From the NCBI RefSeq assembly GCF_000337515.1, contig NZ_AOIQ01000021.1, positions 179,834-243,833 on the forward strand: a DNA stretch of 64,000 nucleotides. The letters run 5' to 3'. Of the stretch, positions 1 to 64,000 are shown piece after piece (position 1 is the stretch's first letter; each line of letters opens with the position of its first letter). The notes beneath the pieces were generated by a model. The model was not told the origin of the DNA and made no database searches. It was given only the letters and a program-made list of their open reading frames with translations. Made by a program: the position numbers and the translations under genes. The DNA is from Halovivax asiaticus JCM 14624 (GTDB lineage Archaea > Halobacteriota > Halobacteria > Halobacteriales > Natrialbaceae).

Positions 1-569
1 TCGTTCGGCAGAAACGCGGTGGCGTCGGCGCCGGTGGCGCCTCCCGGGTGGCCTGTCTCCCCGGAGAGGACGTCGCCCACAAGCGACTCGACTTCTTCTG
101 GTGAGCGCGCTTCGAGGGCCGCGATCTGCTCGTCGAGAGTTGGCTGGCTGGTGTCGGGTTGTCCGTTCGCCGTGGCGGCGCGATCCTCGAAGACGGCCGC
201 GGTGGCGACGATGTTCTCGATGCCCCGGAAGCCGGGTTCGGCGAGCGTCGACTCGACCGACGCCCGCTCCCGTGCGTCAGCCTGCAATCGGAGTCCGTCG
301 AGGAGCGATTCCTTCGTGAGCACGTCACCGCCCTCGTCGCGTACGACAAGTTGGGTGACGATGCGGTCGTCGGTCTCGTAGTTCGTGGCGACGTAGTCGC
401 CGGCGCGAGTCTCTGGGGTGTCCACGTCGAATTCGCCGATACCAGCACTTCCGGCGTCACCCACTGCGGCGCCCGCTGCGACGACGGCCGTGAGCACGAC
501 GACCGCGATCAGCACGGCTCGGCTGTGTTCGGCGATCCACGCGGCGTAGCGGTCGGCCAGATCGGCCAT
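1..569 (-). CDS. RND/MMPL-family exporter, N-terminal part (runs off the window)
   Basis: The reading frame starts at ATG 569 and is cut by the window edge, so only about 189 residues are visible. It opens with a short cytoplasmic stretch (MADLADRYAAWI), then a hydrophobic membrane segment at about residues 18-36, then a long extracytoplasmic domain beginning with DVDTPETRAGDYV. This TM1 plus large outer domain is the layout of haloarchaeal MMPL/RND-superfamily transporters, and the outer domain is typical of that family. The substrate cannot be inferred. It is transcribed away from valS. Family call is by recognition of the N-terminus; the diagnostic later membrane segments lie outside the window. 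Confidence 0.7.
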   Translation of the reverse strand, partial: MADLADRYAAWIAEHSRAVLIAVVVLTAVVAAGAAVGDAGSAGIGEFDVDTPETRAGDYVATNYETDDRIVTQLVVRDEGGDVLTKESLLDGLRLQADARERASVESTLAEPGFRGIENIVATAAVFEDRAATANGQPDTSQPTLDEQIAALEARSPEEVESLVGDVLSGETGHPGGATGADATAFLPN

Positions 570-949
570 CTTATCGCCGCCTCCGTTCGTACCAGTGCGT
601 CCAATTCGGTCGTTCTCGCCCGGTCATTGCTCGCCTTTCGCTGCCGATCGGTCATATAGGTTGGTTCGTGTCCAACGGCGTGGGATTGGCCCCTGACGCG
701 AAACACCTAACAGGAATGAAGGTGAGGTGCCCGTATGGACGAATCCGTCACCGAGCGCCGGTTCGGCGGGTCCTGCGGAACCGTCTTCGTAGGGGCCGTC
801 TAGGCCCACCTTTCCTCCCCGTTTCGACGGATGTATTGTCGCCGACTGAAATACGACGAACAACGACCAGTACTACCGATGTTTGACGCTCAGACTGACA
901 CTTGGCTGCAACCGATGTATCGACGGCGCCCGATCCGGGCGGTGAGACT
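570..949. other. Intergenic region between divergent exporter and valS genes
   Basis: About 380 bases separate the two divergent starts and should hold both promoters. I see no convincing gene. A 48-codon minus-strand frame from 655 overlaps the exporter start in another frame and becomes non-protein-like. No clear TATA box stands 25-30 bases before position 950. Confidence 0.4.
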
Positions 950-3739
950 ATGACCCGCGAGGGCGACCGAAGTGAGCGCTCGGACGAAGCGAGCGGTGAA
1001 ACCGCGAGCCGCGAGGCCGAAGCGCACACGCCCGAACTCGCCGGGGAGTACGACGCCGAGGCCATCGAATCCCACTGGCAGCGCCGGTGGGTCGAGACCG
1101 ACACTTACGCCTACGAGGGCGATCCCGAACAGGATCCCAACACCGTCTACTCGATCGACACGCCGCCGCCGACGGTCTCGGGAAGTCTGCACATGGGCCA
1201 CCTCTACGGGCAGACACTGCAGGACTTCGCGGCCCGTTTCCAGCGGATGGTCGACGGCGACGTCCTCTTCCCGTTCGGCTACGACGACAACGGCATCGCG
1301 AGCGAGCGCCTCACGGAGGACGAACTCGATATCCGCCACCAGGACTACGAGCGCCAGGAATTCCAGGATCTCTGTCGTGACGTCTGTCAGACGTACGAGG
1401 CCGAGTTCACCGAGAAGATGCAGGGGCTCGGCACCTCGATCGACTGGAATCGTACCTACAAGACGATCGAGCCGCGCGTCCAGCGCATCTCCCAGCTCTC
1501 CTTTCTCGACCTCTACGAGAAGGGACGCGAGTACCGCAAGAAGGCGCCCGCGATCTGGTGTCCCGAGTGCGAGACGGCGATCTCTCAGGTCGAAGTCGAG
1601 GACGACGAGCGTGGCTCGCACTTCAACGACATCGCGTTCGGTATCGCCTCGGAGGGAACCAACCGCGAGGAGTTCGTCATCTCCACGACGCGTCCGGAAC
1701 TCATCCCGGCCTGCGTCGCGGTCTTCGTCCATCCCGAAGACGACGACAACCAGGACCTGATCGGCGAGACAGCTCGCGTCCCCATCTTCGGCCACGAGGT
1801 GCCGATCATCGAAGACGAGCGCGTCGACATGGAGAAGGGCAGCGGGGTCGTCATGTGCTGTACCTTCGGCGACCAGAACGACATCGAGTGGTACCAGGCC
1901 CACGACCTCCCGCTGCGCGTCGCCATCGACGAGACCGCGACGATGACCGACCTCGCCGGGGAGTACGAGGGCCTCTCGACCGAGGAAGCGCGCAAGGCCA
2001 TCGTCGAGGATCTGGACGAGGAGGGCGCACTCCGCGACCGGTGGGAGATCACGCACGCCGTCGGCGTCCACGAACGCTGTGAGACGCCCGTCGAGTACCG
2101 CGTCTCCAAGCAGTGGTACGTCGAGATCCTGGACCACAAGGAGGAGTACCTGGATGCCGGCCGGGAGATGGACTGGTACCCCGAGAAGATGTTCACCCGG
2201 TACAAGCACTGGATCGAGGGGCTGGAATGGGACTGGCTCATCTCCCGCCAGCGCGATTCGGGGATCCCGTTCCCGGTCTGGTACTGTGAAGAGTGCGACC
2301 ACCCAATTATGGCCGACAAGGCGGACCTGCCGGTCGACCCGCTGAGCGACGAGCCACCGGTCGAGGCCTGTCCGGAGTGCGGCCACGCGGAATTCGAGGC
2401 CGAGGAGGACGTCTTCGATACGTGGGCAACGTCCTCGCTGACGCCGCTGATCAACGCCGGCTGGGACTGGGACGGCGAGGGCGCAAGCGAAGCGAGCGAC
2501 CTCGGAGCGGAGAGCGGGGAGCGTCAGCGACCCGCGAACGGCGGAGACGGCGGGTTCACCATGGAGCACCCGGAACTCTATCCGTTCGATCTCCGCCCGC
2601 AGGGCCACGACATCATCTCCTTCTGGCTGTTCCACACGGTCATCAAGTGCTACGAGCACACCGGCGAGGTGCCGTTCGACGCGACGTTGATCAACGGTCA
2701 CGTTCTGGACGAGAACCGCGAGAAGATGTCCAAGTCGCGGGGCAACGTCGTCGCCCCCGACGAAGTGATCGCGGAGTACCCCGTCGACGCGATCCGCTTC
2801 TGGGCGGCCAGCGCCGCGGTCGGCGACGACTTCCCGTATCAGGAGCAAGATCTTCGGGCCGGTGAGAAGCTGTTGCGAAAGCTCTGGAACGCCTCCAAGC
2901 TGGTCGACAGCCTCGCCCCGGCCGATCCGGCCGAACCCGACGAGCTCGCGCCGATCGACCGCTGGCTGCTGGCCGAGCTCGACGACGCCATCGCGGATCT
3001 GACGGCCCACTTCGAAGCTCACGAGTACGCGAAGGCACGCGACCGGCTTCGGACGTTCTTCTGGAACACCTTCTGCGACGACTACCTTGAGATCGCGAAG
3101 GAACGCGAGGGTGATCCGTCGACTGCCTACGCGCTGCGGACGGCCCATCGCACCTTCCTCGAACTGTGGGCCCCGTTCCTCCCGCACGTCACGGAGGAAC
3201 TCTGGCAGGCGGTGTACGCTGAGAGCGAGACACAGGACGCGGGCGATGACGCTCTCGAGTCTGCGAGCATCCACGTTCGCGATTGGCCCGCTCCGGAGGG
3301 CTACGAGGCCGATCTCGATGCCGGTGAGACCACGATGGACGTCATCTCGGCGCTCCGGCGGTACAAGAGCGAGAACCAGCTCCCGCTGAACAGCGAACTC
3401 GACGCCGTCACCGTCTACGGTGCGATCGACGGATTCGAGGACGTCGTCCGAACCGTGATGCACGTCGAGGACCTCACGGTGAGCGACGACGACCCCGACG
3501 TGACGACCGAACTCTCCGATATCAGTCTCGACTACTCGACACTCGGACCCCGATACGGTGAAAAAGTGGGCGAGATCGACGACGCCATCGACGACGAGGC
3601 GTTCGAACTCGACGGGGACACACTGGTCGTCGCCGGCGAAGCACTCGAACCGGACCTGTTCGAGGTCTCCCACGAACGGACTTACTCGGGAGCCGGCGAG
3701 ATGATCGAGACCGAGTCGGCGATCGTCGTCGTCGAGTGA
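950..3739 (+). CDS. valS: Valyl-tRNA synthetase
   Basis: Class I aminoacyl-tRNA synthetase that charges tRNA-Val. The HIGH-type motif HMGH is at about residues 81-84 within TPPPTVSGSLHMGH, and KMSKS is at about residue 592. The editing (CP1) domain contains paired-Cys zinc knuckles (CPEC at about 205, CEEC and CPEC near 445-485). ATG 950 is preferred because GGTGA precedes it; an in-frame TTG at 902 would add 16 residues. Two low-complexity charged insertions stand out: residues 5-25 and about 510-538. Both are encoded by AGCGA/GCGAGC-rich DNA that resembles intergenic repeats elsewhere in the window. Length 929 aa, slightly longer than usual because of these inserts. Confidence 0.95.
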   Translation: MTREGDRSERSDEASGETASREAEAHTPELAGEYDAEAIESHWQRRWVETDTYAYEGDPEQDPNTVYSIDTPPPTVSGSLHMGHLYGQTLQDFAARFQRMVDGDVLFPFGYDDNGIASERLTEDELDIRHQDYERQEFQDLCRDVCQTYEAEFTEKMQGLGTSIDWNRTYKTIEPRVQRISQLSFLDLYEKGREYRKKAPAIWCPECETAISQVEVEDDERGSHFNDIAFGIASEGTNREEFVISTTRPELIPACVAVFVHPEDDDNQDLIGETARVPIFGHEVPIIEDERVDMEKGSGVVMCCTFGDQNDIEWYQAHDLPLRVAIDETATMTDLAGEYEGLSTEEARKAIVEDLDEEGALRDRWEITHAVGVHERCETPVEYRVSKQWYVEILDHKEEYLDAGREMDWYPEKMFTRYKHWIEGLEWDWLISRQRDSGIPFPVWYCEECDHPIMADKADLPVDPLSDEPPVEACPECGHAEFEAEEDVFDTWATSSLTPLINAGWDWDGEGASEASDLGAESGERQRPANGGDGGFTMEHPELYPFDLRPQGHDIISFWLFHTVIKCYEHTGEVPFDATLINGHVLDENREKMSKSRGNVVAPDEVIAEYPVDAIRFWAASAAVGDDFPYQEQDLRAGEKLLRKLWNASKLVDSLAPADPAEPDELAPIDRWLLAELDDAIADLTAHFEAHEYAKARDRLRTFFWNTFCDDYLEIAKEREGDPSTAYALRTAHRTFLELWAPFLPHVTEELWQAVYAESETQDAGDDALESASIHVRDWPAPEGYEADLDAGETTMDVISALRRYKSENQLPLNSELDAVTVYGAIDGFEDVVRTVMHVEDLTVSDDDPDVTTELSDISLDYSTLGPRYGEKVGEIDDAIDDEAFELDGDTLVVAGEALEPDLFEVSHERTYSGAGEMIETESAIVVVE
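2486..2501 (+). repeat. Short dispersed repeat inside valS (AGCGAAGCGAGCGACC)
   Basis: This 16-base string occurs exactly again at 16759-16774, in the non-coding spacer after tRNA-Leu. Within valS it lies in a stretch encoding a low-complexity loop rich in Glu, Ser, Ala and Arg. It looks like a short palindromic-type repeat that has entered a tolerated surface loop of the enzyme. Confidence 0.6.
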
Positions 3740-3955
3740 GGCGATTCGGCCGTCGTCCTCGTCGGCTGTTTTCATGGTCTTCGTCGAGTGAATGTCCGCG
3801 TTGGTCGTTGTTGGCGTCGTTCGCTGCTGTCGGCCAACTACCGGACACGGCCGAAGAGAACATCCAATAGTAATAGTTATGTGCGTTCCGTGTATCTGCC
3901 CACCCGTGGCCGTGTGAGTGCAGGACACGGACGGCCAACGAGAGACCGACTCGAT

Positions 3956-4303
3956 ATGAACCCCCACATCACACACTCGCCCCGGAGATGCACCGACCCC
4001 AACCTTCCAGTGAGCGTCGTGCTCGAGACGCTCTCGAACGAGTGGCGACGTCGAACACTCTCCTTGCTGTCGGGGCACGAGACGATGACGGTCGACGACT
4101 TGGCCGAGACGCTCGCCGTCGAGGCAGGCGACCGTCCGGCCGACACGCTCCGCCTCGAACTACACCACTGTCACCTTCCGAAATTGGCCGACGCCGGACT
4201 GGTACGCTACGACGCGGAACGCGACCGCGTCCGCGTCCGGACAGACCTCGGCGAACTCGATCCGCTGCTCGAGGCCGTTCGAGCGAGTGATCGCGTCGCC
4301 TAA
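3956..4303 (+). CDS. Small winged-helix DNA-binding protein (DUF7344-like)
   Basis: A 115-residue protein that is almost entirely one wHTH domain. It contains VLETLSNEWRRRTLSLL, a second helix around TVDDLAETLAVEAG, a recognition-like helix LELHHCHLPKLADAGL, then a beta wing ending VRVRTDLGELDPL. This is the pattern of the very numerous haloarchaeal DUF7344/ArsR-like small regulators. ATG 3956 is chosen over upstream starts because the wHTH begins soon after and an AT-rich stretch (about 3866-3882) suits a promoter. The target is unknown. It stands alone, convergent with the DUF1405 gene. Confidence 0.75.
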   Translation: MNPHITHSPRRCTDPNLPVSVVLETLSNEWRRRTLSLLSGHETMTVDDLAETLAVEAGDRPADTLRLELHHCHLPKLADAGLVRYDAERDRVRVRTDLGELDPLLEAVRASDRVA

Positions 4304-4318
4304 CCGGCCGGACTTGCG

Positions 4319-5002
4319 TCACTTGTCTCTCGTTACGTAGACGTGTGTCGAGAACGCGAGAAAGAGCGCGAGCAGTGTGAGGACGGTCGCCCCCGCCCCG
4401 GCAACGCCCAGCGCGTCGGCACCGAGGGCGATCGGTTCGTCGGGGGCGACGGGAAGCGTCGTGTGGTGGGGCTCCCCGACCACCGGCACGAAGTAATCGA
4501 CGACGAGATCGACCGTGTACCAGCCGAGCGCGACGGCGATCGCCCAGGGCGGAAAGTCACTGATCCGATAGAGGACCAGCGCCTGGAGCGCCATCGCCAG
4601 GTGGCTGCCGAAGAGGAAGGCGTACATGGCCGGCGCGATTCCCTGCGCGGCGAACTGGTCGGCGAAGACGACGAGCGTAAACGGCGTCCACAGCCCCAGT
4701 ATCAGGTTTCCGAAGAAGGCCAGCGCGGTGAGCCAGGGTTGTTCGTACCCGAGCTTCCAGGCCGCGATCGCGAGTGCGATCAACAGCGTGGCGAGCGGGC
4801 TGTCGGGGACGAACGGCCACATGACGGTCGCCGTCTCGACGAACTGGTAGCGATAGTACCAGAAGCCGAAGGCGGTCCCCGCGAGGTTCACGGCGACGAC
4901 GAGCCAGGCCAGCCGCAGACCCAGCTCCTCGAGTCGGTTCGGCACGGGTGCGAGCCATCGGGGAAGGGTGGGTCGGCGAGTCTCTTCGACGGCTACTGCC
5001 AT
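4319..5002 (-). CDS. DUF1405 family membrane protein
   Basis: A 227-residue integral membrane protein with about six hydrophobic helices. Recognisable family features are GTAFGFWYY at the first helix, WPFVPDSPLATLL, LTALAFFGNLILGLWTPF and YTVDLVVDYFVPV. DUF1405 proteins occur widely in haloarchaea and Bacilli with no assigned function. Here the gene is monocistronic between a wHTH gene and the beta-propeller lipoproteins. ATG 5002 gives a short cytoplasmic tail before helix 1 and is the most upstream plausible start. Confidence 0.85.
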   Translation of the reverse strand: MAVAVEETRRPTLPRWLAPVPNRLEELGLRLAWLVVAVNLAGTAFGFWYYRYQFVETATVMWPFVPDSPLATLLIALAIAAWKLGYEQPWLTALAFFGNLILGLWTPFTLVVFADQFAAQGIAPAMYAFLFGSHLAMALQALVLYRISDFPPWAIAVALGWYTVDLVVDYFVPVVGEPHHTTLPVAPDEPIALGADALGVAGAGATVLTLLALFLAFSTHVYVTRDK

Positions 5003-5061
5003 CGGTCCGATACACTCAGTGAACCCGCAAAGAGGTAGCGGTTCGATTCACACAACCTCGA

Positions 5062-6174
5062 TTACGGGAGTTCGTACCGACTCACCCCCGACCAATGGGC
5101 GACCAGAACGTGTTCGCCCACGATGGCGTGTGAACGCGGCGTGTTCGTGCCGGTCGAGCGCGCGAGTCGTGTTCTATCCCGGTCAAAGACGACGATCGCG
5201 TGCCCAGTCGACCCGGCGATGATTCGGTCGTCGACGAGTTGGGGGGACGTGTAGGTTGGCCCCCCGAACCCCGGCTCGTCGAACCGCCAGAGCCGATCGC
5301 CAGTCGTCCGATCGAACGCGTACAGGTTTCGTTCCCCTGCCACGTAAATTCGGTCGCCGTCTACGAGCGGTCGTGTCCAGCACGGAAACGCTTCCGTCTT
5401 CCACTCGATTCGACCCGAGGAGCGGTCGATCGCCCGGACACCGCGATCCGCGACGGGTGCATACACCAGTTCGTCACCGACTGCCGGTGTCGCGGTGATC
5501 GGGTCGTCGAGCGTGTGCCACTGTTCGGTCCCATCCTCGCGGTCGAAACAGCGAAGCCCGTCCTTGCACGGGACGAAGACTCGATCGTCCGTCATCGCCG
5601 GAGATCGGTCCGTCGCGTCTTCCGTCCGGGTGTCCGGTGCGAGGACCGACTTCGACCATCGGATGCGCCCATCGTTTCGACCGAGCACACTGATGGCATC
5701 TGTCGTCTGGATGGCGAGCCCGGCTCCGTCGATAGTGGGGGTGAACGCCAGGCCTCCGGACAGGGACTGCGTCCACTCGATGTCGTCGTCCGGGGTAACG
5801 GCGCAGAGGATGGCGGTCCCGTCGATCGCCAGTGGGACGACGAGTCGGGCCGCCCGTTCGTCGACAGCCGGTGTCGCGGCGATGGATGGCACTCGGCCAA
5901 ATTGGGCCCGATCGTCCAACGGTCGCGTGCGGCCGTCTGATCCGTCGAGTGCAAGTCCCACCACGAACGTGTCCGTGCCGACGTACACCATGTCGTCGAG
6001 TACGCGCGGCGCCGTCGTCGGAACGGGCATCCCGAGATCGACGGTCCAGTCGGGACTGATTTCGGTGGGAGTGCTGTCAACCGTCGATTTGTTTGCGAAC
6101 ATAGAACATCCAGGTAGCAGACTCGCCCCGGCTACTGCAATCACGTTCCGACGCGTCTTGGGTATATTTTTCAT
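5062..6174 (-). CDS. PQQ-type beta-propeller lipoprotein (copy 2 of tandem pair)
   Basis: About 370 residues. The N-terminus KTRRNVIAVAGASLLPGC carries a twin-arginine-like start and a lipobox ending in Cys, so the protein is probably exported and lipid-anchored on the cell surface. The rest is a series of WD-like blades with GDRIYVAGERNLYAFDRTTG-type strands typical of PQQ/BamB-like propellers. GGAGTG in front of ATG-ATG at 6177/6174 sets the start (6174 has better spacing); a TTG at 6228 is unlikely. It is a clear paralogue of the gene just upstream, 54 bases away, and they are probably co-transcribed. Ligand unknown. Confidence 0.85.
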   Translation of the reverse strand: MKNIPKTRRNVIAVAGASLLPGCSMFANKSTVDSTPTEISPDWTVDLGMPVPTTAPRVLDDMVYVGTDTFVVGLALDGSDGRTRPLDDRAQFGRVPSIAATPAVDERAARLVVPLAIDGTAILCAVTPDDDIEWTQSLSGGLAFTPTIDGAGLAIQTTDAISVLGRNDGRIRWSKSVLAPDTRTEDATDRSPAMTDDRVFVPCKDGLRCFDREDGTEQWHTLDDPITATPAVGDELVYAPVADRGVRAIDRSSGRIEWKTEAFPCWTRPLVDGDRIYVAGERNLYAFDRTTGDRLWRFDEPGFGGPTYTSPQLVDDRIIAGSTGHAIVVFDRDRTRLARSTGTNTPRSHAIVGEHVLVAHWSGVSRYELP

Positions 6175-6228
6175 CATCACTCCAAAAATCTGGGTAGTAT
6201 TAGTGTGTACGATCGTTTTGCTCGTCAA

Positions 6229-7329
6229 CTACGGGAGGTCGTACCGACTCACCGCCGTTCGCTCGGCGGCGACGATGCCATCGTCCGTCACAGCGTGGGC
6301 GAACTTCGTGTTCGTCCCTGTCGAGCGGGCGCGGAGCGTCCCTTCACGATCGAGAATCAGGACGGCGTATCCCGACGAGCCCACGACGATCCGGTCGTCG
6401 ACGAGCGTCGGGTCCGTGTAGACGGCCCCGCCGAAGTCGCCACCGTCGGTGTGCCAGACGAGATCGCCGCTCGTCCGCTCGAACGCGTACATATCACGTA
6501 CCGCCGCGACGTAGACCCGATCGTCGCCGACGACTGGCGTCGTCCAGGATTCGAACGGGTCGGTCTCCCAGTCGACTCGACCCGTTTCGAGGTCGAGAGC
6601 TTTGACACCGTGGCGAGAGACGGGAACGTACGCCCGGTCGCCGTCGACCGCGGGGCGCTCGGTGACGGCTCTGTCGAGGGAATTCCACAGTTCAGACCCA
6701 TCTTCGCGGCTGAAACACTGGAGTCCGTCTTTGGTGGGGACGAGTACCCGGTCTTCGATCAGGGCTGGTGAGAGGTCCGCGTGCCGCTCGTGCCCGCTCA
6801 ATCCGGCGGTCCGGATCGATTTCGACCACAGTATCTCCCCGATTTCGCGGTCGAGGAGGCTGACGGCTTCGTCCGTCTGAATCGCGATTTCGTCGCCGTC
6901 GACGATCGGCGCGAACCCGGAGCCGCCGGGGAGCTTCGTCTCCCATTCGATGCCCGTCTCGGGGTCGATGCTGTAGAGCGTTCCCGTGTTCGCGAGTTCT
7001 GTCGGCACGAGGAGGCGGCCGGCCGTTTCGTCGACGGCCGGATTCGCGGTGACGTCTCTCACGGCTGGTGAACCGAGGAAGGTGTCCAGTAGCTTCCGCC
7101 GATTTCCCGGACGCTCGAGGGGAATTTCGATGAAATCGAACCCGTTATCGACGTACACTGAACCATCGAGGACGCGGGGTGCCGCTTTTGGTGACTGCGC
7201 GTCTAAATCGGCGGTCCAACCGGGTTGGAGTTCGGTGACGTCGATCGATTCGCGGTCGCTCATCGAGCAGCCAGCGATCATCGACGATCCGATCGCGGTC
7301 AGCACGGCCCGCCGCGAGCGTTCGATCAT
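6229..7329 (-). CDS. PQQ-type beta-propeller lipoprotein (copy 1 of tandem pair)
   Basis: 366 residues. SRRAVLTAIGSSMIAGC is a Tat-type signal with lipobox; the mature protein begins at that Cys. The body is a beta-propeller with repeated blades such as DRVYVAAVRDMYAFERTSGDL and DDRIVVGSSGYAVLILDREG. Its C-terminal region aligns closely with the downstream paralogue (both contain ARSTGTNT and end with SRYDLP or SRYELP), so the pair arose by tandem duplication. BamB/PQQ-like propellers usually act as protein-interaction scaffolds; true cofactor binding cannot be judged. Confidence 0.85.
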   Translation of the reverse strand: MIERSRRAVLTAIGSSMIAGCSMSDRESIDVTELQPGWTADLDAQSPKAAPRVLDGSVYVDNGFDFIEIPLERPGNRRKLLDTFLGSPAVRDVTANPAVDETAGRLLVPTELANTGTLYSIDPETGIEWETKLPGGSGFAPIVDGDEIAIQTDEAVSLLDREIGEILWSKSIRTAGLSGHERHADLSPALIEDRVLVPTKDGLQCFSREDGSELWNSLDRAVTERPAVDGDRAYVPVSRHGVKALDLETGRVDWETDPFESWTTPVVGDDRVYVAAVRDMYAFERTSGDLVWHTDGGDFGGAVYTDPTLVDDRIVVGSSGYAVLILDREGTLRARSTGTNTKFAHAVTDDGIVAAERTAVSRYDLP

Positions 7330-7420
7330 CGTCGGCGAGGCGGTTGCTGTGTGCTGTACCGCACGATCGAAACCGGTATGGACGGTCGCTTGGTTCCGTC
7401 GACGGAGGGCATATACTCTG

Positions 7421-7450
7421 CCTATAATTTAAAAATTAAATATACTTTTC
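7421..7450. promoter_or_regulatory. AT-rich divergent promoter region
   Basis: A 30-base tract made almost only of A and T sits between the divergent lipoprotein pair and pdxS, in otherwise high-GC DNA. It contains TATAATTTAAA and AAATATAC-like strings, suitable TATA elements for either strand. It lies about 95 bases before the lipoprotein start and 140 before pdxS. Confidence 0.5.
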
Positions 7451-7591
7451 GATAGCTGGTTACCGACGCGAATCACCGTTCTCGCCGCCTGTTCGCCTGT
7501 GGTAGCACTGAACGTTCCTCCTGGCTGGGCAGCTACAGATCGAATTGACGGAAAGGATACGCGTAAGTAAGGCGGGGGCAAAGCCGGCAGT

Positions 7592-8503
7592 ATGACCGAG
7601 ACTGCGACCGATCTGGAGGATCTCCGACGGGGGACCGACCTCGTCAAGCGAGGCTTCGCACAGATGCAGAAGGGTGGCGTCATCATGGACGTCGTGAATC
7701 GCGAACAGGCGCGCATCGCCGAGGACGCGGGTGCCGTGGCCGTCATGTCTCTGGAGGCCGTCCCCGCGGACATTCGCAAGCGCGGCGGCGTCGCGCGGAT
7801 GGCCGATCCTGCGGACGTTGCCGAGATCATCGACGAGGTCTCGATCCCGGTGATGGGGAAAGCCCGGATCGGCCACACGAAAGAGGCCCAGATCCTGGAG
7901 GCCACGGGCGTCGACATGATCGACGAGTCGGAGGTACTCACACCGGCCGACGACGCCTACCACATCGACAAGCGTGGCTTCACCGCGCCGTTCGTCTGCG
8001 GAGCGCGCGACCTCGGCGAGGCACTCCGTCGGATCGAGGAAGGTGCAGCGATGATCCGTACGAAGGGTGAGGCGGGGACCGGTGACGTCAACCAGGCCGT
8101 CCACCACCAACGCACGATCAAGGGCGCGATCCGCGAACTCGCGGGGATGACTCACGAGGAACGCGAAGCATACGCCCGCGAGATCGAGGCACCCGCCGAG
8201 CTCGTCCACGAGACCGCCGAGATGGGTCGCTTGCCGGTCGTCAACTTCGCCGCCGGCGGCATCGCGACGCCCGCCGACGCGGCGCTCATGATGCACCACG
8301 AGTGCGACGGGATCTTCGTCGGCAGCGGCATCTTCGGCGCGGAGAATCCGCGAGCCATGGGCGAAGCCATCGTCGAAGCCGTCAACAACTGGGACGACCC
8401 CGAGCGCCTCGCCGAGATCGCGACGAACGTTGGCAAGGGAATGAAAGGCGACGCGAACGTCGACCTGTCGGACGAAGAGAAACTGCAAGGTCGCGGCGTC
8501 TGA
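7592..8503 (+). CDS. pdxS: Pyridoxal 5'-phosphate synthase, lyase subunit PdxS
   Basis: PdxS makes PLP from ribose 5-phosphate, glyceraldehyde 3-phosphate and ammonia, the last supplied by the PdxT glutaminase. The 303-residue protein covers the whole (beta/alpha)8 barrel. Hallmarks are [12 protein letters not shown] near residue 25, [27 protein letters not shown] near 155 and [18 protein letters not shown] near 215, with GSGIF phosphate-binding loop near 250. Length matches the family. No pdxT lies in the window, so the complex partner must be elsewhere. Confidence 0.97.
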
Positions 8504-8538
8504 GACGAGGACGAGGGACGCGACCGGGACGAACGCAC

Positions 8539-9417
8539 CTACACGAACACTTCTGCGCCCCGCCCGACGCTCGTCTGGTAGGCGCGGCTGTCGACACCGT
8601 GCTCGGCGAATGCGTCGATCATTGCCGACGCGACGGCCTCGCGCGTCCCGTCCTGACAGACGGCGAGGACGGTCGGGCCGGCGCCGCTCACTGTGACGCC
8701 CGTCGCCCCCGCCGCGGTCGCAGCCTTGCTGACCGCGTCGTAGCCGTCGATCAGGGCCGCTCGTGTCGGGGTGACGACGCCGTCGGCCATCCCGCGTCCG
8801 ACGAGTTCGGGATCGTTCCGTGCGACTCCGGCGGTGAGCGTCGCCGCCGCACCGACAGTACCGACGAGATCATCGAGCGAGAGTTCCGACGGGACCACCG
8901 CCCGTGCGTCCCTGGTCGAGACGACGATGTCGGGCAGGCAGGCGACCAGCGACAGCGAGGTCTCCATCGACGTGATTCCCTCCGGTGTGGCGATGGTAAA
9001 GCCACCGAGGATCGCGGGCGCGACGTTGTCGGCGTGTGCCTCGCCGGAGACGACAGCTTCGCCTTTCGCCGCGATGCGAACGAGCTCCTCCGGATCTGTC
9101 TCGCGGCCGTAGAGCGCGTCCAGTGCGACGGCGGCGCCGGCTGCACTCGCCGCCGACGAGCCGAGCCCCGAGGACGGTCTGACACCTTTGTCGATCGTGA
9201 TCGACGCCGGTGCGTCGAGCGCCTCGGCGACGGCTCCAACGGTGTTCTTTCGCGGATCCTCCGGGACGTACTGGCTGCCGATTCCCTCGACCGTGATCGT
9301 CGTCTCGGCGGCTTTCTCTACGTGAATGACGTCGGCCGGGCGAGCCAGCGCGAGGCCGAACACGTCGAACCCGCTCCCCAGATTCGCGCTCGTCGCCGGC
9401 GCCCGGACCGTGACCAT
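8539..9417 (-). CDS. thrB: Homoserine kinase (GHMP family)
   Basis: Phosphorylates L-homoserine in threonine biosynthesis. 292 residues starting MVTVRAPATSANLGSGFD, the typical ThrB N-terminus; this fixes ATG 9417 over a longer frame beginning at 9513. The GHMP ATP loop is PSSGLGSSAASAAG at about residues 90-103, and the C-terminal GHMP motif is VSGAGPTVLA. It is preceded on the same strand by the HerA-like gene (104-base gap) and faces pdxS. Confidence 0.95.
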   Translation of the reverse strand: MVTVRAPATSANLGSGFDVFGLALARPADVIHVEKAAETTITVEGIGSQYVPEDPRKNTVGAVAEALDAPASITIDKGVRPSSGLGSSAASAAGAAVALDALYGRETDPEELVRIAAKGEAVVSGEAHADNVAPAILGGFTIATPEGITSMETSLSLVACLPDIVVSTRDARAVVPSELSLDDLVGTVGAAATLTAGVARNDPELVGRGMADGVVTPTRAALIDGYDAVSKAATAAGATGVTVSGAGPTVLAVCQDGTREAVASAMIDAFAEHGVDSRAYQTSVGRGAEVFV

Positions 9418-9521
9418 GGTGACTCTCGTGCCAGCCTGCTCAAAAATGTAGCGGGCCGTTCGGTCGGGGTCGACGGGCCGACTGGGACGGCTCTCCGGAC
9501 TGCTTGGTCCCAAGTAGCCAG

Positions 9522-11114
9522 TTACCCGAGCTGCGTTCGATACTGATTGAGCCCGGCGACGATGGCAACGGCGACGATCGCGTAGACGAGCACCACCGTA
9601 ATCATCGCCAGTGCAGTTCCGACACGCCGCTCGATTCGGCCCGCCGACCCGCGTTGGTAGGTTCCAAATGCCGTTTGCCGAAACCGGAGACAGAGTGTGG
9701 TGTATCGCCGTCTGAGCGACTGATAGAATCCCGCGTGGGTGGCCGCGATGACACCGTAACAGTAGACGATCAACTGTGCGATCTCCCAGAGGGGATCGTA
9801 CTCGTCGGGTTCGTCCAATGGCGCCTGCCGGCGTCGAGACACCGACCCACCGTCGGTCGTGCCACTCGCCTGTACCGAGGCGTCGGGTTGGGGCTCGCCG
9901 GCTTGCCCGTGGCTCGCCGGGGGTGTCCCCGCACCAGAATGCCCCTGGTCGGCTTGCGCCGGCGGTTTCGGTGTGGCAGTGCTCGGTTCGGCGGTCGCCG
10001 GTTCCGTCCTCGGGCCGCTACCTGCCTGTCGTCCGTCGACACTACCGGCCGGCGACGGTTGTTCGGCTGACGCTTCCTGGAGCGACGGCTGTGTGGGTTC
10101 GATGTCCACGTCGCTCAGGTCCCAGTTGCTCGTCCGATCCTGGGCCGAGCCGCCGTCGTCTTCGGGCCGTGGCTCCTCCGTGGCCGGCTCCGGGTCCTCG
10201 GTCGAACCGGTCGTGTCGCCGCTATCACCGTCGCCGTCGTCGGCCGTGTTCTCGGTCGCCTCGTCGTCCGCTTCCGCCGTTCCAGTGACGTGGTCTTCGC
10301 GGGCCGATGGCGGCCCGTAGGCGTCCTCGAGCGTCGGCGTCGATCCTCGATCGATCGTCTTCTTCCGGCGAAACTGGACGCGGGAGAGTTTCTCGTCCCA
10401 GTCGGTCATGACGAGCGCCTCCCCGTCGTCGAGCGACTGGACGCTCTCGGCCGCGTCCCCGCCGAGAATTCGACCCGCGACCTTCGTGTCATTCTCCCAG
10501 GTGAGGCGGTGCCAGACGAGCCAGTCACACTGCGTGATGTAGTCCTTCGCGACTGCGGCCGGTCGCTGGGACATCGCGACGACGCCGAGTCCGCGCTTTC
10601 GGCCACGTTTTGCCACGCGGACCAGCATCTTGTGGACGTCGTCGCCACCACCGCGTTCGGGAATGAATTCGTGGGCCTCCTCGACGAACAGCAAGAACGG
10701 TTTCTGGTGTTGTTTCTCCGCGACGAAGAGTTCGCGGACGACCGCGTGTATGACGTCGTCGGCCACCTCCTCGTCCATGTAGCCGGAGACGTCCAGGATG
10801 ATCGGCACGTTCTCCTCCAGCGCGAGGTCGGCGATCAGCGGCGCGTCTTCGGCCGTAATCTCCCGATCACAAGCGTCGTCGCCGCCGACCTGGAGTAGTT
10901 CGTAGCGATCTTTCAGGGCGCTGTACTCGCCGTCCGTGTCGATGATCAACAGCCCCAGGCCTCGATCGAGCAGTTCCTCCGCGACGACGCTCGCCGTGTT
11001 GGACTTGCCACTGCCGGACTTGCCGGTGATGAACCCGCGTCCCGTAAGGACGTCGTTGATTGGCAGCGAGTAGCCCTTCTCCGAGACGGGGAAGCGCTCG
11101 ATCGATTCGGCCAT
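9522..11114 (-). CDS. HerA/DUF87-type ATPase with C-terminal membrane anchor
   Basis: 530 residues in three parts. Residues 1-285 form a HerA-like motor domain: Walker A GKSGSGKS at about 31-38, Walker B LLFVEEAHE near 145, and a downstream MSQRP sensor-like motif. Residues 285-440 are a long acidic, Pro/Ser/Thr-rich linker. Residues 440-530 are basic and end in a single hydrophobic helix (MITVVLVYAIVAVAIVAGL). HerA proteins are DNA translocases working with NurA; no nurA is here, and the membrane tail is unlike classical HerA, so this may be a membrane-tethered relative. Confidence 0.85.
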   Translation of the reverse strand: MAESIERFPVSEKGYSLPINDVLTGRGFITGKSGSGKSNTASVVAEELLDRGLGLLIIDTDGEYSALKDRYELLQVGGDDACDREITAEDAPLIADLALEENVPIILDVSGYMDEEVADDVIHAVVRELFVAEKQHQKPFLLFVEEAHEFIPERGGGDDVHKMLVRVAKRGRKRGLGVVAMSQRPAAVAKDYITQCDWLVWHRLTWENDTKVAGRILGGDAAESVQSLDDGEALVMTDWDEKLSRVQFRRKKTIDRGSTPTLEDAYGPPSAREDHVTGTAEADDEATENTADDGDGDSGDTTGSTEDPEPATEEPRPEDDGGSAQDRTSNWDLSDVDIEPTQPSLQEASAEQPSPAGSVDGRQAGSGPRTEPATAEPSTATPKPPAQADQGHSGAGTPPASHGQAGEPQPDASVQASGTTDGGSVSRRRQAPLDEPDEYDPLWEIAQLIVYCYGVIAATHAGFYQSLRRRYTTLCLRFRQTAFGTYQRGSAGRIERRVGTALAMITVVLVYAIVAVAIVAGLNQYRTQLG

Positions 11115-11237
11115 ACCTTTCGGGTCTCGCTATGTAGTCCCCCCATATATGCTTCCCGTCCGATCCCCGACTGGTCACCTCGCCCGATGGTCACCAGTTC
11201 CTCAACGTTTTTGAGGGAGCACCCACGTGAGTAGGGC

Positions 11238-11720
11238 ATGAATACGGATCGCATCGTCGATTTCCTGACTAGTCGGGTCGTCCTCACCGTCGTCCCGTCG
11301 ACGATTCTCCTCACGCTGGCGTTCGTCGGCATCGCCGTCGTCGTCGAGGGCCTGGTCGTCACCAACCTCGTGACCCGACTTCCCGTCTACGTCCTCGTCT
11401 TCGCACTCGCCTTCATCGTCTCCCTGCTCAAACTCGACAACCGCAACCGCGACGGCATGCAGATCCTGATCGCCACCGCCGGCATCGGGTTGGCCGCCGC
11501 CCTACTCTTCGGCCTGGCTACCGAAGGCGCGTTCTACCTCGCCTACAATCCGACGGCGCTCCTCAGGCGCGGCCTGATCGTCGTGTTCCTCGCCGCCGGC
11601 ATCATCTGCACCGGCCTCGGCATCTGGGGCATCCGCCACTGGCGCGAGTTCGTCACGGCGACTACTGCCTCCCCCTCGACGACCGCCAGCGACGGCGGCA
11701 TGAACGACGCGTACAAGTGA
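11238..11720 (+). CDS. Hypothetical membrane protein, about four helices
   Basis: 160 residues beginning MNTDRIVDFLTSRVVL. Hydrophobic helices lie at about residues 15-37, 45-65, 73-95 and 108-130, followed by a basic HWREF segment and a Ser/Thr tail. I recognise no family. It is divergent from the HerA-like ATPase with 123 bases between the starts, and its hydrophobicity and codon use fit a real haloarchaeal gene. Confidence 0.7.
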   Translation: MNTDRIVDFLTSRVVLTVVPSTILLTLAFVGIAVVVEGLVVTNLVTRLPVYVLVFALAFIVSLLKLDNRNRDGMQILIATAGIGLAAALLFGLATEGAFYLAYNPTALLRRGLIVVFLAAGIICTGLGIWGIRHWREFVTATTASPSTTASDGGMNDAYK

Positions 11721-11982
11721 CGCTGTACCGGTTGCAACGGCCGGTCCTCGCTTTTCTTGCTCTGGCCCCGCTACTCGCGGGTCGCTGCGCTCACCGTTCG
11801 TCGGTCCGAGGATTCCGCTCACTACGTTCGCTCAATCCTCGCTACTCGCGGGTCACTCCGTTCCCCGCTCGTAAAACCGCGGTTTTCGGGCTGCCGCCCT
11901 CAAACCGCGCTACTCCTCCACGGCTCACTTCGTTCGCCGTTCCGGTACGAGGCCTTCGCTCCCGTTGGTCGCTCAGCCCTCG
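11721..11982. repeat. Cluster of palindromic intergenic repeats
   Basis: No gene is visible in these 262 bases between convergent genes. The sequence is dense in short inverted and direct repeats: CGCTACTCGCGGGTC occurs at about 11769 and 11840, and GAGGATT pairs with AATCCTC across a CGCTCACTACGTTCGCTC loop. AAAACCGCGGTTTT is a near-perfect palindrome. Similar TCGCTGCGCTC/TCACTTCGTTC words recur near 63100, suggesting a dispersed haloarchaeal repeat family. Confidence 0.6.
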
Positions 11983-14235
11983 CTACTCTTGCGCATCGAC
12001 GACCGCAACCCCGGCCAGGTTGACGATATCCTTGACCTCGTCACCCCGCTGCAACACGTGAACAGGCTCGTCCATCCCGACGAGCATCGGGCCGATCGCG
12101 TCGGCGCCGCCGAGACGCTGGAGGAGCTTGTAGCCGATGTTGCTCGCCTCCAGGTTGGGGAAGACGAGGACGTTCGCGGGCTCGTCCAGGTCCGAGAAGC
12201 CGTAGGTCCCTTCGAGGATGTCCTCGACGACGGCCGTGTCGGCCTGCATCTCGCCGTCGACGGGGAAGTCGACGTCGGGGTCGTTTCGGAGCATGTTGGC
12301 TGCGCGGCGGGGCTTTCGCGTTCCCTCGTTGTCCACGCTCCCGAAGTTGGAGTACGACAGCAGGGCGGCTCGCGGTTCGACGTTGAACCGGCGAGCGAGG
12401 TTCGCGGTCTGCTGGGTGACCTCGGCGAGCACTTCCTCGTCGGGGTCCATGTTCACCGTCGCGTCCGCGATGAAGATGACGCGGTTCTTGAACGCGAGGA
12501 GGTAGACGCCCGCGACGTGGTCGACGTCGTCGGCGGTCCCGATCACCTGCAGTGGCGGACGGAGTGCGGAGGGATAGTTGTGCATCAGCCCGGTGAGGAG
12601 CGCGTCGGCGTCACCCTCTTCGACCATCACGCTGCCGAAGTAGTTGGTGTCGCGGCGGATTCGATCTTTGGCTTCCGACTGTGAGAGTCCCTTGCGTTTT
12701 CTCAGTTCATAGAGCCGGTCGGCGTACGCGTCGTAATCGCCCGCCATCGGATCGGCGACGGTCGGCTCGAAGTCGAGACCGAGGTCGGCTGCCGTCTCGG
12801 TGATTCCCGCCTCTTCGCCGATCAGTATCGGCTCGGCGATCCCCTGTTCGGCGAGTTGGTAGGCCGCCCGGATCATCTTCTCGTCGTCGCCCTCCGCGAG
12901 CGCGACGCGTTTTGGATCGCTCTTGGCCTTGTTGAGGACGACCCGCATCATCTCGCGGGATTTGCCGAGGCGGGCCTCGAGTTCGGCTTCGTACTCGTCG
13001 AGATCGAGTTCGACGCGAGCGGCACCGGAGTCGATCGCGGCCTTCGCGACCGCCGGCGCGACGCGGAAGAGGACCCGCGGGTCGACGGGTTTCGGGATGA
13101 TGTACTCGGGGCCGAACTGGAGGGGCTCGTCGCCGTAGGCCTTGACCACCGCGTCGGGGACGTCCTCGCGCGCCAGGTCGGCCAGCGCGCGGGCGGCGGC
13201 GACCTTCATCTTCTCGTTGATGTCCGTCGCGCGCACGTCGAGCGCGCCGCGGAAGATAAAGGGGAACCCGAGGACGTTGTTGACCTGATTGGGGTAATCG
13301 GAGCGCCCGGTCGCCATGATGACCGAGTCGTCGCGCGCCGCTTTCGCGTCGGGGTAGGTGATCTCCGGGTCTGGATTGGCCATCGCGAAGATGATCGGGT
13401 TCGTTCCCATCGAGCGGACCATCTCCTGGCTGACGATACCGCCGACCGAGAGGCCGACGAAGACGTCAGCGCCCTCCATGGCATCCGCGAGGTCGCCCTC
13501 CGGGATGTCGCGAGCGAACTGACGCTTGTACCCGTTGGCATCGCCGCTCTCTGCCCGTGCGGCGGTGATGATCCCCGAGGAATCACACATCGTGATGTTC
13601 TCTTTCTGACAGCCGAGCGAGACGTAGAAGCGGGCCGTCGCGATCGCACTCGCGCCGGCGCCGGAGAAGACGATCTCGAGATCTTCGAGATCCTTCCCGG
13701 CGACCTCGGCCGCGTTGAGCAACGCCGCGCCGGAGATGATCGCCGTCCCGTGCTGGTCGTCGTGGAAGACGGGGACGTCCATCTCCTCGCGGAGGCGTTC
13801 CTCGATCGTGAAACACTCGGGAGCGGCGATGTCTTCTAAGTTGATTCCGCCGAAGGTCGGTCCCATCATCGAGACGGCCTCGACGAACCGCTCGGGATCG
13901 TCGGTGTCGAGTTCGATGTCGAAGACGTCGATGTCGGCGAAGCGCTTGAAGAGCACGCCTTTCCCTTCCATCACGGGTTTGGATGCTCGAGCGCCGATAT
14001 CGCCGAGTCCGAGCACTGCGGAGCCGTTCGAGACGACGCCGACGAGATTCCCCTTCGCGGTGTACGTGTAGGCGTCGGTTTCGTCGTCGTGGATCTCCAT
14101 ACACGGTGCCGCGACACCCGGTGAGTACGCGAGTGAGAGATCGCGCTGGGTGTTCGTCGGCTTCGTCGTCGAAATCTCGAGTTTTCCCGGGGGGTCCAGT
14201 CGGTGATAGTCGAGTGCGTCCTCGTCGAGTCCCAT
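11983..14235 (-). CDS. maeB: NADP-dependent malic enzyme with C-terminal phosphotransacetylase-like domain
   Basis: Oxidative decarboxylation of malate to pyruvate, feeding acetyl-CoA and NADPH supply. 750 residues: malic enzyme N-domain to about residue 165 ([35 protein letters not shown]), NAD(P)-binding domain with [14 protein letters not shown] near 190, then from about residue 430 a PTA/PTB-type domain ([15 protein letters not shown]). The C-terminal domain of MaeB proteins is generally regulatory and not catalytic. ATG 14235 is chosen because the family begins right there; a longer frame to 14304 lacks family similarity. Confidence 0.93.
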
Positions 14236-14359
14236 ACCCCGACACTGACGTGCCCAGATACAAATGTTGTGAGGATCACGCGGGCCGAGCGGTCGCCGCC
14301 ACACAGAGAGGGGGCGGCGATTGCCGGTACCGCCGCCCGTGGAACGGCAGTTTCGACTC

Positions 14360-14366
14360 TTTTATA
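14360..14366 (+). promoter_or_regulatory. TATA box of coaD
   Basis: TTTTATA sits 24-30 bases before ATG 14390, which is the spacing expected for a leaderless haloarchaeal transcript starting at or near the start codon. Confidence 0.65.
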
Positions 14367-14389
14367 CTCGCGGGGTCGAAGAAGCGGGT

Positions 14390-14896
14390 ATGCAGGTCGC
14401 GCTCGGTGGCACGTTCGACCCGGTTCACGACGGCCACCGTCGACTCTTCGAACGCGCGTTCGAACTCGGCGACGTCACCGTGGGGCTGACGAGTGACGAA
14501 CTCGCGCCCGCGACACGCCACGTCGACCGCTACGTCCGCCCCTACAGCGAACGCGAACGCGATCTCCGTGCGGAACTCGAACGCCTCGCCGATCCGCGCG
14601 GACGAGACTTTGATATCCGCGAACTCGAGGAGTCGACCGGTATCGCGACCGAACCGCAGTTCGACGCCCTCGTCGTCTCGCCGGAGACGGTCGCCGGCGG
14701 CAAGCAGATCAACGAACTCCGTCGCGAGCGCGGTCACGACGCGCTCGAACTGATCGTCGTTCCCCACGCCCGCGCCGAAGACGGCGACATCATCTCGAGT
14801 ACGCGCATCGTCAACGGCGAAATCGACGAGCACGGCGCGCTGACGCCGGATCGGGACGGACGCGACCGGAATTCCGATTCGCAATCGACCGAATAG
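14390..14896 (+). CDS. coaD: Phosphopantetheine adenylyltransferase (archaeal type)
   Basis: Transfers AMP from ATP to 4'-phosphopantetheine in coenzyme A synthesis. 168 residues; the nucleotidyltransferase motif GGTFDPVHDGHRRLF is at residues 6-20 and ISSTRIV near 143. The archaeal form (COG1019-type) is recognisable from GLTSDELAPATRHV and VSPETVAGGKQINELR. ATG 14390 starts directly at the first beta strand and has a well-placed TATA box. Divergent from maeB. Confidence 0.92.
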   Translation: MQVALGGTFDPVHDGHRRLFERAFELGDVTVGLTSDELAPATRHVDRYVRPYSERERDLRAELERLADPRGRDFDIRELEESTGIATEPQFDALVVSPETVAGGKQINELRRERGHDALELIVVPHARAEDGDIISSTRIVNGEIDEHGALTPDRDGRDRNSDSQSTE

Positions 14897-14986
14897 GGCC
14901 AAGCGATCGCAGTCGTGCGTGTTGTCGTCGCGATCGTGCGTCTGCGTTTTTGCCCGTCTGTTTGAGCGTGTATGTGTCTGTGTCCG

Positions 14987-15322
14987 TTACCAGCCCGGTG
15001 CGTCCAGCCCGGCCGCTTCGAGCTGGTCCTTCCATCGTGACTGAATCGAGAGTCGCGAGACGTCCACGGCGTCGGCGACCGCACCCTGGGTTCGCCCATC
15101 ACTGCCGATCAGCGCGGCGGCGTACAGACTCGAGGCCACGACGGCCCGTTTCGACCGATCGGTCTCCGGAACGTCCGAGAGAAAGAGGTCGACGGCCGTC
15201 GACCGGATGTCGTCCGACAGTTCGAGTTCGTCAGCTGCTCGCTCTAGCTCTTCGATCCACTTCTTCTGGGCGAGTCGTTCGCGCGCGCTGTACACACCGT
15301 TGGATTGCGCCCGGTGGGGCAT
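14987..15322 (-). CDS. TFB-like mini-protein (single cyclin-fold half)
   Basis: 111 residues with the signature of one TFB cyclin repeat: ARERLAQKKWIEELERAA, LSDDIRSTAVDLFLSDVP, SKRAVVASSLYAAALI, and a helix-turn-helix TQGAVADAVDVSRLSIQSRWK near the end. It lacks the N-terminal zinc ribbon and the first cyclin repeat found in the full-length TFB at 42966-43937. Haloarchaea carry such stand-alone TFB-related proteins; a regulatory DNA-binding role is inferred, not shown. Confidence 0.8.
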   Translation of the reverse strand: MPHRAQSNGVYSARERLAQKKWIEELERAADELELSDDIRSTAVDLFLSDVPETDRSKRAVVASSLYAAALIGSDGRTQGAVADAVDVSRLSIQSRWKDQLEAAGLDAPGW

Positions 15323-15496
15323 AAATCCGCCCCCGGTGTCCGTCTCGCTCGATGAGTATCATGGAACCCTCGGTGTCCAAGAACTCGCTACTGATACCCG
15401 CTCGACCCGGTGAGTCACGAGTTCGTTGGCTACGAGGCTCTTACTTAGGAGGGTGGACCACGCACTCTTGCTGACGCGTCGCGGCCCCGGTGTCTC

Positions 15497-15670
15497 ATGA
15501 CCGAACCCACGTGTAAACTCGTCTGTACCGGCTGCGGCCTCGAGATGGGCTATCGAGAACGATCGCTGGCCGAACAGGCCGCCGAGCACCACCAGCGCCG
15601 CGACGACGAACACGTGACCTTCATCGTCCCCCCGGACTGGACGCCCGAAGAGCCGGTCACGCACCGATGA
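15497..15670 (+). CDS. 57-residue CxxC protein
   Basis: Starts MTEPTCKLVCTGCGLEM and ends PEEPVTHR. CTGC is a CxxC pair at residues 10-13, with an additional Cys at residue 6 and two His near 31-32 (EHHQ) that could complete a metal site. Codon use is typical of the window. It is preceded by the divergent TFB-like gene. Function unknown; haloarchaea encode many such single-zinc-finger microproteins. Confidence 0.6.
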   Translation: MTEPTCKLVCTGCGLEMGYRERSLAEQAAEHHQRRDDEHVTFIVPPDWTPEEPVTHR

Positions 15671-15790
15671 TCGACAGGTTCCCATCTGGTGGCTAGAACG
15701 GAGCGTAGCCACATTCCGATCAACTCACTAGTGGAGCGATGATCGATGACCCAAAACACGAAGTAGCGTCAACGCGAATGTCAACGCACG

Positions 15791-16039
15791 ATGGGTGCTG
15801 CGAACGAACAGATTCGGGTTAGTGAAACGGTAAAGCGGAAGATCGAACGCCGGCGACGAGGAAACGAGAGTTATAACGACGTTCTAGAGCGAGTCCTCGG
15901 CGAGCAGGATAGCGGCGACTTCGAGGACGGTTTCGGCCGATGGTCGTCTGACGAAGCCGATCGCGTCCGTGAGGAACGTCGGAAATCGAAGGCAAAGCGC
16001 AAACGACGGATGCGCGATCGGCCAACTGATTCGGCATGA
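15791..16039 (+). CDS. VapB-like antitoxin (DUF7557-type)
   Basis: 82 residues. The N-terminal QIRVSETVKRKIERRRRGNESYNDVLERVL is the swapped-hairpin or RHH-type DNA-binding pattern of haloarchaeal VapB antitoxins. The C-terminal part is very basic after an acidic linker and would wrap the toxin. It overlaps the downstream PIN-domain gene by four bases (ATGA), the classic antitoxin-toxin order, and presumably represses its own operon. Confidence 0.82.
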   Translation: MGAANEQIRVSETVKRKIERRRRGNESYNDVLERVLGEQDSGDFEDGFGRWSSDEADRVREERRKSKAKRKRRMRDRPTDSA

Positions 16040-16434
16040 AGGTTCTTGACGCGACGTTCTTGATCGACTATCTGAGCGGTGTCGAAGCAACCCGTGAGTT
16101 TTACAGTGCGAACGGCGGATCCGATACCCGTTGGATCGCTCCGGCCCCGGCACTTGCAGAGGTTCTCGTCGGCGAAGGGAACCTTCCGGACGGAGATGTC
16201 GACGCTGCTCGCGCCGATCTCGGCTGGGTCGATGTCCAACCCATCGACGAGCGGACCGTCGCCACTGCGGGTGACATTGCGGACGAGGTTGCACCCGGTG
16301 GGCCGTATCTCGATGGGCCAGACGCATTGATCGCGGCTGTGGGTCGCGAGTTAGATGCGCCGGTCGTCTCTGCGGATTGCGATCTGACTCACGAGGAAAC
16401 CCGGTCGGTCGTCACCGTCGAAGCGTATCGCTAA
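16036..16434 (+). CDS. vapC: PIN-domain toxin VapC
   Basis: 132 residues forming a complete PIN nuclease: first acidic residue in MKVLDATFLIDYL (Asp5), second in LAEVLVG (Glu), third and fourth in PDALIAAVGREL (Asp95) and VSADCDLTH. VapC toxins are Mg-dependent RNases, often cutting initiator tRNA or rRNA. Translation is coupled to the upstream antitoxin by the ATGA overlap. The pair lies just upstream of tRNA-Leu. Confidence 0.88.
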   Translation: MKVLDATFLIDYLSGVEATREFYSANGGSDTRWIAPAPALAEVLVGEGNLPDGDVDAARADLGWVDVQPIDERTVATAGDIADEVAPGGPYLDGPDALIAAVGRELDAPVVSADCDLTHEETRSVVTVEAYR

Positions 16435-16605
16435 TAGGGTCGTCACACGCTGAGTCGCTCCCCCGTTCGAATCGGTTACCACGACACTAGAATTACGGAC
16501 GCAGTCACCTGTTCTGCCGCGGGAAGTCAGGTTTTTATAGATCCCACGAGCATCTTCGATCAGACGTTCCCGTTCACTCCCGCTGTGGAGTAATTGGGAT
16601 GTTGC

Positions 16606-16688
16606 GCGCGGGTAGCCAAGTGGCCAATGGCGCAGCGCTTAGGACGCTGTGGTGTAGACCTCCGCAGGTTCGAATCCTGTCCCGCGCA
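16606..16688 (+). tRNA. tRNA-Leu, anticodon UAG
   Basis: 83-nt cloverleaf: acceptor GCGCGGG pairs with CCCGCGC plus discriminator A; D arm GCC...GGC; anticodon stem CAGCG/CGCTG with loop CTTAGGA, so anticodon TAG reads CUA; long class II variable arm; T loop TTCGAAT. CCA is not encoded. The 22 bases at its 3' end are repeated downstream at 16785-16806. Confidence 0.95.
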
Positions 16689-16784
16689 TACCGCCGCGAA
16701 CAACCGTGAGCGGCGTGTATGCGCGACAAGGGATTCGAAGTAGACGAGTCGCAGCGCGAGCGAAGCGAGCGACCGTCTCGGCGT

Positions 16785-16806
16785 GGTTCGAATCCTGTCC
16801 CGCGCA
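16785..16806 (+). repeat. Second copy of the tRNA-Leu 3' end (att-like)
   Basis: Twenty-two bases running from GGTTCGAATCC to CCCGCGCA are identical to the tRNA-Leu T arm plus acceptor 3' strand (16667-16688), 118 bases downstream. Duplication of a tRNA 3' end is the footprint left by tyrosine-recombinase integration. No integrase gene is visible between or near the copies, so an element may have been lost. Confidence 0.7.
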
Positions 16807-16807
16807 G

Positions 16808-16941
16808 CAACCTTTTGCGCTGTCGTTCGGAAGACGCGGAGCGTCTTCCGTGATGACGAGAGGCGCATTGCGCCTCTCGAACCACGGTCTATCGCGCTGG
16901 CGGCGTTGCCGCACAGCGCGATGTCCTTCGGCAAAAGGTTG
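16808..16941. repeat. 134-bp cruciform-like element with 11-bp terminal inverted repeats
   Basis: The ends CAACCTTTTGC (16808-16818) and GCAAAAGGTTG (16931-16941) are perfect inverted repeats. Inside are three more perfect hairpins: CGGAAGACGC/GCGTCTTCCG (16828-16850), GAGAGGC/GCCTCTC (16858-16878) and ATCGCGCTG/CAGCGCGAT (16891-16922). The whole could fold as a multi-branch RNA or extruded DNA. It begins two bases after the tRNA-end copy. Confidence 0.65.
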
Positions 16942-17135
16942 ATCAAAAGCACTCCTCCTTCCGTTTCAGCCGCGCTCTGCGCGGCTTCCACATCGGTCGT
17001 CGGCCCGAGCGCTTCGCGCTCGGTGAACGGCTTCCTTCGGGTTCTTCGAACCGCTCACTCGCCGACAATTCCTGTGAGACAACGAAGGAAGGCCTACGAC
17101 ATTGTCGTCTGATGTAATCGCAGTCACTACGGTAG
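16942..17135. repeat. Hairpin-rich non-coding stretch
   Basis: No gene is apparent. Two further perfect hairpins follow the cruciform element: AGCCGCGC/GCGCGGCT (16968-16986) and CCGAGCGC/GCGCTCGG (17005-17023), each with a three-base loop. The rest is ordinary spacer up to the truncated regulator on the minus strand. Confidence 0.5.
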
Positions 17136-17460
17136 TTATGGAGCTGTCGTCCCAACATCCCCGTTCTGCCGAGCAACTGGGATATCGATCTCGAGGCCGT
17201 CGTAGGCCAGTTTCGGCGTTTTCGCTTGCCCCGCTTCGCCGCTGCCGAACGTGATGACGCCGATATTTTCGAGATCTGAGAGGTTTCGGTGAACTTGCTT
17301 GTAGTCGCGTCCTACCAGTTTAGCGGCGTCGCGGATACTCTTGGGCTGCTGTTTGGTATCGTCTCCGAGCATTTCCGATTGTTCGAACTGAGCAGGCGAC
17401 TAGCAAGCCGTTCGAGTCAGAACCAATATCGCCGACGGCGACTTTGAGCGTTGGGCTGGT
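17136..17460 (-). pseudogene. Broken MarR/HVO_A0114-type wHTH regulator
   Basis: The intact part (17136-17372) encodes KSIRDAAKLVGRDYKQVHRNLSDLENIGVITF followed by TPKLAYDGLEIDIPV, the C-terminal wing and dimer strand of the haloarchaeal HVO_A0114-like wHTH family. The expected N-terminal beta strand LKVAVGDIGSDS appears upstream in a different frame (about 17420-17460), separated by a stop and a missing middle. I read this as a frameshifted, partly deleted gene; alternatively the 78-residue C-terminal piece may still be expressed. Confidence 0.55.
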
Positions 17461-17669
17461 GTGCCTCTCCTGATAGTGTTTGAGGCTGGAGGGTCTCCTG
17501 AGACGGGCAGACCTCTTCCGTGCCTGTGCGGAACAGCCAATGGTCGTCTTCCTAAATGGTTGGCTGCGGGAACCGATATGGAAGTGTGGGATGAACAACC
17601 TTTCTTGAATGCCTATCCCTCAGTGGGCTGGGCGATAGGTCTTTGAGTACCACGCTCGTACCACGAGGT

Positions 17670-17942
17670 ATGAGCACGGACGCGGACGACAGCAACGGGG
17701 AAATGGTGAAACTCAACGTCAAGGTCCCGAAACAGCTCTTAGAGGAGCTAGACGAGCTCTCTGCGGAATTGCACTACTCGAACCGGTCGGAGTTCATCAG
17801 GGAGGTTCTGCGAGATACCACGGAACCGATCCTTACTCCAGGCGCACAGGAGGGAATTTCGCAGGGGTACGCGGATATTGCGGCTGGTCGAACGACCAGC
17901 CACGAGGAGATGAAGGAACGGTTCGGGATCGAGGACGAGTGA
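17670..17942 (+). CDS. Ribbon-helix-helix (CopG-like) antitoxin
   Basis: 90 residues. MVKLNVKVPKQLLEELDELS gives the beta strand and first helix of an RHH fold, SNRSEFIREVLR the second helix. The acidic C-terminal half (SHEEMKERFGIEDE) would bind the toxin. ATG 17670 follows GAGGT at good spacing. The RelE-like gene starts 10 bases after its stop, so the two form a toxin-antitoxin operon. Confidence 0.85.
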   Translation: MSTDADDSNGEMVKLNVKVPKQLLEELDELSAELHYSNRSEFIREVLRDTTEPILTPGAQEGISQGYADIAAGRTTSHEEMKERFGIEDE

Positions 17943-17952
17943 GGGCTGATCT

Positions 17953-18252
17953 GTGGCTCACAATCTCGAATACGCCGAGACGATTCAGGAGACGCTGGAA
18001 CAACTCGAAACAGCGGATGCACGCCGCATCATCACGAAACTGGATTCGATTCTCGAGTTTCCCGAGCACTTCCTCGACCGCCTGAAGAACCATCCAGGGT
18101 ACAAGCTCCGTGTCGGTGACTTCCGCGTCCTGATCGACTGGGACAAAGACAATGGGGTCCTCTACGCCATCGATGTGTTCGAGCGCAAGCGCGAGTACCG
18201 AGAACTCGGGAAGTATCGTGAGGTGTGGGGGTCGTGGCGCGATACGGAGTAG
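17953..18252 (+). CDS. RelE/ParE-family toxin
   Basis: 99 residues starting at GTG 17953. The sequence TIQETLEQLETADARRIITKLDSILEFPEHFLDRLKNHPGYKLRVGDFRVLIDWDKDNGVLYAIDVFERKREY has the helix pair and the YKLRVGDFRVLID strand set of RelE-type ribosome-dependent mRNA interferases. The typical late Arg and Tyr (ERKREYREL) are present. It pairs with the RHH protein just upstream. Confidence 0.85.
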   Translation: MAHNLEYAETIQETLEQLETADARRIITKLDSILEFPEHFLDRLKNHPGYKLRVGDFRVLIDWDKDNGVLYAIDVFERKREYRELGKYREVWGSWRDTE

Positions 18253-18303
18253 GGCCGCAATCAGGGTAATGGGGCCAGACGAAGACACGAACTTCGCGAG
18301 CAG

Positions 18304-18561
18304 ATGGAGGACGTTAGCAGTGGACTGGAGAGTTCGCTTCGAATTATGGGGGTGCGTTTCGTCGAGTGGGACGACAACGATGCTTCGTTTACGGACTACG
18401 CGGTCGCGTGTCACATGGACGAACTCGGAATCGACTATCTCGTGACTCCCGACCACCACTCCCAGCTGTTCGACGTCGTCACGGTCCCGAACGTGCACTC
18501 CTCTGAGCCGAGCGACGATTTGAACGACTGGCACCGGCGTCTGCTACGCTATCGTAGCTAA
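18304..18561 (+). pseudogene. C-terminal remnant of a PIN-domain protein
   Basis: An 85-residue frame whose core SFTDYAVACHMDELGIDYLVTPDHH matches the C-terminal half of PIN-domain toxins: third acidic residue in FTDY and the last strand with an Asp. The N-terminal strand carrying the first Asp is absent; what precedes is unrelated sequence. It is probably a decayed vapC next to the RHH-RelE pair, though a short expressed protein cannot be excluded. Confidence 0.5.
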
Positions 18562-18600
18562 GAAACGGGCCATCGTTCATCTATCGTGCACACGTCCAGT

Positions 18601-18609
18601 AATTATATA
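18601..18609 (+). promoter_or_regulatory. TATA box of structured RNA locus A
   Basis: AATTATATA begins exactly 29 bases before the conserved GAACGG at 18630. Copy B has AATTATATT at the identical distance (61481 to 61510), while surrounding bases differ, so box and spacing are conserved by function. Confidence 0.7.
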
Positions 18610-18629
18610 TTCTCTCACGTATTCTGTCA

Positions 18630-18713
18630 GAACGGAAACCGCGCTCCGTCACTGACGCGGGGACATGCAGGTGAAATGTCCCGGGTGGACCTAGCACCCG
18701 AGACGCGGTTTCC
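18630..18713 (+). ncRNA. Structured RNA, copy A (84 nt, three-stem junction)
   Basis: Predicted fold: closing stem GGAAACCGCG (18634-18643) with CGCGGTTTCC (18704-18713); hairpin GGGACAT (18660-18666) with ATGTCCC (18676-18682); hairpin GGGTG (18683-18687) with CACCC (18695-18699), then a conserved GAGA. Copy B has the same length and fold. Its closing stem differs by two compensatory pair changes (A-U to G-C and G-C to A-U), which is direct evidence for selection on RNA structure. It could be a stand-alone RNA or the 5' leader of the two downstream frames. I recognise no known family. Confidence 0.72.
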
Positions 18714-18738
18714 AAACCCATGAGCGGATTTGCAAACC

Positions 18739-18873
18739 ATGCTTAGAGAGATACTACCGAGTCAAAAAGGAATCGCCCGCCTTTCGGATAGCCAGCGCCA
18801 GCTTCTCGCACCGTTCGGTTTAGAATCCAAAACCCAGCCGGTTCTGCTCGCCAGTTCGTCGGAGGTGCCCTGA
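18739..18873 (+). CDS. 44-residue conserved peptide of locus A
   Basis: Starts ATG 18739, 26 bases after the structured RNA, and ends in TGA that overlaps the ATG of the next gene by one base, so translation is likely coupled. It aligns without gaps to the 47-residue peptide of locus B over residues 1-31, with identities at M1, R3, P7, Q9, K10, A13, S18, Q19, F26, S30 and K31. No membrane segment or cysteine. Function unknown. Some similarity could come from DNA-level homology, but both frames stay open and sit in the same place. Confidence 0.5.
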   Translation: MLREILPSQKGIARLSDSQRQLLAPFGLESKTQPVLLASSSEVP

Positions 18874-19139
18874 TGGGACGTTACGAATACGACGAGCAGC
18901 GATCGGGCCCCGCGTGCGAGCGGTGCAACGTCGAACTCACGGCGGATCACTGGGTTCGACTTGAAGCGCTCCACCAGGGGACGCGCTCGGATCGATACGA
19001 GGACGGTGTCCGGCTGGTCTGCGTCGATTGCGTGGCAGCCCTCGGACTCCTCGAATTCGCCGGTCACGATGAGCCGAATCCGGTGGAGCCGCCGGACGCT
19101 AACCGAGTCCCATCGGATCCCGCGCAGGGGAACGAGTAA
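18873..19139 (+). CDS. Two-CxxC small protein, locus A
   Basis: 88 residues beginning MGRYEYDEQRSGPACERCNVEL. Two pairs of Cys (CERC at 15-18 and CVDC near 50) should bind one zinc. The C-terminal 20 residues are Pro/Asp-rich and probably disordered. Its paralogue at 61768-61998 shares MGRY-x-x-DE, C-x-RC, W-x-x-L-x-A-x-H, RY-x-D and CVDC-x-AALG-x-LEF. Both copies follow the structured RNA and a short peptide frame. Molecular role unknown. Confidence 0.78.
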   Translation: MGRYEYDEQRSGPACERCNVELTADHWVRLEALHQGTRSDRYEDGVRLVCVDCVAALGLLEFAGHDEPNPVEPPDANRVPSDPAQGNE

Positions 19140-19587
19140 GATCTGGCTAGGTGATTGATACGCTGTGTCGTGCCCCACTGCAGATTGGAAGCATTTGTTT
19201 CACGCACACGCGAGCGAGTGTAGTTGTTGGTGACAACACCCGGCTGTTCCGTTCGATTGTTGGTCCCGTGAGTGCGTCATTCTTGAATAGATCCCGTCGT
19301 CAGTGCTGTTCGGCCGCTCGACCCCGCCACATAAACCCCGTCTTACCTGTGACTCTCTTCGTGGGTGATATCTGGCGGTACGAGCCCCGATAGGTCTGTA
19401 TTTCGCCATTACTTCGCCGGCGCTCACTCAATCTGAAACTAGAAGACTTATTACGGATACCTTGTAATATCGCAGACACCCCTACCCGGGAGGCAGATAG
19501 CCATACCGTTCGCGCCGGGCGGACGGGAGGTGAACGATCCCGGCGCATGGATCGCTACCGAAGCGAAACGACACAACACGATACAAC
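19140..19587 (+). promoter_or_regulatory. Upstream region and long leader of the S-layer gene
   Basis: No gene is seen in these 448 bases. CTTATTACG at 19447-19455, preceded by GAAACTAGAAG, is the best promoter box; transcription from there would give a leader of about 110 bases before ATG 19588. A long untranslated leader is reported for some haloarchaeal S-layer mRNAs. The remaining upstream part has no repeats or frames of note. Confidence 0.45.
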
Positions 19588-21900
19588 ATGACACAAGACA
19601 CGACATCAGTGCGCGAGAAAGGACGTGCAGTCGTCCTGGCCGCGCTTATGGTGCTTTCTGTTGTCGCGATGGGCGCAGCGTTCGCTGCACCTGCCGCCGC
19701 AGATTCACCGGACGACGTGAACCTGAACGGCAACAGTTTCTGGGAAGGCGAAGAGGTAACGTTCAATGCAATTGAAGGCAGCTCCCTGTCGGGTGACAAA
19801 GTAATTGTCACCGCCGACAATGGCGACGGATCCGTTGTCAAGGAACTGCCAGTGAATAATGGTAACGCCACTCTCGACACCGGTGCCATCGGAACCGGCA
19901 CCTTCGAAGTGGCAGATGGGAGTAATACGACGTCGATCACTGTCAGCGATCAGGATCTGACTCTTGAACCGGAGTTCGACTCCGTCTCACAGGGCGACTC
20001 CCTTGAGATTTCTGTCGATTCCGCACGAACAGGGTACAACCTTACTCTGACCGCTGATGGACTCTCGACTTCGGATCTTGCTAACGCGCTTGGCGCTGAA
20101 GCAAGTGACGAAGACGACTACGTTCTGATCCAGGACGTCAGTAGTACTGACTCCATCACCATTGACTCTTCCTCACTTAACCAGGAAGAGTACAACGTCA
20201 GTGCCGGCGTTGAGGATACTGACGCAGAGGATTCGTTCTCCTTTGAGGTCACCGAGCAGTCCGACACAAACATCGAATTCGGTAACGATGGCACCGCAAC
20301 GGGTGTCCTCGGCGACCACAACACGATCACGGTCAACACGGACGACGCGTCCAGTGTTAACCTGAGCGTCACGTGGACCCCGGATAACGAGGAAATCACG
20401 ATCTTCAACGGAACTGTCACTGCTAACAGTAACTCCGACCAGGTCAAGATTCCCGTCAACACTCACGAACTTCTGAAGGGCGCGACCCAGGACGAGCTCA
20501 TCGGTGAGGAGTCCGGTGGTTCCTTCGCCCTCGATTACGCGATGAACGCGTCCGCCGATTACGACTCCTCGCCGGCCGAGGTCTGGAGCATGACCTCGTC
20601 CTTCGACATGGAGCTGACCCAGGGTGGGAGCAACGAGGACCGCGGTCTCTTCCGCGTCACTGACCGCTCCACCGAGAGTCTCAGCACCTACGCGATCTCG
20701 CAGGACGCCTACGACGAGATCTCGGGCGGAAATAACATTGCTGCAGTCGCAGAACACGGTACGGCAACCGACGGTACGATCGCCGAAGGTGACGTTCTCG
20801 TCACCGTCGTCGAAGGTACCGGCTTCTTCGGCTACGCTGAGAACCTCAGCGAAAACGGTGTCGAGCTCGGCATCACGCACACTAACCCCGGCTTCGGCGG
20901 TGACGAAGTGACCCTTGACCAGCTCAACAATGGTCTCGTCACCAACGAAAGCGCCGGCCAGATGGCCGCCTTCTACCAGATTCCGGAGGACAACGAGTCC
21001 AACGAGTTCAACGTGACCTTCGACGTCTACTCGGAGGACGACGTTGATGAAGGCGAGGCTTTCAACCCGTACACTGACACGACCGAATCGTTCAGTGAAT
21101 CCTTCACTGTCGAAGAGCCGACCCTCTCGTTCGACTCCGACAAGTACGAGGTCGCTCCTGAAGAAGGCCAGGAGATTACCGGCACGACCAACATCGCGCC
21201 TGGAAACGAGATCCGCGTCGAAGCAGGCGCCTACGGTGACAACGGCTTCGTCGAGGACGGCACCGGTGTCGTTCAGGATGACGGATCCTGGGCCGCTGCA
21301 ATCGACTTCTCCGGTGAGGTCCAGGACACCGAGTTCGACCTGGAAGCTACGAACCGGGCCTACGATGACTACGCCGACGACGGCAAACTCGTCGACGAAG
21401 CAGAGGGTGTCATCGGAGAGGACGTCGGTGCAACGCCGTCTCTCAGCATCTCGACTGACGTTCCGTCTGAGGTTGCTGTCGACGAAGACGCAACCCTGAC
21501 GGTGACGGTCGAGAACAAGGCTGATTCCGGCACGGCAGCGGGTAACATCTCCATCACCGTCGACGGTGAGGAGGTTACGTCCGAGGAACTCGAACTCGAA
21601 GCCGGTGGCTCGCAGGAGTTCACCGCTGACTTCGACACCAGCTCCGCTGGTGACATCGAGTACTCCGTCACCACGACCGGTGACGACGGCGATCAGGACG
21701 ACTCCACGTCCGGTACGCTCACCGTTGCTGAGGAAGACCCCGGAACCGGTGACGAGTCTGAAGGCTCTGGCGACGACGACGAAGGCGACGACGAAGGCGG
21801 TGACTCCGACGACGGCGAAGGGTCCCCCGGCTTCGGCGTTGCTGTCGCACTGGTCGCCCTGCTGAGCGCGGCGATGCTGGCGCTCCGCCGTCAGGACTAA
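19588..21900 (+). CDS. csg: S-layer glycoprotein with PGF-CTERM anchor
   Basis: Main cell-envelope protein. Residues 1-38 are a Sec signal (VVLAALMVLSVVAMGAAFAAPAAA, cut before DSPDD). The 770-residue precursor is acidic, with many N-x-S/T sequons (for example NVS, NLT, NGT, NAS) for N-glycosylation. It ends in an Asp/Glu/Gly-rich stalk, then SPGFG, a hydrophobic helix and RRQD. This is the PGF-CTERM signal processed by archaeosortase ArtA and replaced by a lipid. Residues near 640-720 resemble a CARDB-type beta domain (ADSGTAAGNISITVDGEEV). Monocistronic; codon choice is more biased than its neighbours, as expected for very high expression. Confidence 0.93.
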   Translation: MTQDTTSVREKGRAVVLAALMVLSVVAMGAAFAAPAAADSPDDVNLNGNSFWEGEEVTFNAIEGSSLSGDKVIVTADNGDGSVVKELPVNNGNATLDTGAIGTGTFEVADGSNTTSITVSDQDLTLEPEFDSVSQGDSLEISVDSARTGYNLTLTADGLSTSDLANALGAEASDEDDYVLIQDVSSTDSITIDSSSLNQEEYNVSAGVEDTDAEDSFSFEVTEQSDTNIEFGNDGTATGVLGDHNTITVNTDDASSVNLSVTWTPDNEEITIFNGTVTANSNSDQVKIPVNTHELLKGATQDELIGEESGGSFALDYAMNASADYDSSPAEVWSMTSSFDMELTQGGSNEDRGLFRVTDRSTESLSTYAISQDAYDEISGGNNIAAVAEHGTATDGTIAEGDVLVTVVEGTGFFGYAENLSENGVELGITHTNPGFGGDEVTLDQLNNGLVTNESAGQMAAFYQIPEDNESNEFNVTFDVYSEDDVDEGEAFNPYTDTTESFSESFTVEEPTLSFDSDKYEVAPEEGQEITGTTNIAPGNEIRVEAGAYGDNGFVEDGTGVVQDDGSWAAAIDFSGEVQDTEFDLEATNRAYDDYADDGKLVDEAEGVIGEDVGATPSLSISTDVPSEVAVDEDATLTVTVENKADSGTAAGNISITVDGEEVTSEELELEAGGSQEFTADFDTSSAGDIEYSVTTTGDDGDQDDSTSGTLTVAEEDPGTGDESEGSGDDDEGDDEGGDSDDGEGSPGFGVAVALVALLSAAMLALRRQD

Positions 21901-22075
21901 CGACCACTAACCACTCGGAACGCTCCGAGTTCGCGATTTCATTTTTATCGACGCTATGTCCGAGAGCGGTTGCACTGGCGCGCGGTTTGACCGACGGCGT
22001 CCGTTCGACGCGGGTCAGTCGCACGTCAGACGCGCTCCCAAACGCTTATTCGAGCGCACACGGGTTGTACGCATA

Positions 22076-22894
22076 ATGGACGGGCTCGACGACGTGTTTG
22101 GCGAGATCTACGACGACGTCGACGCACTCGTACTCTTCTCCCCGAGTGGGTCGTACTACGAACGAGTGGCGCCGCTCGAAGACGACGGCCTCGACGTCAT
22201 CGTCGTGGGAACCGAGAACACCGTCGGCGCCGACCCCTTTGTCGAGTTGCCGCTCGAATTTTCGGCGGTGGCCGAGCGAGTCCGCTTCGGTCTCGAAGGC
22301 GCGTTAGAACAGGGAATCATCGAGGGTGGGGATGTCCTCGCCTGCGCGACGAGCGTGTTCGACGGCGGGATCGATACCGTCTCTCGGGTGCGTGCCAACG
22401 CGGAAGACCAGCTCGGGCTGTACGACCTCTTCTCGAAGTCCCGGGCCGACGCCGACGTCATCAAGGCCGTCTTCGAGGTGGCGATCAACCTCGGGAAGAA
22501 AGGCCAGAAGGGAAAGCCGGTCGGGGCGCTGTTCGTCGTCGGCGACGCGGGCAACGTGATGAACAAGTCCCGGCCGCTGTCGTACAACCCCTTCGAGAAA
22601 TCACACGTCCACGTCGGCGACCCCATCGTCACCGTCATGCTGAAGGAATTCTCCCGTCTGGACGGGGCCTTCGTCATCTCGGATTCGGGGAAGATCGTCT
22701 CCGCCTACCGGTATCTGGAACCCGCCGCGGAGGGCGTCGACATCCCGAAGGGACTCGGCGCGCGTCACATGGCCGCCGGGGCGATCACGCGCGACACGAA
22801 CTCGATCGCCGTCGTCCTCTCCGAGAGCGACGGCATGGTGCGAGCGTTCAAGGCCGGTGAATTGATCCTGGAGGTCGACCCGGAGGCGTACTGA
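22076..22894 (+). CDS. dacZ: Diadenylate cyclase DacZ
   Basis: Makes cyclic di-AMP from two ATP. 272 residues; ATG 22076 is picked because the DacZ N-terminus (MDGLDDVFGEIYDDVDAL) starts here and a TTATT box lies about 29 bases upstream. The C-terminal DAC domain has LDGAFVISDSGKIVSA (DGA motif) and GARHMAAGAITRDTNSIAVVLSESDG (RHxAA motif). The N-terminal alpha/beta part is archaea-specific. The stop is followed after one base by the mscS-like ATG, so the two genes are one operon. Confidence 0.95.
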   Translation: MDGLDDVFGEIYDDVDALVLFSPSGSYYERVAPLEDDGLDVIVVGTENTVGADPFVELPLEFSAVAERVRFGLEGALEQGIIEGGDVLACATSVFDGGIDTVSRVRANAEDQLGLYDLFSKSRADADVIKAVFEVAINLGKKGQKGKPVGALFVVGDAGNVMNKSRPLSYNPFEKSHVHVGDPIVTVMLKEFSRLDGAFVISDSGKIVSAYRYLEPAAEGVDIPKGLGARHMAAGAITRDTNSIAVVLSESDGMVRAFKAGELILEVDPEAY

Positions 22895-22895
22895 C

Positions 22896-23660
22896 ATGGA
22901 AGTACAGGCGTTTTTGGAGGAGCCGGCAGTCATCGCCGTGGCGGTGCTGGCACTGGGAGTCGTGGTCGGCTACCTCGTCGGCCGATTGAACGAGGAACTG
23001 CTCACGGCCGCGGGCGTCCCCGACGCCGTCGAGGGGACCCCTTTCGAGCGGAGCGCCCAGAGTCTGGGCACCTCGACCGTCCAGATCGTCGCCCGATTGA
23101 GTTCCTGGTTCGTCTACGGGATCGCGGCGCTGACAGCGATCCACATCGCCCAGCTGATCGACACCGATCGGTTCTGGGCCGACGTGACGCTCTTTCTCCC
23201 GCAACTGTTCGTCGCCATCCTGGTGCTCGTCGTCGGGTTCATCGTCGCCGACAAGGCGGAGCTGATGGTCGGTGAGTACCTCCGGAGCGTGAAACTGCCG
23301 GAGGCGTCGCTCATCCCGCGGGTGGTGAAGTACTCCATCCTCTACGTCGTGATCCTCATCGCGCTCGCGCAGGTCGGCGTCAACGTCCTCGCGCTGCTCG
23401 TCTTGCTCATCGTCTACTCTGCGGGCATCGTCATCGTGGGCGCCTTCGCGTTCAAGGACTTCCTCGTCTCCAGTGCGGTCGGCATCTACCTTCTGCTCAA
23501 TCAGCCCTACGGCATCGGCGATCGCATCCGAATCGGCGATCGCTCGGGGATCGTCCAGGAGGTCGATATCTTCGTGACGATCGTCGAAAGCGAGGACGAG
23601 CAGTACGTCATCCCCAATCGGCAGGTGTTCGACGCGGGGATCGTAAAACTGCGCGAGTGA
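22896..23660 (+). CDS. MscS-family mechanosensitive channel
   Basis: 254 residues. Membrane helices at about 10-30, 65-85, 100-122 and 140-180, then the MscS beta domain: FAFKDFLVSSAVGIYLLLNQPYGIGDRIRIGDRSGIVQEVDIFVTIVESEDEQYVIPNRQVF. The C-terminal alpha/beta cage is short, ending soon after the beta domain. Co-transcribed with dacZ (one-base gap). Since c-di-AMP controls osmolyte and ion transport in many prokaryotes, an osmotic-response pairing is a reasonable inference. Confidence 0.93.
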   Translation: MEVQAFLEEPAVIAVAVLALGVVVGYLVGRLNEELLTAAGVPDAVEGTPFERSAQSLGTSTVQIVARLSSWFVYGIAALTAIHIAQLIDTDRFWADVTLFLPQLFVAILVLVVGFIVADKAELMVGEYLRSVKLPEASLIPRVVKYSILYVVILIALAQVGVNVLALLVLLIVYSAGIVIVGAFAFKDFLVSSAVGIYLLLNQPYGIGDRIRIGDRSGIVQEVDIFVTIVESEDEQYVIPNRQVFDAGIVKLRE

Positions 23661-23706
23661 GCAGCGGCTGGCTCGGCCGACGCTTACCGGTCGGTCCATT
23701 GGCCAC

Positions 23707-24534
23707 TTACTCGATCGAGAGCCCGGCGTGCCAGCGTTCGACACCCGCCTCCGCTTTCCGTTCGTCCATCTTCGCGAGGAGGGCGGCCGCCAACGATGCC
23801 GTCTCGGCCGCGCGTGATTCGCCCGTCACACTGAACTCGCCGCCGTCACGGTCCGCGTAGACGGTGCAGACGGCGCCGCCGCGCAGTCCGTAGATGGATG
23901 CGAGCGTCAGGATCGCACTCGCTTCCATCTCGACGTTCGTGACGTTGGCCTCGCTGAGTTCGTCGATGAGCCTCTCGGCGCCGGCGGCTTCGAACCCCTC
24001 GAACCCGGGTCGACCCTGACCCGCGTAGAACGAGTCGGTACTCGCGGTGAGTCCGGTGTGATAGTCGTAGCCGAGCCGCTCCGCGGCGGCGACGAGCGCA
24101 CTCACGACCTCGTGATCGGCGACCGCCGGGTAGTCCTCGCGGACGTACTCGTCGCTGGTCCCCTCTTGACGGACGGCGCCGGTCGTGATGACGAGGTCGC
24201 CGACGGAAACGTCCGGTTGGATCGCACCACAGGAGCCGACGCGAATGAACGTCTCGCAGCCGACGCGCGCGAGTTCTTCGACGGCGATGGCGGCCGACGG
24301 GCTACCGATACCGGTCGAGGTGACCGAGATGGGCGCCCCGTCGTACCGACCCGTCGCGGTCCGGTACTCGCGGTGGTGGGCGACGTCGTCGTACTCGTTC
24401 CAGCACTCGACGATCCGGTCGATCCGCTCGGGATTCCCCGGTAGAAGCACCGTCTCGGCCACGTCTGCCGGGCCGACGTCGACGTGGTACTGCGTCTCGG
24501 CGTTCGGATCTTCGCTGTCCGGTCGGTCTGTCAT
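23707..24534 (-). CDS. udp: Nucleoside (uridine-type) phosphorylase
   Basis: Reversible phosphorolysis of nucleosides. ATG 24534 begins MTDRPDSEDPNAETQYHVDVG; an in-frame GTG three codons upstream is less likely. Family motifs: VLLPGNPERIDRI near residue 30, GIGSPSAAIAVEEL, FIRVGSCGAIQPDVSVGD near 95, and TNVEMEASAIL near 198, where the Met-Glu binds ribose. The uridine assignment rests on overall similarity and on cytidine deaminase nearby; purine specificity is possible. Confidence 0.85.
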   Translation of the reverse strand: MTDRPDSEDPNAETQYHVDVGPADVAETVLLPGNPERIDRIVECWNEYDDVAHHREYRTATGRYDGAPISVTSTGIGSPSAAIAVEELARVGCETFIRVGSCGAIQPDVSVGDLVITTGAVRQEGTSDEYVREDYPAVADHEVVSALVAAAERLGYDYHTGLTASTDSFYAGQGRPGFEGFEAAGAERLIDELSEANVTNVEMEASAILTLASIYGLRGGAVCTVYADRDGGEFSVTGESRAAETASLAAALLAKMDERKAEAGVERWHAGLSIE

Positions 24535-24560
24535 CGGTCGCACGATTGGCGGGCCCGGAG

Positions 24561-24566
24561 TATATA
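24561..24566 (+). promoter_or_regulatory. TATA box of the DUF488 gene
   Basis: TATATA lies 25-30 bases before ATG 24591, fitting a leaderless transcript. It is within the 56-base spacer between the divergent udp and DUF488 starts. Confidence 0.6.
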
Positions 24567-24590
24567 CCTGATCCGACCTTAGTGTTGGCG

Positions 24591-25049
24591 ATGACGGATT
24601 CGGGCTCGACTCCCGGCTCGCTCAGCGATACGTACGTCGCGGCGATCCAGCACGACCTGGCCTCGCTGCCGCCGGAGTCGACGCTGGTCGGCGTGGTACG
24701 CCGCCCGACCGGCTGGTTCCACGGGGCCGTCGACGAGAACGTCCCGCAGCTGGCCCCGCCGGCGGATCTACTGGAGGAGACGAAACGAGCGGAGACGGAT
24801 CTGAAGCGCCGCGGGATCTGCGACGAGGAAGCGCACAACGCCGCCTGGGACCAGGTCGGATTCGAGTCCCGCTACGAAGCCCACCTCGACTCGTCTGCCG
24901 ACACACAGGAGGCGATCGACGCTCTCGCGGACCGACTCCGTGACGGTGAGTCGATCACCCTGGTCTGTTTCGAGAACACGGCGAAGAAACGCTGTCACCG
25001 GACGACGCTCCGTGAACGTCTCGAAGACCATCTGGAGCGAACTGAGTAA
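24591..25049 (+). CDS. DUF488 family protein
   Basis: 152 residues starting MTDSGSTPGSLSDTYVAAIQ; the upstream 15 codons in the same frame lie in the promoter and are rejected. The DUF488 features are LVGVVRRPTGWFHGAVDENVPQLAPPADLLEETK and the C-terminal ITLVCFENTAKKRCHRTTLRERL, where Cys-x(n)-C-H-R resembles the rhodanese-like active region of the family. Function is not established. Confidence 0.82.
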   Translation: MTDSGSTPGSLSDTYVAAIQHDLASLPPESTLVGVVRRPTGWFHGAVDENVPQLAPPADLLEETKRAETDLKRRGICDEEAHNAAWDQVGFESRYEAHLDSSADTQEAIDALADRLRDGESITLVCFENTAKKRCHRTTLRERLEDHLERTE

Positions 25050-25096
25050 CCTGCGAGAGCTCACAGCGTCGGTGCGCGAATCGGCCAGATTTCGGC

Positions 25097-25501
25097 CTAG
25101 TCGAGGTCGGATTCACTCATCGCGGCCGGGAGCAACTCGCCGAGCGTGTACGTCGTGACGATCGGCGTTCCCGACTCGTCGTCGCCTTCGTCGCAGGCGA
25201 TCACGAGGTCGTCGTCACAGAATTCAGCGAGGGTCTGGCGACACATTCCGCACGGAGTCACGCCGTCACGACGACTCGAACTGACCGCCAGCCGAGCGAA
25301 CTCGTGGGAGCCGTTCTTGACGGCCTCGGCGATCGCCACCTCCTCGGCGTGGAGACTGTTCGAGAAGTTCACGTTCTCGAGGTTGCACCCCGTGAAGACG
25401 GTCCCGTCGGCGGTCTCGAGGGCGGCACCCACGCGATACTCGGAGTAGGGGACGTGTGAGGCAGCCTGGACCTCCCTGGCGGCTTTGATTAGGTCGTCCA
25501 T
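25097..25501 (-). CDS. cdd: Cytidine deaminase
   Basis: Deaminates cytidine to uridine for pyrimidine salvage. From ATG 25501 it has 134 residues (an ATG at 25528 would add nine). The zinc site is visible as HAEEVAIAEA (His-Ala-Glu) and PCGMCRQ. The first ligand is thus His, where most small tetrameric bacterial enzymes have Cys, so the ligand set resembles the dimeric enzymes. SHVPYSEYRVGAAL is the substrate-binding N-terminal motif. Together with udp it forms a salvage pair. Confidence 0.93.
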   Translation of the reverse strand: MDDLIKAAREVQAASHVPYSEYRVGAALETADGTVFTGCNLENVNFSNSLHAEEVAIAEAVKNGSHEFARLAVSSSRRDGVTPCGMCRQTLAEFCDDDLVIACDEGDDESGTPIVTTYTLGELLPAAMSESDLD

Positions 25502-25638
25502 GCCTTTCGGTAGTTCGAGAGTGGACAAGAAACCGCCGACCGAAGCGGAGTCGATTCGCTGGAACGGTAAGAGACGTACGGGTAACGGAGGGGAATTGGA
25601 TCGTGGACAAAAAAGAAGACTCCGGGATCGGGGTGGTC

Positions 25639-27234
25639 TCAGTCGGACTCGACGTACGCCCGTAGGTCCGTGGGGTCGTGGTCGATGACCTCGGGCCGGA
25701 CCGAGTGATTTTCCAGCAGTGCGGCCGCAGCCGCCGATCGCACGGTCTCGTCCTCATCGTCGAGGAGCTCCCCCAACAACTCCGCGTCCGTCTGATTGAG
25801 TCTCGAGTGAGCGGCGTACACCGTCCCGTAGGCTTCGGCAGCCGCGGCACGGACGGCGGGACTGTCGTCCTCGAAGTAGCTTTCCAGATCCTCGATCAGG
25901 AGCCAGGCGACGTCACCGTCGACGGGTCCGATGGTGCCGACCGCCGACGCGAGGGCCAGCCGCTCGTCCGCCGACTCGGCGTCTTCGAAGCGAGCGCGTG
26001 ACTCGGCGGCCACGAGCGCTACCACGGCAGTCTCCGCTGCCTCGAACCGGTCGACTGCGTCAGCAGTTTCAGACTCGTCCCCGCCGGCGAGTAGCAGACT
26101 ACAAATTTCATCGGCCTCAGTCGCCAGGCCGGGATCGACTGCGTCGATAGTCTGCAGCGCGCCGACGGCCTCGGTACGTGCCCGCATGTGTTCGTCTTCG
26201 AGGAGATCCGTCAGTTCGTTCACGGCGGGGCGAACCGCTTCGGGATGCTCTCGCCCAATCGCTGTGAGTGCTTTCCCAGCCTGAACGCGGCCGACCTCGC
26301 TGGGGCTGGCGAGTCCGGACTGGAGTTCCTCGACGGCGGGGACGACCGCGTCGGGACGGGCCGTCGCGATCGTTGCCAGTTCGGTGATCGTCCAGGTGTA
26401 TTCGGGTGGAAACTCGCCGTCTCCGCCTTTCTCCTCGAGGATGCCCCGCAGTGCCGCGACGATGCGGGGTGCGTCGCCTTCGTACACCTCCGCCAGCGTC
26501 CTGAGCGTACTCAAAATAGTCATCCATACCTGTCCACTGATATCGTAGTCCGCCGGCAGGAGTTCGAGGACGTCGTCGACGACGGGGTGCACCGCATCCG
26601 GATGCGTTTTCGCGACGCTCCTGAGCGTACTGGCCGCACGGGTACGTACTCGCCAGCGGTCGTCGTTCAGGCACGCCCGCAGGTCGTCGATCGGTAACTC
26701 GATGGCCTCGGGCTGCTCGGATGAGATCGTGTCCAGAAGCGACGTCGCGTGTTCCCGGATCGTCCCGTTATCGTCGTCCAGACAGTTCCTGTAATCGTCC
26801 GCGAGGGGAACCAACAGCTCGGGGTGTTCCCATTCCAACTCCGTGAGTGCGAACGCAGCGGCTTCGCGAACCGACTCGTCGCTGTCGCCGAGGCGGTCCT
26901 GGAGGGTATCGACGGCGGGCCGGATCGTCGTCGGGTTCAGCTCGCGACCGACATCCGCTAGCCCTTCTGCGGCGGCTTCGCGGACCGGTCTGGGCTGGTC
27001 CAAACAGTACCATAGCAACACGTCGACGACTTCCTCGGTCCGATCCTCGTCGATGATTCCGACGGAAGCGAGCCCGTGGAGGACGTGTTCTCGATCCCGG
27101 GTATCCTCGACCGCGAGCAGCTCACGGAACTCCTCGAATTCGGCGTCGCCGGCCGTCCCGTCCTCGAACTCCGCCTTCAATTCGAGTGCGCTGTCTACCG
27201 TGTCTGAGGCCGAGAATGGGTACTCGTCGGACAT
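25639..27234 (-). CDS. HEAT-repeat protein
   Basis: 531 residues of alpha-solenoid. Repeats of about 38-43 residues recur throughout, for example VREAAAEGLADVGRELNPTTIRPAVDTLQDRL, VREAAAFALTELEWEHPELL, VRTRAASTLRSVAKTHPDAVHPVVDDVLELL and VRAAAAEAYGTVYA. No catalytic domain or signal peptide. HEAT solenoids are protein-binding scaffolds; the partner is unknown. A TATATC string just upstream (about 27267) may be its promoter. Confidence 0.85.
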   Translation of the reverse strand: MSDEYPFSASDTVDSALELKAEFEDGTAGDAEFEEFRELLAVEDTRDREHVLHGLASVGIIDEDRTEEVVDVLLWYCLDQPRPVREAAAEGLADVGRELNPTTIRPAVDTLQDRLGDSDESVREAAAFALTELEWEHPELLVPLADDYRNCLDDDNGTIREHATSLLDTISSEQPEAIELPIDDLRACLNDDRWRVRTRAASTLRSVAKTHPDAVHPVVDDVLELLPADYDISGQVWMTILSTLRTLAEVYEGDAPRIVAALRGILEEKGGDGEFPPEYTWTITELATIATARPDAVVPAVEELQSGLASPSEVGRVQAGKALTAIGREHPEAVRPAVNELTDLLEDEHMRARTEAVGALQTIDAVDPGLATEADEICSLLLAGGDESETADAVDRFEAAETAVVALVAAESRARFEDAESADERLALASAVGTIGPVDGDVAWLLIEDLESYFEDDSPAVRAAAAEAYGTVYAAHSRLNQTDAELLGELLDDEDETVRSAAAAALLENHSVRPEVIDHDPTDLRAYVESD

Positions 27235-27324
27235 GACCTTGGCTAATACAATCTGCCGGCAGTGATATATCTCTGGATGTGACTGTGTACGTGTCGATGC
27301 ATGAATCCGACTACTTTGGCGTCG

Positions 27325-27861
27325 CTATCGCCATTTCGCGACGGGCCCACCGACTTCCCGCCGGTCGAGATCGATCTCGTGTTGCCAGAGACTTTCGCCG
27401 CGGTGCGGTGGGTCGTGGGCCAGCACCATCGTCACATCGAGGTCGCCCACGATACTCGAGACCAGGGTGTAGAGGTCGACTCCGTCGGGCGTGGTGTACT
27501 CGAAGGTGTCCCGCCCAGATCCAGCGGCCCCCAGCACCCGGATCGTTCCCTCGACACTCGCGGTGACGACTACGTCCTTCGCCGCGGAATATTCGGCGTG
27601 GACCAGCCCGGGAAGCGTCACGGACACCGATTCCCCTTCGTATTCCCACGTTAGCGTCGTCGATTCGTCGTCGGTTATCTCTTCGATGTGCATCCAATCA
27701 GTCTCGATACTTTCTTCTTCCACGTTCGGATAGGCTGATGATACCGACGCCGGTCGACAGCTATCACCATCGAGGGCCTCATCGGGGTCGATGTGATGCC
27801 GGCGAGAAAACGTATCGCGCCGGAAGTCATTCACGTCACTGCCAGTCGACGGGACAGTCAC
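27325..27861 (-). CDS. Hypothetical beta-rich protein coupled to the DUF2262 gene
   Basis: 178 residues starting at GTG 27861, which overlaps the stop of the upstream gene (GTGA). Residues 1-50 are a polar lead; residues 55-170 contain alternating strands (TTLTWEYEGESVSVTLPGL, KDVVVTASVEGTIRVLG, LDVTMVLAHDPP). No family recognised. Coupling to a DUF2262-bearing frame suggests the two products act together. Confidence 0.6.
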   Translation of the reverse strand: MTVPSTGSDVNDFRRDTFSRRHHIDPDEALDGDSCRPASVSSAYPNVEEESIETDWMHIEEITDDESTTLTWEYEGESVSVTLPGLVHAEYSAAKDVVVTASVEGTIRVLGAAGSGRDTFEYTTPDGVDLYTLVSSIVGDLDVTMVLAHDPPHRGESLWQHEIDLDRREVGGPVAKWR

Positions 27862-29609
27862 AGATACGCCCTGGTAATTCCAGCCGAGAGGGAGCCACTG
27901 ACCTTGATTCTGTGGCCGAAGAACAGGTCGTTATCGTAATGCCAGAACGTGAAACCATCGTCGCGTTCGATGCTGACGGTTTTCAGTTCCATTCTGTGCT
28001 TGAACTCCTCGGCGGTCACTGTGTCCTCGTCCGATTCGGTCCAGGCGACGTTCTTCAGTTCGAGCAACTCGTCGATGGCGTACTCCTGAATCTTTTTTGT
28101 CCACAATGACTGGTCATCCCACAGCTCTTTCGCCACGGCGAGGCCGGACAGCCCGTCGCTGGTCTCGGAGCGCGGGAGGATCAACTCTACCTCGTTGCTG
28201 TTCCACTCGGCGGCCGTGGAATACCTGTTCCCTGTCGACGTTGTTTCGAACGTCCCGAACCGCTCGTCCTCGACGGTTTTGAGGTCCTGCGATTGTGCGG
28301 ATTCGGGGGACTCGTCGACCATCACCGTTCGAGACGGCCCAGTGAGATATAATTCCACTGGTGCCTGCCAACAGTCAACTCCGTCTAACCCATCGTTTCC
28401 TAGGTGAGGAAACCGACCCAACTCTGTCTGTGTTCTGGGTGCTGCGAGCGGTCGCGTTCGTTGTACACGACGTACAGCCCGTTCCGTGTCGAAACGAGGC
28501 GATCGATGTCGGCGTGGTGACTTTCGATGGGGGTATCCTGTGGGACCATCGGGGGTAGCAGAGACGAGTTCCGGTGCCGAATCGGGAGCGCGGACGACGA
28601 ACCGATAGTCCGTCAGCGTTCCGTCGGTGTCGAACCAGGCGAGCCACGGGAGCGACCCGCCACCATAGAGCGCAGTTCCCGAAAGTAGATATCCGTCGTC
28701 GAGTGCGATTGCATCCCGTCCGAAATTGCTTGTCGCTGCGAATCCAGTGGCTCGATCGAGCAGGATCTCGCCGTCGGCATCGATGACGAGCAATCTGGCG
28801 TCGTTCGCATCCGATCGTTCCCACGCCTTCCCGGCGATGACGCTCGCGCCAGCACGGGGCTGGTCACTGTCCATGGGGCCGTTGGTGGCTGAGCCGTGCT
28901 CGTGCGGGGCGATGCTGTCGAGCGTGTCGGAACTTCCAGTCTCGGCGTAGTAGTACTCGCTGTGTTCGGTGGCTCCATTGGGTGAAACCCACGTAACGGC
29001 TGAGCCGCTGACGTATCTGAGTGTGCCCGGTTCGTCGGCGACGAGCGACTTGCAGTCGGTGCCGGCGCACCGTTCGCGCCAGCGTTCGGAGCCATCGTCG
29101 ACGTCAGCGGCGAGCAGCCAATTGCTGGATCCGTACACTCGCTCCCAGGAATCCGGCGACCGTCGGGAGTAGCTGCCGGTCTGGCCGCCGGCGACGACGC
29201 CGTCCGGGGCCGTAACCACCGTCTCGAAGCTGTCTCCGGAACCGGACGGGTACTCCTGTTCCCACCGACGGACGCCAGCGGTCGTCATCGACGCCAGCCA
29301 GGATGGCGGATCCTCCTCGGGCTGATCCGTGTCGGTCGACAGACTCTTTCCAGCGACGACCGGGCCACTCGGGGTTACCGTGACGGCCTTCGGCCGTCGA
29401 TTTCGGCCCCAAGGGTACTCCCAGTCGACGGTCCCGCCCGGACCGAGCCGCTGCAGGAAGCCACCGAATCCATCGCCAGTGCGGTCCCCCACATCGTACC
29501 AGCCGACGGCGTACAGCCCATCGTCACCGGCCAGCGCTGCGTCTGTCCCGAACCGTTCACGCTCAGACCCGAGGCGAGTCCACCACTGCACTGTCGGCTT
29601 GTCCATCAT
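27858..29609 (-). CDS. Beta-propeller protein read through into a DUF2262 domain (probable frameshift)
   Basis: Read as one frame this is 583 residues. Residues 1-350 look like a propeller (DGLYAVGWYDVGDRTGDGFGGFL, WEYPWGRNRRPKAVTVTPSGPVVAG). Residues 355-415 are Arg/Pro/His-rich and not protein-like, while another frame there encodes ESHHADIDRLVSTRNGLYVV and ends at 28400. The switch coincides with a run of five G at 28551-28555. Residues 417-583 match DUF2262 (AIDELLELKNVAWTESDEDTV, LFFGHRIKVSGSL). Likely reality: a propeller gene 28400-29609 with one extra base, and a separate DUF2262 gene 27858 to GTG 28358 or ATG 28322. Confidence 0.6.
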   Translation of the reverse strand: MMDKPTVQWWTRLGSERERFGTDAALAGDDGLYAVGWYDVGDRTGDGFGGFLQRLGPGGTVDWEYPWGRNRRPKAVTVTPSGPVVAGKSLSTDTDQPEEDPPSWLASMTTAGVRRWEQEYPSGSGDSFETVVTAPDGVVAGGQTGSYSRRSPDSWERVYGSSNWLLAADVDDGSERWRERCAGTDCKSLVADEPGTLRYVSGSAVTWVSPNGATEHSEYYYAETGSSDTLDSIAPHEHGSATNGPMDSDQPRAGASVIAGKAWERSDANDARLLVIDADGEILLDRATGFAATSNFGRDAIALDDGYLLSGTALYGGGSLPWLAWFDTDGTLTDYRFVVRAPDSAPELVSATPDGPTGYPHRKSPRRHRSPRFDTERAVRRVQRTRPLAAPRTQTELGRFPHLGNDGLDGVDCWQAPVELYLTGPSRTVMVDESPESAQSQDLKTVEDERFGTFETTSTGNRYSTAAEWNSNEVELILPRSETSDGLSGLAVAKELWDDQSLWTKKIQEYAIDELLELKNVAWTESDEDTVTAEEFKHRMELKTVSIERDDGFTFWHYDNDLFFGHRIKVSGSLSAGITRAYL

Positions 29610-29733
29610 CGCACACCGCCGCGGACTGTCCCACCGAACTGGGGGAGAAACATGTCCAAAGAGGCGAATAGCGAGCGCAAAAGCCTTCGCTTCTGTCGGA
29701 ACTGTTTACTCCGTGTCGGCTCTCGACCGACCA

Positions 29734-29994
29734 ATGCGGGTGCTCGACCGGAAACGATACGCCTACGTCTTGCTGGCTCGCGATGGGGAGTGGATTCTCA
29801 CGTTCTTGCTCGGCGGGCCCGTCGAGCTCGATGTCTCCGTCCGATTGACGACCGCGGAGGTCACCGCGATCGAAGCCGGCGACACGTCGGCCGCCGACCT
29901 GGTCGAGCGATTCAAGGCCGATCGTTCGGCCTACGAAGGCAGACGGATCACGCCGGCGGTCCGGCCCGGAACGGACGACGCGTCCGGGGTGTAA
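29734..29994 (+). CDS. Hypothetical 86-residue protein
   Basis: From ATG 29734 the product begins MRVLDRKRYAYVLLARDGEWILTFLLGGPVELDVSV, followed by TTAEVTAIEAGDTSAADLVERFK. The alternating strand-helix pattern and frame-specific codon bias support a real gene; an upstream extension to 29329 overlaps the start of the propeller gene and is rejected. Similar small conserved proteins occur in haloarchaea; I do not know a function. Confidence 0.6.
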   Translation: MRVLDRKRYAYVLLARDGEWILTFLLGGPVELDVSVRLTTAEVTAIEAGDTSAADLVERFKADRSAYEGRRITPAVRPGTDDASGV

Positions 29995-30010
29995 CCTGCC
30001 TGCCGTGTCG

Positions 30011-30328
30011 TCAGCGTTCTTCCGTCTCGAGCGTCGTATGCCTGTTCATCGTTCGGACGAAGTCCGTCTCCTCGATCGCAGTCAATGACTCGTGGCTCGA
30101 GAGTTCCGCGAGCAGCCACTCGCCGGCACAGTCCTCGATGAATTCGGTCCACTCCGCGACCCGGAACTCCTCGAAGTCGTAGAAGGAACCACCGAGTCCG
30201 TGGCCCTTGCCCTGCAAGAGGCTGATCTCTTCGTCCTCGAAGGAGAGCCTGAGTTCTTTCGGCCACTCGGAACTGTGGGGGCTGTCGGCATCGTGATCCG
30301 GACTGGAGATGACGTAGTAGGTTGCCAT
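30011..30328 (-). CDS. Hypothetical 105-residue protein
   Basis: Starts MATYYVISSPDHDADSPHSSEW and contains RLSFEDEEISLLQGKG and FRVAEWTEFIEDCAGEWLLAELSSHESL. Acidic, soluble, one Cys, no recognised motif. It sits convergent with the 86-residue gene and belongs to the same stretch of poorly conserved genes as the HEAT and DUF2262 proteins. Confidence 0.55.
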   Translation of the reverse strand: MATYYVISSPDHDADSPHSSEWPKELRLSFEDEEISLLQGKGHGLGGSFYDFEEFRVAEWTEFIEDCAGEWLLAELSSHESLTAIEETDFVRTMNRHTTLETEER

Positions 30329-30455
30329 GGGGGGTATGTGGGTCGGATAGCAGTGTGTGGGTCAGATAGCAGTGTGGCGATTCGAGACTGTGTGTCGGTG
30401 CTGTCGGGCCTTCCTCCAGAGTAATCAATATAGACTGGGTGACCGGTCGTCGTCC

Positions 30456-31886
30456 TCAGTTGCCGACCGCCGTTTCGATCGCGTCTCGGACCTCGGCCAC
30501 GACCTCGTCAACCTCGTCGCTCTCGGCGTACAGCCGCACGTAGGGTTCCGTCCCGCTCGGTCTGACGAGTACCCACGAAGCGTCGGGCAACTCGATCCTG
30601 ATGCCGTACTCCGTTTCGACCGTGCCCGCTGGGAATCGCTCCGGTAGGCTCGTTTCGAGCTGCGACATGGCTGCTTCTTTCCGCTCGTCCGGACAGGGAA
30701 CGCTCACCTTCCGGTAGGGTCGTTCGGTGGCCGGATCCCGGAGCGTCGCGACGTCGCCGGCCGCGGCGACGAGTGCGGCGACGACGGCGGCGCTCGCGAC
30801 GCCGTCGATCCAGCCGCCGAACGCCGGGTGGATGTGCTTCCAGGGTTCGGCCGCGAAGACGACGGCCGTCTCCGCATCCGCCCCGGCACGGACGCGAGCG
30901 ATCCCCTCGTGGAGCGCACCCAGGTGCACGCGTTCGACGCGGCCGCCGGCGGCGCCCACCAGTTCGTCGATCCGTGCCGAGGCGTTCGGTGTCGTCACGA
31001 CGACGGGGTCGCCGGCGCTCGACGACTCGACGTAGTGGGCTGCGACGACGGCGAGGATCGTATCCTCGTGGACGACGTCGCCGTCCGGGCCGCAGACGAC
31101 GAGGCGGTCCGCGTCCCCGTCGTGAGCGAGGCCGAGGTCGAAGTCGCCGTCGGCGAGGAACGCCCGCAGGTCGGACAGGGTTTCCGGCGTCGGTTTACTC
31201 TCTCTGGCCGGGAAGTGGCCGTCGACGTTCGCGTTGAGCGCGGTCACGGCGGCACCGAGGCGATCGAGCACCTGTGGGGTAGCCTCCCCGCCGACGCCGC
31301 TTCCACAATCGATCGCGATCGACAGGTCGGCGAGCGGCCGTGCGCCGGTCTGTTCTGCCCCGGTCTCCCCCGGTGGTTGCCCGTCGAACTGTTCGCGGAC
31401 GTAGGTACAGACGGCCTCACGGTAGGACGTGAGGACGTCGGCGCGTTCGATCGTCCCCCACCGATCCCAGGCTGCCGTCTCAGCGGTCTCCACGGTGGCC
31501 TCGATCTCACGTTCGGCGTCGCGATCGAACTCGACGCCGTCGTCGAAGAGCTTGATCCCGTTGTCGGCTGGCGGATTGTGGCTCGCGGTGATCATCACGC
31601 CGAATCGGCCCTGTGACGCGGACGCAAGTGCTGGCGTTGGAACCTGGCCGACTCGCCGAACCCTCGCTCCGGCGCTCGCAAGTCCTGCGGCCATCGCTGC
31701 GGCAAGGGGCTCGCTCGTCTCCCGACCGTCGTACCCGAGCACGACGGTCGGCGAGTCGGGTCCTCCTCCCGAGTCGGCCGTTCCGTCGACCGTCCGTCCG
31801 ACGGCCTGGCCGACCGAGAGGGCGAGTGCGGGCGTGACCTCGGTTGCGACCGGTCCGCGGATTCCCGCGGTCCCGAACAGCGTCAT
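30456..31886 (-). CDS. glmM: Phosphoglucosamine mutase / phosphohexomutase
   Basis: Alpha-D-phosphohexomutase, interconverting glucosamine 6- and 1-phosphate (or mannose/glucose phosphates). 476 residues from ATG 31886, beginning MTLFGTAGIRGPV. The catalytic serine loop is MITASHNPPADNG near residue 90, the metal loop is LAHDGDADRL near 243, the sugar-binding loop contains GEP-equivalent AAEPWKHIHP near 320, and the phosphate loop RPSGTEPYVRLY is near 450. The middle loop reads AAEPWK, not the usual GEqSGH, which leaves substrate preference uncertain. Divergent from psmB. Confidence 0.88.
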   Translation of the reverse strand: MTLFGTAGIRGPVATEVTPALALSVGQAVGRTVDGTADSGGGPDSPTVVLGYDGRETSEPLAAAMAAGLASAGARVRRVGQVPTPALASASQGRFGVMITASHNPPADNGIKLFDDGVEFDRDAEREIEATVETAETAAWDRWGTIERADVLTSYREAVCTYVREQFDGQPPGETGAEQTGARPLADLSIAIDCGSGVGGEATPQVLDRLGAAVTALNANVDGHFPARESKPTPETLSDLRAFLADGDFDLGLAHDGDADRLVVCGPDGDVVHEDTILAVVAAHYVESSSAGDPVVVTTPNASARIDELVGAAGGRVERVHLGALHEGIARVRAGADAETAVVFAAEPWKHIHPAFGGWIDGVASAAVVAALVAAAGDVATLRDPATERPYRKVSVPCPDERKEAAMSQLETSLPERFPAGTVETEYGIRIELPDASWVLVRPSGTEPYVRLYAESDEVDEVVAEVRDAIETAVGN

Positions 31887-31995
31887 GCGACTGGGTTGCG
31901 CGAGCACGTACTTAGACCCACTGACCCTCGTACGTCGGGGCGTCGGACGCTACTCCCACGGGACGGCTCGCCACGATCGTTCGTTCCTGCCGCCG

Positions 31996-32013
31996 GCTAA
32001 AATATATTTTAGC
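31996..32013. promoter_or_regulatory. Perfect 18-bp palindrome containing a TATA element
   Basis: GCTAAAATATATTTTAGC is its own reverse complement and holds a TATA core. It stands 35 bases before psmB (ATG 32048) and 110 bases before the divergent glmM start. A symmetrical TATA could serve both directions or overlap an operator. Confidence 0.55.
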
Positions 32014-32047
32014 TAACACATAATGGGCGCGGGGTCTTCCTGCAGGT

Positions 32048-32755
32048 ATGATCGAACGATCGGGTGAAAATCCCGCAGGAACAGCGCACGAGTCGGCGAA
32101 CGAGTTCTCCACGGGGACGACGATCGTCGCTCTCGGCGGCGACGACGGGGTCGTTCTTGGTGCGGACGCTCGCGTGAGTCTGGGCGGACGCTTCGTGACC
32201 AATCGGTCGGCGCGGAAGGTCGAACCGATCGGAGAGCGCGCGGCCGTCGCCTTTTCCGGCGGCGTCAGCGATGCGCAGTCGGTGGTCGATCAGTTGCGGA
32301 CTGAACGCCAGCTCTACAAACTCGATCACGGGCGTCCGATGCCGACTGATGCGCTCGCGACGACGGCAGGTCGACTGATCCGCAACGGACAGTTCCGCTC
32401 GATCGGGCTGTTACTCGGCGGGGTCGACGAGTCGGCCGTCTACTGGATCGACGGCGGTGGCGGTGTCATGCGAGACGCGTACGCGGCCAATGGCAGCGGG
32501 ATGCAACTGGCCTACGGTGCCCTCGAAGGCGCGTACGAACCGGCCCGGCCGGTGTCCGACCTGCGACCGATCGCCGCCGACGCCCTGGCGGCCGCCGCCG
32601 AACGGGACGTCGCCAGCGGGGACGGGATGACGATCACGACGATCACCGGCGAGGGCCTCTCCGAGCGACGGACGAACGGCCTCGGTCGGGAGGCGCTTGC
32701 CGGAGCGGATGGAGCGAGCTCGGCTCCCGACACCGCGGACGAGGAGGTGGCCTGA
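32048..32755 (+). CDS. psmB: Proteasome beta subunit (divergent paralogue)
   Basis: Proteolytic subunit of the 20S proteasome. 235 residues with a propeptide of about 23 residues; cleavage after STG exposes Thr1 of TTIVALGGDDGVVLGADAR. Asp17 is in GADAR, the catalytic Lys is in SARKVEPI with one residue inserted relative to common beta subunits, and the Ser and Asp helpers are in NGSGMQLAYG and ERDVASGDG. The active site therefore looks intact. Its sequence is clearly diverged from the usual haloarchaeal PsmB. One base separates it from psmA. Confidence 0.9.
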   Translation: MIERSGENPAGTAHESANEFSTGTTIVALGGDDGVVLGADARVSLGGRFVTNRSARKVEPIGERAAVAFSGGVSDAQSVVDQLRTERQLYKLDHGRPMPTDALATTAGRLIRNGQFRSIGLLLGGVDESAVYWIDGGGGVMRDAYAANGSGMQLAYGALEGAYEPARPVSDLRPIAADALAAAAERDVASGDGMTITTITGEGLSERRTNGLGREALAGADGASSAPDTADEEVA

Positions 32756-32756
32756 G

Positions 32757-33527
32757 ATGGACGACACTCGCAGGCAGGCCTACGACCGCGGTCAGACGAT
32801 TTTCTCGCCGGATGGTCGCCTCTACCAGGTGGAGTACGCCCGGGAGGCGGTCGAACGCGGATCACCCGCCGTCGGCGTTCGCGCGGCCGACGGCGTCGTC
32901 CTCGCAGCCAGAAAGCGACGCGCCTCGCCGCTGCTCGAGGCGGACTCGGTGGCGAAACTTCACCGGATCGACGATCATATCGCGATCGCGTCGGCGGGCC
33001 ACGCTGCCGATGCCCGCCAGCTCGTCGATCGCGCCCGGGTCGCCGCCCAGCGCCACCGTCTCCGATACGGGGAGCCGGCGCCCGTCGAATCGGTGACCAC
33101 GTCGCTCGCGGATCACATCCAGGAGTCCACCCAGACCGGCGGGACGCGTCCCTACGGAACGGCGCTCCTGATCGCGGGCATCGACCAGAACGGTGCTGGG
33201 GGTTCGACGGCACAGTCTGGCGCCGGCTCGGCCGGTCAGCTCTTCGAACTCGATCCGAGCGGGACGCCGTACGGCTGGCGTGCCGTCGGGATCGGCGAAG
33301 GCTCGACGACGATCAGAGAGTCCTTCGAGTCCTCACTCGACCCGGCGGCCGCGGACATCGAAACCACGGTCGATGATGCCGTGACCACGGCGCTCGACGG
33401 ACTCGCTGCGGATGACGACGAGCCCGACCCGGATGCCTACGAGTGCCTGACGATCGAACCGGGCCCGAAAGTGACGACCCGATCGACGGACGAAATCGCG
33501 ACGGTTCTCGAAGAGACGGCGTCGTAG
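32757..33527 (+). CDS. psmA: Proteasome alpha subunit (divergent paralogue)
   Basis: Outer-ring subunit of the 20S proteasome. ATG 32757 begins MDDTRRQAYDRGQTIFSPDGRLYQVEYAREAV, the alpha-type N-terminal gate and signature. The Lys that docks ATPase HbYX tails is expected in the KRRASPLLEADSVAKLHRID region. A Gly/Ser/Ala-rich loop near residue 145 and an acidic C-terminus distinguish it from standard PsmA. Operon order psmB-psmA with a one-base gap implies a dedicated particle. Confidence 0.9.
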   Translation: MDDTRRQAYDRGQTIFSPDGRLYQVEYAREAVERGSPAVGVRAADGVVLAARKRRASPLLEADSVAKLHRIDDHIAIASAGHAADARQLVDRARVAAQRHRLRYGEPAPVESVTTSLADHIQESTQTGGTRPYGTALLIAGIDQNGAGGSTAQSGAGSAGQLFELDPSGTPYGWRAVGIGEGSTTIRESFESSLDPAAADIETTVDDAVTTALDGLAADDDEPDPDAYECLTIEPGPKVTTRSTDEIATVLEETAS

Positions 33528-33589
33528 CGGTTCTCGCGACGAACGCAGGCTGCGGGTTCGTCGCAGTGTTTGACACGACGTTGGGTTCC

Positions 33590-34636
33590 TTACGCGACGT
33601 CGGCTTCCGGTGCCACGTCCGACCCGGCCGTCGTCGTATCGCACTCGTTCCGTTCGGTGTCGGCCGCCTCCGCACGGATCCGGCGAGAGGCGACGACGGT
33701 GCACTCGCCGTCTACGTAGCACTCCACGGTTTCGTCGTCCAGCGTGACCGCCACGCGGACGGCCATCGGGTCGTGCGACAGCGGCGTCTCGGTCCACTCG
33801 CGCCCGATGTTCCAGATCGGGCGCTGGTCGATCGACTCGTCGTGCTCGTGGTAGAACGCCACGAATTCGGGGTGATCGAGCAGCGTCAGCGCGACGGGAC
33901 ACCGGAGCCCGTATCCACACGCCGTACAGGTGAACGACGCCTGCACCGGGTCCGGGACGGACTCGCGGGCTGGTTCGTCGCCGGGGTCTGGGCGAACCAC
34001 GTCGAGACGCGACTCGACGGGGCCGCCACACTCGGGACAGACGCCGTCACCGAGGTGGGCGATGCGGTGTCGGTGGTGGCGATCGAAGGCGGTGGGGAGG
34101 TCGTCGCCGTGGGCGTCGAGCCCGGCCGGCGGAAAGTCCATCCGGAGGATCGACCGCTCACACGCCTCGCAGGTAATGGCCACTTCGTTGTCGTCGATAG
34201 CGGCGACGAGTTCCTGGTCCCGACAGAACGGGCACGGATCGTCGACGGTGACTGACTGGCGGTCGACCTGGTGCGTGTACGTGCCGGATTCGATGGCGCG
34301 GGCGGCGCGTCTGCCGGTCGCGGTCAGCGCGTACCCCTCCTCAGTCTTCGAGAGGTACGGCCCGACCAGTTCGTCGATGTGGTAGGCGAAGCCGGCCGTC
34401 GTATCGACGGCCGAGGTTTCGAAGAGCGTCGAGAACGAGACGCGACCCGCGTTGGCTTCGTCGTCGGTCCGATCGCGAATCGCCCGGAGAATTCCCGTGC
34501 GGACGTCGTTTCCCAGCGCCTGGAACGCCTCGCTCGGGTCGGTGACGTGGACGGATTCCTCGACCGTGCCGGCCGTTGTTGGCAGCGCTTCGTCGCCACC
34601 CGCTCCCGTGTCGGCGTCCGGATCCACGTCTGTCAT
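33590..34636 (-). CDS. wHTH regulator with zinc-ribbon C-terminal domain (DUF7351-like)
   Basis: 348 residues from ATG 34636. Residues 35-125 are an ArsR-like wHTH (SEAFQALGNDVRTGILRAIRD, FAYHIDELVGPYLSKTEEGYALT). Then come three CxxC-type knuckles: CPFCRDQE with CEAC, CPECGG, and CTACGYGLRC. The C-terminus carries beta strands ending in a Glu/Thr tail. This wHTH plus zinc-ribbon architecture is widespread in haloarchaea; the ligand and targets are unknown. Confidence 0.8.
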   Translation of the reverse strand: MTDVDPDADTGAGGDEALPTTAGTVEESVHVTDPSEAFQALGNDVRTGILRAIRDRTDDEANAGRVSFSTLFETSAVDTTAGFAYHIDELVGPYLSKTEEGYALTATGRRAARAIESGTYTHQVDRQSVTVDDPCPFCRDQELVAAIDDNEVAITCEACERSILRMDFPPAGLDAHGDDLPTAFDRHHRHRIAHLGDGVCPECGGPVESRLDVVRPDPGDEPARESVPDPVQASFTCTACGYGLRCPVALTLLDHPEFVAFYHEHDESIDQRPIWNIGREWTETPLSHDPMAVRVAVTLDDETVECYVDGECTVVASRRIRAEAADTERNECDTTTAGSDVAPEADVA

Positions 34637-34720
34637 GCCCGTCGTTACGTGTGGGCGAAAAAGTACCTTCTGCCCGTGGGCGTGCAAGCGCCACCATGGT
34701 CAGGACGCGCCGTCGCACAA

Positions 34721-35731
34721 TCACTGCTGCTGGCCGGCCGGAAGTGAGTCGATTGCGGCCGCCGTCTCCGTGACGAGTTCGGTGACGATATCGCCAGCCG
34801 GTTGGCATCGATCGACGAGACCGGTACTCTGTCCGGCGTACAGTGCCATTTCGTCGATGGTCCCATCGACCGCTGGTGTCGCAAGCGCCTCGTCGTACCG
34901 TTCGATCGGTTCGTCCTCGTCGCTCGTCGCGATCACGTCGGATTCGCCCGGACGCTCGCCAGGGGGTGGCCGACCCGCCGCCTCCCACCGCTCGATCGTT
35001 TCGGACTGCAGCACCCGGTGGCTCGTTCCGGGCCAGCCTTTGTCGTAGAGTGTCGTCAGTCGCGTCTCGGTTTCGTTGGCATCGAACACCCGCCTTCGAT
35101 ACCGGTCGTGAACGTTCGCCTCCGTCGCGCCGAGAAATCGGGTCCCCAGCCAGGCCCCGTCGGCACCGAGCGCCAGCACGCCGGCGATTCCACGGCCGTC
35201 TGCGATACCGCCGGCCGCGACGATCGGGGCGTCGACGGCGTCGGCCACCCGTGGGACGAGCGCGGTCGTCGCGACCTCGCTCTGGACGTGGCCGCCTGCC
35301 TCGATCCCCTGCGTTGCGACGACGTCGACGCCGGAGTCGACAGCCCGTCGTGCTGCCTCCTGACTCCCGACGGTCTGGATCGCCAGCGCACCGGCGTCGT
35401 GGACCTGCTCGACGAACGGTGCCGCGTCGCCGAAGGAGAACGAGACGATGGGTGCACCGGCGGCGAGTGCCGTTTCCACGTGCGCGGCGGTCGGCCGTTC
35501 GGTTGCTGCGTCGTCGAGAACGAGGTTGACCGCGAACGGCGCGTCCGTCCGGGTTGCGGTTTCCTCGATGACTCGTCGCGTTTCGTCGTGGTCGCGCCAC
35601 GTGACGGCGAGGTGACCGAGACCGCCCGCGTTCGAGACGGCGGCAGCGAGTGCCGGCGTGGTTGCACTGCCGATCGGGGCCTGGACGATCGGCGCTTCGA
35701 TGCCGAGTTCCTCGGTGAGCGCGGTCTCCAT
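34721..35731 (-). CDS. Nitronate monooxygenase-like flavoprotein (NPD/2-NPD family)
   Basis: FMN-dependent TIM-barrel enzyme, 336 residues. Features are IVQAPIGSATTPALAAAVSNAGGLGHLA at the N-terminus, VVATQGIEAGGHVQ near residue 145 with the family His, IVAAGGIADGRGIAGVLALGADGAWLGTRFL near 180 for FMN phosphate binding, and a YDKGWPGTSHRVL segment. The family includes nitronate oxidases and NAD(P)H:quinone reductases, so the substrate is open. Upstream of it on the same strand lie nnr and moaC. Confidence 0.88.
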   Translation of the reverse strand: METALTEELGIEAPIVQAPIGSATTPALAAAVSNAGGLGHLAVTWRDHDETRRVIEETATRTDAPFAVNLVLDDAATERPTAAHVETALAAGAPIVSFSFGDAAPFVEQVHDAGALAIQTVGSQEAARRAVDSGVDVVATQGIEAGGHVQSEVATTALVPRVADAVDAPIVAAGGIADGRGIAGVLALGADGAWLGTRFLGATEANVHDRYRRRVFDANETETRLTTLYDKGWPGTSHRVLQSETIERWEAAGRPPPGERPGESDVIATSDEDEPIERYDEALATPAVDGTIDEMALYAGQSTGLVDRCQPAGDIVTELVTETAAAIDSLPAGQQQ

Positions 35732-35787
35732 GTCCTGTCAGATTCCGCCGTCGATACGAAGGTTTCGCTCTCGCGGTTCGACGCCCG

Positions 35788-36321
35788 TCAGTCCCGGTCG
35801 ACTCGCACTTTCCGTTTCTCGACGACGCGGACGTCCTCGATCCGCGCCTCCGGGTACTGTCCGTCTTCGTCTTTCTCGGCCGCCTTGACCATGTCCCAGA
35901 CGACGGTCAGTCCGGTCGTCACGCCCTGGAGGGCCTCCATCTCGCAGCCGGTCGTGCCGGTCGTCTCCACGGTGACGGTGAGCGTAACGGCGTCGTCGTC
36001 CAAATCGACGTCCGTCTCCACGTTCGTGATCGGTATCTGGTGACACATGGGGACCGTCTCCCAGGTGTGCTTGACGGCCTGGATCGCCCCGACGCGTGCG
36101 GTCGAGAGCACGTCCCCTTTGCCGACCTCGTCCGCCCGAATTGCCTCGACCGTGGACGGTTGAATTCGGATCTTCCCGGTGGCGACCGCCCGCCGCTTCG
36201 ATTCGGGTTTCTCACCCACGTCGACCATCTGGACGTCTCCGCCCTCCGTCGTGTGCGTGAGGTCCGTCGATGCGGGCTCGTCTGCAGTGTGACGGGCCTG
36301 GTCCGGTTCCTCGTCAGTCAT
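35788..36321 (-). CDS. moaC: Cyclic pyranopterin monophosphate synthase MoaC
   Basis: Molybdenum cofactor synthesis, converting the MoaA product to cPMP. 177 residues from ATG 36321. Motifs: VQMVDVGEKPESKRRAVATG, PMCHQIPI near residue 90, TTGCEMEALQGVTTGLTVVWDMVKAAEK near 125 containing catalytic Glu-Met-Glu, and a final IEDVRVVEKRKV. The N-terminal 30 residues are a haloarchaeal extension. Its start overlaps the end of nnr by eight bases, so they are co-transcribed. Confidence 0.95.
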   Translation of the reverse strand: MTDEEPDQARHTADEPASTDLTHTTEGGDVQMVDVGEKPESKRRAVATGKIRIQPSTVEAIRADEVGKGDVLSTARVGAIQAVKHTWETVPMCHQIPITNVETDVDLDDDAVTLTVTVETTGTTGCEMEALQGVTTGLTVVWDMVKAAEKDEDGQYPEARIEDVRVVEKRKVRVDRD

Positions 36322-37801
36322 CACTCTCACCCCACAGGACGCCGGGGATCTCGGTCAGCAGGTCCGAGGCCGTTATTCCGAGTCCGCCGCTGCCGCCCCA
36401 CCGGTCGGCGAGCACTTCGCCGGCGCGGCCGTTGACGTACGCCGCGGCGCAGGCGGCCTCGAACGGGTCGGCGTGTTCGAGCAGCCCCGCTGTGATCCCG
36501 GCGAGTAGATCTCCGGTGCCGCCGACAGCCATGCCGGGGACGCCGACGCGCGCGATCCGGGTCCGTTCGCCGTCCGAAACCACGTCGTCGGCCCCTTTCA
36601 CGAGCACGACGTGGCCGAGGTCCGCGGCGAACGCCTCGATCTCGTCGGTGATGGCCGCCATTTCGTCGCGGCCGCTACGAGGCTCGTCGAAAGCCGGGCC
36701 GCCCATCCGTTCGAGTTCGCGGGCGTTCGGCGTACAGACCAGCGTCGCCTCCGTCTCGAGATCGGGCACGATCGAGAGCGCTTCCGCGTCGACGATTGCG
36801 GGGCCGGTGTAGGCTTCGAGGAACTGCCGGGCCGCCGCGAGGCTCTCGTCGGCGCTGCCGAGGCCGGGGCCGAGGACGACCACGTCGTCGTACCGTTCGG
36901 CCGTTTCGACGAGTTCGTCGACGTGGTCGGGTGTCAGTCGGTCGCCGTCGTAGGGCTGGACGATGAGGTCCGCGGCGTAGCCCTGAATCTCGTCTGCGAC
37001 CCCGGTGGGGGCTGCGACGAACGAGAGTTCCATCCCGGCTCGCAGGGCCGCCTGGGCGGCGAGCGCCGGAGCGCCGGTGTACGGCCCGCCACCGACGACG
37101 TAGGCCCGACCGGTTCGCGACGTCGGCTGTGCGAGGCCGACGTCGCCGGGACCGACCAACCGCTCGGCTGCGGCCGGAATGCCGATGTCCGCGACCCGAC
37201 AGTCGGCGTCGAGTTCGGGGAGGCCCGGCTTTATGTCGTGAAACGTGACGACGTAGTCGGCCCCGACCGGGTTCGCGTTTGCGTCCGGGTCGGTCGCGTC
37301 GAAGCCCGAGGGAACGTCGACCGAGACGACCGTCGCGTTCGATGCGGCCATCGCTTCGGCGGCCGTCGCTGCGGGTTCTCGCATGGCCCCGCTGATACCG
37401 GTCCCGAGCATGGCGTCGACGACGACGTCGGCCGGAGGGAGCGAGAACGCGGTCGAGTCTCGTACCTCGCGGACGTCTGCATCGGCTGCGACGAGCGCGT
37501 CCCAGTTTCGTCGGGCCACATCGGTCCCGATCCGGTCGGCTCGTCCCAGGAGGTGCGTTTCGACGTGCTCGATGTTCGACTCGCCCATTGGCTCGCCGCC
37601 GTCGAGAAACCGGGCGGTGACGAACCCGTCTCCGCCGTTGTTCCCGCGACCGGCGACCACCACGACCGTCGAGTCCGGTGGGGCGACCTCGCGAACGAGC
37701 CGGGCGACCGCGTTTCCGCTGGATTCCATCAACTGGGCCTGCGAAACGCCCAGGGCCGCGGCGTTTTCGTCGACGGCGGCCATCCGTCTGCCGGTGAGCA
37801 T
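36314..37801 (-). CDS. nnr: Bifunctional NAD(P)H-hydrate epimerase/dehydratase
   Basis: Repairs hydrated NAD(P)H. 495 residues: YjeF-N epimerase domain about 1-215 (VVVAGRGNNGGDGFVTARFL, VVVDAMLGTGISG, VSVDVPSGFDATDP) and ADP-dependent dehydratase domain about 225-495 (YVVGGGPYTGAPALAAQAALR, VVLGPGLGSADESL, VLVKGADDVV, GMAVGGTGDLLAGITAGLLEH). Both halves are complete. Its 3' end overlaps moaC. Confidence 0.95.
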   Translation of the reverse strand: MLTGRRMAAVDENAAALGVSQAQLMESSGNAVARLVREVAPPDSTVVVVAGRGNNGGDGFVTARFLDGGEPMGESNIEHVETHLLGRADRIGTDVARRNWDALVAADADVREVRDSTAFSLPPADVVVDAMLGTGISGAMREPAATAAEAMAASNATVVSVDVPSGFDATDPDANANPVGADYVVTFHDIKPGLPELDADCRVADIGIPAAAERLVGPGDVGLAQPTSRTGRAYVVGGGPYTGAPALAAQAALRAGMELSFVAAPTGVADEIQGYAADLIVQPYDGDRLTPDHVDELVETAERYDDVVVLGPGLGSADESLAAARQFLEAYTGPAIVDAEALSIVPDLETEATLVCTPNARELERMGGPAFDEPRSGRDEMAAITDEIEAFAADLGHVVLVKGADDVVSDGERTRIARVGVPGMAVGGTGDLLAGITAGLLEHADPFEAACAAAYVNGRAGEVLADRWGGSGGLGITASDLLTEIPGVLWGESDD

Positions 37802-37908
37802 ACCCGCCGATTCGGCCGACGTGGCGAAAAACGTGTGGGACGGTGGCGGTCGATTCGACTGGCGGTCCGGACGAAACCCTTTCGACCGCAGATCGGCTAG
37901 GTTGGAAC

Positions 37909-38406
37909 GTGAACGTCTTCTGGCTGGACGAGTCGCCCGAACTGGCCGCCCGGTATCACTGCGACCAGCACGTCAACAAGATGCTCCTCGAAGCGGCGCA
38001 GGTCCTCTGCACTGCGGCTCGCCAGAACGGGTACGAACGGGACTTTCTGTATCAGGCCACCCACACGGACCACCCGGTCACCAGCTGGGCGACCGAGTCG
38101 CGGGCCAACTGGCTGGAATTGCGCGACCACGCGAGCGCCCTCAACGCGGAGTTCAAAGCGCGATACGATCACGACGACGATCACAAAAGCTGGACGGTGA
38201 TCGACCGGATCGACCCCGACGCGATCGACTTTCCGGGGTCAGCGCCGACGCCGAAACCGCAGGCCATGCCGGCGGAGTACCGAGACCCGGACGATCCGGT
38301 CGCGGCCTATCGGGCGTACTACGCCGGCGAGAAGGCCGAGTGGGCGGAGTGGGATCACACAGACGAACCGCCGTGGCTCGACCGGTATCGGACCGCGGAC
38401 GATTGA
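37909..38406 (+). CDS. Conserved hypothetical protein (phage/archaeal family)
   Basis: From GTG 37909 the product starts MNVFWLDESPELAARYHCDQHVNKMLLEAAQVL; a GTG at 37843 would add 22 unrelated residues. Other conserved-looking blocks are THTDHPVTSWATESRANWLELRDHA, PTPKPQAMPAEYRDPDDPVAAYRAYYAGEKAEWAEW and PPWLDRY. I recall close relatives annotated only as hypothetical in phages and archaea. The conserved His, Asp, Lys and Trp suggest an enzyme, possibly a nucleic-acid-acting one; this is a guess. Confidence 0.7.
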   Translation: MNVFWLDESPELAARYHCDQHVNKMLLEAAQVLCTAARQNGYERDFLYQATHTDHPVTSWATESRANWLELRDHASALNAEFKARYDHDDDHKSWTVIDRIDPDAIDFPGSAPTPKPQAMPAEYRDPDDPVAAYRAYYAGEKAEWAEWDHTDEPPWLDRYRTADD

Positions 38407-38455
38407 TCACGGTGACGACTTCGCATCGACGCCCGTCCGTCACTGCTGGTTGCGC

Positions 38456-38734
38456 TTAATATTCGATCTCGAACCCATCCTCGCCCTGCGGCTCCCCGTA
38501 CTCGACCGTTACGTCGTCGACGTCGGCGGCGGGGCTGCCCTCGTGGCACCACTCGACAATTCCCTCGACGGCGTCCTCGGGACCCTCGAAGATGGCCTCG
38601 ACGCGGCCGTCGTCCAGATTTGTCACCCAGCCGTCGACACCCCGCTCCCTGGCGGTGTCACGGGTAGTCGCCCGGTAGTAGACGCCCTGGACCGTGCCGC
38701 TGACGAACATGTGTGCGCGAGTCCGATCGCTCAT
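38456..38734 (-). CDS. acyP: Acylphosphatase
   Basis: Hydrolyses acyl phosphates. 92 residues from ATG 38734; the upstream in-frame extension is Arg-rich and unlikely. HMFVSGTVQGVYYRATTRDTARERGVDGWVTNLDDGRVEAIFEG holds the phosphate-binding loop VQGVYYR with catalytic Arg and the Asn of VTNL. Length and order match the ferredoxin-like AcP fold. Confidence 0.95.
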   Translation of the reverse strand: MSDRTRAHMFVSGTVQGVYYRATTRDTARERGVDGWVTNLDDGRVEAIFEGPEDAVEGIVEWCHEGSPAADVDDVTVEYGEPQGEDGFEIEY

Positions 38735-38862
38735 ACGGGCCGATTCGCGTGCCGGTGCAAAAAATCCACGTCGGGACCGGACCGTCGTTCCCCCTCGTCG
38801 GCTGACACGTCTCTCATTGGAGGACCGACAGGCCGACAACGATCCAGTCCCTACGCTGGCCA

Positions 38863-39870
38863 GTGTCACGCCGCGTCACGCACCGGGACGGGATCCACTT
38901 CGACCTCGATCGCCACGTCGTCGCCGACGCTCGCAGTACCGCAGGCGACGTCAACGTCGTGAGCCACGCCCACGCCGACCACACGTTCAGTTCCAGTCCC
39001 GGGACGGTCGTTTGCTCGGCCGAGACGGCGGCGATCGCGACCGCCCGGACGGGCGTCGAGTTCGACTCGGTTTCCGCTGCGCCGGGCGTCGAGCTGGTTC
39101 CGGCAGGGCACGTCGTCGGGTCGCGAGCGGCCGTCATCGAGGCCGCAGACGGGACCCGGTACTGTTACACCGGTGACTTCTCGACCCGGGACCGGGCCTA
39201 CCTCGAGGGATTCGATCCGGCGGCCCTCGACGTCGACGTCCTGGTGATGGAGACCACCTACGGTCATCCTCGCTACCGGCTTCCCGACCAGGCCGACCTC
39301 GAAGCGTCGATCCATCACTGGATCCGGGACCACCCCGATCGGCCGCTGTTTCTCTTTGGTTATTCGCTCGGCCGCGCCCAGAAATTGCAGTGGCTCGCCG
39401 CCGAGGCGACGGAACGGCGAATCCTCGTCTCGCGGACGATCGACGAGGTCAACCGGGCGATCGAGTCCTCGACGGACATTGCGTTCGCCGGCGAGCCTGT
39501 CGACGGCGGTTCGATATCGGAGCTGCAACCGGAGGCCCTCACCGACGAGATCGTCGTCGTCCCGTCGAACCAGTCTCGTCGCGACTGGATCGATGCGATC
39601 GCCGACGAGACGGGAGCGCTGAAGGCGGGCTTCTCCGGGTGGGCGGTCGAAGACTCGTTCCTGTATCGCGGCGACTACGACGTCACCTTCCCGCTGACCG
39701 ATCACTGTGATTTCGACGAACTGATAGAGACGGTGCGGTCGACCGATCCGGAGCTCGTGTACACGCAGCACGGGTTCGACGAGCAGTTCGCCGACGTGCT
39801 CGCAACAGAATACGGGTACACCGCCCGGCCGCTGAAGCGGGATCAGACGGCGCTTGCTGATTTCGGGTGA
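38863..39870 (+). CDS. MBL-fold nuclease, mRNA 3'-end-processing type
   Basis: 335 residues from GTG 38863. The metallo-beta-lactamase zinc motif is SHAHADHT near residue 35, followed by GHVVGSRAAVIE, YTGDFSTRD and the late TDHCDF with its His near 285. PLFLFGYSLGRAQKLQWLA and the ATY/beta-CASP-like middle resemble archaeal YSH1/CPSF-type exonucleases. It lacks KH domains, so it is the short archaeal form, probably an RNA exonuclease. Confidence 0.88.
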   Translation: MSRRVTHRDGIHFDLDRHVVADARSTAGDVNVVSHAHADHTFSSSPGTVVCSAETAAIATARTGVEFDSVSAAPGVELVPAGHVVGSRAAVIEAADGTRYCYTGDFSTRDRAYLEGFDPAALDVDVLVMETTYGHPRYRLPDQADLEASIHHWIRDHPDRPLFLFGYSLGRAQKLQWLAAEATERRILVSRTIDEVNRAIESSTDIAFAGEPVDGGSISELQPEALTDEIVVVPSNQSRRDWIDAIADETGALKAGFSGWAVEDSFLYRGDYDVTFPLTDHCDFDELIETVRSTDPELVYTQHGFDEQFADVLATEYGYTARPLKRDQTALADFG

Positions 39871-39925
39871 GTTGGGCAGCCGATCCTGACTGTCATTCGA
39901 CCGGTAATCTACTCCTGTCGACTGA

Positions 39926-40243
39926 TCAGTTCGATGTCTTCGTGTCGTCCCGCCGTGCCCCGCGGATCGCACGGACCGCAAAGAAGACGGTCCCGAGGGT
40001 GAAGACGAGCCAGCCGACAGAGGAGGCTGTCGGTTCGAGCACCAGTACGGCTGCACACCCGAGGCCGAGTACGCCGACGGCGATGACGTTCGTCCCGACG
40101 ACGTTCGCGAGTGCTTCGTCGTCGGTGACCGTGTCTGGGTCGTAGCCGGCGACGAGTTCGACCATCCCGGCGTATTTGATTAGCGCACCGAGGATGAAGA
40201 CGAGCAGGCCGGCCCCAGCGAGCCCGAACGCCGCACTGTCCAT
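39926..40243 (-). CDS. DUF3784-like small membrane protein
   Basis: 105 residues from ATG 40243 with three hydrophobic helices at about 5-25, 50-72 and 80-97. The segments LGALIKYAGMVELVAGYDPDTV and LANVVGTNVIAVGVLGLG match the DUF3784 layout (helix, IAGYN-like loop, helix pair). Function unknown. Confidence 0.7.
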   Translation of the reverse strand: MDSAAFGLAGAGLLVFILGALIKYAGMVELVAGYDPDTVTDDEALANVVGTNVIAVGVLGLGCAAVLVLEPTASSVGWLVFTLGTVFFAVRAIRGARRDDTKTSN

Positions 40244-40324
40244 ACGTGTCAGCACGCCGTCCGGTCAAAAATGCCTGTCGCTCGCGAAGCCGCGTACCCC
40301 CGACCGCTGGGCTGTCCCGACCGA

Positions 40325-41218
40325 TCAGTCCACGGTCGCTTCACCTGTGCGGAGGTGGTGAAAAACGTACGTCTGGGCGTACCCCGCGTACGTACCACCG
40401 AAGCGCTCCCGGATCGCTCGCGAGGTCTTGGCGTAGGAGCCGTGATCGCAGTCGGGGTAGTACGTGGCGATGGCCTTGCGGATCCAGGTGTCGAGCGGCA
40501 CCGCCTCGTCGAACTCGAGGGCGAAGAGGCAAATGCAGTCGGCGACCTTCTCGCCGACGCCGACGAATCGGGTGAGGTATTCGCGGGCCTCCTCGTACGG
40601 GAGGTCGCGAGCGTCCGCGGGGTGGCCCTCACCGTCGGCGACCATCCGTGCCGTTTCGACCACGTAGGGTGCGCGGTAGCCCAGTCCGAGGTCGCGCAAC
40701 TCGGATTCGGTCGCCGCGGCGAGTTGGTCCGGCGTCGGGAAGTCGTGGTAGGTCCGGCCGTCGAACTCGATCTGGGTCCCGTACTCCGTCGCGAGCGTCG
40801 TCACCATCTCGTTGATCCGTTCGACGCGCATCTGTGCCGAACAGATGAACGCGATCAGTGTGTCGAACGGTGGATCCGTGACGAGTCGCAATCCGCGATG
40901 GGTCGCGTAGGCATCTTCGACGAGCGTGTCGTCGGGCGCATCCGCGACGATCGCTGGAAGGTCGTCGTCGAGCCGAAGTCGGCGTCGCAGTATCGGTTCG
41001 GCGTCGGTCGTCGACTCCCACTCGAGACCGTCATCGGTCGATCTGACGCGGACGACTTCGCCGTCGATCGCGAGTTCGTACCAGGCCTCCGGCGCCCGGC
41101 TGCCGGCGTACAGTTCGCCGTCGCTACGCGTCCAGCGGTACGTCTGGCCGCTCTCGATCGTGAGATAACAGTTGATCCCGCCGTCGAGTTCTGTGTGCGG
41201 AATCGTCCCGGTTTCCAT
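40325..41218 (-). CDS. ogg: 8-oxoguanine DNA glycosylase / AP lyase (OGG1 type)
   Basis: Removes oxidised purines from DNA. 297 residues from ATG 41218. N-terminal antiparallel domain (INCYLTIESGQTYRW, cf. OGG QxFRW), then helix-hairpin-helix-GPD: FVGVGEKVADCICLFALEFDEAVPLDTWIRK near 230-260 with the catalytic Lys (GEKVADC) and Asp (PLDTW). FICSAQMRVERINEMV is the helix before it. The whole architecture fits OGG1/AlkA-like enzymes. Confidence 0.9.
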   Translation of the reverse strand: METGTIPHTELDGGINCYLTIESGQTYRWTRSDGELYAGSRAPEAWYELAIDGEVVRVRSTDDGLEWESTTDAEPILRRRLRLDDDLPAIVADAPDDTLVEDAYATHRGLRLVTDPPFDTLIAFICSAQMRVERINEMVTTLATEYGTQIEFDGRTYHDFPTPDQLAAATESELRDLGLGYRAPYVVETARMVADGEGHPADARDLPYEEAREYLTRFVGVGEKVADCICLFALEFDEAVPLDTWIRKAIATYYPDCDHGSYAKTSRAIRERFGGTYAGYAQTYVFHHLRTGEATVD

Positions 41219-41360
41219 CGACTGCTCCGAGCGCCGCGACCGGCTTTTGCCTTTCGAGACGCCGACGACTCGATCGCGATGGGTACCGCGGAGTGGCGGT
41301 CCGTAGCGACAGTCGACAATCAGGCGAACCTTCATACTGCATGCGACCGAATACCGAGGT

Positions 41361-41840
41361 ATGGATTGCAGGGTCGTCGTCGAGGCTGCCGTGCCGGTGT
41401 TCGACGTGGAAACACCGGATGAAGCGATTCGGATCGCGATTTCGAAGACGGGAGAACTGTTGAACCCTGACCTGAACTACGTCGAAATCTCCATGGGCGA
41501 GCGAACCACCCCCTCGGGGGAGGAGTTGCCCCCGGCGTTCATCGCTGCCGACGAAGCCCTCGTCGCACTCGAACTCGAGATGACCGTGTTCAACGTCGAA
41601 CGCGACGAACACGCCGCTCGCATTGCCCGCAAGGAGATCGGCCAACGACTCGAGAATATTCCGTTAGAGGTGCTCGTCGTCGAAGAACTCCCCGACGAAT
41701 CCGAGTCGGACGAGTCGTCGGCGGAAGCTGAGTCGACGGCGTCTGAACAGACGACGAACGCGAGTGAGAGCGAGTCGTCGACCTCGTCGGACGACGACGA
41801 TGACGACGTGCTTCCGGAGTTCGACGAGTTGCTCGACTGA
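41361..41840 (+). CDS. DUF555/UPF0212 family protein
   Basis: 159 residues. Residues 1-110 are the conserved UPF0212 domain (MDCRVVVEAAVPVFDVETPDEAIRIAISKTGELLNPDLNYVEI, HAARIARKEIGQRL, PLEVLVVEEL). A Ser/Glu/Asp-rich tail of about 45 residues follows, ending in DDDDVLPEFDELLD, which is disordered and much more acidic than the core. No known function; limited to archaea. Confidence 0.88.
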   Translation: MDCRVVVEAAVPVFDVETPDEAIRIAISKTGELLNPDLNYVEISMGERTTPSGEELPPAFIAADEALVALELEMTVFNVERDEHAARIARKEIGQRLENIPLEVLVVEELPDESESDESSAEAESTASEQTTNASESESSTSSDDDDDDVLPEFDELLD

Positions 41841-41996
41841 CTACCGTCGGCCGACCACTTCGGTAGCTGGCCCCTACTGCGTTCGATACCCCTCGAACGA
41901 AGCCCCCAATCCGCTGGTTGTACAACAGAACGCGACCGTGTGCGCACCCGGCAATGTCGCCACTGCGCTGTCTGGCCGAGACGCCGCAGGAAGTGC

Positions 41997-42236
41997 TTAA
42001 TCCGCAGTCGCAGCGACCGTTTCGGTCTCTTCCGATTCGGTCATATTTTCCGTAATTCCGTTCGCAATCGCAAAAACAGCATCCTTGTGGTCGGTTTTTG
42101 ATTTGTGGATCGATGTCGGCCGAATCCCGAGTGACTCGTATGTCGAGAGATCGATCGTGCAGTCGTCCCAGGCTCGGCACTGGTTCGATACCTCGGCAAG
42201 AAGCCCGTGAAGGTGAATGAGTTCCTGCTTCTTCAT
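41997..42236 (-). CDS. UPF0058 family protein
   Basis: 79 residues from ATG 42236: MKKQELIHLHGLLAEVSNQC is the family signature, followed by LSTYESLGIRPTSIHKSKTDHKDAVFAIANGI. UPF0058 proteins are small helical archaeal proteins, with crystal structures but no clear function. An AT-rich TTATATTATTATCC stretch at 42265-42278 upstream would give it a promoter. Confidence 0.88.
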   Translation of the reverse strand: MKKQELIHLHGLLAEVSNQCRAWDDCTIDLSTYESLGIRPTSIHKSKTDHKDAVFAIANGITENMTESEETETVAATAD

Positions 42237-42242
42237 AACCAT

Positions 42243-42697
42243 CCCAGTCTACCAACTGCAGGGTTATATTATTATCCTGAGGCTCGTTACCACGCTTCTC
42301 TATCTCTCGCGAGTCACTGTCACGACTATCTGCTGTTTTTCGGCACTCCCTACCGCCCTCGTATCACCGGACGACGACGTGGTAATACGGAATTTATTGC
42401 CGGTCACGACGGATTTCTCCACACTTCACTCGTCTCGATCCGCTCGAACGGTGCCGTGCTCGTAACTCACACGCTCCAAATAGTGTCTATCACCGCGTCC
42501 GTCGCCCGCTCATCTCTGGCACCGGTGTGAGTCCTCATTGGTCGCCGTCGTCCGGCCCTCGTCTCGTCGTCCGATCCTCGTCTGTCACTGTCGCTGTGTC
42601 CTCGTCCGGTGCCGTCGTCCAGCCTGCAGTGGTATCTCCGTCTGTCGGTGTCGTTTCCTGCGTGTCGAGATGGGCGGGCCGGATGTGGTGATGCGCG
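42243..42697. other. Intergenic region without identified gene
   Basis: About 455 bases between UPF0058 and the small zinc-finger gene. Apart from the AT-rich promoter at its left end I find only lower-GC, unbiased sequence (including repeated TCGTCC/CTCGTC words at 42540-42620) and no frame with haloarchaeal codon bias. Confidence 0.4.
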
Positions 42698-42877
42698 TTA
42701 GCCGAGGGTCTTCAGCGTTCGGAGGTCTCGATCCGTGCGAGTAAATTCGGCTGTTCGCCTGCTCGCGTGACAGTTCGGACAGTGAAAGAGGTCTGCGGGG
42801 GCGGGGAGATCCGTCGGCGCTTGCTGCCAGTCTTTGGTACACTCCGGACAGAGTAATTGCACGCTCGTCTCGTCCAT
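42698..42877 (-). CDS. 59-residue zinc-finger protein (DUF7836-like)
   Basis: Starts MDETSVQLLCPECTKDW and contains LFHCPNCHASRR, giving two CxxC pairs at residues 10-13 and 33-36 that would hold one zinc. The end EFTRTDRDLRTLKTLG resembles a family of conserved haloarchaeal mini zinc-finger proteins. It lies just downstream of tfb on the same strand, 88 bases apart. Function unknown. Confidence 0.75.
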   Translation of the reverse strand: MDETSVQLLCPECTKDWQQAPTDLPAPADLFHCPNCHASRRTAEFTRTDRDLRTLKTLG

Positions 42878-42965
42878 GTCACGCTAGTACACACCACTAC
42901 CCAAAAACGTTGTCGTCACCTAACTGGTTCGTCCCCGATCGGCGTGTGCTCTCAAGCGGCCGTGA

Positions 42966-43937
42966 TCAGGCCGGTGCGGCCATCTCCGAGGCTTCGAGGA
43001 GTTCCTTGTACCGGTTACGGATCGTCACTTCGGAGATGTTCGCCACTTCGCTGACCTCGTTCTGGGTTACCTTCTCGTTCGTGAGCAAGGCCGCGGCGTA
43101 GACCGCTGCCGCGGCGAGTCCGACCGGACTCTTGCCCGAGTGGACGCCGTCACCGCGGGCCGACTCGAGGAGCTCACGCGAGGTCCGTTCGGTCTCTTCC
43201 GAGAGGTCCAGATCGCTGATGAACCGGGGCACGTAGTGTTCCGGATCGGCGGGCTTGACCTCGAGGGAGAGCTCGCGGACGATGTACCGGTAGGTTCGCG
43301 TGAGTTCCATGCGGTCGACGCGGCTGACCTGCGAGATCTCGTCGAGGCTGCGCGGCGTGCCGGCCTGTCGGGCGGCGGCGTACAGCGACGACGTGGCGAC
43401 ACCCTCGATGGAGCGGCCGGGGAGGAGGTCCTCCTCGAGCGCGCGGCGGTAGATGACCGATGCGGTCTCGCGAACGTTCTCCGGCAGGCCGAGCGCGCTG
43501 GCCATCCGGTCGATCTCACCGAGGGCCTGCTTCAGGTTGCGCTCCTTGGAGTCGCGGGTACGGAAGCGCTCGTTCCAGGTGCGCAGGCGCTGCATCTTCT
43601 GGCGCTGACGGCTCGACAGCGACTTGCCGTAGGCGTCCTTGTTCTGCCAGCCGATGTTGGTCGACAGGCCCTGGTCGTGCATCATGTTCGTCGTCGGGGC
43701 ACCGACGCGGGACTTCTGGTCACGTTCGGAGCTGTCGAACGCGCGCCACTCCGGGCCGCGATCGATCTCATCTTCTTCGACGACCAGTCCGCAGTCGGCA
43801 CAGACGGTCTCGGCGTGCTCTTCGTCGGAGACGAGTTGCCCGCCGCACTCGGGACAGCGTTCTTGCTCCTCGCCCCGCTCGGTCTCTTCCTCCCGCGTCG
43901 TTTCGTCCGTGTAGGTTCTGATTCGTGTTTCTGTCAT
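42966..43937 (-). CDS. tfb: Transcription initiation factor IIB (TFB)
   Basis: Bridges TBP-DNA and RNA polymerase. 323 residues: zinc ribbon CPECGG...CADCG (residues 28-50), B-reader/linker region to about 110 (GPEWRAFDSSERDQKSRVGAPTT), and two cyclin repeats (about 125-215 and 220-315), with the recognition helix VTQNEVSEVANISEVTIRNRYKELLE that reads the BRE. Full length and intact, unlike the mini-TFB at 14987-15322. Haloarchaea have several TFBs; which one this is cannot be told. Confidence 0.96.
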   Translation of the reverse strand: MTETRIRTYTDETTREEETERGEEQERCPECGGQLVSDEEHAETVCADCGLVVEEDEIDRGPEWRAFDSSERDQKSRVGAPTTNMMHDQGLSTNIGWQNKDAYGKSLSSRQRQKMQRLRTWNERFRTRDSKERNLKQALGEIDRMASALGLPENVRETASVIYRRALEEDLLPGRSIEGVATSSLYAAARQAGTPRSLDEISQVSRVDRMELTRTYRYIVRELSLEVKPADPEHYVPRFISDLDLSEETERTSRELLESARGDGVHSGKSPVGLAAAAVYAAALLTNEKVTQNEVSEVANISEVTIRNRYKELLEASEMAAPA

Positions 43938-44027
43938 CGTAGATCGGGTGCGTTACTCGGTGCTCCCGGGTGGGAAATCCAGAAGAAACCCGGTCACCCC
44001 AGCTAACATATGGTAAGGGTGAAAAGC

Positions 44028-44040
44028 ACTTAAAGGTTTC
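44028..44040 (-). promoter_or_regulatory. Strong BRE/TATA of tfb
   Basis: Read on the minus strand this is GAAACCTTTAAGT, close to the haloarchaeal BRE plus TATA consensus, about 90 bases before ATG 43937, leaving a leader of about 65 bases. A second AT box (TTATATAA) lies just upstream at about 44047-44054. Confidence 0.65.
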
Positions 44041-44127
44041 GCCCATTATATAAGTATCTCGCCGATTCGGTTAAGTAGCTTTCGTATATACGACGATCGA
44101 TCGTGATGGTCTCGACGGCGTGCTCAC

Positions 44128-44412
44128 TCAGACCGTAAAGAGGTGTCCCTCGGTCGGAACGTCGAAGAGGCCGATCCGCGCGCCGGCATCGAGCCAGGCG
44201 TGCCCGTAGGAAAACGCCGCCAGTGCGTTGACCAGATCGTCGTCGTCTCGGAAGTGGCGGCCGTCTTCGAGGTAGGAGTCGGCCATCTCCCGGCACTCGG
44301 CCGCGGCAGCTTCCATCGGTGTCCCCGGCGGTGGTGCGATCGTCGCGGCGTCCAGCGCCTCCGCGAGTAGCCCCTCGTAGCGATCGGTCTTCTCCGTGAG
44401 GTCAGCGGCCAT
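44128..44412 (-). CDS. DUF357 family protein
   Basis: 94 residues, mostly helical: EKTDRYEGLLAEALDAATIAP, AAAECREMADSYLEDGRHFRDDDDLVNALAAFSYGHAWLDAGARIGLFDV. The DG-HF-x(n)-D-VNALA-x-FSYGHAWLDAG block is the DUF357 hallmark (archaeal TPR-like helical hairpin). Function unknown. Divergent from trxB. Confidence 0.85.
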   Translation of the reverse strand: MAADLTEKTDRYEGLLAEALDAATIAPPPGTPMEAAAAECREMADSYLEDGRHFRDDDDLVNALAAFSYGHAWLDAGARIGLFDVPTEGHLFTV

Positions 44413-44529
44413 ACGAGAGTACTCGACAGTCTGGGCCGTAAGCCCGTCGGCTCAATCCAGTGGCCCGGTTCTCGGCCGATACTGCCACCGAACGCAAGGC
44501 GTTTAGGATCCGTCCCCCTATACGCGGTC

Positions 44530-45858
44530 ATGAGCGAGACCGCCCGAGTCGAGATTTACACGAAGGAGGCGTGTCCCTACTGCGTGAAGGCGATGGATCT
44601 CTTCGACGAGAAGGGAGTCGAGTACGAGACGTACAACGTGACCGGCGACGACGAACTGTTCGAGGAGATGGTCAAACGGGCCGACGGCCGACAGACTGCA
44701 CCCGAAGTGTTCGTCGACGACGAGCTCGTCGGCGGCTGGGACGAGACGAGCGCGCTCGAAGAGACGGGCGAACTCGACGAGAAACTCGGGCTGGTGACCG
44801 ACGGCGGGAGCGACGACGGCGAGGTGCTCGAACATCGGCCACTCATCATCACCGGGACGGGTATCGCCGGACTCACCGCGGCGATCTACGCCGCCCGATC
44901 GAACAACGAGCCACTGGTCATCGAGGGTGACGAACCCGGCGGCCAGCTCACTCTGACGACAGACGTCGCGAACTACCCGGGCTTCCCGGACGGTATCAAC
45001 GGAACCGAACTGGTGAACAACATGAAAGAACAGGCTCGCCAGTTCGGCGCCGAAACGCGAAACGGGATCGTCGAATCGGTCGACGCGAGCGATCGGCCGT
45101 TCCGCGTCGAACTCACGAACGGTGACGTCTACACGGCGGACGCGATCATCGCCGCGTCGGGAGCCAGCGCGCGCACCCTGGGGATTCCCGGCGAGGACGA
45201 ACTCATGGGTTACGGCCTCTCGACGTGTGCGACCTGCGACGGCGCGTTCTTCCGCGGCGAGGACATGCTCGTCGTCGGCGGCGGCGACGCGGCCATGGAG
45301 GAAGCGACCTTCCTCACGAAGTTCGCCGACACGGTCTATCTCGTCCACCGTCGCGAGGGCTTTCGCGCGGAAGACTACTGGATCGATCGTGTTCAGGAGC
45401 AGGTCGATGCCGGCGACATCGAGATCATGACGAACACGGAACTGACCGAGATCCACGGCTCGCAGGAAGACGGCGTCGACCACGCCACACTGGTCGAACA
45501 TCCCGAGGGCCACCCGACAGAAAAACTGGACGACCCGGACACCGAGGAGTTCGACTTCGACGTCGGTGCCGTCTTCTTCGCCATCGGCCACACGCCAAAC
45601 ACCGACTACCTCGCTGACACTGGCGTCGAGACCGACGACGAGGGCTACCTCATCACCGAAGGTGGTGACGGCGCCGGGCAAACCAGAACCGGGGTGCCCG
45701 GAATTTTCGGCGCCGGCGACGTCGTCGACTACCATTACCAACAGGCCGTAACGGCTGCCGGAATGGGATCGAAGGCCGCCCTCGACGCCGACGAGTATCT
45801 AGAGGAACTGGAGCGCGAGTCCACACCCGAAGCCGAAGCCGCCGCGGCGGACGACTAA
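44530..45858 (+). CDS. trxB: Glutaredoxin-thioredoxin reductase fusion
   Basis: 442 residues. Residues 1-90 are a glutaredoxin with CPYC at 15-18 (VEIYTKEACPYCVKAMDLF, TAPEVFVDDELVGG). Residues 103-442 are a TrxB-type flavoprotein: FAD loop ITGTGIAGLTAA, redox pair CATC in STCATCDGAFF near 236-239, NAD(P)H loop VVGGGDAAMEEA near 255, and GIFGAGDV near 395. The FAD loop reads GTGIAG where GSGPAG is usual. The fused glutaredoxin may deliver electrons to low-molecular-weight thiols. A TTTAGG box 26-31 bases upstream suggests a leaderless transcript. Confidence 0.92.
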   Translation: MSETARVEIYTKEACPYCVKAMDLFDEKGVEYETYNVTGDDELFEEMVKRADGRQTAPEVFVDDELVGGWDETSALEETGELDEKLGLVTDGGSDDGEVLEHRPLIITGTGIAGLTAAIYAARSNNEPLVIEGDEPGGQLTLTTDVANYPGFPDGINGTELVNNMKEQARQFGAETRNGIVESVDASDRPFRVELTNGDVYTADAIIAASGASARTLGIPGEDELMGYGLSTCATCDGAFFRGEDMLVVGGGDAAMEEATFLTKFADTVYLVHRREGFRAEDYWIDRVQEQVDAGDIEIMTNTELTEIHGSQEDGVDHATLVEHPEGHPTEKLDDPDTEEFDFDVGAVFFAIGHTPNTDYLADTGVETDDEGYLITEGGDGAGQTRTGVPGIFGAGDVVDYHYQQAVTAAGMGSKAALDADEYLEELERESTPEAEAAAADD

Positions 45859-45986
45859 GCCGGCCCGACGCTTTCAGTTGTCCACTCGAAACGGATCCCC
45901 CAGTTTCTCGGCACCTATCGATATTGAAATCTGCGGCGAAGGGGAACAATTTTTACCTGACGGGTTAGAACTGTTACGTGACGACA

Positions 45987-47093
45987 ATGGTCTTCCGACG
46001 AACACTGTTAGTCTGTACAGTCGCTGCCCTCCTGCTCTTTGCGGGTTGTCTGGGGCCGTTCGCCCCGGACGAGGGAAGCGAGACCGAACCAGAATCCGAA
46101 TCCCTCGATGCGGCCGAACTGGTCGAGCGATCGCAGTCGCGCAACGCGTCGTCCGGCCCACTTCACGCCACCATGACGACGTCGATGAGCGACGGCACGG
46201 AGACACAGTCTGTCACCTACGAGGTCTGGCAGCGCTCCGCCGGCGAGATGCGCATGGAAGTCGTCGATGCCGACGAGGGACTGGGCGCGCCGGACGTGAT
46301 GGTCCTCGACGGGTCGACCACCTGGATGTACGACGAGGACGGGAACCGAGCCGTCCGGATGGATATGGGATTCGATCCCGAGGAGATGATGGAGTTCGGT
46401 GAGCAGCTGAACGACGTGGCGTTCGACGGGATGGAGGCCGAACGCGTCGGGACCGACACCGTCGCGGATCGGCCGGTCACGAAGGTCGAACTCACCGGCA
46501 ACGAGTCCGGCCTGATGCCCAGTGAGATGACCCTGTGGATCGACGACGAGACCTACTACCCGCTGAAACAGGAGATGGAGATGCCGGGCCAATCGGGGGT
46601 CACGATGACGATGACCTACGATGAGTTCGACCCGGATGCGGAGCTCTCCGACGATCGGTTCACATTCGATCCGCCCGAAGACGCCGAGGTCCTCGACTTC
46701 GACGATCTGCCGACGGAGACCCACGACGACGTGGAGTCGGCCGACGAAGTCGTTCCGTTCGATCTGCCGGAGCCGACCGTGCCCGAGGCGTACACGCTCA
46801 ACAGTTCGATGACGATGCAGAACCTCCAGGGCTGGTCGGCCTCGCTCCAGTACACGGACGGAGCTGACGACCATCTCTCGGTCTCCGTCGCCCAAGCGTC
46901 GGGCAACGCCATGCTTGGGTTCGGCGGCGAGACTATCGAGATCGGAGACGTCGAGGCGACGAAAACGAGCACCGAACTGTTGAACATCTCGTCGACATCG
47001 ATCAGGTGGACGAACGACGATCTGATCTACACCGTCAGCGGCACCGCCGACGAGGAGACGCTCCGCAGCATCGCCGAATCGATCGTCGAGTAA
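45987..47093 (+). CDS. LolA-like lipoprotein
   Basis: 368 residues from ATG 45987 (a GTG three codons upstream is possible). FRRTLLVCTVAALLLFAGC is a signal peptide with lipobox. Residues 45-240 resemble LolA/LppX outer-membrane-lipoprotein-carrier domains (SDGTETQSVTYEVWQRSAGEMRMEV, VLDGSTTWMYDEDGNRA, LWIDDETYYPLKQEM, FDPPEDAEV). The remaining part resembles DUF4367 (LPEPTVPEAYTLNSSMTMQ). Probably a surface lipid- or ligand-binding protein. Confidence 0.83.
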   Translation: MVFRRTLLVCTVAALLLFAGCLGPFAPDEGSETEPESESLDAAELVERSQSRNASSGPLHATMTTSMSDGTETQSVTYEVWQRSAGEMRMEVVDADEGLGAPDVMVLDGSTTWMYDEDGNRAVRMDMGFDPEEMMEFGEQLNDVAFDGMEAERVGTDTVADRPVTKVELTGNESGLMPSEMTLWIDDETYYPLKQEMEMPGQSGVTMTMTYDEFDPDAELSDDRFTFDPPEDAEVLDFDDLPTETHDDVESADEVVPFDLPEPTVPEAYTLNSSMTMQNLQGWSASLQYTDGADDHLSVSVAQASGNAMLGFGGETIEIGDVEATKTSTELLNISSTSIRWTNDDLIYTVSGTADEETLRSIAESIVE

Positions 47094-47160
47094 CGCCGCA
47101 GATCGTGGTGTCGGCTACCTTTTCTTCGACCCGGAACGCGCAGCCGAACCGTACCGCGAG

Positions 47161-47958
47161 TCAGAACGGGAACAGCGAGTCGGCCGCCGGATCGCGTTCG
47201 AGCAGTTCGATCTCGTGGCCGTCCTGGTCGCGGGTGAACGCGTACAGGTGGTCACAGTCGGCTGGCTCGCGGTAGTCGTCGGCCTCCCGCGTCTGCAACT
47301 GGTCCCAGTCGTCCTGGAGGTCGTCGACCCGTACGCAGAGGTGGCCCCAGCCGTCGCCCTGTGTGTAGGATCGGCCGTCGTAGTTGTAAGTGAGTTCGAC
47401 GGCCATCGCCTCGTCGGCGGCGTTGCGGGGTTCGACGAAGTAGTTCGCGAAGGAGTCGGCCTCCCAGCGGCCGACCTCGTCGTACTCGAACTTGCGGGTC
47501 CAGAAGCCGAGCGCGTCGTCGGCGTCCTCGACGCGGATCATGGTGTGGTCGATCGACCACAGCGCCCCCTCGTCGGGAGAGCGCTGGACGATCTCGATCT
47601 CGTGGCCGTCGGGATCTTTGACGAAGGCGTAGTGGCCGCCGCAGGACTCGGGGTCGCGGTAGTCCGCGACGCCCTCGTCCATCAGCTGGGCGTAGTAGTC
47701 TTCGAGTTCCCCTTCGGGAACCCGCACCGCAATGTGCCCCCACGCGTCACCGATCTCGACCTCGTCCGTCCCGTGGTTGTGCGTGAGTTCGAGCAACGCG
47801 CCGTCCTCGTGCATGTCCTCGGGGCCGAGGTAGACGAGGGTAAAGTCCTCACCCTCGTGGCGGTCTTTCTCTTCGTAGTCCAGATGTGTCTGGTACCACT
47901 CGAGCGATTCTTCGAGGTCCGAAACGCGAATCATGGTGTGGTCGACGATGCCGTCCAT
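47161..47958 (-). CDS. Tandem VOC-domain protein (glyoxalase-like)
   Basis: 265 residues made of two vicinal-oxygen-chelate domains, both starting with IDHTMIRV or VDHTMIRV. Domain 1 (1-130) carries LGPEDMHEDGALLELTHNHG and KDPDGHEIEIVQ; domain 2 (138-265) carries MAVELTYNYDG and RDQDGHEIELLE. The metal ligands His and Glu occur in both (DHTMI, ELTxN, GHEIE), as in lactoylglutathione lyases. A double-domain form implies an internal duplication. Haloarchaeal methylglyoxal metabolism is one possible role. Confidence 0.88.
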   Translation of the reverse strand: MDGIVDHTMIRVSDLEESLEWYQTHLDYEEKDRHEGEDFTLVYLGPEDMHEDGALLELTHNHGTDEVEIGDAWGHIAVRVPEGELEDYYAQLMDEGVADYRDPESCGGHYAFVKDPDGHEIEIVQRSPDEGALWSIDHTMIRVEDADDALGFWTRKFEYDEVGRWEADSFANYFVEPRNAADEAMAVELTYNYDGRSYTQGDGWGHLCVRVDDLQDDWDQLQTREADDYREPADCDHLYAFTRDQDGHEIELLERDPAADSLFPF

Positions 47959-48053
47959 GGGCGTGCGTACGCGGTCGTGGCGAAAAAACGTGTGGAAGGC
48001 GGCAGGGAGGCCGAGTCGCGCACGATCATTGAACCGTTTGGTCGAACCGACGT

Positions 48054-49778
48054 CTACTCGGTCTGGGAGCCGCCGTCGACAGACACGTCAGACTCCGACC
48101 CGGGCGTCACCGGATCCCCGGCGTATTCCGATCCGTTAGCGGCGATCGGTTCGACACCTTTTCGACGCGCGTCGAATTCCGAGAGGCCGTAGACCAGGCC
48201 GGTCAGGAGCACGACGCCGATCGGGAGCAGGACGAACGGCGTGATGCGGGTGAATCCCCAGACGGTCATCAACAGCGCCGAGACCAGCCCGACCGTCAGC
48301 GCGTACGGTATCTGGGTTCGGACGTGGTCGATCAGATCTGCCCCGGTGAACGTCGCCGAGAGCACGGACGTGTCCGAGATCGGCGAACTGTGGTCGCCGA
48401 AGATCGCGCCGGAGAAGATCATGCCGACCACGGCCGAGACCATCGTGTGATCGCCCGTCATCGACCAGGCGACGGGGATCGCGATCGGGGTAAGGATGCC
48501 CATCGTCCCCCAGGCGGTCCCAGTCGAGAAGGCGATGAAGGCAGCGGCGCCGAGAACGACGACTGGGAGTACTTCGGCGGGGAGCGAATCGCCGATAACG
48601 TTGGCGACGAATCCGCCGGTATCGAGTGCGGTGACGGCCGTTCCGATTCCCCAGGCGAGGACGAGGATCGACACGGCCGTGAGCATGAGCCCGAACCCGT
48701 CGATCGTCGCGTCCGTCGACTCGCCCGCGTCCATGATACCGTAGACCTTTCCGAGGACGAACCCGGAGGCGACCATGGCGAACGAGCCGTAGACGAGCGC
48801 CGAGGCGTAGTTCGCTTTGATGAACGCGGTGTACACCGTGTCCCCCGGCCTGTCGAGGAACGAGGTCAGCGGCTCGGCGGGGAAGCCGGTCCAGAGGGCC
48901 GTTCCCAGGGTCACGACGGCAAGGACGACGACGGGAGTGAAGAAACTCGCCAATCGCGGATTCTCCGCGTGCGGATCGCCGAGATCGCCCTCGACATCCT
49001 GCATCGGCTGGGCGTCGTCCCGGGTCACCTTCCCGGTCGAGCGCGATCGGTGTTCAGCAGTGAGCATTTCGCCGTAATCACGACCGGTTACGACGATGAT
49101 GAGCACCATCACGATCGCCAGGATGGCGTACATGTTGTAGGGAATCGACTGGAGGAAGATCTCCATCTCTTCGGGCTCCTCTGCGAGGCCGAGTTCGTCG
49201 TATGCATCTCTGATTTCGCCGAGCTGGAAGGCGATCCAGGAGGAGATCGCGAGCGTCGCGACGGGCGCGGCGGTCGAGTCGACGACGTAGGAGAGTTTCT
49301 CCCGCGAAACGTGCAACTCGTCGGAGACGTCCTTGATCGTCGAGCCGACGATTGCCGTGTTGGCGTAGTCGTCGAAGAACATCACGAGCCCGAGTAGCCA
49401 CGCCGCGAACGTCGCACCGCGCTGAGTCTCGATGCGCTCTAATGCCCAGTCGCGGACGGCGTAAGAACCGCCGAGATTCCAGATCATCGAGACGCCGGCA
49501 CCGAGCAGGAGCGTGAAGATCAAGATCTGGACGTAGAAGCCGTCGTCAGCCATGATTCCGTCGACGATCCAGTCGAACGTCGTAAAGATCCCGAAGCCGT
49601 CGGCGGCGACGCCCCGGCCCCATCCGACAGGGTCGTCGAGCGGGCTCGGTCCGCCGGCGTAGAGGACCGCCCCCGACCAGATGCCCAGGAACAGCGATAG
49701 CACCGCCTTTCGCGTGATGATCGCCAATCCGATCGCTAGCAATGGTGGAACTAGCGACAGGATGCCAAATTCTGACAT
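48054..49778 (-). CDS. nhaC: NhaC-family Na+/H+ antiporter
   Basis: 574 residues from ATG 49778 (MSEFGILSLVPPLLAIGLAIITRKAVLSLFLGIWSGA). About 11-12 hydrophobic helices. NhaC features: MFFDDYANTAIVGSTIKDV, YVVDSTAAPVATLAISSWIAF, GTAWGTMGILTPIAIP, GAIFGDHSSPISDTSVLSATFTGADLIDHVRTQIPYA. The FDD/DDYAN and GDHSSPISDT motifs are the transport core. An acidic loop at about 245-275 is cytoplasmic. Expected to expel Na+ in this organism. Confidence 0.93.
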   Translation of the reverse strand: MSEFGILSLVPPLLAIGLAIITRKAVLSLFLGIWSGAVLYAGGPSPLDDPVGWGRGVAADGFGIFTTFDWIVDGIMADDGFYVQILIFTLLLGAGVSMIWNLGGSYAVRDWALERIETQRGATFAAWLLGLVMFFDDYANTAIVGSTIKDVSDELHVSREKLSYVVDSTAAPVATLAISSWIAFQLGEIRDAYDELGLAEEPEEMEIFLQSIPYNMYAILAIVMVLIIVVTGRDYGEMLTAEHRSRSTGKVTRDDAQPMQDVEGDLGDPHAENPRLASFFTPVVVLAVVTLGTALWTGFPAEPLTSFLDRPGDTVYTAFIKANYASALVYGSFAMVASGFVLGKVYGIMDAGESTDATIDGFGLMLTAVSILVLAWGIGTAVTALDTGGFVANVIGDSLPAEVLPVVVLGAAAFIAFSTGTAWGTMGILTPIAIPVAWSMTGDHTMVSAVVGMIFSGAIFGDHSSPISDTSVLSATFTGADLIDHVRTQIPYALTVGLVSALLMTVWGFTRITPFVLLPIGVVLLTGLVYGLSEFDARRKGVEPIAANGSEYAGDPVTPGSESDVSVDGGSQTE

Positions 49779-49861
49779 GCTCGACAGTAGCAAGATAGGG
49801 GATAATAAGTGTATGTGTTGCTGGCAGGGTAGTAAGTCTCGTCGGCTGCGTGAACCGTCGA

Positions 49862-50974
49862 TTACCGCCGCAGAATCAGCTTCAGAACGTCTTCGTCTTC
49901 GAGGACGTGGTCGGTGCCGACCTGCTGTTCGTCGTGGGTGGCGCTCGGCCCGGAGACGCGGGCGAAGCGAAAGCGCTCCTCCATCTCGCCGCCGAGTTTC
50001 TCGATGGCTTCGCCGATGGTGGTCCCCCGTTCGACGACGAGGGGCTCTTCCCAGTCGACGCCGCGGCCGGGTTTGTCCATGTAGACCCGAATGAGGTCGA
50101 GTTTCTCCCAGATCCGGTCTTTGAGGACGTCGAGTCCCTTCTCCGCCTCCGCGCTGATGAACGTGACTTCCTCCGGGTCGAGGTCGCGCTCCCTGAGTTG
50201 CTCGTCGACGGTCTCCTTGTAGGTGGGATCGATCAGATCGACCTTGTTCACGCAGGTGATCGAGGGGATGTACTCGCGGTTTTCCATCAGGCCGTCGATG
50301 AGCCGGTCGATGGTGAGGGTCTCCTGGAGGTTGAGCACGGCGTTGACGTAGCCCTGATCGCGAAGGACGTCTTTGATCGTCTCCTCGTCGAGTTCCTGAT
50401 CGGCGCTCGACGTGATCTTGATGCCGTCTTTGATCTTCGGACGGACCGTCACCCGCGGCGGCTCCTCGTCGACGCGGATGTTGATGTCGTACAGCTCCTC
50501 CTGGAGGCGGTCGTACTGGTCGATCTCGAACACCGAGAGGACGAAGACGATCAGGTCGGCGTTCCGGACGACGGCGAGCACCTGCTTGCCGTCGCCCTTG
50601 CCGGTTGCCGCGCCCTCGATCAGTCCGGGGACGTCGAGCAACTGGATGTTAGCCCCGCGGTGGTTCAACATCCCCGGGTTGACGTCCAGCGTGGTGAACT
50701 CGTAGGAGCCGGTCTCGCTCTCGGCGTTGGTCAGCGAGTTCAAGAGTGAGGACTTACCGACGCTTGGGAAGCCGACCAGCGCGACGGTCGCATCGCCATG
50801 TTTCTCGACCGAGTAGCCACCGCCGCCACCGGAGCCGGACTGCTGTTTCTCGAACTTCTCCTTTTTCTCCGCGAGCTTCGACTTCAGCCGGCCGATGTGG
50901 GCCTCCGTCGACTTGTTGTAGGGCGTGTTGGCGATTTCGTCTTCGATCTCGCGGATCTCCTCCTCGAGCCCCAT
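49862..50974 (-). CDS. drg: DRG-type GTP-binding protein with TGS domain
   Basis: 370 residues from ATG 50974. Order: N-terminal HTH (LEEEIREIEDEIANTPYNKSTEAHIGRLKSKLAEKKEK), Gly-rich linker, G1 GFPSVGKSS near 73, G3 DVPGLIEGA near 115, G4 NKVDLI near 255, G5 ISAEAEKG, then a TGS domain from about 300 (IRVYMDKPGRGVDW, LVVERGTTIGEAIEKLG). Archaeal DRG associates with ribosomes; full length. Confidence 0.95.
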   Translation of the reverse strand: MGLEEEIREIEDEIANTPYNKSTEAHIGRLKSKLAEKKEKFEKQQSGSGGGGGYSVEKHGDATVALVGFPSVGKSSLLNSLTNAESETGSYEFTTLDVNPGMLNHRGANIQLLDVPGLIEGAATGKGDGKQVLAVVRNADLIVFVLSVFEIDQYDRLQEELYDINIRVDEEPPRVTVRPKIKDGIKITSSADQELDEETIKDVLRDQGYVNAVLNLQETLTIDRLIDGLMENREYIPSITCVNKVDLIDPTYKETVDEQLRERDLDPEEVTFISAEAEKGLDVLKDRIWEKLDLIRVYMDKPGRGVDWEEPLVVERGTTIGEAIEKLGGEMEERFRFARVSGPSATHDEQQVGTDHVLEDEDVLKLILRR

Positions 50975-51270
50975 ATACCACAACGGAACCGGTCGGCTCG
51001 AAAAACCCTTTCCATGCTGATCGGCTGGCGGCCTTCGGTTCGTATCGGGTCGTCCCGTTCGCGCCGATTGTCGGTCGTTCGTCGTTCGCGTTCGTCGACT
51101 GATCGACGGACCGTCATCCCCTTCAACAACTGACCGATCGATCGTCGTCCTTCATCGACGACTGGCCGACCCGTCGACACCGCATTCACGAGCACGCCTG
51201 CGCACCGAGAGCCAGATCAGTACACGGACGGCCGCCTGGGGTAGCTTCCACTGGAAACTGCTTTCGGTAC

Positions 51271-51280
51271 GTATAAACGG
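51271..51280 (+). promoter_or_regulatory. TATA box upstream of the 67-residue gene
   Basis: GTATAAACGG with TATAAA at 51272-51277 lies 25-30 bases before ATG 51302. The rest of the 327-base spacer (50975-51301) after drg holds no gene, only TCGTCG-rich sequence. Confidence 0.6.
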
Positions 51281-51301
51281 TCTCTTCGAAAACCCTCACA
51301 C

Positions 51302-51505
51302 ATGCCCAGCGCGTCGATGCTGCGCGACAGCACGCAAATCGTCATTCGGAGGGCCACCCTCGACGATCTGGACGTGCAGCTCGACGATCGGTTCACGGTC
51401 ACCGTCGTCGCCGAATCCGACGAGTACTACCGGATCATCGGGAGCCCGGTCGAGATCAAGGACGTGACCGAGTTTCTCTCGACCCGCGGTGTCAACCTTC
51501 GGTAG
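51302..51505 (+). CDS. Small conserved haloarchaeal protein (VNG_1110C-like)
   Basis: 67 residues: MLRDSTQIVIRRATLDDLDVQLDDRFTVTVVAESDEYYRIIGSPVEIKDVTEFLSTRGVNLR. The strand-rich middle and IIGSPVEIK-x-V-x-x-FL pattern resemble a small haloarchaeal family I know as VNG_1110C, without function. It has its own TATA box and is followed by radB on the same strand. Confidence 0.65.
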   Translation: MPSASMLRDSTQIVIRRATLDDLDVQLDDRFTVTVVAESDEYYRIIGSPVEIKDVTEFLSTRGVNLR

Positions 51506-51586
51506 GGCCGCGTCGTCGGGTCGTCGATTGCCACCGCAACTCGACCGTTCCGGGACCTTTTTGCGGCCGCTCGCGAATATCACTGT

Positions 51587-52303
51587 GTGAACGACGCCGC
51601 GATCTCGACGGGGTGTGCGCCGGTCGACGACCTGCTGGGCGGTGGGTTCGAACGCGGAGCCGTCACGCAACTGTACGGTCCACCGGCGGCTGGAAAGACG
51701 AACCTCGCCCTCTCCGGCGCCGTCGAGGCCGCTGCCAACGGTGGGACGGCGGTGTACATCGACACTGAGGGGCTCTCGGTCGAGCGGTTCGAACAGTTGC
51801 TCACCGCCCGTGTCGACGGCGATGCCGACGATATCGCGAACGCGGAGTCGATCGCCTCACAGATCGTCATCGAGGACGCGCTCGACTTCGCCGAACAGGC
51901 AGAAGCCGTCCGCGACGTCGAGGAGTTCGCCGAACGGGCTGACCTGATCGTCCTCGACAGCGCGACCGGCTTCTATCGCCTCGAACGTGCCGGCGATGCC
52001 GAAGCCGGTGACGCGCTCCGGCAGGTGACCAGCCAGGTGACACACCTGCTCTCGCTCGCTCGTAAACACGACATCGCCGTCGTGATCACCAACCAGGTCT
52101 TCACCGACCCCGACTCGGATCGAACCCGCCCGCTCGGCGGTAACACCTTAGAACACTGGACCGGCGCCATCCTCCGGATCGATCGTTTCCGCGGCGGAAA
52201 CCGGCGCGCGACGCTCGAGAAACACCGGGCGAAGCCGGCCGGTGAGTCCGTCCAGTTCGCGATTACGGACGAGGGCCTCACAGGGAACGACCAGCAGGTG
52301 TGA
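51587..52303 (+). CDS. radB: DNA repair and recombination protein RadB
   Basis: Euryarchaeal RecA/RadA paralogue that assists RadA. 238 residues from GTG 51587. CAPVDDLLGGGFERGAVTQLYGPPAAGKTNLAL gives the RadB N-terminus and Walker A (GPPAAGKT, 30-37); Walker B is ADLIVLDSATGFYRL near 120; VITNQVFTDPDSDRTRPLGGNTLEHWT near 165 is the L2-like region. It lacks the N-terminal HhH domain of RadA, as RadB should. Length typical. Confidence 0.95.
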   Translation: MNDAAISTGCAPVDDLLGGGFERGAVTQLYGPPAAGKTNLALSGAVEAAANGGTAVYIDTEGLSVERFEQLLTARVDGDADDIANAESIASQIVIEDALDFAEQAEAVRDVEEFAERADLIVLDSATGFYRLERAGDAEAGDALRQVTSQVTHLLSLARKHDIAVVITNQVFTDPDSDRTRPLGGNTLEHWTGAILRIDRFRGGNRRATLEKHRAKPAGESVQFAITDEGLTGNDQQV

Positions 52304-52471
52304 GGCCGCTCGGCGAGCCGGGGCGATTTTCGCCGTCGATAGCGCTGACCGGCTACCCTGACCGGCCGGTTCGGACCGGCTCCACCCACCGTCGATCCGA
52401 ACCAGTTCTCCCCCGCAGCCGGTTCGGTTAGGCCGGAACGGTTATTCGAGACCGCTCGAATGGCCTGTGGT

Positions 52472-53284
52472 ATGGACAATGTTACCCGACGGACGCTGAT
52501 GAGTGCCGTCGCAGCGGGAACCACCGCCGCGGTGGCGGGTTGTACCGGCGATTTGCTCGACGACGATGCGGATTCGAGTGACGAGACGGATGCCGCCTAC
52601 GAGGAGTGGCTCGCCGCAGATCTTCTCGTCGATATGGATGCTGGAACCGTCATCTACGCTGATCTCGCTCGGATAACCGATACCTGGCCGGACGAGGCGC
52701 GTTCGGAACTGAATCTCGACTCGTTGACCGACAGCCTCGGCGTGTCCGCCGACGACGTAGACGGCATGCTCGTCTTCCAGACGAGCGGAACGGGGGTCGT
52801 TCTGACCGGCTCGTTCGATCGCGACGCGGTCGTCACGGAACTCGCCGGCGAGGCGGAGACCGAAACTGTCGGCGACTACGAAGTGGTCAACGGGGCGATC
52901 GCGATCGGCTCGGACGCGGTCGTTATGAGTTCGGACTACGAGACCCTGATCGACGCTCGGAACGGGGACGTCGATCGCATCTCGGACGTCGACGAGGAGT
53001 GGAATGCGGCGCTCTCCGGTGTTGCTGGCGCCGCGATGTCGGGTGTCATGTTCGACGACGCCGAGTCGTTCGAGTTGATGGGGATCACGATGGACGCCGA
53101 TGGTACCGATATCTCGATGGAAGCGCGAGCCCACTACGCCGACGCGGAGACGGCCGAGGCCGAAAAGGCAGACGCCGAAGCGCAGGCGCAAGCGGAGTTC
53201 GTCGAGAACGGGGAGATACAGTCGATTCGCGTGGACGGGAACGTGGTCGTGATCGAGGCGGTACTCTCCGACTTCCAGTTCTGA
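52472..53284 (+). CDS. Tat-exported lipoprotein, hypothetical
   Basis: 270 residues from ATG 52472. TRRTLMSAVAAGTTAAVAGC is a twin-arginine signal with lipobox. The mature part starts very acidic (DDDADSSDETD) and then shows repeated strand-turn patterns (GVVLTGSFDRDAVVTELAG, ETVGDYEVVNGAIAIGSDAVVMSSD) with an Ala/Glu-rich helix near 230. No domain recognised. Follows radB by 168 bases, likely with its own promoter. Confidence 0.75.
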   Translation: MDNVTRRTLMSAVAAGTTAAVAGCTGDLLDDDADSSDETDAAYEEWLAADLLVDMDAGTVIYADLARITDTWPDEARSELNLDSLTDSLGVSADDVDGMLVFQTSGTGVVLTGSFDRDAVVTELAGEAETETVGDYEVVNGAIAIGSDAVVMSSDYETLIDARNGDVDRISDVDEEWNAALSGVAGAAMSGVMFDDAESFELMGITMDADGTDISMEARAHYADAETAEAEKADAEAQAQAEFVENGEIQSIRVDGNVVVIEAVLSDFQF

Positions 53285-53324
53285 AATCGCAGGTTGTCAG
53301 CTTGCGATCGGTCACTTCGTCGGC

Positions 53325-54482
53325 TCAGATCTCGTTTAACTTCCGGAGGAGCTGACCGCGGTACTCCTCGTCGCTCGTGATCCCTTTCAGCTCGAGGACG
53401 TTCCGTTCGAGTTTGTCCAGAGCGACGCGGAAGGCGCTGTCGGCGCCGTAGCCCTCGCCGGAACCCGCGAGCTGGCCCTTGTTCGTTCGGAGTCGGATCT
53501 GACAGCGAATCAGGGGCTGGCCGCGGAGTTTCTCCTTGTGCTCGTGGAAGCGGACGTGGGCGTGCTGGACCTGCATCTTGGCGTACTTGTCGACGACCGA
53601 CTCGATGCTTTCGACGACGTCGGTCCGACTCATCGAGCCCAGCTGGGAGATGTTCGTGATCTGGACGTCCATCTGTTCTTCTTCGGTGTAGGTGAGCGCG
53701 CGGAGGACGTCCGTCTTGGTGATCACGCCGTCGATCTGTCGCTCGTCGTCGGCCGGCGTCACCACGAGCCCCGCGTAGTCGAACTCGAGCATGGTCTCGA
53801 CGGCCGTCTGCACGGTCGCGGCGGACTCGATCGTCTCGACGGGGCTGTTCATGATGTCGTAGACCGGGACGTCGAGCATGCGCTCGTTGTCGCCGACCCG
53901 GTCGCCCTGGGTCATCCGTTCGTTCTCCCGGATGACGAAGTCGGCGATGTCGTGAGTCGTGACCATTCCCGTCAGGTAGCCGTTTTCGTTCCGAACGGGA
54001 AGTCTGGAGATGCCGTTCTCGCGAAGCTGGTTGATTACCTTCCCGACGCCGTCGTCCTCGGTCACCGTGATCGGCTCAGCGGTGTAGACGTCCGCGACGG
54101 TGATCGCCGACAGGTTCTCGAGGACGGCCTCGAGGACGGCATCGTCGGTGATGACGCCCCAGAGATCGCCGTTTTCGAACACGGGGGCGATCTTCGCGTT
54201 GCCCTCGATGAGGATCCGGGCGGTCTCACGAACGTCCTCGTCGCGATCGACCGTCGGGGCCGGCGCCGATCGACTCGGCTTGAGCAACGCAGCGACCTTC
54301 GCGTCGTCCTCGACGTGGCTCTGGAGCACCTGGCGTTCGCTGATGACGCCCTCGTACTCCCCGTCGTCGGTGACGATGATCCCTTTGGGGTTGCCGTTCT
54401 CGAACTCCGCTCTGACTTTCCCCATGCGCGTCCCGACGTCGATCTCGAGGTGGTCACGGGTCGCAATATCAGCAATATTCAT
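53325..54482 (-). CDS. Four-CBS protein with C-terminal HPF/RaiA-like domain
   Basis: 385 residues from ATG 54482 (MNIADIATRDHLEIDVGTRMGKV). Four CBS motifs: 1-60, about 65-120 (IAPVFENGDLWGVITDDAVL), about 125-190 (ISRLPVRNENGYLTGMVTTHDIADFV) and about 205-280 (DYAGLVVTPADDERQIDGVITKTDVLRAL). Residues 285-385 (VDKYAKMQVQHAHVRFHEHKEKL, IRCQIRLRTNKGQLAGSGEGYGADSAFRVALDKLERNV) look like the beta-alpha-beta fold of ribosome hibernation factors. Adenine-nucleotide sensing by CBS coupled to ribosome binding is inferred. Confidence 0.82.
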   Translation of the reverse strand: MNIADIATRDHLEIDVGTRMGKVRAEFENGNPKGIIVTDDGEYEGVISERQVLQSHVEDDAKVAALLKPSRSAPAPTVDRDEDVRETARILIEGNAKIAPVFENGDLWGVITDDAVLEAVLENLSAITVADVYTAEPITVTEDDGVGKVINQLRENGISRLPVRNENGYLTGMVTTHDIADFVIRENERMTQGDRVGDNERMLDVPVYDIMNSPVETIESAATVQTAVETMLEFDYAGLVVTPADDERQIDGVITKTDVLRALTYTEEEQMDVQITNISQLGSMSRTDVVESIESVVDKYAKMQVQHAHVRFHEHKEKLRGQPLIRCQIRLRTNKGQLAGSGEGYGADSAFRVALDKLERNVLELKGITSDEEYRGQLLRKLNEI

Positions 54483-54639
54483 CGGTCCGTTCTGTCCTTT
54501 CGGCCCGACGGTAATCAACATATTGACTGTGTGGGTCGATAGCACCTGGCTTCCAGACACGTCCGCTATCGTGGACCGAGAACTGCTCCTCCTGCCATAT
54601 CGGTCGCCTATTCCGTCCTGGTGTCGCCTGGGACGGCGT

Positions 54640-54682
54640 CCCTCGCAGGAGCGGGGTGCTACCTGCGAGGGGGTAGCACCCC
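54640..54682 (+). promoter_or_regulatory. Interleaved inverted repeats (pseudoknot or alternative-hairpin leader)
   Basis: CCCTCGCAGG (54640-54649) is complementary to CCTGCGAGGG (54662-54671), and GGGGTGCTACC (54653-54663) to GGTAGCACCCC (54672-54682). The order is a-b-a'-b' with b and a' sharing two bases, so the stems form either an H-type pseudoknot or two mutually exclusive hairpins. TTTTT follows at 54701-54705, and ATG 54730 of the next gene lies 48 bases downstream. Confidence 0.65.
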
Positions 54683-54729
54683 ACTCTCGGAGGCCCGGGC
54701 TTTTTCGCCGGCCTCGTCGGGGACACTGT

Positions 54730-55110
54730 ATGGTGTCACCCGTTACCGGCGTCACTCGGTTCGTCAGGGCGGCCGTCGGCGACGAGAGCGAGCGTGTCCG
54801 TCCGGATATCGGTGTCTTTGGTCGCTTCACGTACCTCGTCACCGAACTGTTCTGGGGGACGATCGCGTTCGTCGCACTTCGGCGGACCGGCTCCCTGAGA
54901 CGAGCAGCACGGACCATCGTCGCCCTCTATCCGATCGCGTACGTCTGGGATCGATACACTCTCTCCGTCGGCGTCTTCAGCATCGAGTTACGAACGGGCG
55001 TGGACGTCGCCGGCATTCCCGTCGAAGAACACCTGTTCATGGTCGTCGTCCCCGGGCTCGTGTTGGCCATCGACGGGCTCGTTCACGAACGGCGATCGGA
55101 ATCCGGGTGA
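54730..55110 (+). CDS. Lycopene cyclase domain-containing membrane protein
   Basis: 126 residues from ATG 54730. YPIAYVWDRYTLSVGVFSIELRTGVDVAGIPVEEHLFMVVVPGLVL carries the signature of the heterodimeric lycopene cyclase domain: Trp-Asp, then PxEE before a hydrophobic helix. Real haloarchaeal CrtY carries two such repeats; this has one, plus an N-terminal helix (FTYLVTELFWGTIAFVAL). It could be a half-enzyme, a carotenoid-related membrane protein or a remnant. Preceded by the interleaved repeats. Confidence 0.75.
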   Translation: MVSPVTGVTRFVRAAVGDESERVRPDIGVFGRFTYLVTELFWGTIAFVALRRTGSLRRAARTIVALYPIAYVWDRYTLSVGVFSIELRTGVDVAGIPVEEHLFMVVVPGLVLAIDGLVHERRSESG

Positions 55111-55215
55111 TCGGACCTGCCACGGCGGCAACTGCGCTCACTGGCCGCGGGCGCTGGGATCGTGTGCGGCCCAGACAGTGAAAACGGCGCGTCGCGTGAG
55201 GCCACCGGCTGCGGG

Positions 55216-55229
55216 CACGATATATCGTG
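55216..55229. promoter_or_regulatory. 14-bp palindromic TATA element
   Basis: CACGATATATCGTG is a perfect palindrome in the 254-base spacer between the lycopene-cyclase-like and CAP genes, 136 bases before ATG 55365. It may be a promoter or operator. Nothing else stands out in this spacer. Confidence 0.35.
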
Positions 55230-55364
55230 AACTGTCCGGCTCCCTGACCGGAACCACTGCCGTCGGAGTCGGACACTGCCACGTACACATGAACGTGCGT
55301 TCTCGACCGTTCACGTAACGCTCGCGTACGCGCTGTAGGGTCGGGCGAAAACCCACAGGTCAAT

Positions 55365-56114
55365 ATGGCCGCCGACCCAACGGTCGAGGCGATGGACACG
55401 CGGTCTGATCCCGATCGAAACGCCGCCACAGGACCGCAAGGGGACCGGGCACTGCTCGGTCTCGTCCGGTTCGTGTTGACGGTGATCGTCCTCGTTGGCC
55501 TCGTCTTCGCAACCGTCACCGTGGCGCCACAGTTCGTCGACGAGGTCATATACCAACAGAGCGCGATCGAAACCGACGCGCCGCCCGCAGCGGGTGATCA
55601 CAACCCGTCGATCCAGCACGCCGACAACCCGGGGAACACGACCTACGAGGGGGTTGCGACGGTCCGGAGCGAGCACGTCGAGGACTACGTCCACTACCGG
55701 ATCAACGACATTCGGGCCGAACGCGGCCTCGACCCGCTCGTCTGGGACGGGACGATCGCGTCGGTCGCGCGTGCACACAGCGAAGACATGGCCGACCGTG
55801 AGTACTTCGCCCACGATAACCCGGACGGACAGAGCCCGCTGGACCGCTTCGAGACGACTGCGGACTACTGCTACGAGTACGGCGAGAACATCGCCCAGAA
55901 CTGGGTCGCCAGGTCGGTCGAAACGAGCGACGGCGGCACCGACCGCTACCGGACGGCCGAGGAACTGGCCGACGGCCTCGCAGAACAGTGGATGAACTCA
56001 CCACCCCATCGGAAGGCGATCCTCACCGAGGGTTGGGATCGCGGCGGGGTCGGCGTCTACATCACGGACGAGGGGAAGGTCTTTGCCACGCACAACTTCT
56101 GCACCGGGTGGTGA
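55365..56114 (+). CDS. CAP (SCP/PR-1) domain protein, membrane-anchored
   Basis: 249 residues. One hydrophobic helix at about 36-58 (VRFVLTVIVLVGLVFATVTV) after a charged cytoplasmic tail. The CAP domain follows from about 108 (VHYRINDIRAERGLDPLVWDGTIASVARAHSEDMADREYFAHDNPDG) with the paired His and Glu (AHSEDM, YGENIAQNW) and ends SPPHRKAILTEGWDRGGVGVY...THNFCTGW. Extracellular; function of archaeal CAP proteins is unknown. Confidence 0.88.
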   Translation: MAADPTVEAMDTRSDPDRNAATGPQGDRALLGLVRFVLTVIVLVGLVFATVTVAPQFVDEVIYQQSAIETDAPPAAGDHNPSIQHADNPGNTTYEGVATVRSEHVEDYVHYRINDIRAERGLDPLVWDGTIASVARAHSEDMADREYFAHDNPDGQSPLDRFETTADYCYEYGENIAQNWVARSVETSDGGTDRYRTAEELADGLAEQWMNSPPHRKAILTEGWDRGGVGVYITDEGKVFATHNFCTGW

Positions 56115-56195
56115 CTGTGTCGGGGCGCCGCCGATGAGTGGTGGCTCAGCCGCGAACCAACACTCTCGGGATGACACCGATCCGAGGGGTAAGCC

Positions 56196-57014
56196 GTGAA
56201 CGCGGCCGCGCTCTCCCGGGCGGCACGCGACGTCTATCGCGTCGCGACCGACCGCGAGGTCACGGTACTCGCGGCGGCGTTCGCCTACTACGCGTTCGTC
56301 TCGATCGTGCCGACGGTCGTCCTCGCACTCGTCGTGAGTTCGATCGTCGGCGGCGAGGCCATCGCCGCCGCACTCGTCGAAGGGGCTGGCGACGCAATGC
56401 CGGCCGTCGGTGTGGCACTCATCGAGGAGGCACTGACCGCGGAGTCGGGGCGGGCACAGGCCACGATAATCGCGCTCGTCGTAGCTGTCTGGGGAGCGCT
56501 CAAGGTTTTCCGGGGACTCTCGATGTCGTTCGACCGAATCTACGGAACCGACGCCGAGAAGTCCTTCACCGGCCACTTCGTGGACGGGATCGTCGCGCTG
56601 GTCGCCGTGGCCGGCGGGTTCGCGGCGATGATCGGTGTCGGCCTCTTCCTCGGCTTCGCTGCGGCGTACGTCCCCTTCGGGAATCTTCTCGGCCTGGTCG
56701 GCCTGCTCGCCAGCCTGACGCTGGTCTTTCTGCCGATCTACTACGTCATGCCGCCGGTCGACGTCTCGATCCGGGAGGTGCTCCCGGGCGTCCTCTTCGC
56801 CGCCGTCGGGTGGACTGCCCTCCAGATCGGCTTCCAGTTCTACGCGTCGAGAGCCGGCCAGTACGAGGGGTACGGGGCCGTCGGCGGGATCCTCCTGCTT
56901 CTCACGTGGCTCTACCTGGCGGGCATCGTCATCCTGCTCGGTGCCGTCGTCAACGTCGTCTGGGCCGAAGCCGTCGCCGTGACCGAGGAGGGGGCCGTCG
57001 AACGGGTGGCCTGA
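56196..57014 (+). CDS. YihY/BrkB-family membrane protein
   Basis: 272 residues from GTG 56196. Six hydrophobic helices: ITVLAAAFAYYAFVSIVPTVVLALVV begins after REVTV, the family opening (AAAxAYYxxxSxxP). Later blocks are WGALKVFRGLSMSFDRIYG, YVPFGNLLGLVGLLASLTLVFLPIYYVMP and a final ILLLLTWLYLAGIVILLGAVVNVVWAE. Widespread family once thought to be RNase BN, now of unknown function. Confidence 0.92.
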   Translation: MNAAALSRAARDVYRVATDREVTVLAAAFAYYAFVSIVPTVVLALVVSSIVGGEAIAAALVEGAGDAMPAVGVALIEEALTAESGRAQATIIALVVAVWGALKVFRGLSMSFDRIYGTDAEKSFTGHFVDGIVALVAVAGGFAAMIGVGLFLGFAAAYVPFGNLLGLVGLLASLTLVFLPIYYVMPPVDVSIREVLPGVLFAAVGWTALQIGFQFYASRAGQYEGYGAVGGILLLLTWLYLAGIVILLGAVVNVVWAEAVAVTEEGAVERVA

Positions 57015-57096
57015 GTGTTACTCTCCACTGAGCGGTGAGCGACGATATCGTCGAAGCGGTCCAGGCCGTCGGAACGAATCCGGCCACCTGTCCCGG

Positions 57097-58374
57097 TTAG
57101 TCGTCTGCGAGGGCGAGTCCACGCTGGATCGCGACGCTCACGCCGACGAGTCCGAGCCCGACCACGAGCAATCCGGCCGATTGCCAGGTGAGCATGCCGA
57201 ACAACCCCTCGAAGAGCAATCTGACGAATTGGAGCGCCGCCTCCGGCCCGTCGGCGTCGTCGATGGCCGAGCCGACCGCGCCCTCGGTCACCCGGGCGCC
57301 AACGAGACTGACGAGACCCACGACGGCAGCCCCGAGCCCGATCGAACGCGCCGCGACCGCGGGTGGGAACCGCAAGGCGACGATCGCCGCTGCGCCGAGC
57401 GCGACGAGCGGCAGGACCATCGTGAGCGTTCCGGCCAGTCCCGTCGCCCGCTGGGCCGTCTCCATGGAACTGCGTTCCTGGGAGCCAAAGTCCTCCGTGA
57501 GATCGATCGTCGAGGGGACCTCCTCGCGGAGTCGCGTCTCGGCCTCGTCGAGGGCGGCCGCACGCAGGTCGTCCATTCCTGTCTCGACGGCGGTGACGTA
57601 CGAATCGTAGCCGATCTCGCCGGTCAGCGCGTCGATCCGTGCGGTCATGATCGTCCGGACGGGTGCCTCGAACGACGCCGGAAGCGTGCCGTCTTCGACG
57701 GCCGCCGCGAGCTGCTCGTCCTGCGTGGCGATCAGGTCCGCCCTGATATCCTCGCGGCGATTCTCGTACTCGCGGTCGAGCTGTTCGTCGGTCATCGGGA
57801 ACGGTGTCTCCTCCTGGATGCGCTCTTTGACTCGTTCTTCGAACGCCTGTCTGTGCGCCAGAAACTGGGACTCACTCTCGGTCATCTCCTCGATCGCGGT
57901 CCCGTGATCGGCCGCCATCTCGTCGGAGCCGACGTTCGCGAGCGTCTCGTCGAAGTCACTGGGGCGCAGCGTCTCGAGTTCGGGTTCGAGTTCGTCCAGT
58001 ACGTTCTGGACGACGGGCTCGGTCTCGATCTCGAGCGTGAGCGTCTCTCGGTCGCCGTCGAGATAGGCGTAGAACCGATCCATGTTGGCCTCGACCTGCG
58101 TGCGAACGTAGTCGCTGGTGATCGAGTCGGCGAGGATGTCGTCGACGGACCGGTCGATGGGAAGTGCCGCCGTATCGACCGAGTCGTTCGCCTGTATCTG
58201 ACGCTCGATCTCGCCTTCGAGCGACCCGTGGAGCTTCGCTTCGTCGGCGGTGTCGGCCGCGTAGTCTGCATCCATCACCGTCTGGTCGGCGGCGATGAGG
58301 ACGTTGGCCGACAGCAGCGCACTGGAGAAGACCATCCCCAGGACGCCGAGCAGGACGATCCGTTGAAGATTCAC
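57097..58374 (-). CDS. Hypothetical membrane protein with large outer domain
   Basis: 425 residues. One N-terminal helix (QRIVLLGVLGMVFSSALLSANVLIAADQTV), an acidic mainly helical extracytoplasmic domain at about 35-300 (many Asp/Glu, coiled-coil-like EERVKERIQEETPF), then three helices near 310-330, 340-360 and 395-415. No domain recognised. The layout resembles bacterial proteins with an N-terminal helix, a soluble domain and a C-terminal helix bundle. Confidence 0.72.
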   Translation of the reverse strand: MNLQRIVLLGVLGMVFSSALLSANVLIAADQTVMDADYAADTADEAKLHGSLEGEIERQIQANDSVDTAALPIDRSVDDILADSITSDYVRTQVEANMDRFYAYLDGDRETLTLEIETEPVVQNVLDELEPELETLRPSDFDETLANVGSDEMAADHGTAIEEMTESESQFLAHRQAFEERVKERIQEETPFPMTDEQLDREYENRREDIRADLIATQDEQLAAAVEDGTLPASFEAPVRTIMTARIDALTGEIGYDSYVTAVETGMDDLRAAALDEAETRLREEVPSTIDLTEDFGSQERSSMETAQRATGLAGTLTMVLPLVALGAAAIVALRFPPAVAARSIGLGAAVVGLVSLVGARVTEGAVGSAIDDADGPEAALQFVRLLFEGLFGMLTWQSAGLLVVGLGLVGVSVAIQRGLALADD

Positions 58375-58559
58375 GACAGAGTGATGCTCCTACTGGATGA
58401 TAAGCGCTGTTGCCGTTTCGTGGACCCCTGGATACTTCACCTGTCCCACTCGATCGCGTCCGGGAGCTCGGCGAAGTCACCGCCGTCGTAGCGATACGTC
58501 CCCCAGCCGGCCGTCTTCGCTCCCTCGATATCGGTCGCGGCGTCGCCACGCGCGTCAAC

Positions 58560-58565
58560 TTATTA
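58560..58565 (+). promoter_or_regulatory. TATA box of the ALDH-SDR operon
   Basis: TTATTA (58560-58565) lies 25-30 bases before ATG 58590, consistent with a leaderless transcript. Confidence 0.6.
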
Positions 58566-58589
58566 GGTTTCCTCAGTGATAGGCCACGT

Positions 58590-60197
58590 ATGACCAGTTC
58601 GATGGGTTCGACGCCGGTATCCGACACTGGACTGTCGCCGGCGCGTTTCGAGCGGCTCGCCGAGTGCGTCGGGGGATCGACGGGACGCGCAGACGGGTCG
58701 ACGGAGCACCAGTCGATCGCTGTCCGGACGCCGATCTCGGACGAGGCGATCGGGACGATTCCGGCGTACGAGTCGGCCGACGTTGCGGCGGCGGTCGAGC
58801 GCGCTCGCCGTGCCCAGTCGTCGTGGGCGGCGATGCCGGTCGAGGACCGGGCGGCCGTGATCGAACGCTTCGGGGACCTCGTCGCCGCCAACCGCGACGA
58901 GTTGCTCGATATCGTCCAGCTCGAGACGGGCAAAGCACGCCACCACGCGTTAGAGGAGGTCGTCGACGTCCCGCTGACGTGCTCGTACTACGCCTCGGCG
59001 GGTCCTGGCGCCATCGCCGACGACCGGCGATCGGCGCCGATCCCGCTCGCGTCCTCGGCGACCGTCACTCGTGACCCCGTCGGCGTCGTCGGCGTTATCT
59101 CCCCGTGGAACTACCCGCTGACGCTCTCGATGACCGACGCGATTCCGGCGCTGCTCGCAGGCAACGCCGTCGTCTGCAAACCCGACGCGAAGACGCCATA
59201 CATCGCCCTCGCCCTCTCGGAACTCCTCGAGGAGGCCGGCTTGCCGGCCGACGTCTTCCAGATCGTCACCGGCGAGGGGGCCACTGTGGGGCCGGCGCTG
59301 ATCGACGCGGTCGACTACGTGGCGTTCACCGGCAGCACGGAGACTGGACGCATCGTCGCGGAGCAGGCGGGTCGCAACCTGATCGATTGTTCGCTCGAAC
59401 TCGGCGGGAAGAACCCGATGATCGTGCTGGGCGACGCGGACGTCGGGACGGCGGCCCGTGGCGCCGTGAAGGGCGCGTTCACGAACGCGGGGCAGCTCTG
59501 TCTAGCACCCGAGCGGATCTACGTCGACGAGCGCCGATACGAGGCCTTTCTCGACGCATTCGTGGGTGCGACCCGCCGGCTCTCGATGGGGCTCGCGTTC
59601 GACTACGGGCCGGACGTCGGCTCGCTCATCGACGAGACTCACCTCGAATCCGTCAGAGGCCACGTCGAGGATGCGGTCGAGGACGGGGCGTCCGTCGTCT
59701 CGGGCGGGCGGTCACGGCCGGACGTCGGTCCGTTCTGCTACGAACCGACGATCCTCACGGACGTCGACCCTGACGACCGCGTCGCGTGCGAAGAGACCTT
59801 CGGGCCTGTCGTCTCGGTCACGCCCGTCACCGGTGCCGACGAGGCGATCGAGCTGGCCAACGACACGGAGTACGGATTGAACGCGAGCGTGTGGACGGGC
59901 GACCGCGCCCGTGGGAGGGACGTCGCCCGAAAGATCGACTGCGGCACCGTCTGTGTGAACGACCCCTACACGATCGGGTGGGGTTCCGTCGACGCGCCGA
60001 TGGGTGGCTTCGGCGACTCCGGACTCGGCCGGCGACACGGTCCCGAGGGCATCACCCGCTTTACGGAGGCGCGCACGATCGCCACCTCGCGAGTCGGGCC
60101 GCTCGACGCCCCGCCGGGCGTCCCGACCTGGCTGTTCGCCCGCGCGTTCACCGGGCTCTCCGCTGTCCAGCGCCGCCTCACGCGGTGGTTGTCGTGA
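58590..60197 (+). CDS. Aldehyde dehydrogenase (ALDH superfamily)
   Basis: 535 residues from ATG 58590. NAD(P)-dependent oxidation of an aldehyde. PVGVVGVISPWNYPLTLSMTDAIPALLAGNAVVCKPD is the ALDH core. AFTGSTETGRIV binds NAD(P), LELGGKNPMIVL carries the catalytic Glu, and FTNAGQLCLAPERIYV has the catalytic Cys. The C-terminal 40 residues (VPTWLFARAFTGLSAVQRRLTRWL) are an unusual amphipathic extension that might contact the membrane. Its stop overlaps the GTG of the SDR gene. Often annotated succinate-semialdehyde dehydrogenase; substrate not fixed. Confidence 0.92.
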   Translation: MTSSMGSTPVSDTGLSPARFERLAECVGGSTGRADGSTEHQSIAVRTPISDEAIGTIPAYESADVAAAVERARRAQSSWAAMPVEDRAAVIERFGDLVAANRDELLDIVQLETGKARHHALEEVVDVPLTCSYYASAGPGAIADDRRSAPIPLASSATVTRDPVGVVGVISPWNYPLTLSMTDAIPALLAGNAVVCKPDAKTPYIALALSELLEEAGLPADVFQIVTGEGATVGPALIDAVDYVAFTGSTETGRIVAEQAGRNLIDCSLELGGKNPMIVLGDADVGTAARGAVKGAFTNAGQLCLAPERIYVDERRYEAFLDAFVGATRRLSMGLAFDYGPDVGSLIDETHLESVRGHVEDAVEDGASVVSGGRSRPDVGPFCYEPTILTDVDPDDRVACEETFGPVVSVTPVTGADEAIELANDTEYGLNASVWTGDRARGRDVARKIDCGTVCVNDPYTIGWGSVDAPMGGFGDSGLGRRHGPEGITRFTEARTIATSRVGPLDAPPGVPTWLFARAFTGLSAVQRRLTRWLS

Positions 60198-61318
60198 GCG
60201 ACCTGGCAGTCTTTGTCACCGGCTTCCCGGGCTTTCTGGGCTCGGCGCTGGTCGAACGCCTGCTCGCCCGCGGCGACGGCCCGATCGCCTGTCTGGTCCA
60301 GCCCCACCACGCCGAGGCCGCTCGTGATCGTGCGGACGAGATCGTGGCCCAGATCGACGGTGTGGGCGACAACGAGGACACCGCTGGAGATGACGGTGGG
60401 GACGGCGACCAGATCCGCCTCTACGAGGGCGACATCACCGACGCCGATCTGGGACTGGGAGACGACCGGGACGAACTGGCCGGCGTCTCCGAGGTCTACC
60501 ACCTGGCGGCGGTCTACGATCTCGGGGTCGAGGCCGCTCTGGCGGAGGCCGTGAACGTCCGTGGGACCGAGCACGTCCTCTCGTTCGCCGAATCGGTCGA
60601 CGTCGAGCGCTTTCACTACGTCAGCACCTGTTACGTCAGCGGGCGGTACGACGGCGTGTTCACCGAAGACCACCTCCGGGAGGGCCAGTCGTTCAACAAC
60701 CACTACGAGGAGACGAAGTATCGCGCCGAGGTCGCCGTCCAGGAGCGCATGGCCGCGGGCCTCCCGGTGACGATCTACCGCCCCGCCATCGTCGTCGGCG
60801 ACAGCCGGACCGGCGAGACCGAGAAGTTCGACGGCCCCTACAACCTCGTTCGGCTGCTCCTCGCCCAACCGCGCTGGTTCTCGGCGACCTTCTCCCTGCC
60901 GAACTCCGGCGACGCCGAACTGAACGTCGTCCCGCGCGACTTCGTCGTCGACGCCATCGCGCATCTCAGCGCCCGCGAGGACGCCGTCGGCGAGGTCTAC
61001 CAGCTCTGTGACCCCGCGCCCCTGTCCGTCCCGCGATTCGTCGATACCCTGGCGGCGGCGACGGATCACCGGACGGTCCGCCTTCCGACGCCGAAATCGG
61101 TCGCGGTGGGCGCGATGGAGGCCGCCGGCCGCCTCGGAATCGACACGGACCCGTACACCCTCGACTACCTCGATCACCCGACGCGCTACGCCTGCCCGAA
61201 CACCACGTGGGCACTCGCGGACAGCGACATTTCGGTCCCGCCGTTCGAGTCCTACGCGGATCGACTCGTCTCCTTCGTCCGCGAACACCCGGATATCCGG
61301 GACGAACCGATGATCTAG
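60194..61318 (+). CDS. Extended SDR / NAD-binding-4 family reductase
   Basis: 374 residues from GTG 60194, overlapping the ALDH stop (GTGA). NAD(P) loop VTGFPGFLGSALVERLLARG at residues 9-28; active-site NNHYEETKYRAEV near 170 (Y-x(3)-K); YRPAIVVGDSRTGE near 195. The sequence resembles Male-sterility/NAD_binding_4 type acyl reductases. An acidic low-complexity loop (GDNEDTAGDDGGDGDQ) lies near residue 60. Tight coupling to an aldehyde dehydrogenase suggests the pair acts on the same aldehyde. Confidence 0.85.
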   Translation: MSDLAVFVTGFPGFLGSALVERLLARGDGPIACLVQPHHAEAARDRADEIVAQIDGVGDNEDTAGDDGGDGDQIRLYEGDITDADLGLGDDRDELAGVSEVYHLAAVYDLGVEAALAEAVNVRGTEHVLSFAESVDVERFHYVSTCYVSGRYDGVFTEDHLREGQSFNNHYEETKYRAEVAVQERMAAGLPVTIYRPAIVVGDSRTGETEKFDGPYNLVRLLLAQPRWFSATFSLPNSGDAELNVVPRDFVVDAIAHLSAREDAVGEVYQLCDPAPLSVPRFVDTLAAATDHRTVRLPTPKSVAVGAMEAAGRLGIDTDPYTLDYLDHPTRYACPNTTWALADSDISVPPFESYADRLVSFVREHPDIRDEPMI

Positions 61319-61480
61319 CAGCTTCCCACCGTCTCGCCACCACTCTGCGGAGGTAGCCGACATGAGGTACCTGGGGTAGGAAGGAAAGGGGCTTTTGGCC
61401 GTAATTGAGTCGTCGCAGTTGTCCTCTCCATCTCCGGCCAATCACTGCACAACTAAGATAGTTTCCAACTAATCGACGAT

Positions 61481-61489
61481 AATTATATT
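61481..61489 (+). promoter_or_regulatory. TATA box of structured RNA locus B
   Basis: AATTATATT starts 29 bases before GAACGG at 61510, exactly the distance seen at locus A. Flanking bases are otherwise unrelated to locus A. Confidence 0.7.
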
Positions 61490-61509
61490 GTGGTTCGAAT
61501 TGACGTGTT

Positions 61510-61593
61510 GAACGGAAGCCACGCTCCATTCAGTCGCGGGGGCATGCGCGTAGAAATGTCCCGGGTGTTCAAGGCACCCGAGACGTGGCTTCC
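61510..61593 (+). ncRNA. Structured RNA, copy B (84 nt, three-stem junction)
   Basis: Closing stem GGAAGCCACG (61514-61523) with CGTGGCTTCC (61584-61593); hairpin GGGGCAT (61539-61545) with ATGTCCC (61556-61562, one G-U pair); hairpin GGGTG (61563-61567) with CACCC (61575-61579), followed by GAGA. Length is the same as copy A, and two pairs in the closing stem covary between copies. CACCCGAGACG and AAATGTCCCGGGTG are identical in both, hinting at a binding or tertiary-contact core. Confidence 0.72.
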
Positions 61594-61622
61594 GAATTCC
61601 CCTGACAGGGTATCCTTCCACC

Positions 61623-61766
61623 ATGAGACGGAATTCACCACCGAGACAAAAAGCTCTCGCACACCAGTGGTACAGTCAGCCGAAGCATTACCTCGAATTC
61701 GTCTGGGATTCGAAAGCCGGAGTCGACGATCTGGTTCTGCGACTCGGGAATCTGAAGGTGAACTGA
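61623..61766 (+). CDS. 47-residue conserved peptide of locus B
   Basis: ATG 61623 follows the structured RNA by 29 bases; the TGA is one base before ATG 61768 of the two-CxxC gene. The peptide begins MRRNSPPRQKALAHQWYSQ and ends LRLGNLKVN. It shares 11 identical residues with peptide A over 31 gap-free positions. It has aromatic and basic residues (W16, Y17, Y23, W28) and no Cys. Function unknown. Confidence 0.5.
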   Translation: MRRNSPPRQKALAHQWYSQPKHYLEFVWDSKAGVDDLVLRLGNLKVN

Positions 61767-61767
61767 G

Positions 61768-61998
61768 ATGGGGCGCTACGACTTCGACGAGCCGCGGCCG
61801 GACGACCCGTGCCCACGCTGTGGGGCAGATCTAGAACAAACCTACTGGGCGATCCTCAGGGCGGTCCACGACGGACCGTTATCCGAGCGGTATCGGGATT
61901 CGGAGAAACGGATGTGCGTGGATTGCCTTGCAGCACTCGGGAGGCTGGAGTTCGATACGGGGCGGGTGGCTGGAGGGGGTGGACAGCGGTCAGCGTGA
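61768..61998 (+). CDS. Two-CxxC small protein, locus B
   Basis: 76 residues starting MGRYDFDEPRPDDPCPRCGADL; CPRC (15-18) and CVDC (50-53) should form one zinc site. The helix between them (TYWAILRAVHDG) carries W, A and H conserved in copy A. The C-terminal tail is Gly-rich and short. Same position relative to RNA and peptide as copy A. Confidence 0.8.
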   Translation: MGRYDFDEPRPDDPCPRCGADLEQTYWAILRAVHDGPLSERYRDSEKRMCVDCLAALGRLEFDTGRVAGGGGQRSA

Positions 61999-62265
61999 GG
62001 GATCAGATAGTGAGTTTGGGTACAAGTTAGAAAAAGCCGCCTCCGAGGAAGCCTTCATCATCCCCGCCGAATTCTTCGGGCTCTTTTCCAAAGTTCTCTT
62101 TCCGTTTGTGGACGAATACGACCGTTCGTGTACGTACTCTTCTTCGGGGATCCACGCGTCAACGAGGGTTACATCCTCATCGAATAACTGCCAATCTCCG
62201 CTTATCATGGACTGACCCATATAATGGCGATTGGTTGAAGCTTTTTCGCGCACCAACTTCGACAT
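61990..62265 (-). CDS. Hypothetical 91-residue protein
   Basis: Frame from ATG 62265 (MSKLVREKASTNRHYMGQSM) through DVTLVDAWIPEEEYVHERSY to 61990. It fills the gap between the convergent two-CxxC gene and the divergent USP gene. An internal ATG at 62209 is another possible start. Base composition is lower in GC than the neighbours and no family is recognised, so this may be a real accessory gene, a remnant or chance. Confidence 0.3.
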   Translation of the reverse strand: MSKLVREKASTNRHYMGQSMISGDWQLFDEDVTLVDAWIPEEEYVHERSYSSTNGKRTLEKSPKNSAGMMKASSEAAFSNLYPNSLSDPSR

Positions 62266-62322
62266 TTCCCACCGCGTGGAAAGGGTCAAAAGTGGTTCCG
62301 CTACCCGGGACAATAGTGATGT

Positions 62323-62832
62323 ATGACACTCGTTGTTCCCTTCGATGGCTCGGCGCTCGCTGAGGCGGCACTCGTCCGTGCCACGGAGTTCGGGAACGTC
62401 TTCGACGAGGACGTCTTGGCGGTCAGTGTCATCCCGAAGGGGAACGCGGACTACGCGAGAGAACACGGCTGGATCGAACCCGACGAGGCGTTCGACATGA
62501 CAGCTGTCGTTTCGACGATCCACAGGCAAGTGATCGAGGTGTGTCCAAGTGCCAACTTCCGGCACAAGGTCGTGAGTCGATACGCGCCCGCCGGCACGAT
62601 CGCCCTTCGACTGCGGAACGTTGCGCGCGAGGAAGACGCGTCCATGGTCTTCATCGGCAGCGAAAACGCCGGCCGTCTCGTTGCTGCAGTGAGTAGCGTC
62701 GGGCGAACTGTTGCCACCGACGAATCCTACGACGTCGTCATCGTTCGACACCGACGCCCGGCCAAAATTGCCAAACTCAGGGAGGTCTCGCCGCACAAGA
62801 GCCCAAAATCTGACTTTTATCTTCCTGGCTAG
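62323..62832 (+). CDS. Universal stress protein (UspA-like)
   Basis: 169 residues beginning MTLVVPFDGSALAEAALVRATEFG, the UspA first strand and helix. The ATP-binding C-terminal loop is expected in FIGSENAGRLVAAVSSVGRTVATDESYDVVIVRH, where usual UspA has G-x2-G-x9-GS; here the Gly pattern is altered (SENAGR, SVGRTV), so nucleotide binding is uncertain. Confidence 0.85.
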   Translation: MTLVVPFDGSALAEAALVRATEFGNVFDEDVLAVSVIPKGNADYAREHGWIEPDEAFDMTAVVSTIHRQVIEVCPSANFRHKVVSRYAPAGTIALRLRNVAREEDASMVFIGSENAGRLVAAVSSVGRTVATDESYDVVIVRHRRPAKIAKLREVSPHKSPKSDFYLPG

Positions 62833-63255
62833 CTCACGACTGTGCCGGAGCGGTATTTTCACGAGGTGGAACCGGCTGCTCGTGACCCTCTCAGTTTGGG
62901 CTCGATCGGCACGATCGCGTTCGAGTGCGACATCTCCGTGACAGCGTCGAGCGACGCACTCGTCGCGTCGCTCACGGCTTCGCCGTTCGCTTTTTCGTGG
63001 CACAAAGCGCCGTGCGACGCTCCTCGCACGTTGTCGCTCGAAAAGTGGGTTGGGGCAGCGTTGAACAACGCCAAGACGTTCCGGCTCGCTCACTACGTTT
63101 GTTCACGGCTCCCGTCGGTCGCCGTTCGCTATCCGAGGCGGTCACTTCGTTCCCGCCTCGCGTTCACTCCCGGGCTGCGACTTGTCTCGTTCAACTCTTT
63201 TCACCCACGTTTCCGACGCGCAGACTCGTCACTCCATTCCTCGTTGGTGCGTCGG
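62833..63255. repeat. Palindrome-rich spacer with tRNA-end duplication
   Basis: No gene is seen in about 420 bases. It holds many short inverted repeats (TCGAGCGACGCACTCGTCGCGTCGCTC, GGCTTCGCCG, GAGGCGGTCACTTCGTTCCCGCCTC) like those at 11721-11982 and 16808-17023. The tRNA-Val end copy lies within it at 63041-63066. Confidence 0.5.
63041..63066 (-). repeat. Second copy of the tRNA-Val 3' end (att-like)
   Basis: Twenty-six bases match 63256-63281 with one difference. Read in tRNA orientation they run from GTTCAAC through the T arm and acceptor CCCCAACCCA and on to a short T run (CTTTT). The copy is 215 bases downstream of the tRNA's own 3' end. As with tRNA-Leu, no integrase lies nearby. Confidence 0.68.
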
Positions 63256-63260
63256 AAAAG

Positions 63261-63335
63261 TGGGTTGGGGCAGAGTTGAACTGCCGATCTCCTCCATGTC
63301 AAGGAGGTGTCATAACCAGACTAGACTACCAACCC
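63261..63335 (-). tRNA. tRNA-Val, anticodon GAC
   Basis: 75-nt cloverleaf on the minus strand: acceptor GGGTTGG/CCAACCC with discriminator A, D arm GTC...GAC, anticodon stem CCTCC/GGAGG with loop TTGACAT (anticodon GAC reading GUC), T stem GGCAG/CTGCC with loop TTCAACT. CCA is not encoded; a CTTTT run follows. Confidence 0.94.
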
Positions 63336-63494
63336 ATCTGGCCTGCGTTTCCCTGCACTCGATCGTAGCCCGCCCCCGTAATTGAAGGTTTCGAATCGAT
63401 CGACGGGCGTGGGTCGTTCGCACGGGGAGTTTGATCCCTGCCACTGCCGCTTCGGTGTCTCGATCGAGTCCACGCTCCGGTACGCTTAAGTTGG

Positions 63495-63510
63495 TGTACT
63501 CTTTTGTACA
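63495..63510. promoter_or_regulatory. Paired TRP-box-like sites upstream of trpD
   Basis: TGTACT (63495-63500) and TGTACA (63505-63510) are spaced 10 bases start to start, one helical turn, and lie between a CTTAAG-type TATA (about 63485-63490) and ATG 63544. TGTACA is the reported TRP-box consensus of the archaeal repressor TrpY in Methanothermobacter. Use by a haloarchaeal regulator is inferred. Confidence 0.5.
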
Positions 63511-63543
63511 TTGTAAGACAAAGACGTTCACCAGTGATTCCCT

Positions 63544-64000
63544 ATGCAGGCCCACGTCGAACGCGTCACGGACGGCATCGATCTCGATCAACGACAGGCG
63601 AGAGCGGCTGCGACGTCGCTCTTCGACGAAGCGACCGACGCCCAGATCGGCGCACTGCTGGCCGGATTGCGCGCGAAAGGCGAAACCGAGGCGGAGATCG
63701 CCGGATTTGCAGAAGGGATGCGTGAGGCCGCGCGCACGGTCAACCCGGACTGTGAAACACTCGTCGACACCTGCGGGACCGGTGGCGACGACTACGACAC
63801 GATCAACGTCTCCACGACGAGTGCGATCGTGGCCGCTGGCGCCGGGGTTCCGGTCGCTAAACACGGTAACGCCGCAGTCTCGTCGTCCTCCGGGAGCTCC
63901 GATGTCCTCCAGGAACTCGGCGTCGAGCTCCTGTCCGAGCCGGCCGCCGTGGAGGCGGCGATCGAACGCGACGGGATCGGCTACCTCCACGCGCCGGCGT
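63544..64000 (+). CDS. trpD: Anthranilate phosphoribosyltransferase, N-terminal part
   Basis: Second step of tryptophan synthesis, joining anthranilate to PRPP. ATG 63544; 152 codons are visible before the window edge. The PRPP-binding motif is VDTCGTGGDDYDTINVSTTSAIVAA near residue 77, followed by VPVAKHGNAAVSSSSGSSDVLQELGVEL. N-terminal helical domain normal. Probably the first gene of a trp operon continuing beyond the window. Confidence 0.95.
   Translation, partial: MQAHVERVTDGIDLDQRQARAAATSLFDEATDAQIGALLAGLRAKGETEAEIAGFAEGMREAARTVNPDCETLVDTCGTGGDDYDTINVSTTSAIVAAGAGVPVAKHGNAAVSSSSGSSDVLQELGVELLSEPAAVEAAIERDGIGYLHAPA

Follow-up and report, generated by a model that had tools for sequence, protein, structure and literature searches.

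In Haloferax volcanii, translation can be controlled by the synthetic theophylline riboswitch E, a leader that buries both the Shine–Dalgarno (SD) site and the AUG until binding of the ligand frees the two (PMC8241225). As of 2021, experimental proof of a natural archaeal riboswitch was confined to one case, the fluoride riboswitch of Thermococcus kodakarensis (PMC8241225). Structured leaders had been considered untypical in haloarchaea, where most mRNAs are leaderless (72% of the protein-coding transcripts of Hfx. volcanii; PMC4983044). Here, we describe a family of haloarchaeal leader RNAs that are probable gene switches, of a type with few precedents in these organisms. We consider it likely that the RNA acts in cis, as a translational switch at the 5′ end of the mRNA that responds to a putative effector.

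Two copies of the locus, A and B, lie on the forward strand of the window, the 64,000-nt stretch of Halovivax DNA that was analysed. The order noted in the sequence-only reading, in which a TATA element is followed by an RNA at the 5′ end of the transcript, a short open reading frame (ORF1) and a gene for a two-CxxC protein (ORF2), is present in both. In copy A, an AT-rich TATA element (18601–18611) precedes the RNA (18630–18717; R2 match at C21:198463-198550, 87.9 bits), which measures 88 nt in the covariance model and 84 nt without its 5′ GAAC. Folding and covariation delimit the 5′ strand of helix P1 (GGAAACCGCG followed by CTC; 18634–18646), the P2 hairpin (GGGACAT/ATGTCCC, with a conserved GAAA preceding the 3′ strand; 18660–18682) and the P3 hairpin (GGGTG/CACCC; 18683–18699), the covariation of the last including loci L187 and L194. 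The 3′ strand of P1 (GAG A CGCGGTTTCC; 18700–18713) has two alternative partners according to fold, pairing and energy computations. Downstream lie the start region AAACC-ATG (18734–18741) and ORF1 (18739–18873; ATG at 18739, TGA at 18871–18873), a putative coupled leader frame of 44 codons with a lysine at codon 10. ORF1 contains a further hairpin, P5 (CGAGTC-AAAAAG-GAATCG; 18758–18775), recognized by its position and by covariation across loci, and is followed by ORF2 (18873–19139), which encodes the 88-aa two-CxxC protein, a zinc-motif protein by the statistics given below.

Copy B has the same parts: a TATA element (61481–61490), the RNA (61510–61597; R2 match at C21:241343-241430, 90.4 bits), the 3′ strand of P1 (GAG A CGTGGCTTCC; 61580–61593, from fold and energy computation), the start region CC-ATG (61621–61625), a 47-codon ORF1 (61623–61766) and a 76-aa two-CxxC protein encoded by ORF2 (61768–61998). 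Its P5 hairpin (CGAGAC-AAAAAG-CTCTCG; 61642–61659), placed by position and by the hairpin test across loci, has one mismatch. The one-base overlap between ORF1 and ORF2, described earlier for this layout, is real in copy A, whereas in copy B the frames are one base apart. Both RNAs fold more stably than their dinucleotide shuffles (z of -4.5 for A and -5.5 for B; 0/200 each), and the exact core pattern has six matches in the genome, versus none for the reversed control. Upstream of copy A, two toxin–antitoxin-like gene pairs can be seen by eye (15791–16434 and 17643–18252); VapBC or PIN/HTH genes also lie upstream of the copies in L276 and L278, which may be coincidence.

A covariance-model search, which the sequence-only reading had proposed as a check, reveals a large family. 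Models were built stepwise, from six copies, then from 22 sequences and finally, as a broad model, from 30; the second finds 28 copies in the Halovivax genome, A and B among them, and four other Halovivax genomes have 22, 24, 29 and 32. With the broad model, the RNA is found in 167 of 391 haloarchaeal genomes and in 62 of 86 genera (at E ≤ 0.01, where about four of the 391 may be chance matches). Its distribution is patchy, with 0–33 copies per genome and the maximum in one genus outside the Natrialbaceae. Within that family, a scan by name found it in Halovivax, Natrinema, Natrialba, Halopiger, Halostagnicola and others. Haladaptatus, identified via plasmid records, carries up to 18 copies. 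Across 393 genomes of the phylum, matches at E ≤ 1e-4 are confined to the same order. Rfam yields a tRNA as its sole match in the whole window and, for four loci at E ≤ 1, one sub-threshold match that lies off the RNA. A literature search, with subscription journals largely uncovered, found no description of it. Viral contigs and phages have no matches to the Natrialbaceae core; a looser core matches three viral contigs (L273, L274 and L275), of which L274 encodes phage genes that by eye look unlike haloarchaeal ones; L273 and L275 have no R3 match. The RNA is a previously undescribed, class-wide haloarchaeal family, of which the window holds two of the 28 copies in its genome.

The RNA folds as a three-way junction closed by P1, in which P2 and P3 adjoin directly and the 3′ strand of P2 follows a GAAA. 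Conserved unpaired bases are few, mainly this GAAA. Covariation of the structure, suggested earlier as a test, is strong among 30 diverse sequences: 18 of 24 pairs have changed on both sides (9.0 ± 1.7 in shuffles, 0/500), double-change cells number 77 (16.3 ± 4.0 in shuffles), and the covariation score is 0.371 against 0.152 ± 0.011 for shuffled alignments and at most 0.089 for slid structures, in an alignment that was fitted to the model and hence favours the structure. Diverged copies, read by eye, have the same helices with other sequences; within the Natrialbaceae, helix sequences are nearly invariant. A candidate pseudoknot of the H type, joining J1/2 to the loop of P2, is paired in 44% of the cells of alignment A5 and scores 9.29, a small excess over swapped partners (8.55 ± 0.17, 0/500).

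The position of the RNA is that of a leader. Among 196 loci, 192 have their first ATG 3–28 nt past the RNA. Upstream of the RNA start, the AT fraction in 57 Natrialbaceae loci is 0.96–1.0 at -26 to -22 and 1.0 at -30/-29; with an AT-rich TATA element 22–30 nt upstream, the transcript should begin at the RNA. Slightly upstream of the TATA element, many of the short-RNA copies in the Halovivax genome (L048, L051, L054, L058 and L060–L062) share a TTGATTCCAC-like stretch, perhaps a regulator site. Family f3 copies (L210, L218, L223 and L225) have inverted repeats around the promoter, such as CCAATGCA..TGCATTGG, which are perhaps operators.

Just ahead of the start codon, the sequence of the P1 5′ strand occurs a second time, and the 3′ strand of P1 can pair with either of the two. 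Copy A illustrates this: its P1 is altered to GGAAACC/GGTTTCC (not GGAAGCC/GGCTTCC), and a matching AAACC stands before its ATG as the alternative partner of GGTTT. The pairing was first noticed by eye and then scored in four ways (with a 9-base window, with the AUG and downstream controls, with one locus per P1 type, and per copy), all of which agree in direction. With one locus for each distinct P1 type (35 loci), it scores 14.1, against 10.3 ± 0.4 with swapped partners (0/2000); for 57 unique loci outside the Natrialbaceae and the 9-base window, it scores 14.9, against 10.7 ± 0.4 (0/200). When the AUG is added to the window, the start region scores 16.0–16.2 and downstream control windows 9.1–9.8. 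The two sides covary, as in GGTCTTC/GAAGACC, GGCTTTC/GAAAGCC, GGGTTC/GAACCC, GGCCTT/AAGGCC and GGCTGT/ACAGCC. Swap tests within the Natrialbaceae are weak (11.98 versus 11.73, 2/200; 12.47 versus 12.2) because P1 hardly varies there. Together, these results demonstrate that the alternative pairing of P1 with the start region is maintained by evolution.

Energy computations, with parameters for 1 M NaCl as against the molar KCl of the haloarchaeal cell, predict closed P1 as the ground state of most copies. Among all 28 copies of the Halovivax genome, an enforced fold that hides the start lies a median of 5.3 kcal/mol above the minimum free energy (range 0 to 21.7; 0 in six copies), and the best alternative stem takes in bases of the AUG in 24. 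A subset of 117 loci from three groups has lower medians (3.9, 2.1 and 4.7 kcal/mol), which are biased downward in favour of a switch, since these loci were selected for an alternative stem score of at least 13; the 28 copies were run unfiltered, with a slightly different window, and theirs are the figures to rely on. For copy A, whose alternative helix has 5 bp, the cost is 7.2 kcal/mol; for copy B, where CC-ATG would pair with CGTGG in the second weakest alternative of the 28, it is 14.0 kcal/mol. With hiding folds this much weaker than P1, the two copies of the window may be mostly 'on' or weakly switching.

Based on the two pairings, we propose the following model. In one state, P1 would close the P1-P2-P3 junction and leave the pre-start bases and the AUG single-stranded; ORF1 would then be translated, and with it the zinc protein that is coupled or fused to it. 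In the other state, P1 would open, and the freed 3′ strand (in most Natrialbaceae CGUGGCUUCC), together with a small hairpin, P4, would pair with the start region (GGAAGCCAUG), hiding the start codon. In the direction that we judge most likely, binding of an effector at the junction would stabilize P1 and turn translation on. The computations show the RNA family with its covariation, its fixed place ahead of the start codon, the covarying second pairing and, in many copies, only a small predicted difference in energy. The sequence-only reading had offered, among other options, a sensing leader in control of a zinc-finger protein. As a leader it is borne out by the place of the RNA 5′ of the start codon and by the maintained second partner of P1; that the two states govern translation, their direction and the existence of an effector to be sensed are what we infer.

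The downstream genes, which the sequence-only reading had also named as a test, encode a zinc-motif protein at most loci, either in the frame of ORF1 or in a coupled second frame: 153 of 196 (~78%), versus 45 of 477 control ORFs (9%). This contrast is indicative rather than exact, as the patterns were drawn up, not blind, after many products had been read, and the controls are mechanical ORFs with high GC3 as opposed to curated genes. At the other 43 loci, the motif search found no such protein, and the pattern misses some Cys-rich products (L212, L231 and L257). The zinc-motif proteins fall into unrelated kinds: the Natrialbaceae have two-CxxC and PCGC proteins, Haladaptatus has SWIM proteins (PF04434, just over the cut-off), and CCHC-like proteins occur elsewhere; ribbons are a further kind, and one kind combines a zinc motif with a HalOD1-like domain (a match just below the cut-off). 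Pfam, NCBIfam, PHROGs and PADLOC leave the Natrialbaceae zinc proteins and ORF1 without a convincing family assignment. Some of the loci that lack the motif have products of another kind: in L208 and L209, which belong to other families, the same leader stands ahead of genes that by eye resemble those of PadR-type and TFB-type regulators. A Halopiger/Natrinema subtype (ORF1 beginning MIAYPLPRHKRLAR; L064, L099, L116, L132, L023, L030, L114 and L139) has no zinc protein in reach; the ~250 nt that follow its RNA resemble each other from copy to copy, with no frame clearly conserved.

An overlap of 4, 8 or 11 bases between the end of ORF1 and ORF2 is typical and hints at translational coupling. 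The sequence-only reading had aligned the two peptides over 31 residues; conservation as protein holds for about the first 14 codons of ORF1: among 11 paralogs, codons 2–14 vary mostly at third positions, whereas codons 15–50 have no such bias, and conservation as a peptide is rejected past codon ~14. ORF1 therefore looks chiefly like a coupled leader frame whose first codons are conserved. Codon 10 starts with AA in 91–95% of the Natrialbaceae loci, and P5 is centred on it, 27 nt from the A of the AUG in 87 of 126 loci. In other families this is weaker, with strong hairpins in 16.7% versus 3.6% and the codon-10 feature in 33%.

What might the effector be? A natural riboswitch class for zinc, another metal or a thiol/redox signal, which would hide start codons over a regulon of zinc proteins, is one possibility. 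Zinc or redox state as the signal is our guess from the downstream genes, and we regard this specific version as unlikely. For the switch in general, the scarcity of conserved unpaired bases is a point against a metabolite pocket. The same scarcity, along with the invariant helix sequences of the Natrialbaceae, favours a leader operated by a protein, in which one of the zinc proteins themselves, or else a shared RNA-binding protein (L7Ae, for example), would bind the P1–P3 junction and set the same two folds; the zinc proteins would then regulate one another in a network. The alternative pairing fits this equally well, and the usual product is a zinc-motif protein. These proteins are, however, unrelated (SWIM, CCHC, ribbons, HalOD1-like plus zinc), which makes one shared self-recognition unlikely, and no kink-turn is evident by eye. 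We give a protein operator the same small chance as the riboswitch class.

The cis-acting switch must also be weighed against readings in which the place of the RNA has another meaning. It is compact, stable and separately folding, at a predicted transcript start, as would befit a small RNA that is cleaved from the transcript to act in trans and lies ahead of the genes for co-expression only. Such a trans-acting RNA would not account for the covarying complementarity to the start of the very mRNA that carries it or for the constant short distance to the AUG, and the earlier suggestion of a small RNA with its protein partner loses ground because the downstream proteins are of unrelated kinds; we consider it very improbable. 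Only slightly less improbable is a selfish or mobile cassette, a small element that would move with its promoter, RNA, leader frame and zinc protein as one unit and use the RNA for its spread or upkeep. The patchy distribution, with up to 33 copies in a genome, fits such a cassette, as do the many copies on large plasmids (the SWIM type occurs at 164 places in 21 plasmid records). Against it, a comparison of two close species shows the flanks of most copies to match (copy A and L279, copy B and L280), the RNA precedes unrelated proteins, no transposase is annotated beside the copies inspected, and phages and viral contigs lack the Natrialbaceae core. Between more distant Halovivax species, few copies have matching flanks; a genome query with the 3 kb of one copy returned no clean empty site. 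PADLOC has no match for ORF1 or the PCGC protein, a best E of 0.017 for ORF2, and a match of the SWIM protein to candidate PDC-S62 (1.9e-5) over residues 46–93 only. With most flanks shared between the two close species and no defence-family match beyond this weak one, the idea of a minimal selfish or defence module is weakened, and mobility is not needed to explain the data. On Haladaptatus plasmids (L276, L277 and others), SWIM zinc finger genes are strongly amplified, to up to 29 places on one 599-kb plasmid.

If the cis-acting switch is correct, haloarchaea would have a large unannotated layer of translational control, exerted by an RNA that spans the class and reaches 33 copies per genome, and dozens of small zinc proteins without assigned function could be expected to share one signal. 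Among described systems, type III toxin–antitoxin loci have tandem RNA repeats before a ToxN-like nuclease, as opposed to the single RNA per locus seen here; we rejected this assignment, as the product is a zinc-motif protein without a match to a ToxN-like endoribonuclease family. The Haladaptatus plasmid SWIM genes (PF04434) carry a diverged copy of the RNA directly before their start codons (L192, L197, L276, L277 and others), but are annotated as proteins only, with the leader unannotated in the inspected records, whose gene table lists no RNA genes. Theophylline riboswitch E (PMC8241225) is engineered, whereas the leader described here is natural and has another sequence and shape. Compared with translational riboswitches in general, the ligand is only putative, conserved unpaired bases are few, the start codon region is hidden instead of the SD site, and up to 33 copies per genome precede genes for unrelated zinc proteins. 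Of the features by which riboswitches are recognized, a conserved, covarying structure in the 5′ UTRs of a set of genes is present. Two exclusive folds, one of which would control expression, are predicted: the second pairing covaries and, in many copies, lies close in energy. With a ligand that is only putative, we do not file the RNA as a riboswitch; by analogy, the arrangement would work like a translational one, with which it shares a structured, covarying RNA in the 5′ UTR and a closing-stem strand that serves two exclusive helices, with the start region hidden in one of them.

Follow-up and report, generated by a model that had tools for sequence, protein, structure and literature searches.

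What does a short structured RNA do when it stands twice in one stretch of an archaeal chromosome, each time in front of a pair of small reading frames? The question is raised by two copies, A and B, in the window analysed here, by which we mean the whole stretch of 64,000 nt from Halovivax asiaticus JCM 14624. Copy A extends from position 18634 to 18713 of the window and copy B from 61514 to 61593. The parts of the two copies and the reading frames behind them are as follows.

61483..61488, + strand: TATA box TTATAT of the sense promoter of copy B; it starts 31 nt before the first P1 base.
61514..61523, + strand: P1 5' strand of copy B, GGAAGCCACG, the presumed 5' end of the transcript (covariation, folding).
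61539..61562, + strand: P2 hairpin of copy B, GGGGCAT ... ATGTCCC; 6/7 pairs are doubly compensated in the family.
61563..61579, + strand: P3 hairpin of copy B, GGGTG-TTCAAGG-CACCC, with a hypervariable 7-nt loop (covariation, loop comparisons).
61584..61593, + strand: P1 3' strand of copy B, CGTGGCTTCC; GAG at 61580-61582 extends the helix as P1b.
61594..61622, + strand: spacer of copy B, with hairpin P4, CCCTGACAGGG, and pre-AUG CCACC; only GUGG/CCAC can pair with the P1 3' strand.
61623..61766, + strand: ORF1 of copy B, 47 aa, MRRNSPPRQKALAHQW... (ORF translation).
61642..61659, no strand assigned: inverted repeat P5, CGAGA CAAAAAGC TCTCG, centred ~28 nt after the A of AUG; the opposite strand carries a T-rich box here.
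61768..61998, + strand: ORF2 of copy B, a small zinc-knuckle protein of 76 aa, CPRC...CVDC (ORF translation, motif).
18634..18643, + strand: P1 5' strand of copy A, GGAAACCGCG (sequence).
18660..18682, + strand: P2 hairpin of copy A (folding).
18683..18699, + strand: P3 hairpin of copy A, loop GACCTAG, the exact inverse of the loop CTAGGTC of the likely orthologue L081.
18704..18713, + strand: P1 3' strand of copy A, CGCGGTTTCC (sequence).
18734..18738, + strand: pre-AUG AAACC of copy A, with the AUG at 18739; it complements GGUUU of its own P1 3' strand.
18739..18873, + strand: ORF1 of copy A, 44 aa, MLREILPSQKGIAR... (ORF translation).
18873..19139, + strand: ORF2 of copy A, a zinc-knuckle protein of 88 aa, CERC...CVDC, overlapping the ORF1 stop.

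An earlier sequence-only reading held that compensatory changes between the two copies prove a conserved stem. Both sequences bear out the changes themselves: pair 5 of P1 is A-U in copy A and G-C in copy B, pair 8 is G-C in copy A and A-U in copy B, and the remaining eight pairs are the same. The second hairpin, GGGACAU/AUGUCCC in copy A and GGGGCAU/AUGUCCC in copy B, keeps its pairing through one change from A-U to G-U, as had been described. On folding, both 84-mers reached ~-44 kcal/mol (z = -4.45 and -4.71), and 0/200 shuffles were as stable. The conserved stem with its compensatory changes is thus supported, and it is strengthened by 99 distinct relatives; it is from these relatives, not from two copies alone, that the proof comes. 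The segments AAATGTCCCGGGTG and CACCCGAGACG, previously taken as an unchanged core, are exact in both copies and vary across the wider family. Their letters are helix strands that co-vary: the P2 pair GGGAC/GUCCC becomes GGGGC/GCCCC and others, and the P3 pair GGGUG/CACCC becomes AGGUG/CACCU or GCGUG/CACGC. A match to Rfam had been named beforehand as the refuter; none was found at the gathering threshold in the window, and Rfam 15 gave no relevant match up to E = 5 for eight genomic copies. The more informative feature, a pairing between P1 and the start-codon region, falls outside the interval first described. Two further observations were made in the window. Just upstream of copy A (17643-18252), the translations, read by eye, show a ribbon-helix-helix and RelE-like pair that is probably a type II toxin-antitoxin system. 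Two 27-nt repeats, GAAAAGTGGGTTGGGGCAG[C/A]GTTGAAC, lie 215 nt apart at 63040-63066 and 63255-63281 and are apparently non-coding.

The exact core pattern occurred nine times in the Halovivax asiaticus JCM 14624 genome. A covariance model, R1, was built on 27 copies, and it gave 28 matches in this genome at E <= 0.01. Across the Natrialbaceae, R1 matched in 78/125 genomes and 24/29 genera, with up to 32 copies per genome (E <= 0.01, among at most 36 scored candidates per genome). The exact pattern together with its P1 flanks was found on named contigs of Natrinema, Natrialba, Natribaculum, Natronobiforma, Halopiger, Natronoglomus and Natronorubrum, and also in Haloparvum sedimenti. Haloarchaeal families beyond the Natrialbaceae have few and divergent copies. 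Exact-pattern matches in unrelated bacteria were set aside as chance, because the flanking stems are missing there. In one contig (L075; G024 contig 1, 1570952-1574220), three leader copies stand in tandem at a spacing of ~1.6 kb. The RNA was not found described in the literature searched, which was chiefly open-access, and Rfam 15 has no matching family; this looks like a previously unrecognised family of leader RNAs.

Covariation showed a fold in which P1 closes two hairpins, P2 and P3. In an alignment of 99 distinct sequences (A4), 21/25 pairs had double compensatory changes, which 0/500 shuffles reached; the sequences are related by descent, and such shuffle counts are not exact probabilities. 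A4 was fitted to the covariance model and is hence biased towards the structure, and its values should be read with this in mind: double compensation in 205 cells, where shuffles gave 39 +/- 5, a covariation score of 0.317 against 0.112 +/- 0.006 (slid controls ~0.05 or less), and 95.5% pairing cells against 84.9 +/- 0.3. A 27-sequence alignment that is independent of model fitting gave the same direction with a smaller effect. In the Natrialbaceae, the P3 stem sequence is nearly invariant and all its cells are paired. A pseudoknot flanking P2 (CGC/GCG around the P2 5' strand) was also considered; single examples co-vary (GCC/GGC, ACC/GGU, UCGCG/CGCGA), the overall signal was weak (2.85 against 2.69 +/- 0.06, 5/1000), and the pseudoknot is not claimed. 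Four loci (L014, L015, L041 and L073) carry two extra hairpins (~55 nt) at the same insertion place in the P2 loop. Exactly inverted P3 loops were seen in the pairs L057/L058, L008/L081 and L041/L081, and a 6-7 nt loop is exactly or nearly inverted (one mismatch) also in L055/L097, L054/L091 and L002/L079. The copies of each pair are alike in other respects, as though the loop had turned round many times in evolution.

The best TATA-like hexamer starts at -34 to -28 from P1 in ~135/178 elements, and from this spacing of ~30 nt transcripts probably begin at P1; a sigma-70 promoter scan is inapplicable to archaea. P1 is followed by P4, a small hairpin, and then by the start codon of ORF1, which is often 35-50 aa long. 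The end of ORF1 typically abuts or overlaps the beginning of ORF2, which encodes a small zinc-knuckle protein. A zinc-knuckle ORF lay downstream of 105/152 elements, against 9/302 (3%) and 4/252 (2%) in controls. ORF1 is very probably translated, because pN is below pS in 10/10 pairs (pooled pN/pS 0.54) and because it is fused in frame with a zinc ribbon in four loci (L004, L053, L064 and L076). In other haloarchaeal families, what follows the leader is often not a zinc knuckle but a SWIM-like zinc-finger protein (E = 0.018 for Pfam SWIM, short of the curated cut-off); tblastn of one SWIM product against the phage collection gave no matches. Short palindromes, of which CACTACGTAGTAC is one, surround the TATA region of several promoters in these families (L157-L185), which suggests a common transcription factor. 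The genes behind the leader encode zinc ribbons of two kinds, SWIM-like proteins and, in a virus, one non-zinc product, and no Pfam or NCBIfam family covers the ORF products. Small one-domain zinc-finger proteins of similar size with C(P)XCG-type motifs have been described in Haloferax volcanii (PMC6562870, PMC11241148); no report of this leader was found in their abstracts.

Between the 5-8 nt before the start codon and the P1 3' strand there is complementarity as well as covariation. In the Natrialbaceae this is mostly GAAGCC-AUG opposite GGCUUC, and in another family GAAGACC-AUG opposite GGUCUUC; single loci have GAACCC/GGGUUC (L171), GAGACAG/CUGUCUC (L169) and GAAAGACC/GGUCUUU (L172). The score of this helix was 6.64, compared with 5.46 +/- 0.14 when shuffled among loci (0/2000), and 7.21 compared with 5.43 +/- 0.39 outside the Natrialbaceae (0/5000). 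Among loci with either type, and leaving out pre-AUG types that match neither, P1 3' GGUUU goes with pre-AUG AACC in 5/5 and GGCUU with AGCC in 74/76 (Fisher P = 8e-7). Copy A belongs to the GGUUU/AACC type, and most other copies have AAGCC opposite GGCUU. At two loci, L041 and L046, the pre-AUG bases follow the P1 3' strand while the P1 5' strand is unchanged, which argues for pairing and not for a mere repeat of the P1 5' strand. When the first 10 nt were blocked, 158/168 leaders paired the start region with the P1 3' strand in the predicted fold, against 7-10% of shuffled controls. Copy B is one of the ten exceptions and forms only a 4-bp version; in part of the source genus, pre-AUG GUCACC or GUCGCC pairs weakly. 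The predictions favoured the open state, with P1 formed, over the sequestered state by ~8 kcal/mol, with energies that hold for standard conditions and not for molar intracellular KCl. Since P1 is favoured to this extent, a switch would require some trigger; otherwise the leader could stay open constitutively.

From the pairing of the start region and the position of the leader, we believe that the element probably acts in cis, as a 5' leader RNA that governs the initiation of translation through an alternative start-codon helix. A mutually exclusive helix at the start codon, as in riboswitches, is indicated by covariation and predicted folding. The transcript would start at P1, as the TATA spacing suggests. 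Covariation shows that the P1 3' strand can pair either with its own 5' strand or with the pre-AUG bases. With P1 formed, the start codon would be open, and ORF1 could be translated together with ORF2, which is coupled to it and usually encodes a small zinc-binding protein. With the P1 5' strand occupied or removed, the freed 3' strand would zip with the pre-AUG bases around P4, and the start codon would be hidden. As in start-codon-sequestering bacterial riboswitches and leaders, one strand takes part in two exclusive helices, one of which hides the start region; the leaders here differ in being archaeal, in having no evident Shine-Dalgarno involvement and in having no Rfam match.

The most economical candidate for the trigger of this proposed translational switch is an antisense RNA against the leader, of the kind that has been mapped for the T1 leader of Halobacterium phage phiH. 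In this specific form of the switch, which we regard as a tentative possibility, a promoter on the opposite strand just inside ORF1 would give an RNA that complements the whole leader; the two RNAs would pair through the P3 loop, and the pairing or the resulting cleavage would silence the gene. An inverted repeat is centred 28 nt after the AUG in 105/157 distinct loci, and an opposite-strand TATA-like hexamer is in register for a transcription start at -1 of the AUG. At codon 10 of ORF1, AAA was used 128 times and AAG 5 times, whereas the remaining ORF1 codons use both about equally. The repeat reads equally well as an RNA hairpin, however, with variable arms, and in the SWIM-gene class no TATA box stands out clearly on the opposite strand. 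As to the P3 loop, it is hypervariable and enriched in a U-turn-like motif (61/115 against 36 +/- 5), and its inversion recurs among related copies. Identical or inverted loops were rarer within genomes (4/1490) than between genera (61/7027; P = 0.007), and identical loops alone gave P = 0.03 by label permutation; loops one mismatch apart, however, showed no depletion within genomes. The inversion may also be only mutational, because the P3 flanks form an inverted repeat. The patterns of the P3 loop and the opposite strand fit a private antisense recognition. We regard the switch as likely and the antisense trigger as a lead.

The phiH T1 leader with its antisense RNA T(ant), which has a PhiCh1 homologue, was described by Stolt and Zillig in 1993, as cited in PMC6210493. 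The record annotation places the mapped start of T(ant) at position -1 relative to the AUG, and that of T1 at the base of a stem; the TATA spacing of the leaders here would fit such a start. Like these leaders, T1 has a ~150-nt leader and an inverted repeat with an A-rich centre 28.5 nt after the AUG, carries a pre-AUG GAGC that complements a leader strand, and is followed by a CxxC protein gene. Unlike them, it is not matched by R1 (at E <= 5, neither L226 nor L227 gave a match), and its predicted fold is not the same three-way junction. The antisense RNA was mapped in phiH only; the leaders here have a correctly placed opposite-strand TATA-like box. Type I toxin-antitoxin mRNAs (such as hok/mok/sok) resemble the leaders here in that the 5' end is structured, a short upstream ORF overlaps the next gene, paralogues are many and an antisense RNA is possible, but the products here, read by eye, are Cys-rich zinc knuckles and small zinc ribbons and not hydrophobic toxins.

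Copies were also found in viruses. On an IMG/VR contig (L125), one copy is clear and stands in front of a gene with relatives among halovirus proteins; a further match on this contig is weak (E = 0.05). R1 matched HJTV-4 (E = 0.0012) and BJ1 (E = 0.035) weakly, both upstream of a gene cluster. In BJ1 and Humcor1 both alternative folds are kept with different letters, and likewise in HJTV-4. In Halorubrum virus BJ1 (L229, 3506-3600), the annotated valine start of BJ1_gp07 at 3547 sits inside the structured leader, and the true start looks like the in-frame ATG at 3598 right after it, GACAGCATG. The widest reading, which we offer as speculation and think rather doubtful as a whole, is a large undescribed archaeal family shared with haloviruses. 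Each copy would make an antisense RNA of its own. A private P3 loop would serve for its recognition and prevent cross-talk among up to ~30 paralogues per genome, and the leader would be flipped between the open and the start-hiding fold; phiH T(ant) would be the only relative seen experimentally.

Other triggers or functions were weighed as well. Sensing of a metabolite or ion, with zinc as the obvious guess from the products, is unlikely: a compact folded domain with a start-hiding alternative helix is riboswitch architecture, and most products are zinc-binding by motif, but the conserved letters lie mostly in helices and not in an unpaired ligand core, Rfam gave no riboswitch match, and one viral copy precedes a non-zinc gene. 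It also seems improbable that the zinc-finger product or a host protein shifts the balance by binding P2/P3. The near invariance of the P3 stem in the Natrialbaceae would fit such a protein-binding leader, but products of several unrelated types are encoded behind this one leader, and simple autoregulation is therefore unlikely. A free-standing trans-acting small RNA with incidental ORFs would account for the own promoter and the compact fold but not for the fixed place before a translated ORF, the pre-AUG covariation and the in-frame fusions; it is disfavoured and we give it very little credence. A DNA-level operator, recombination site or mobile repeat, as the near-perfect DNA inverted repeat of the P3 arms and flanks and the many copies might suggest, is rejected on the grounds of spacers of 6 or 7 nt about equally often and once 3, which are unsuitable for a dimer site, and of compensatory changes in all helices, and likely orthologous copies share similar downstream neighbours.

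Regulatory leaders that can form an alternative start-codon helix are familiar from bacteria. To our knowledge, few such leaders have been described in archaea, and many haloarchaeal mRNAs are leaderless. The leader RNA described here is abundant and clearly covarying in the culturable genera Natrinema, Natrialba and Natronorubrum, and its predictions for reporter mutants are direct. It flags large sets of operons for small zinc-binding proteins that lie outside Pfam and NCBIfam. With it, the phiH antisense observation of 1993 gains possible chromosomal counterparts.
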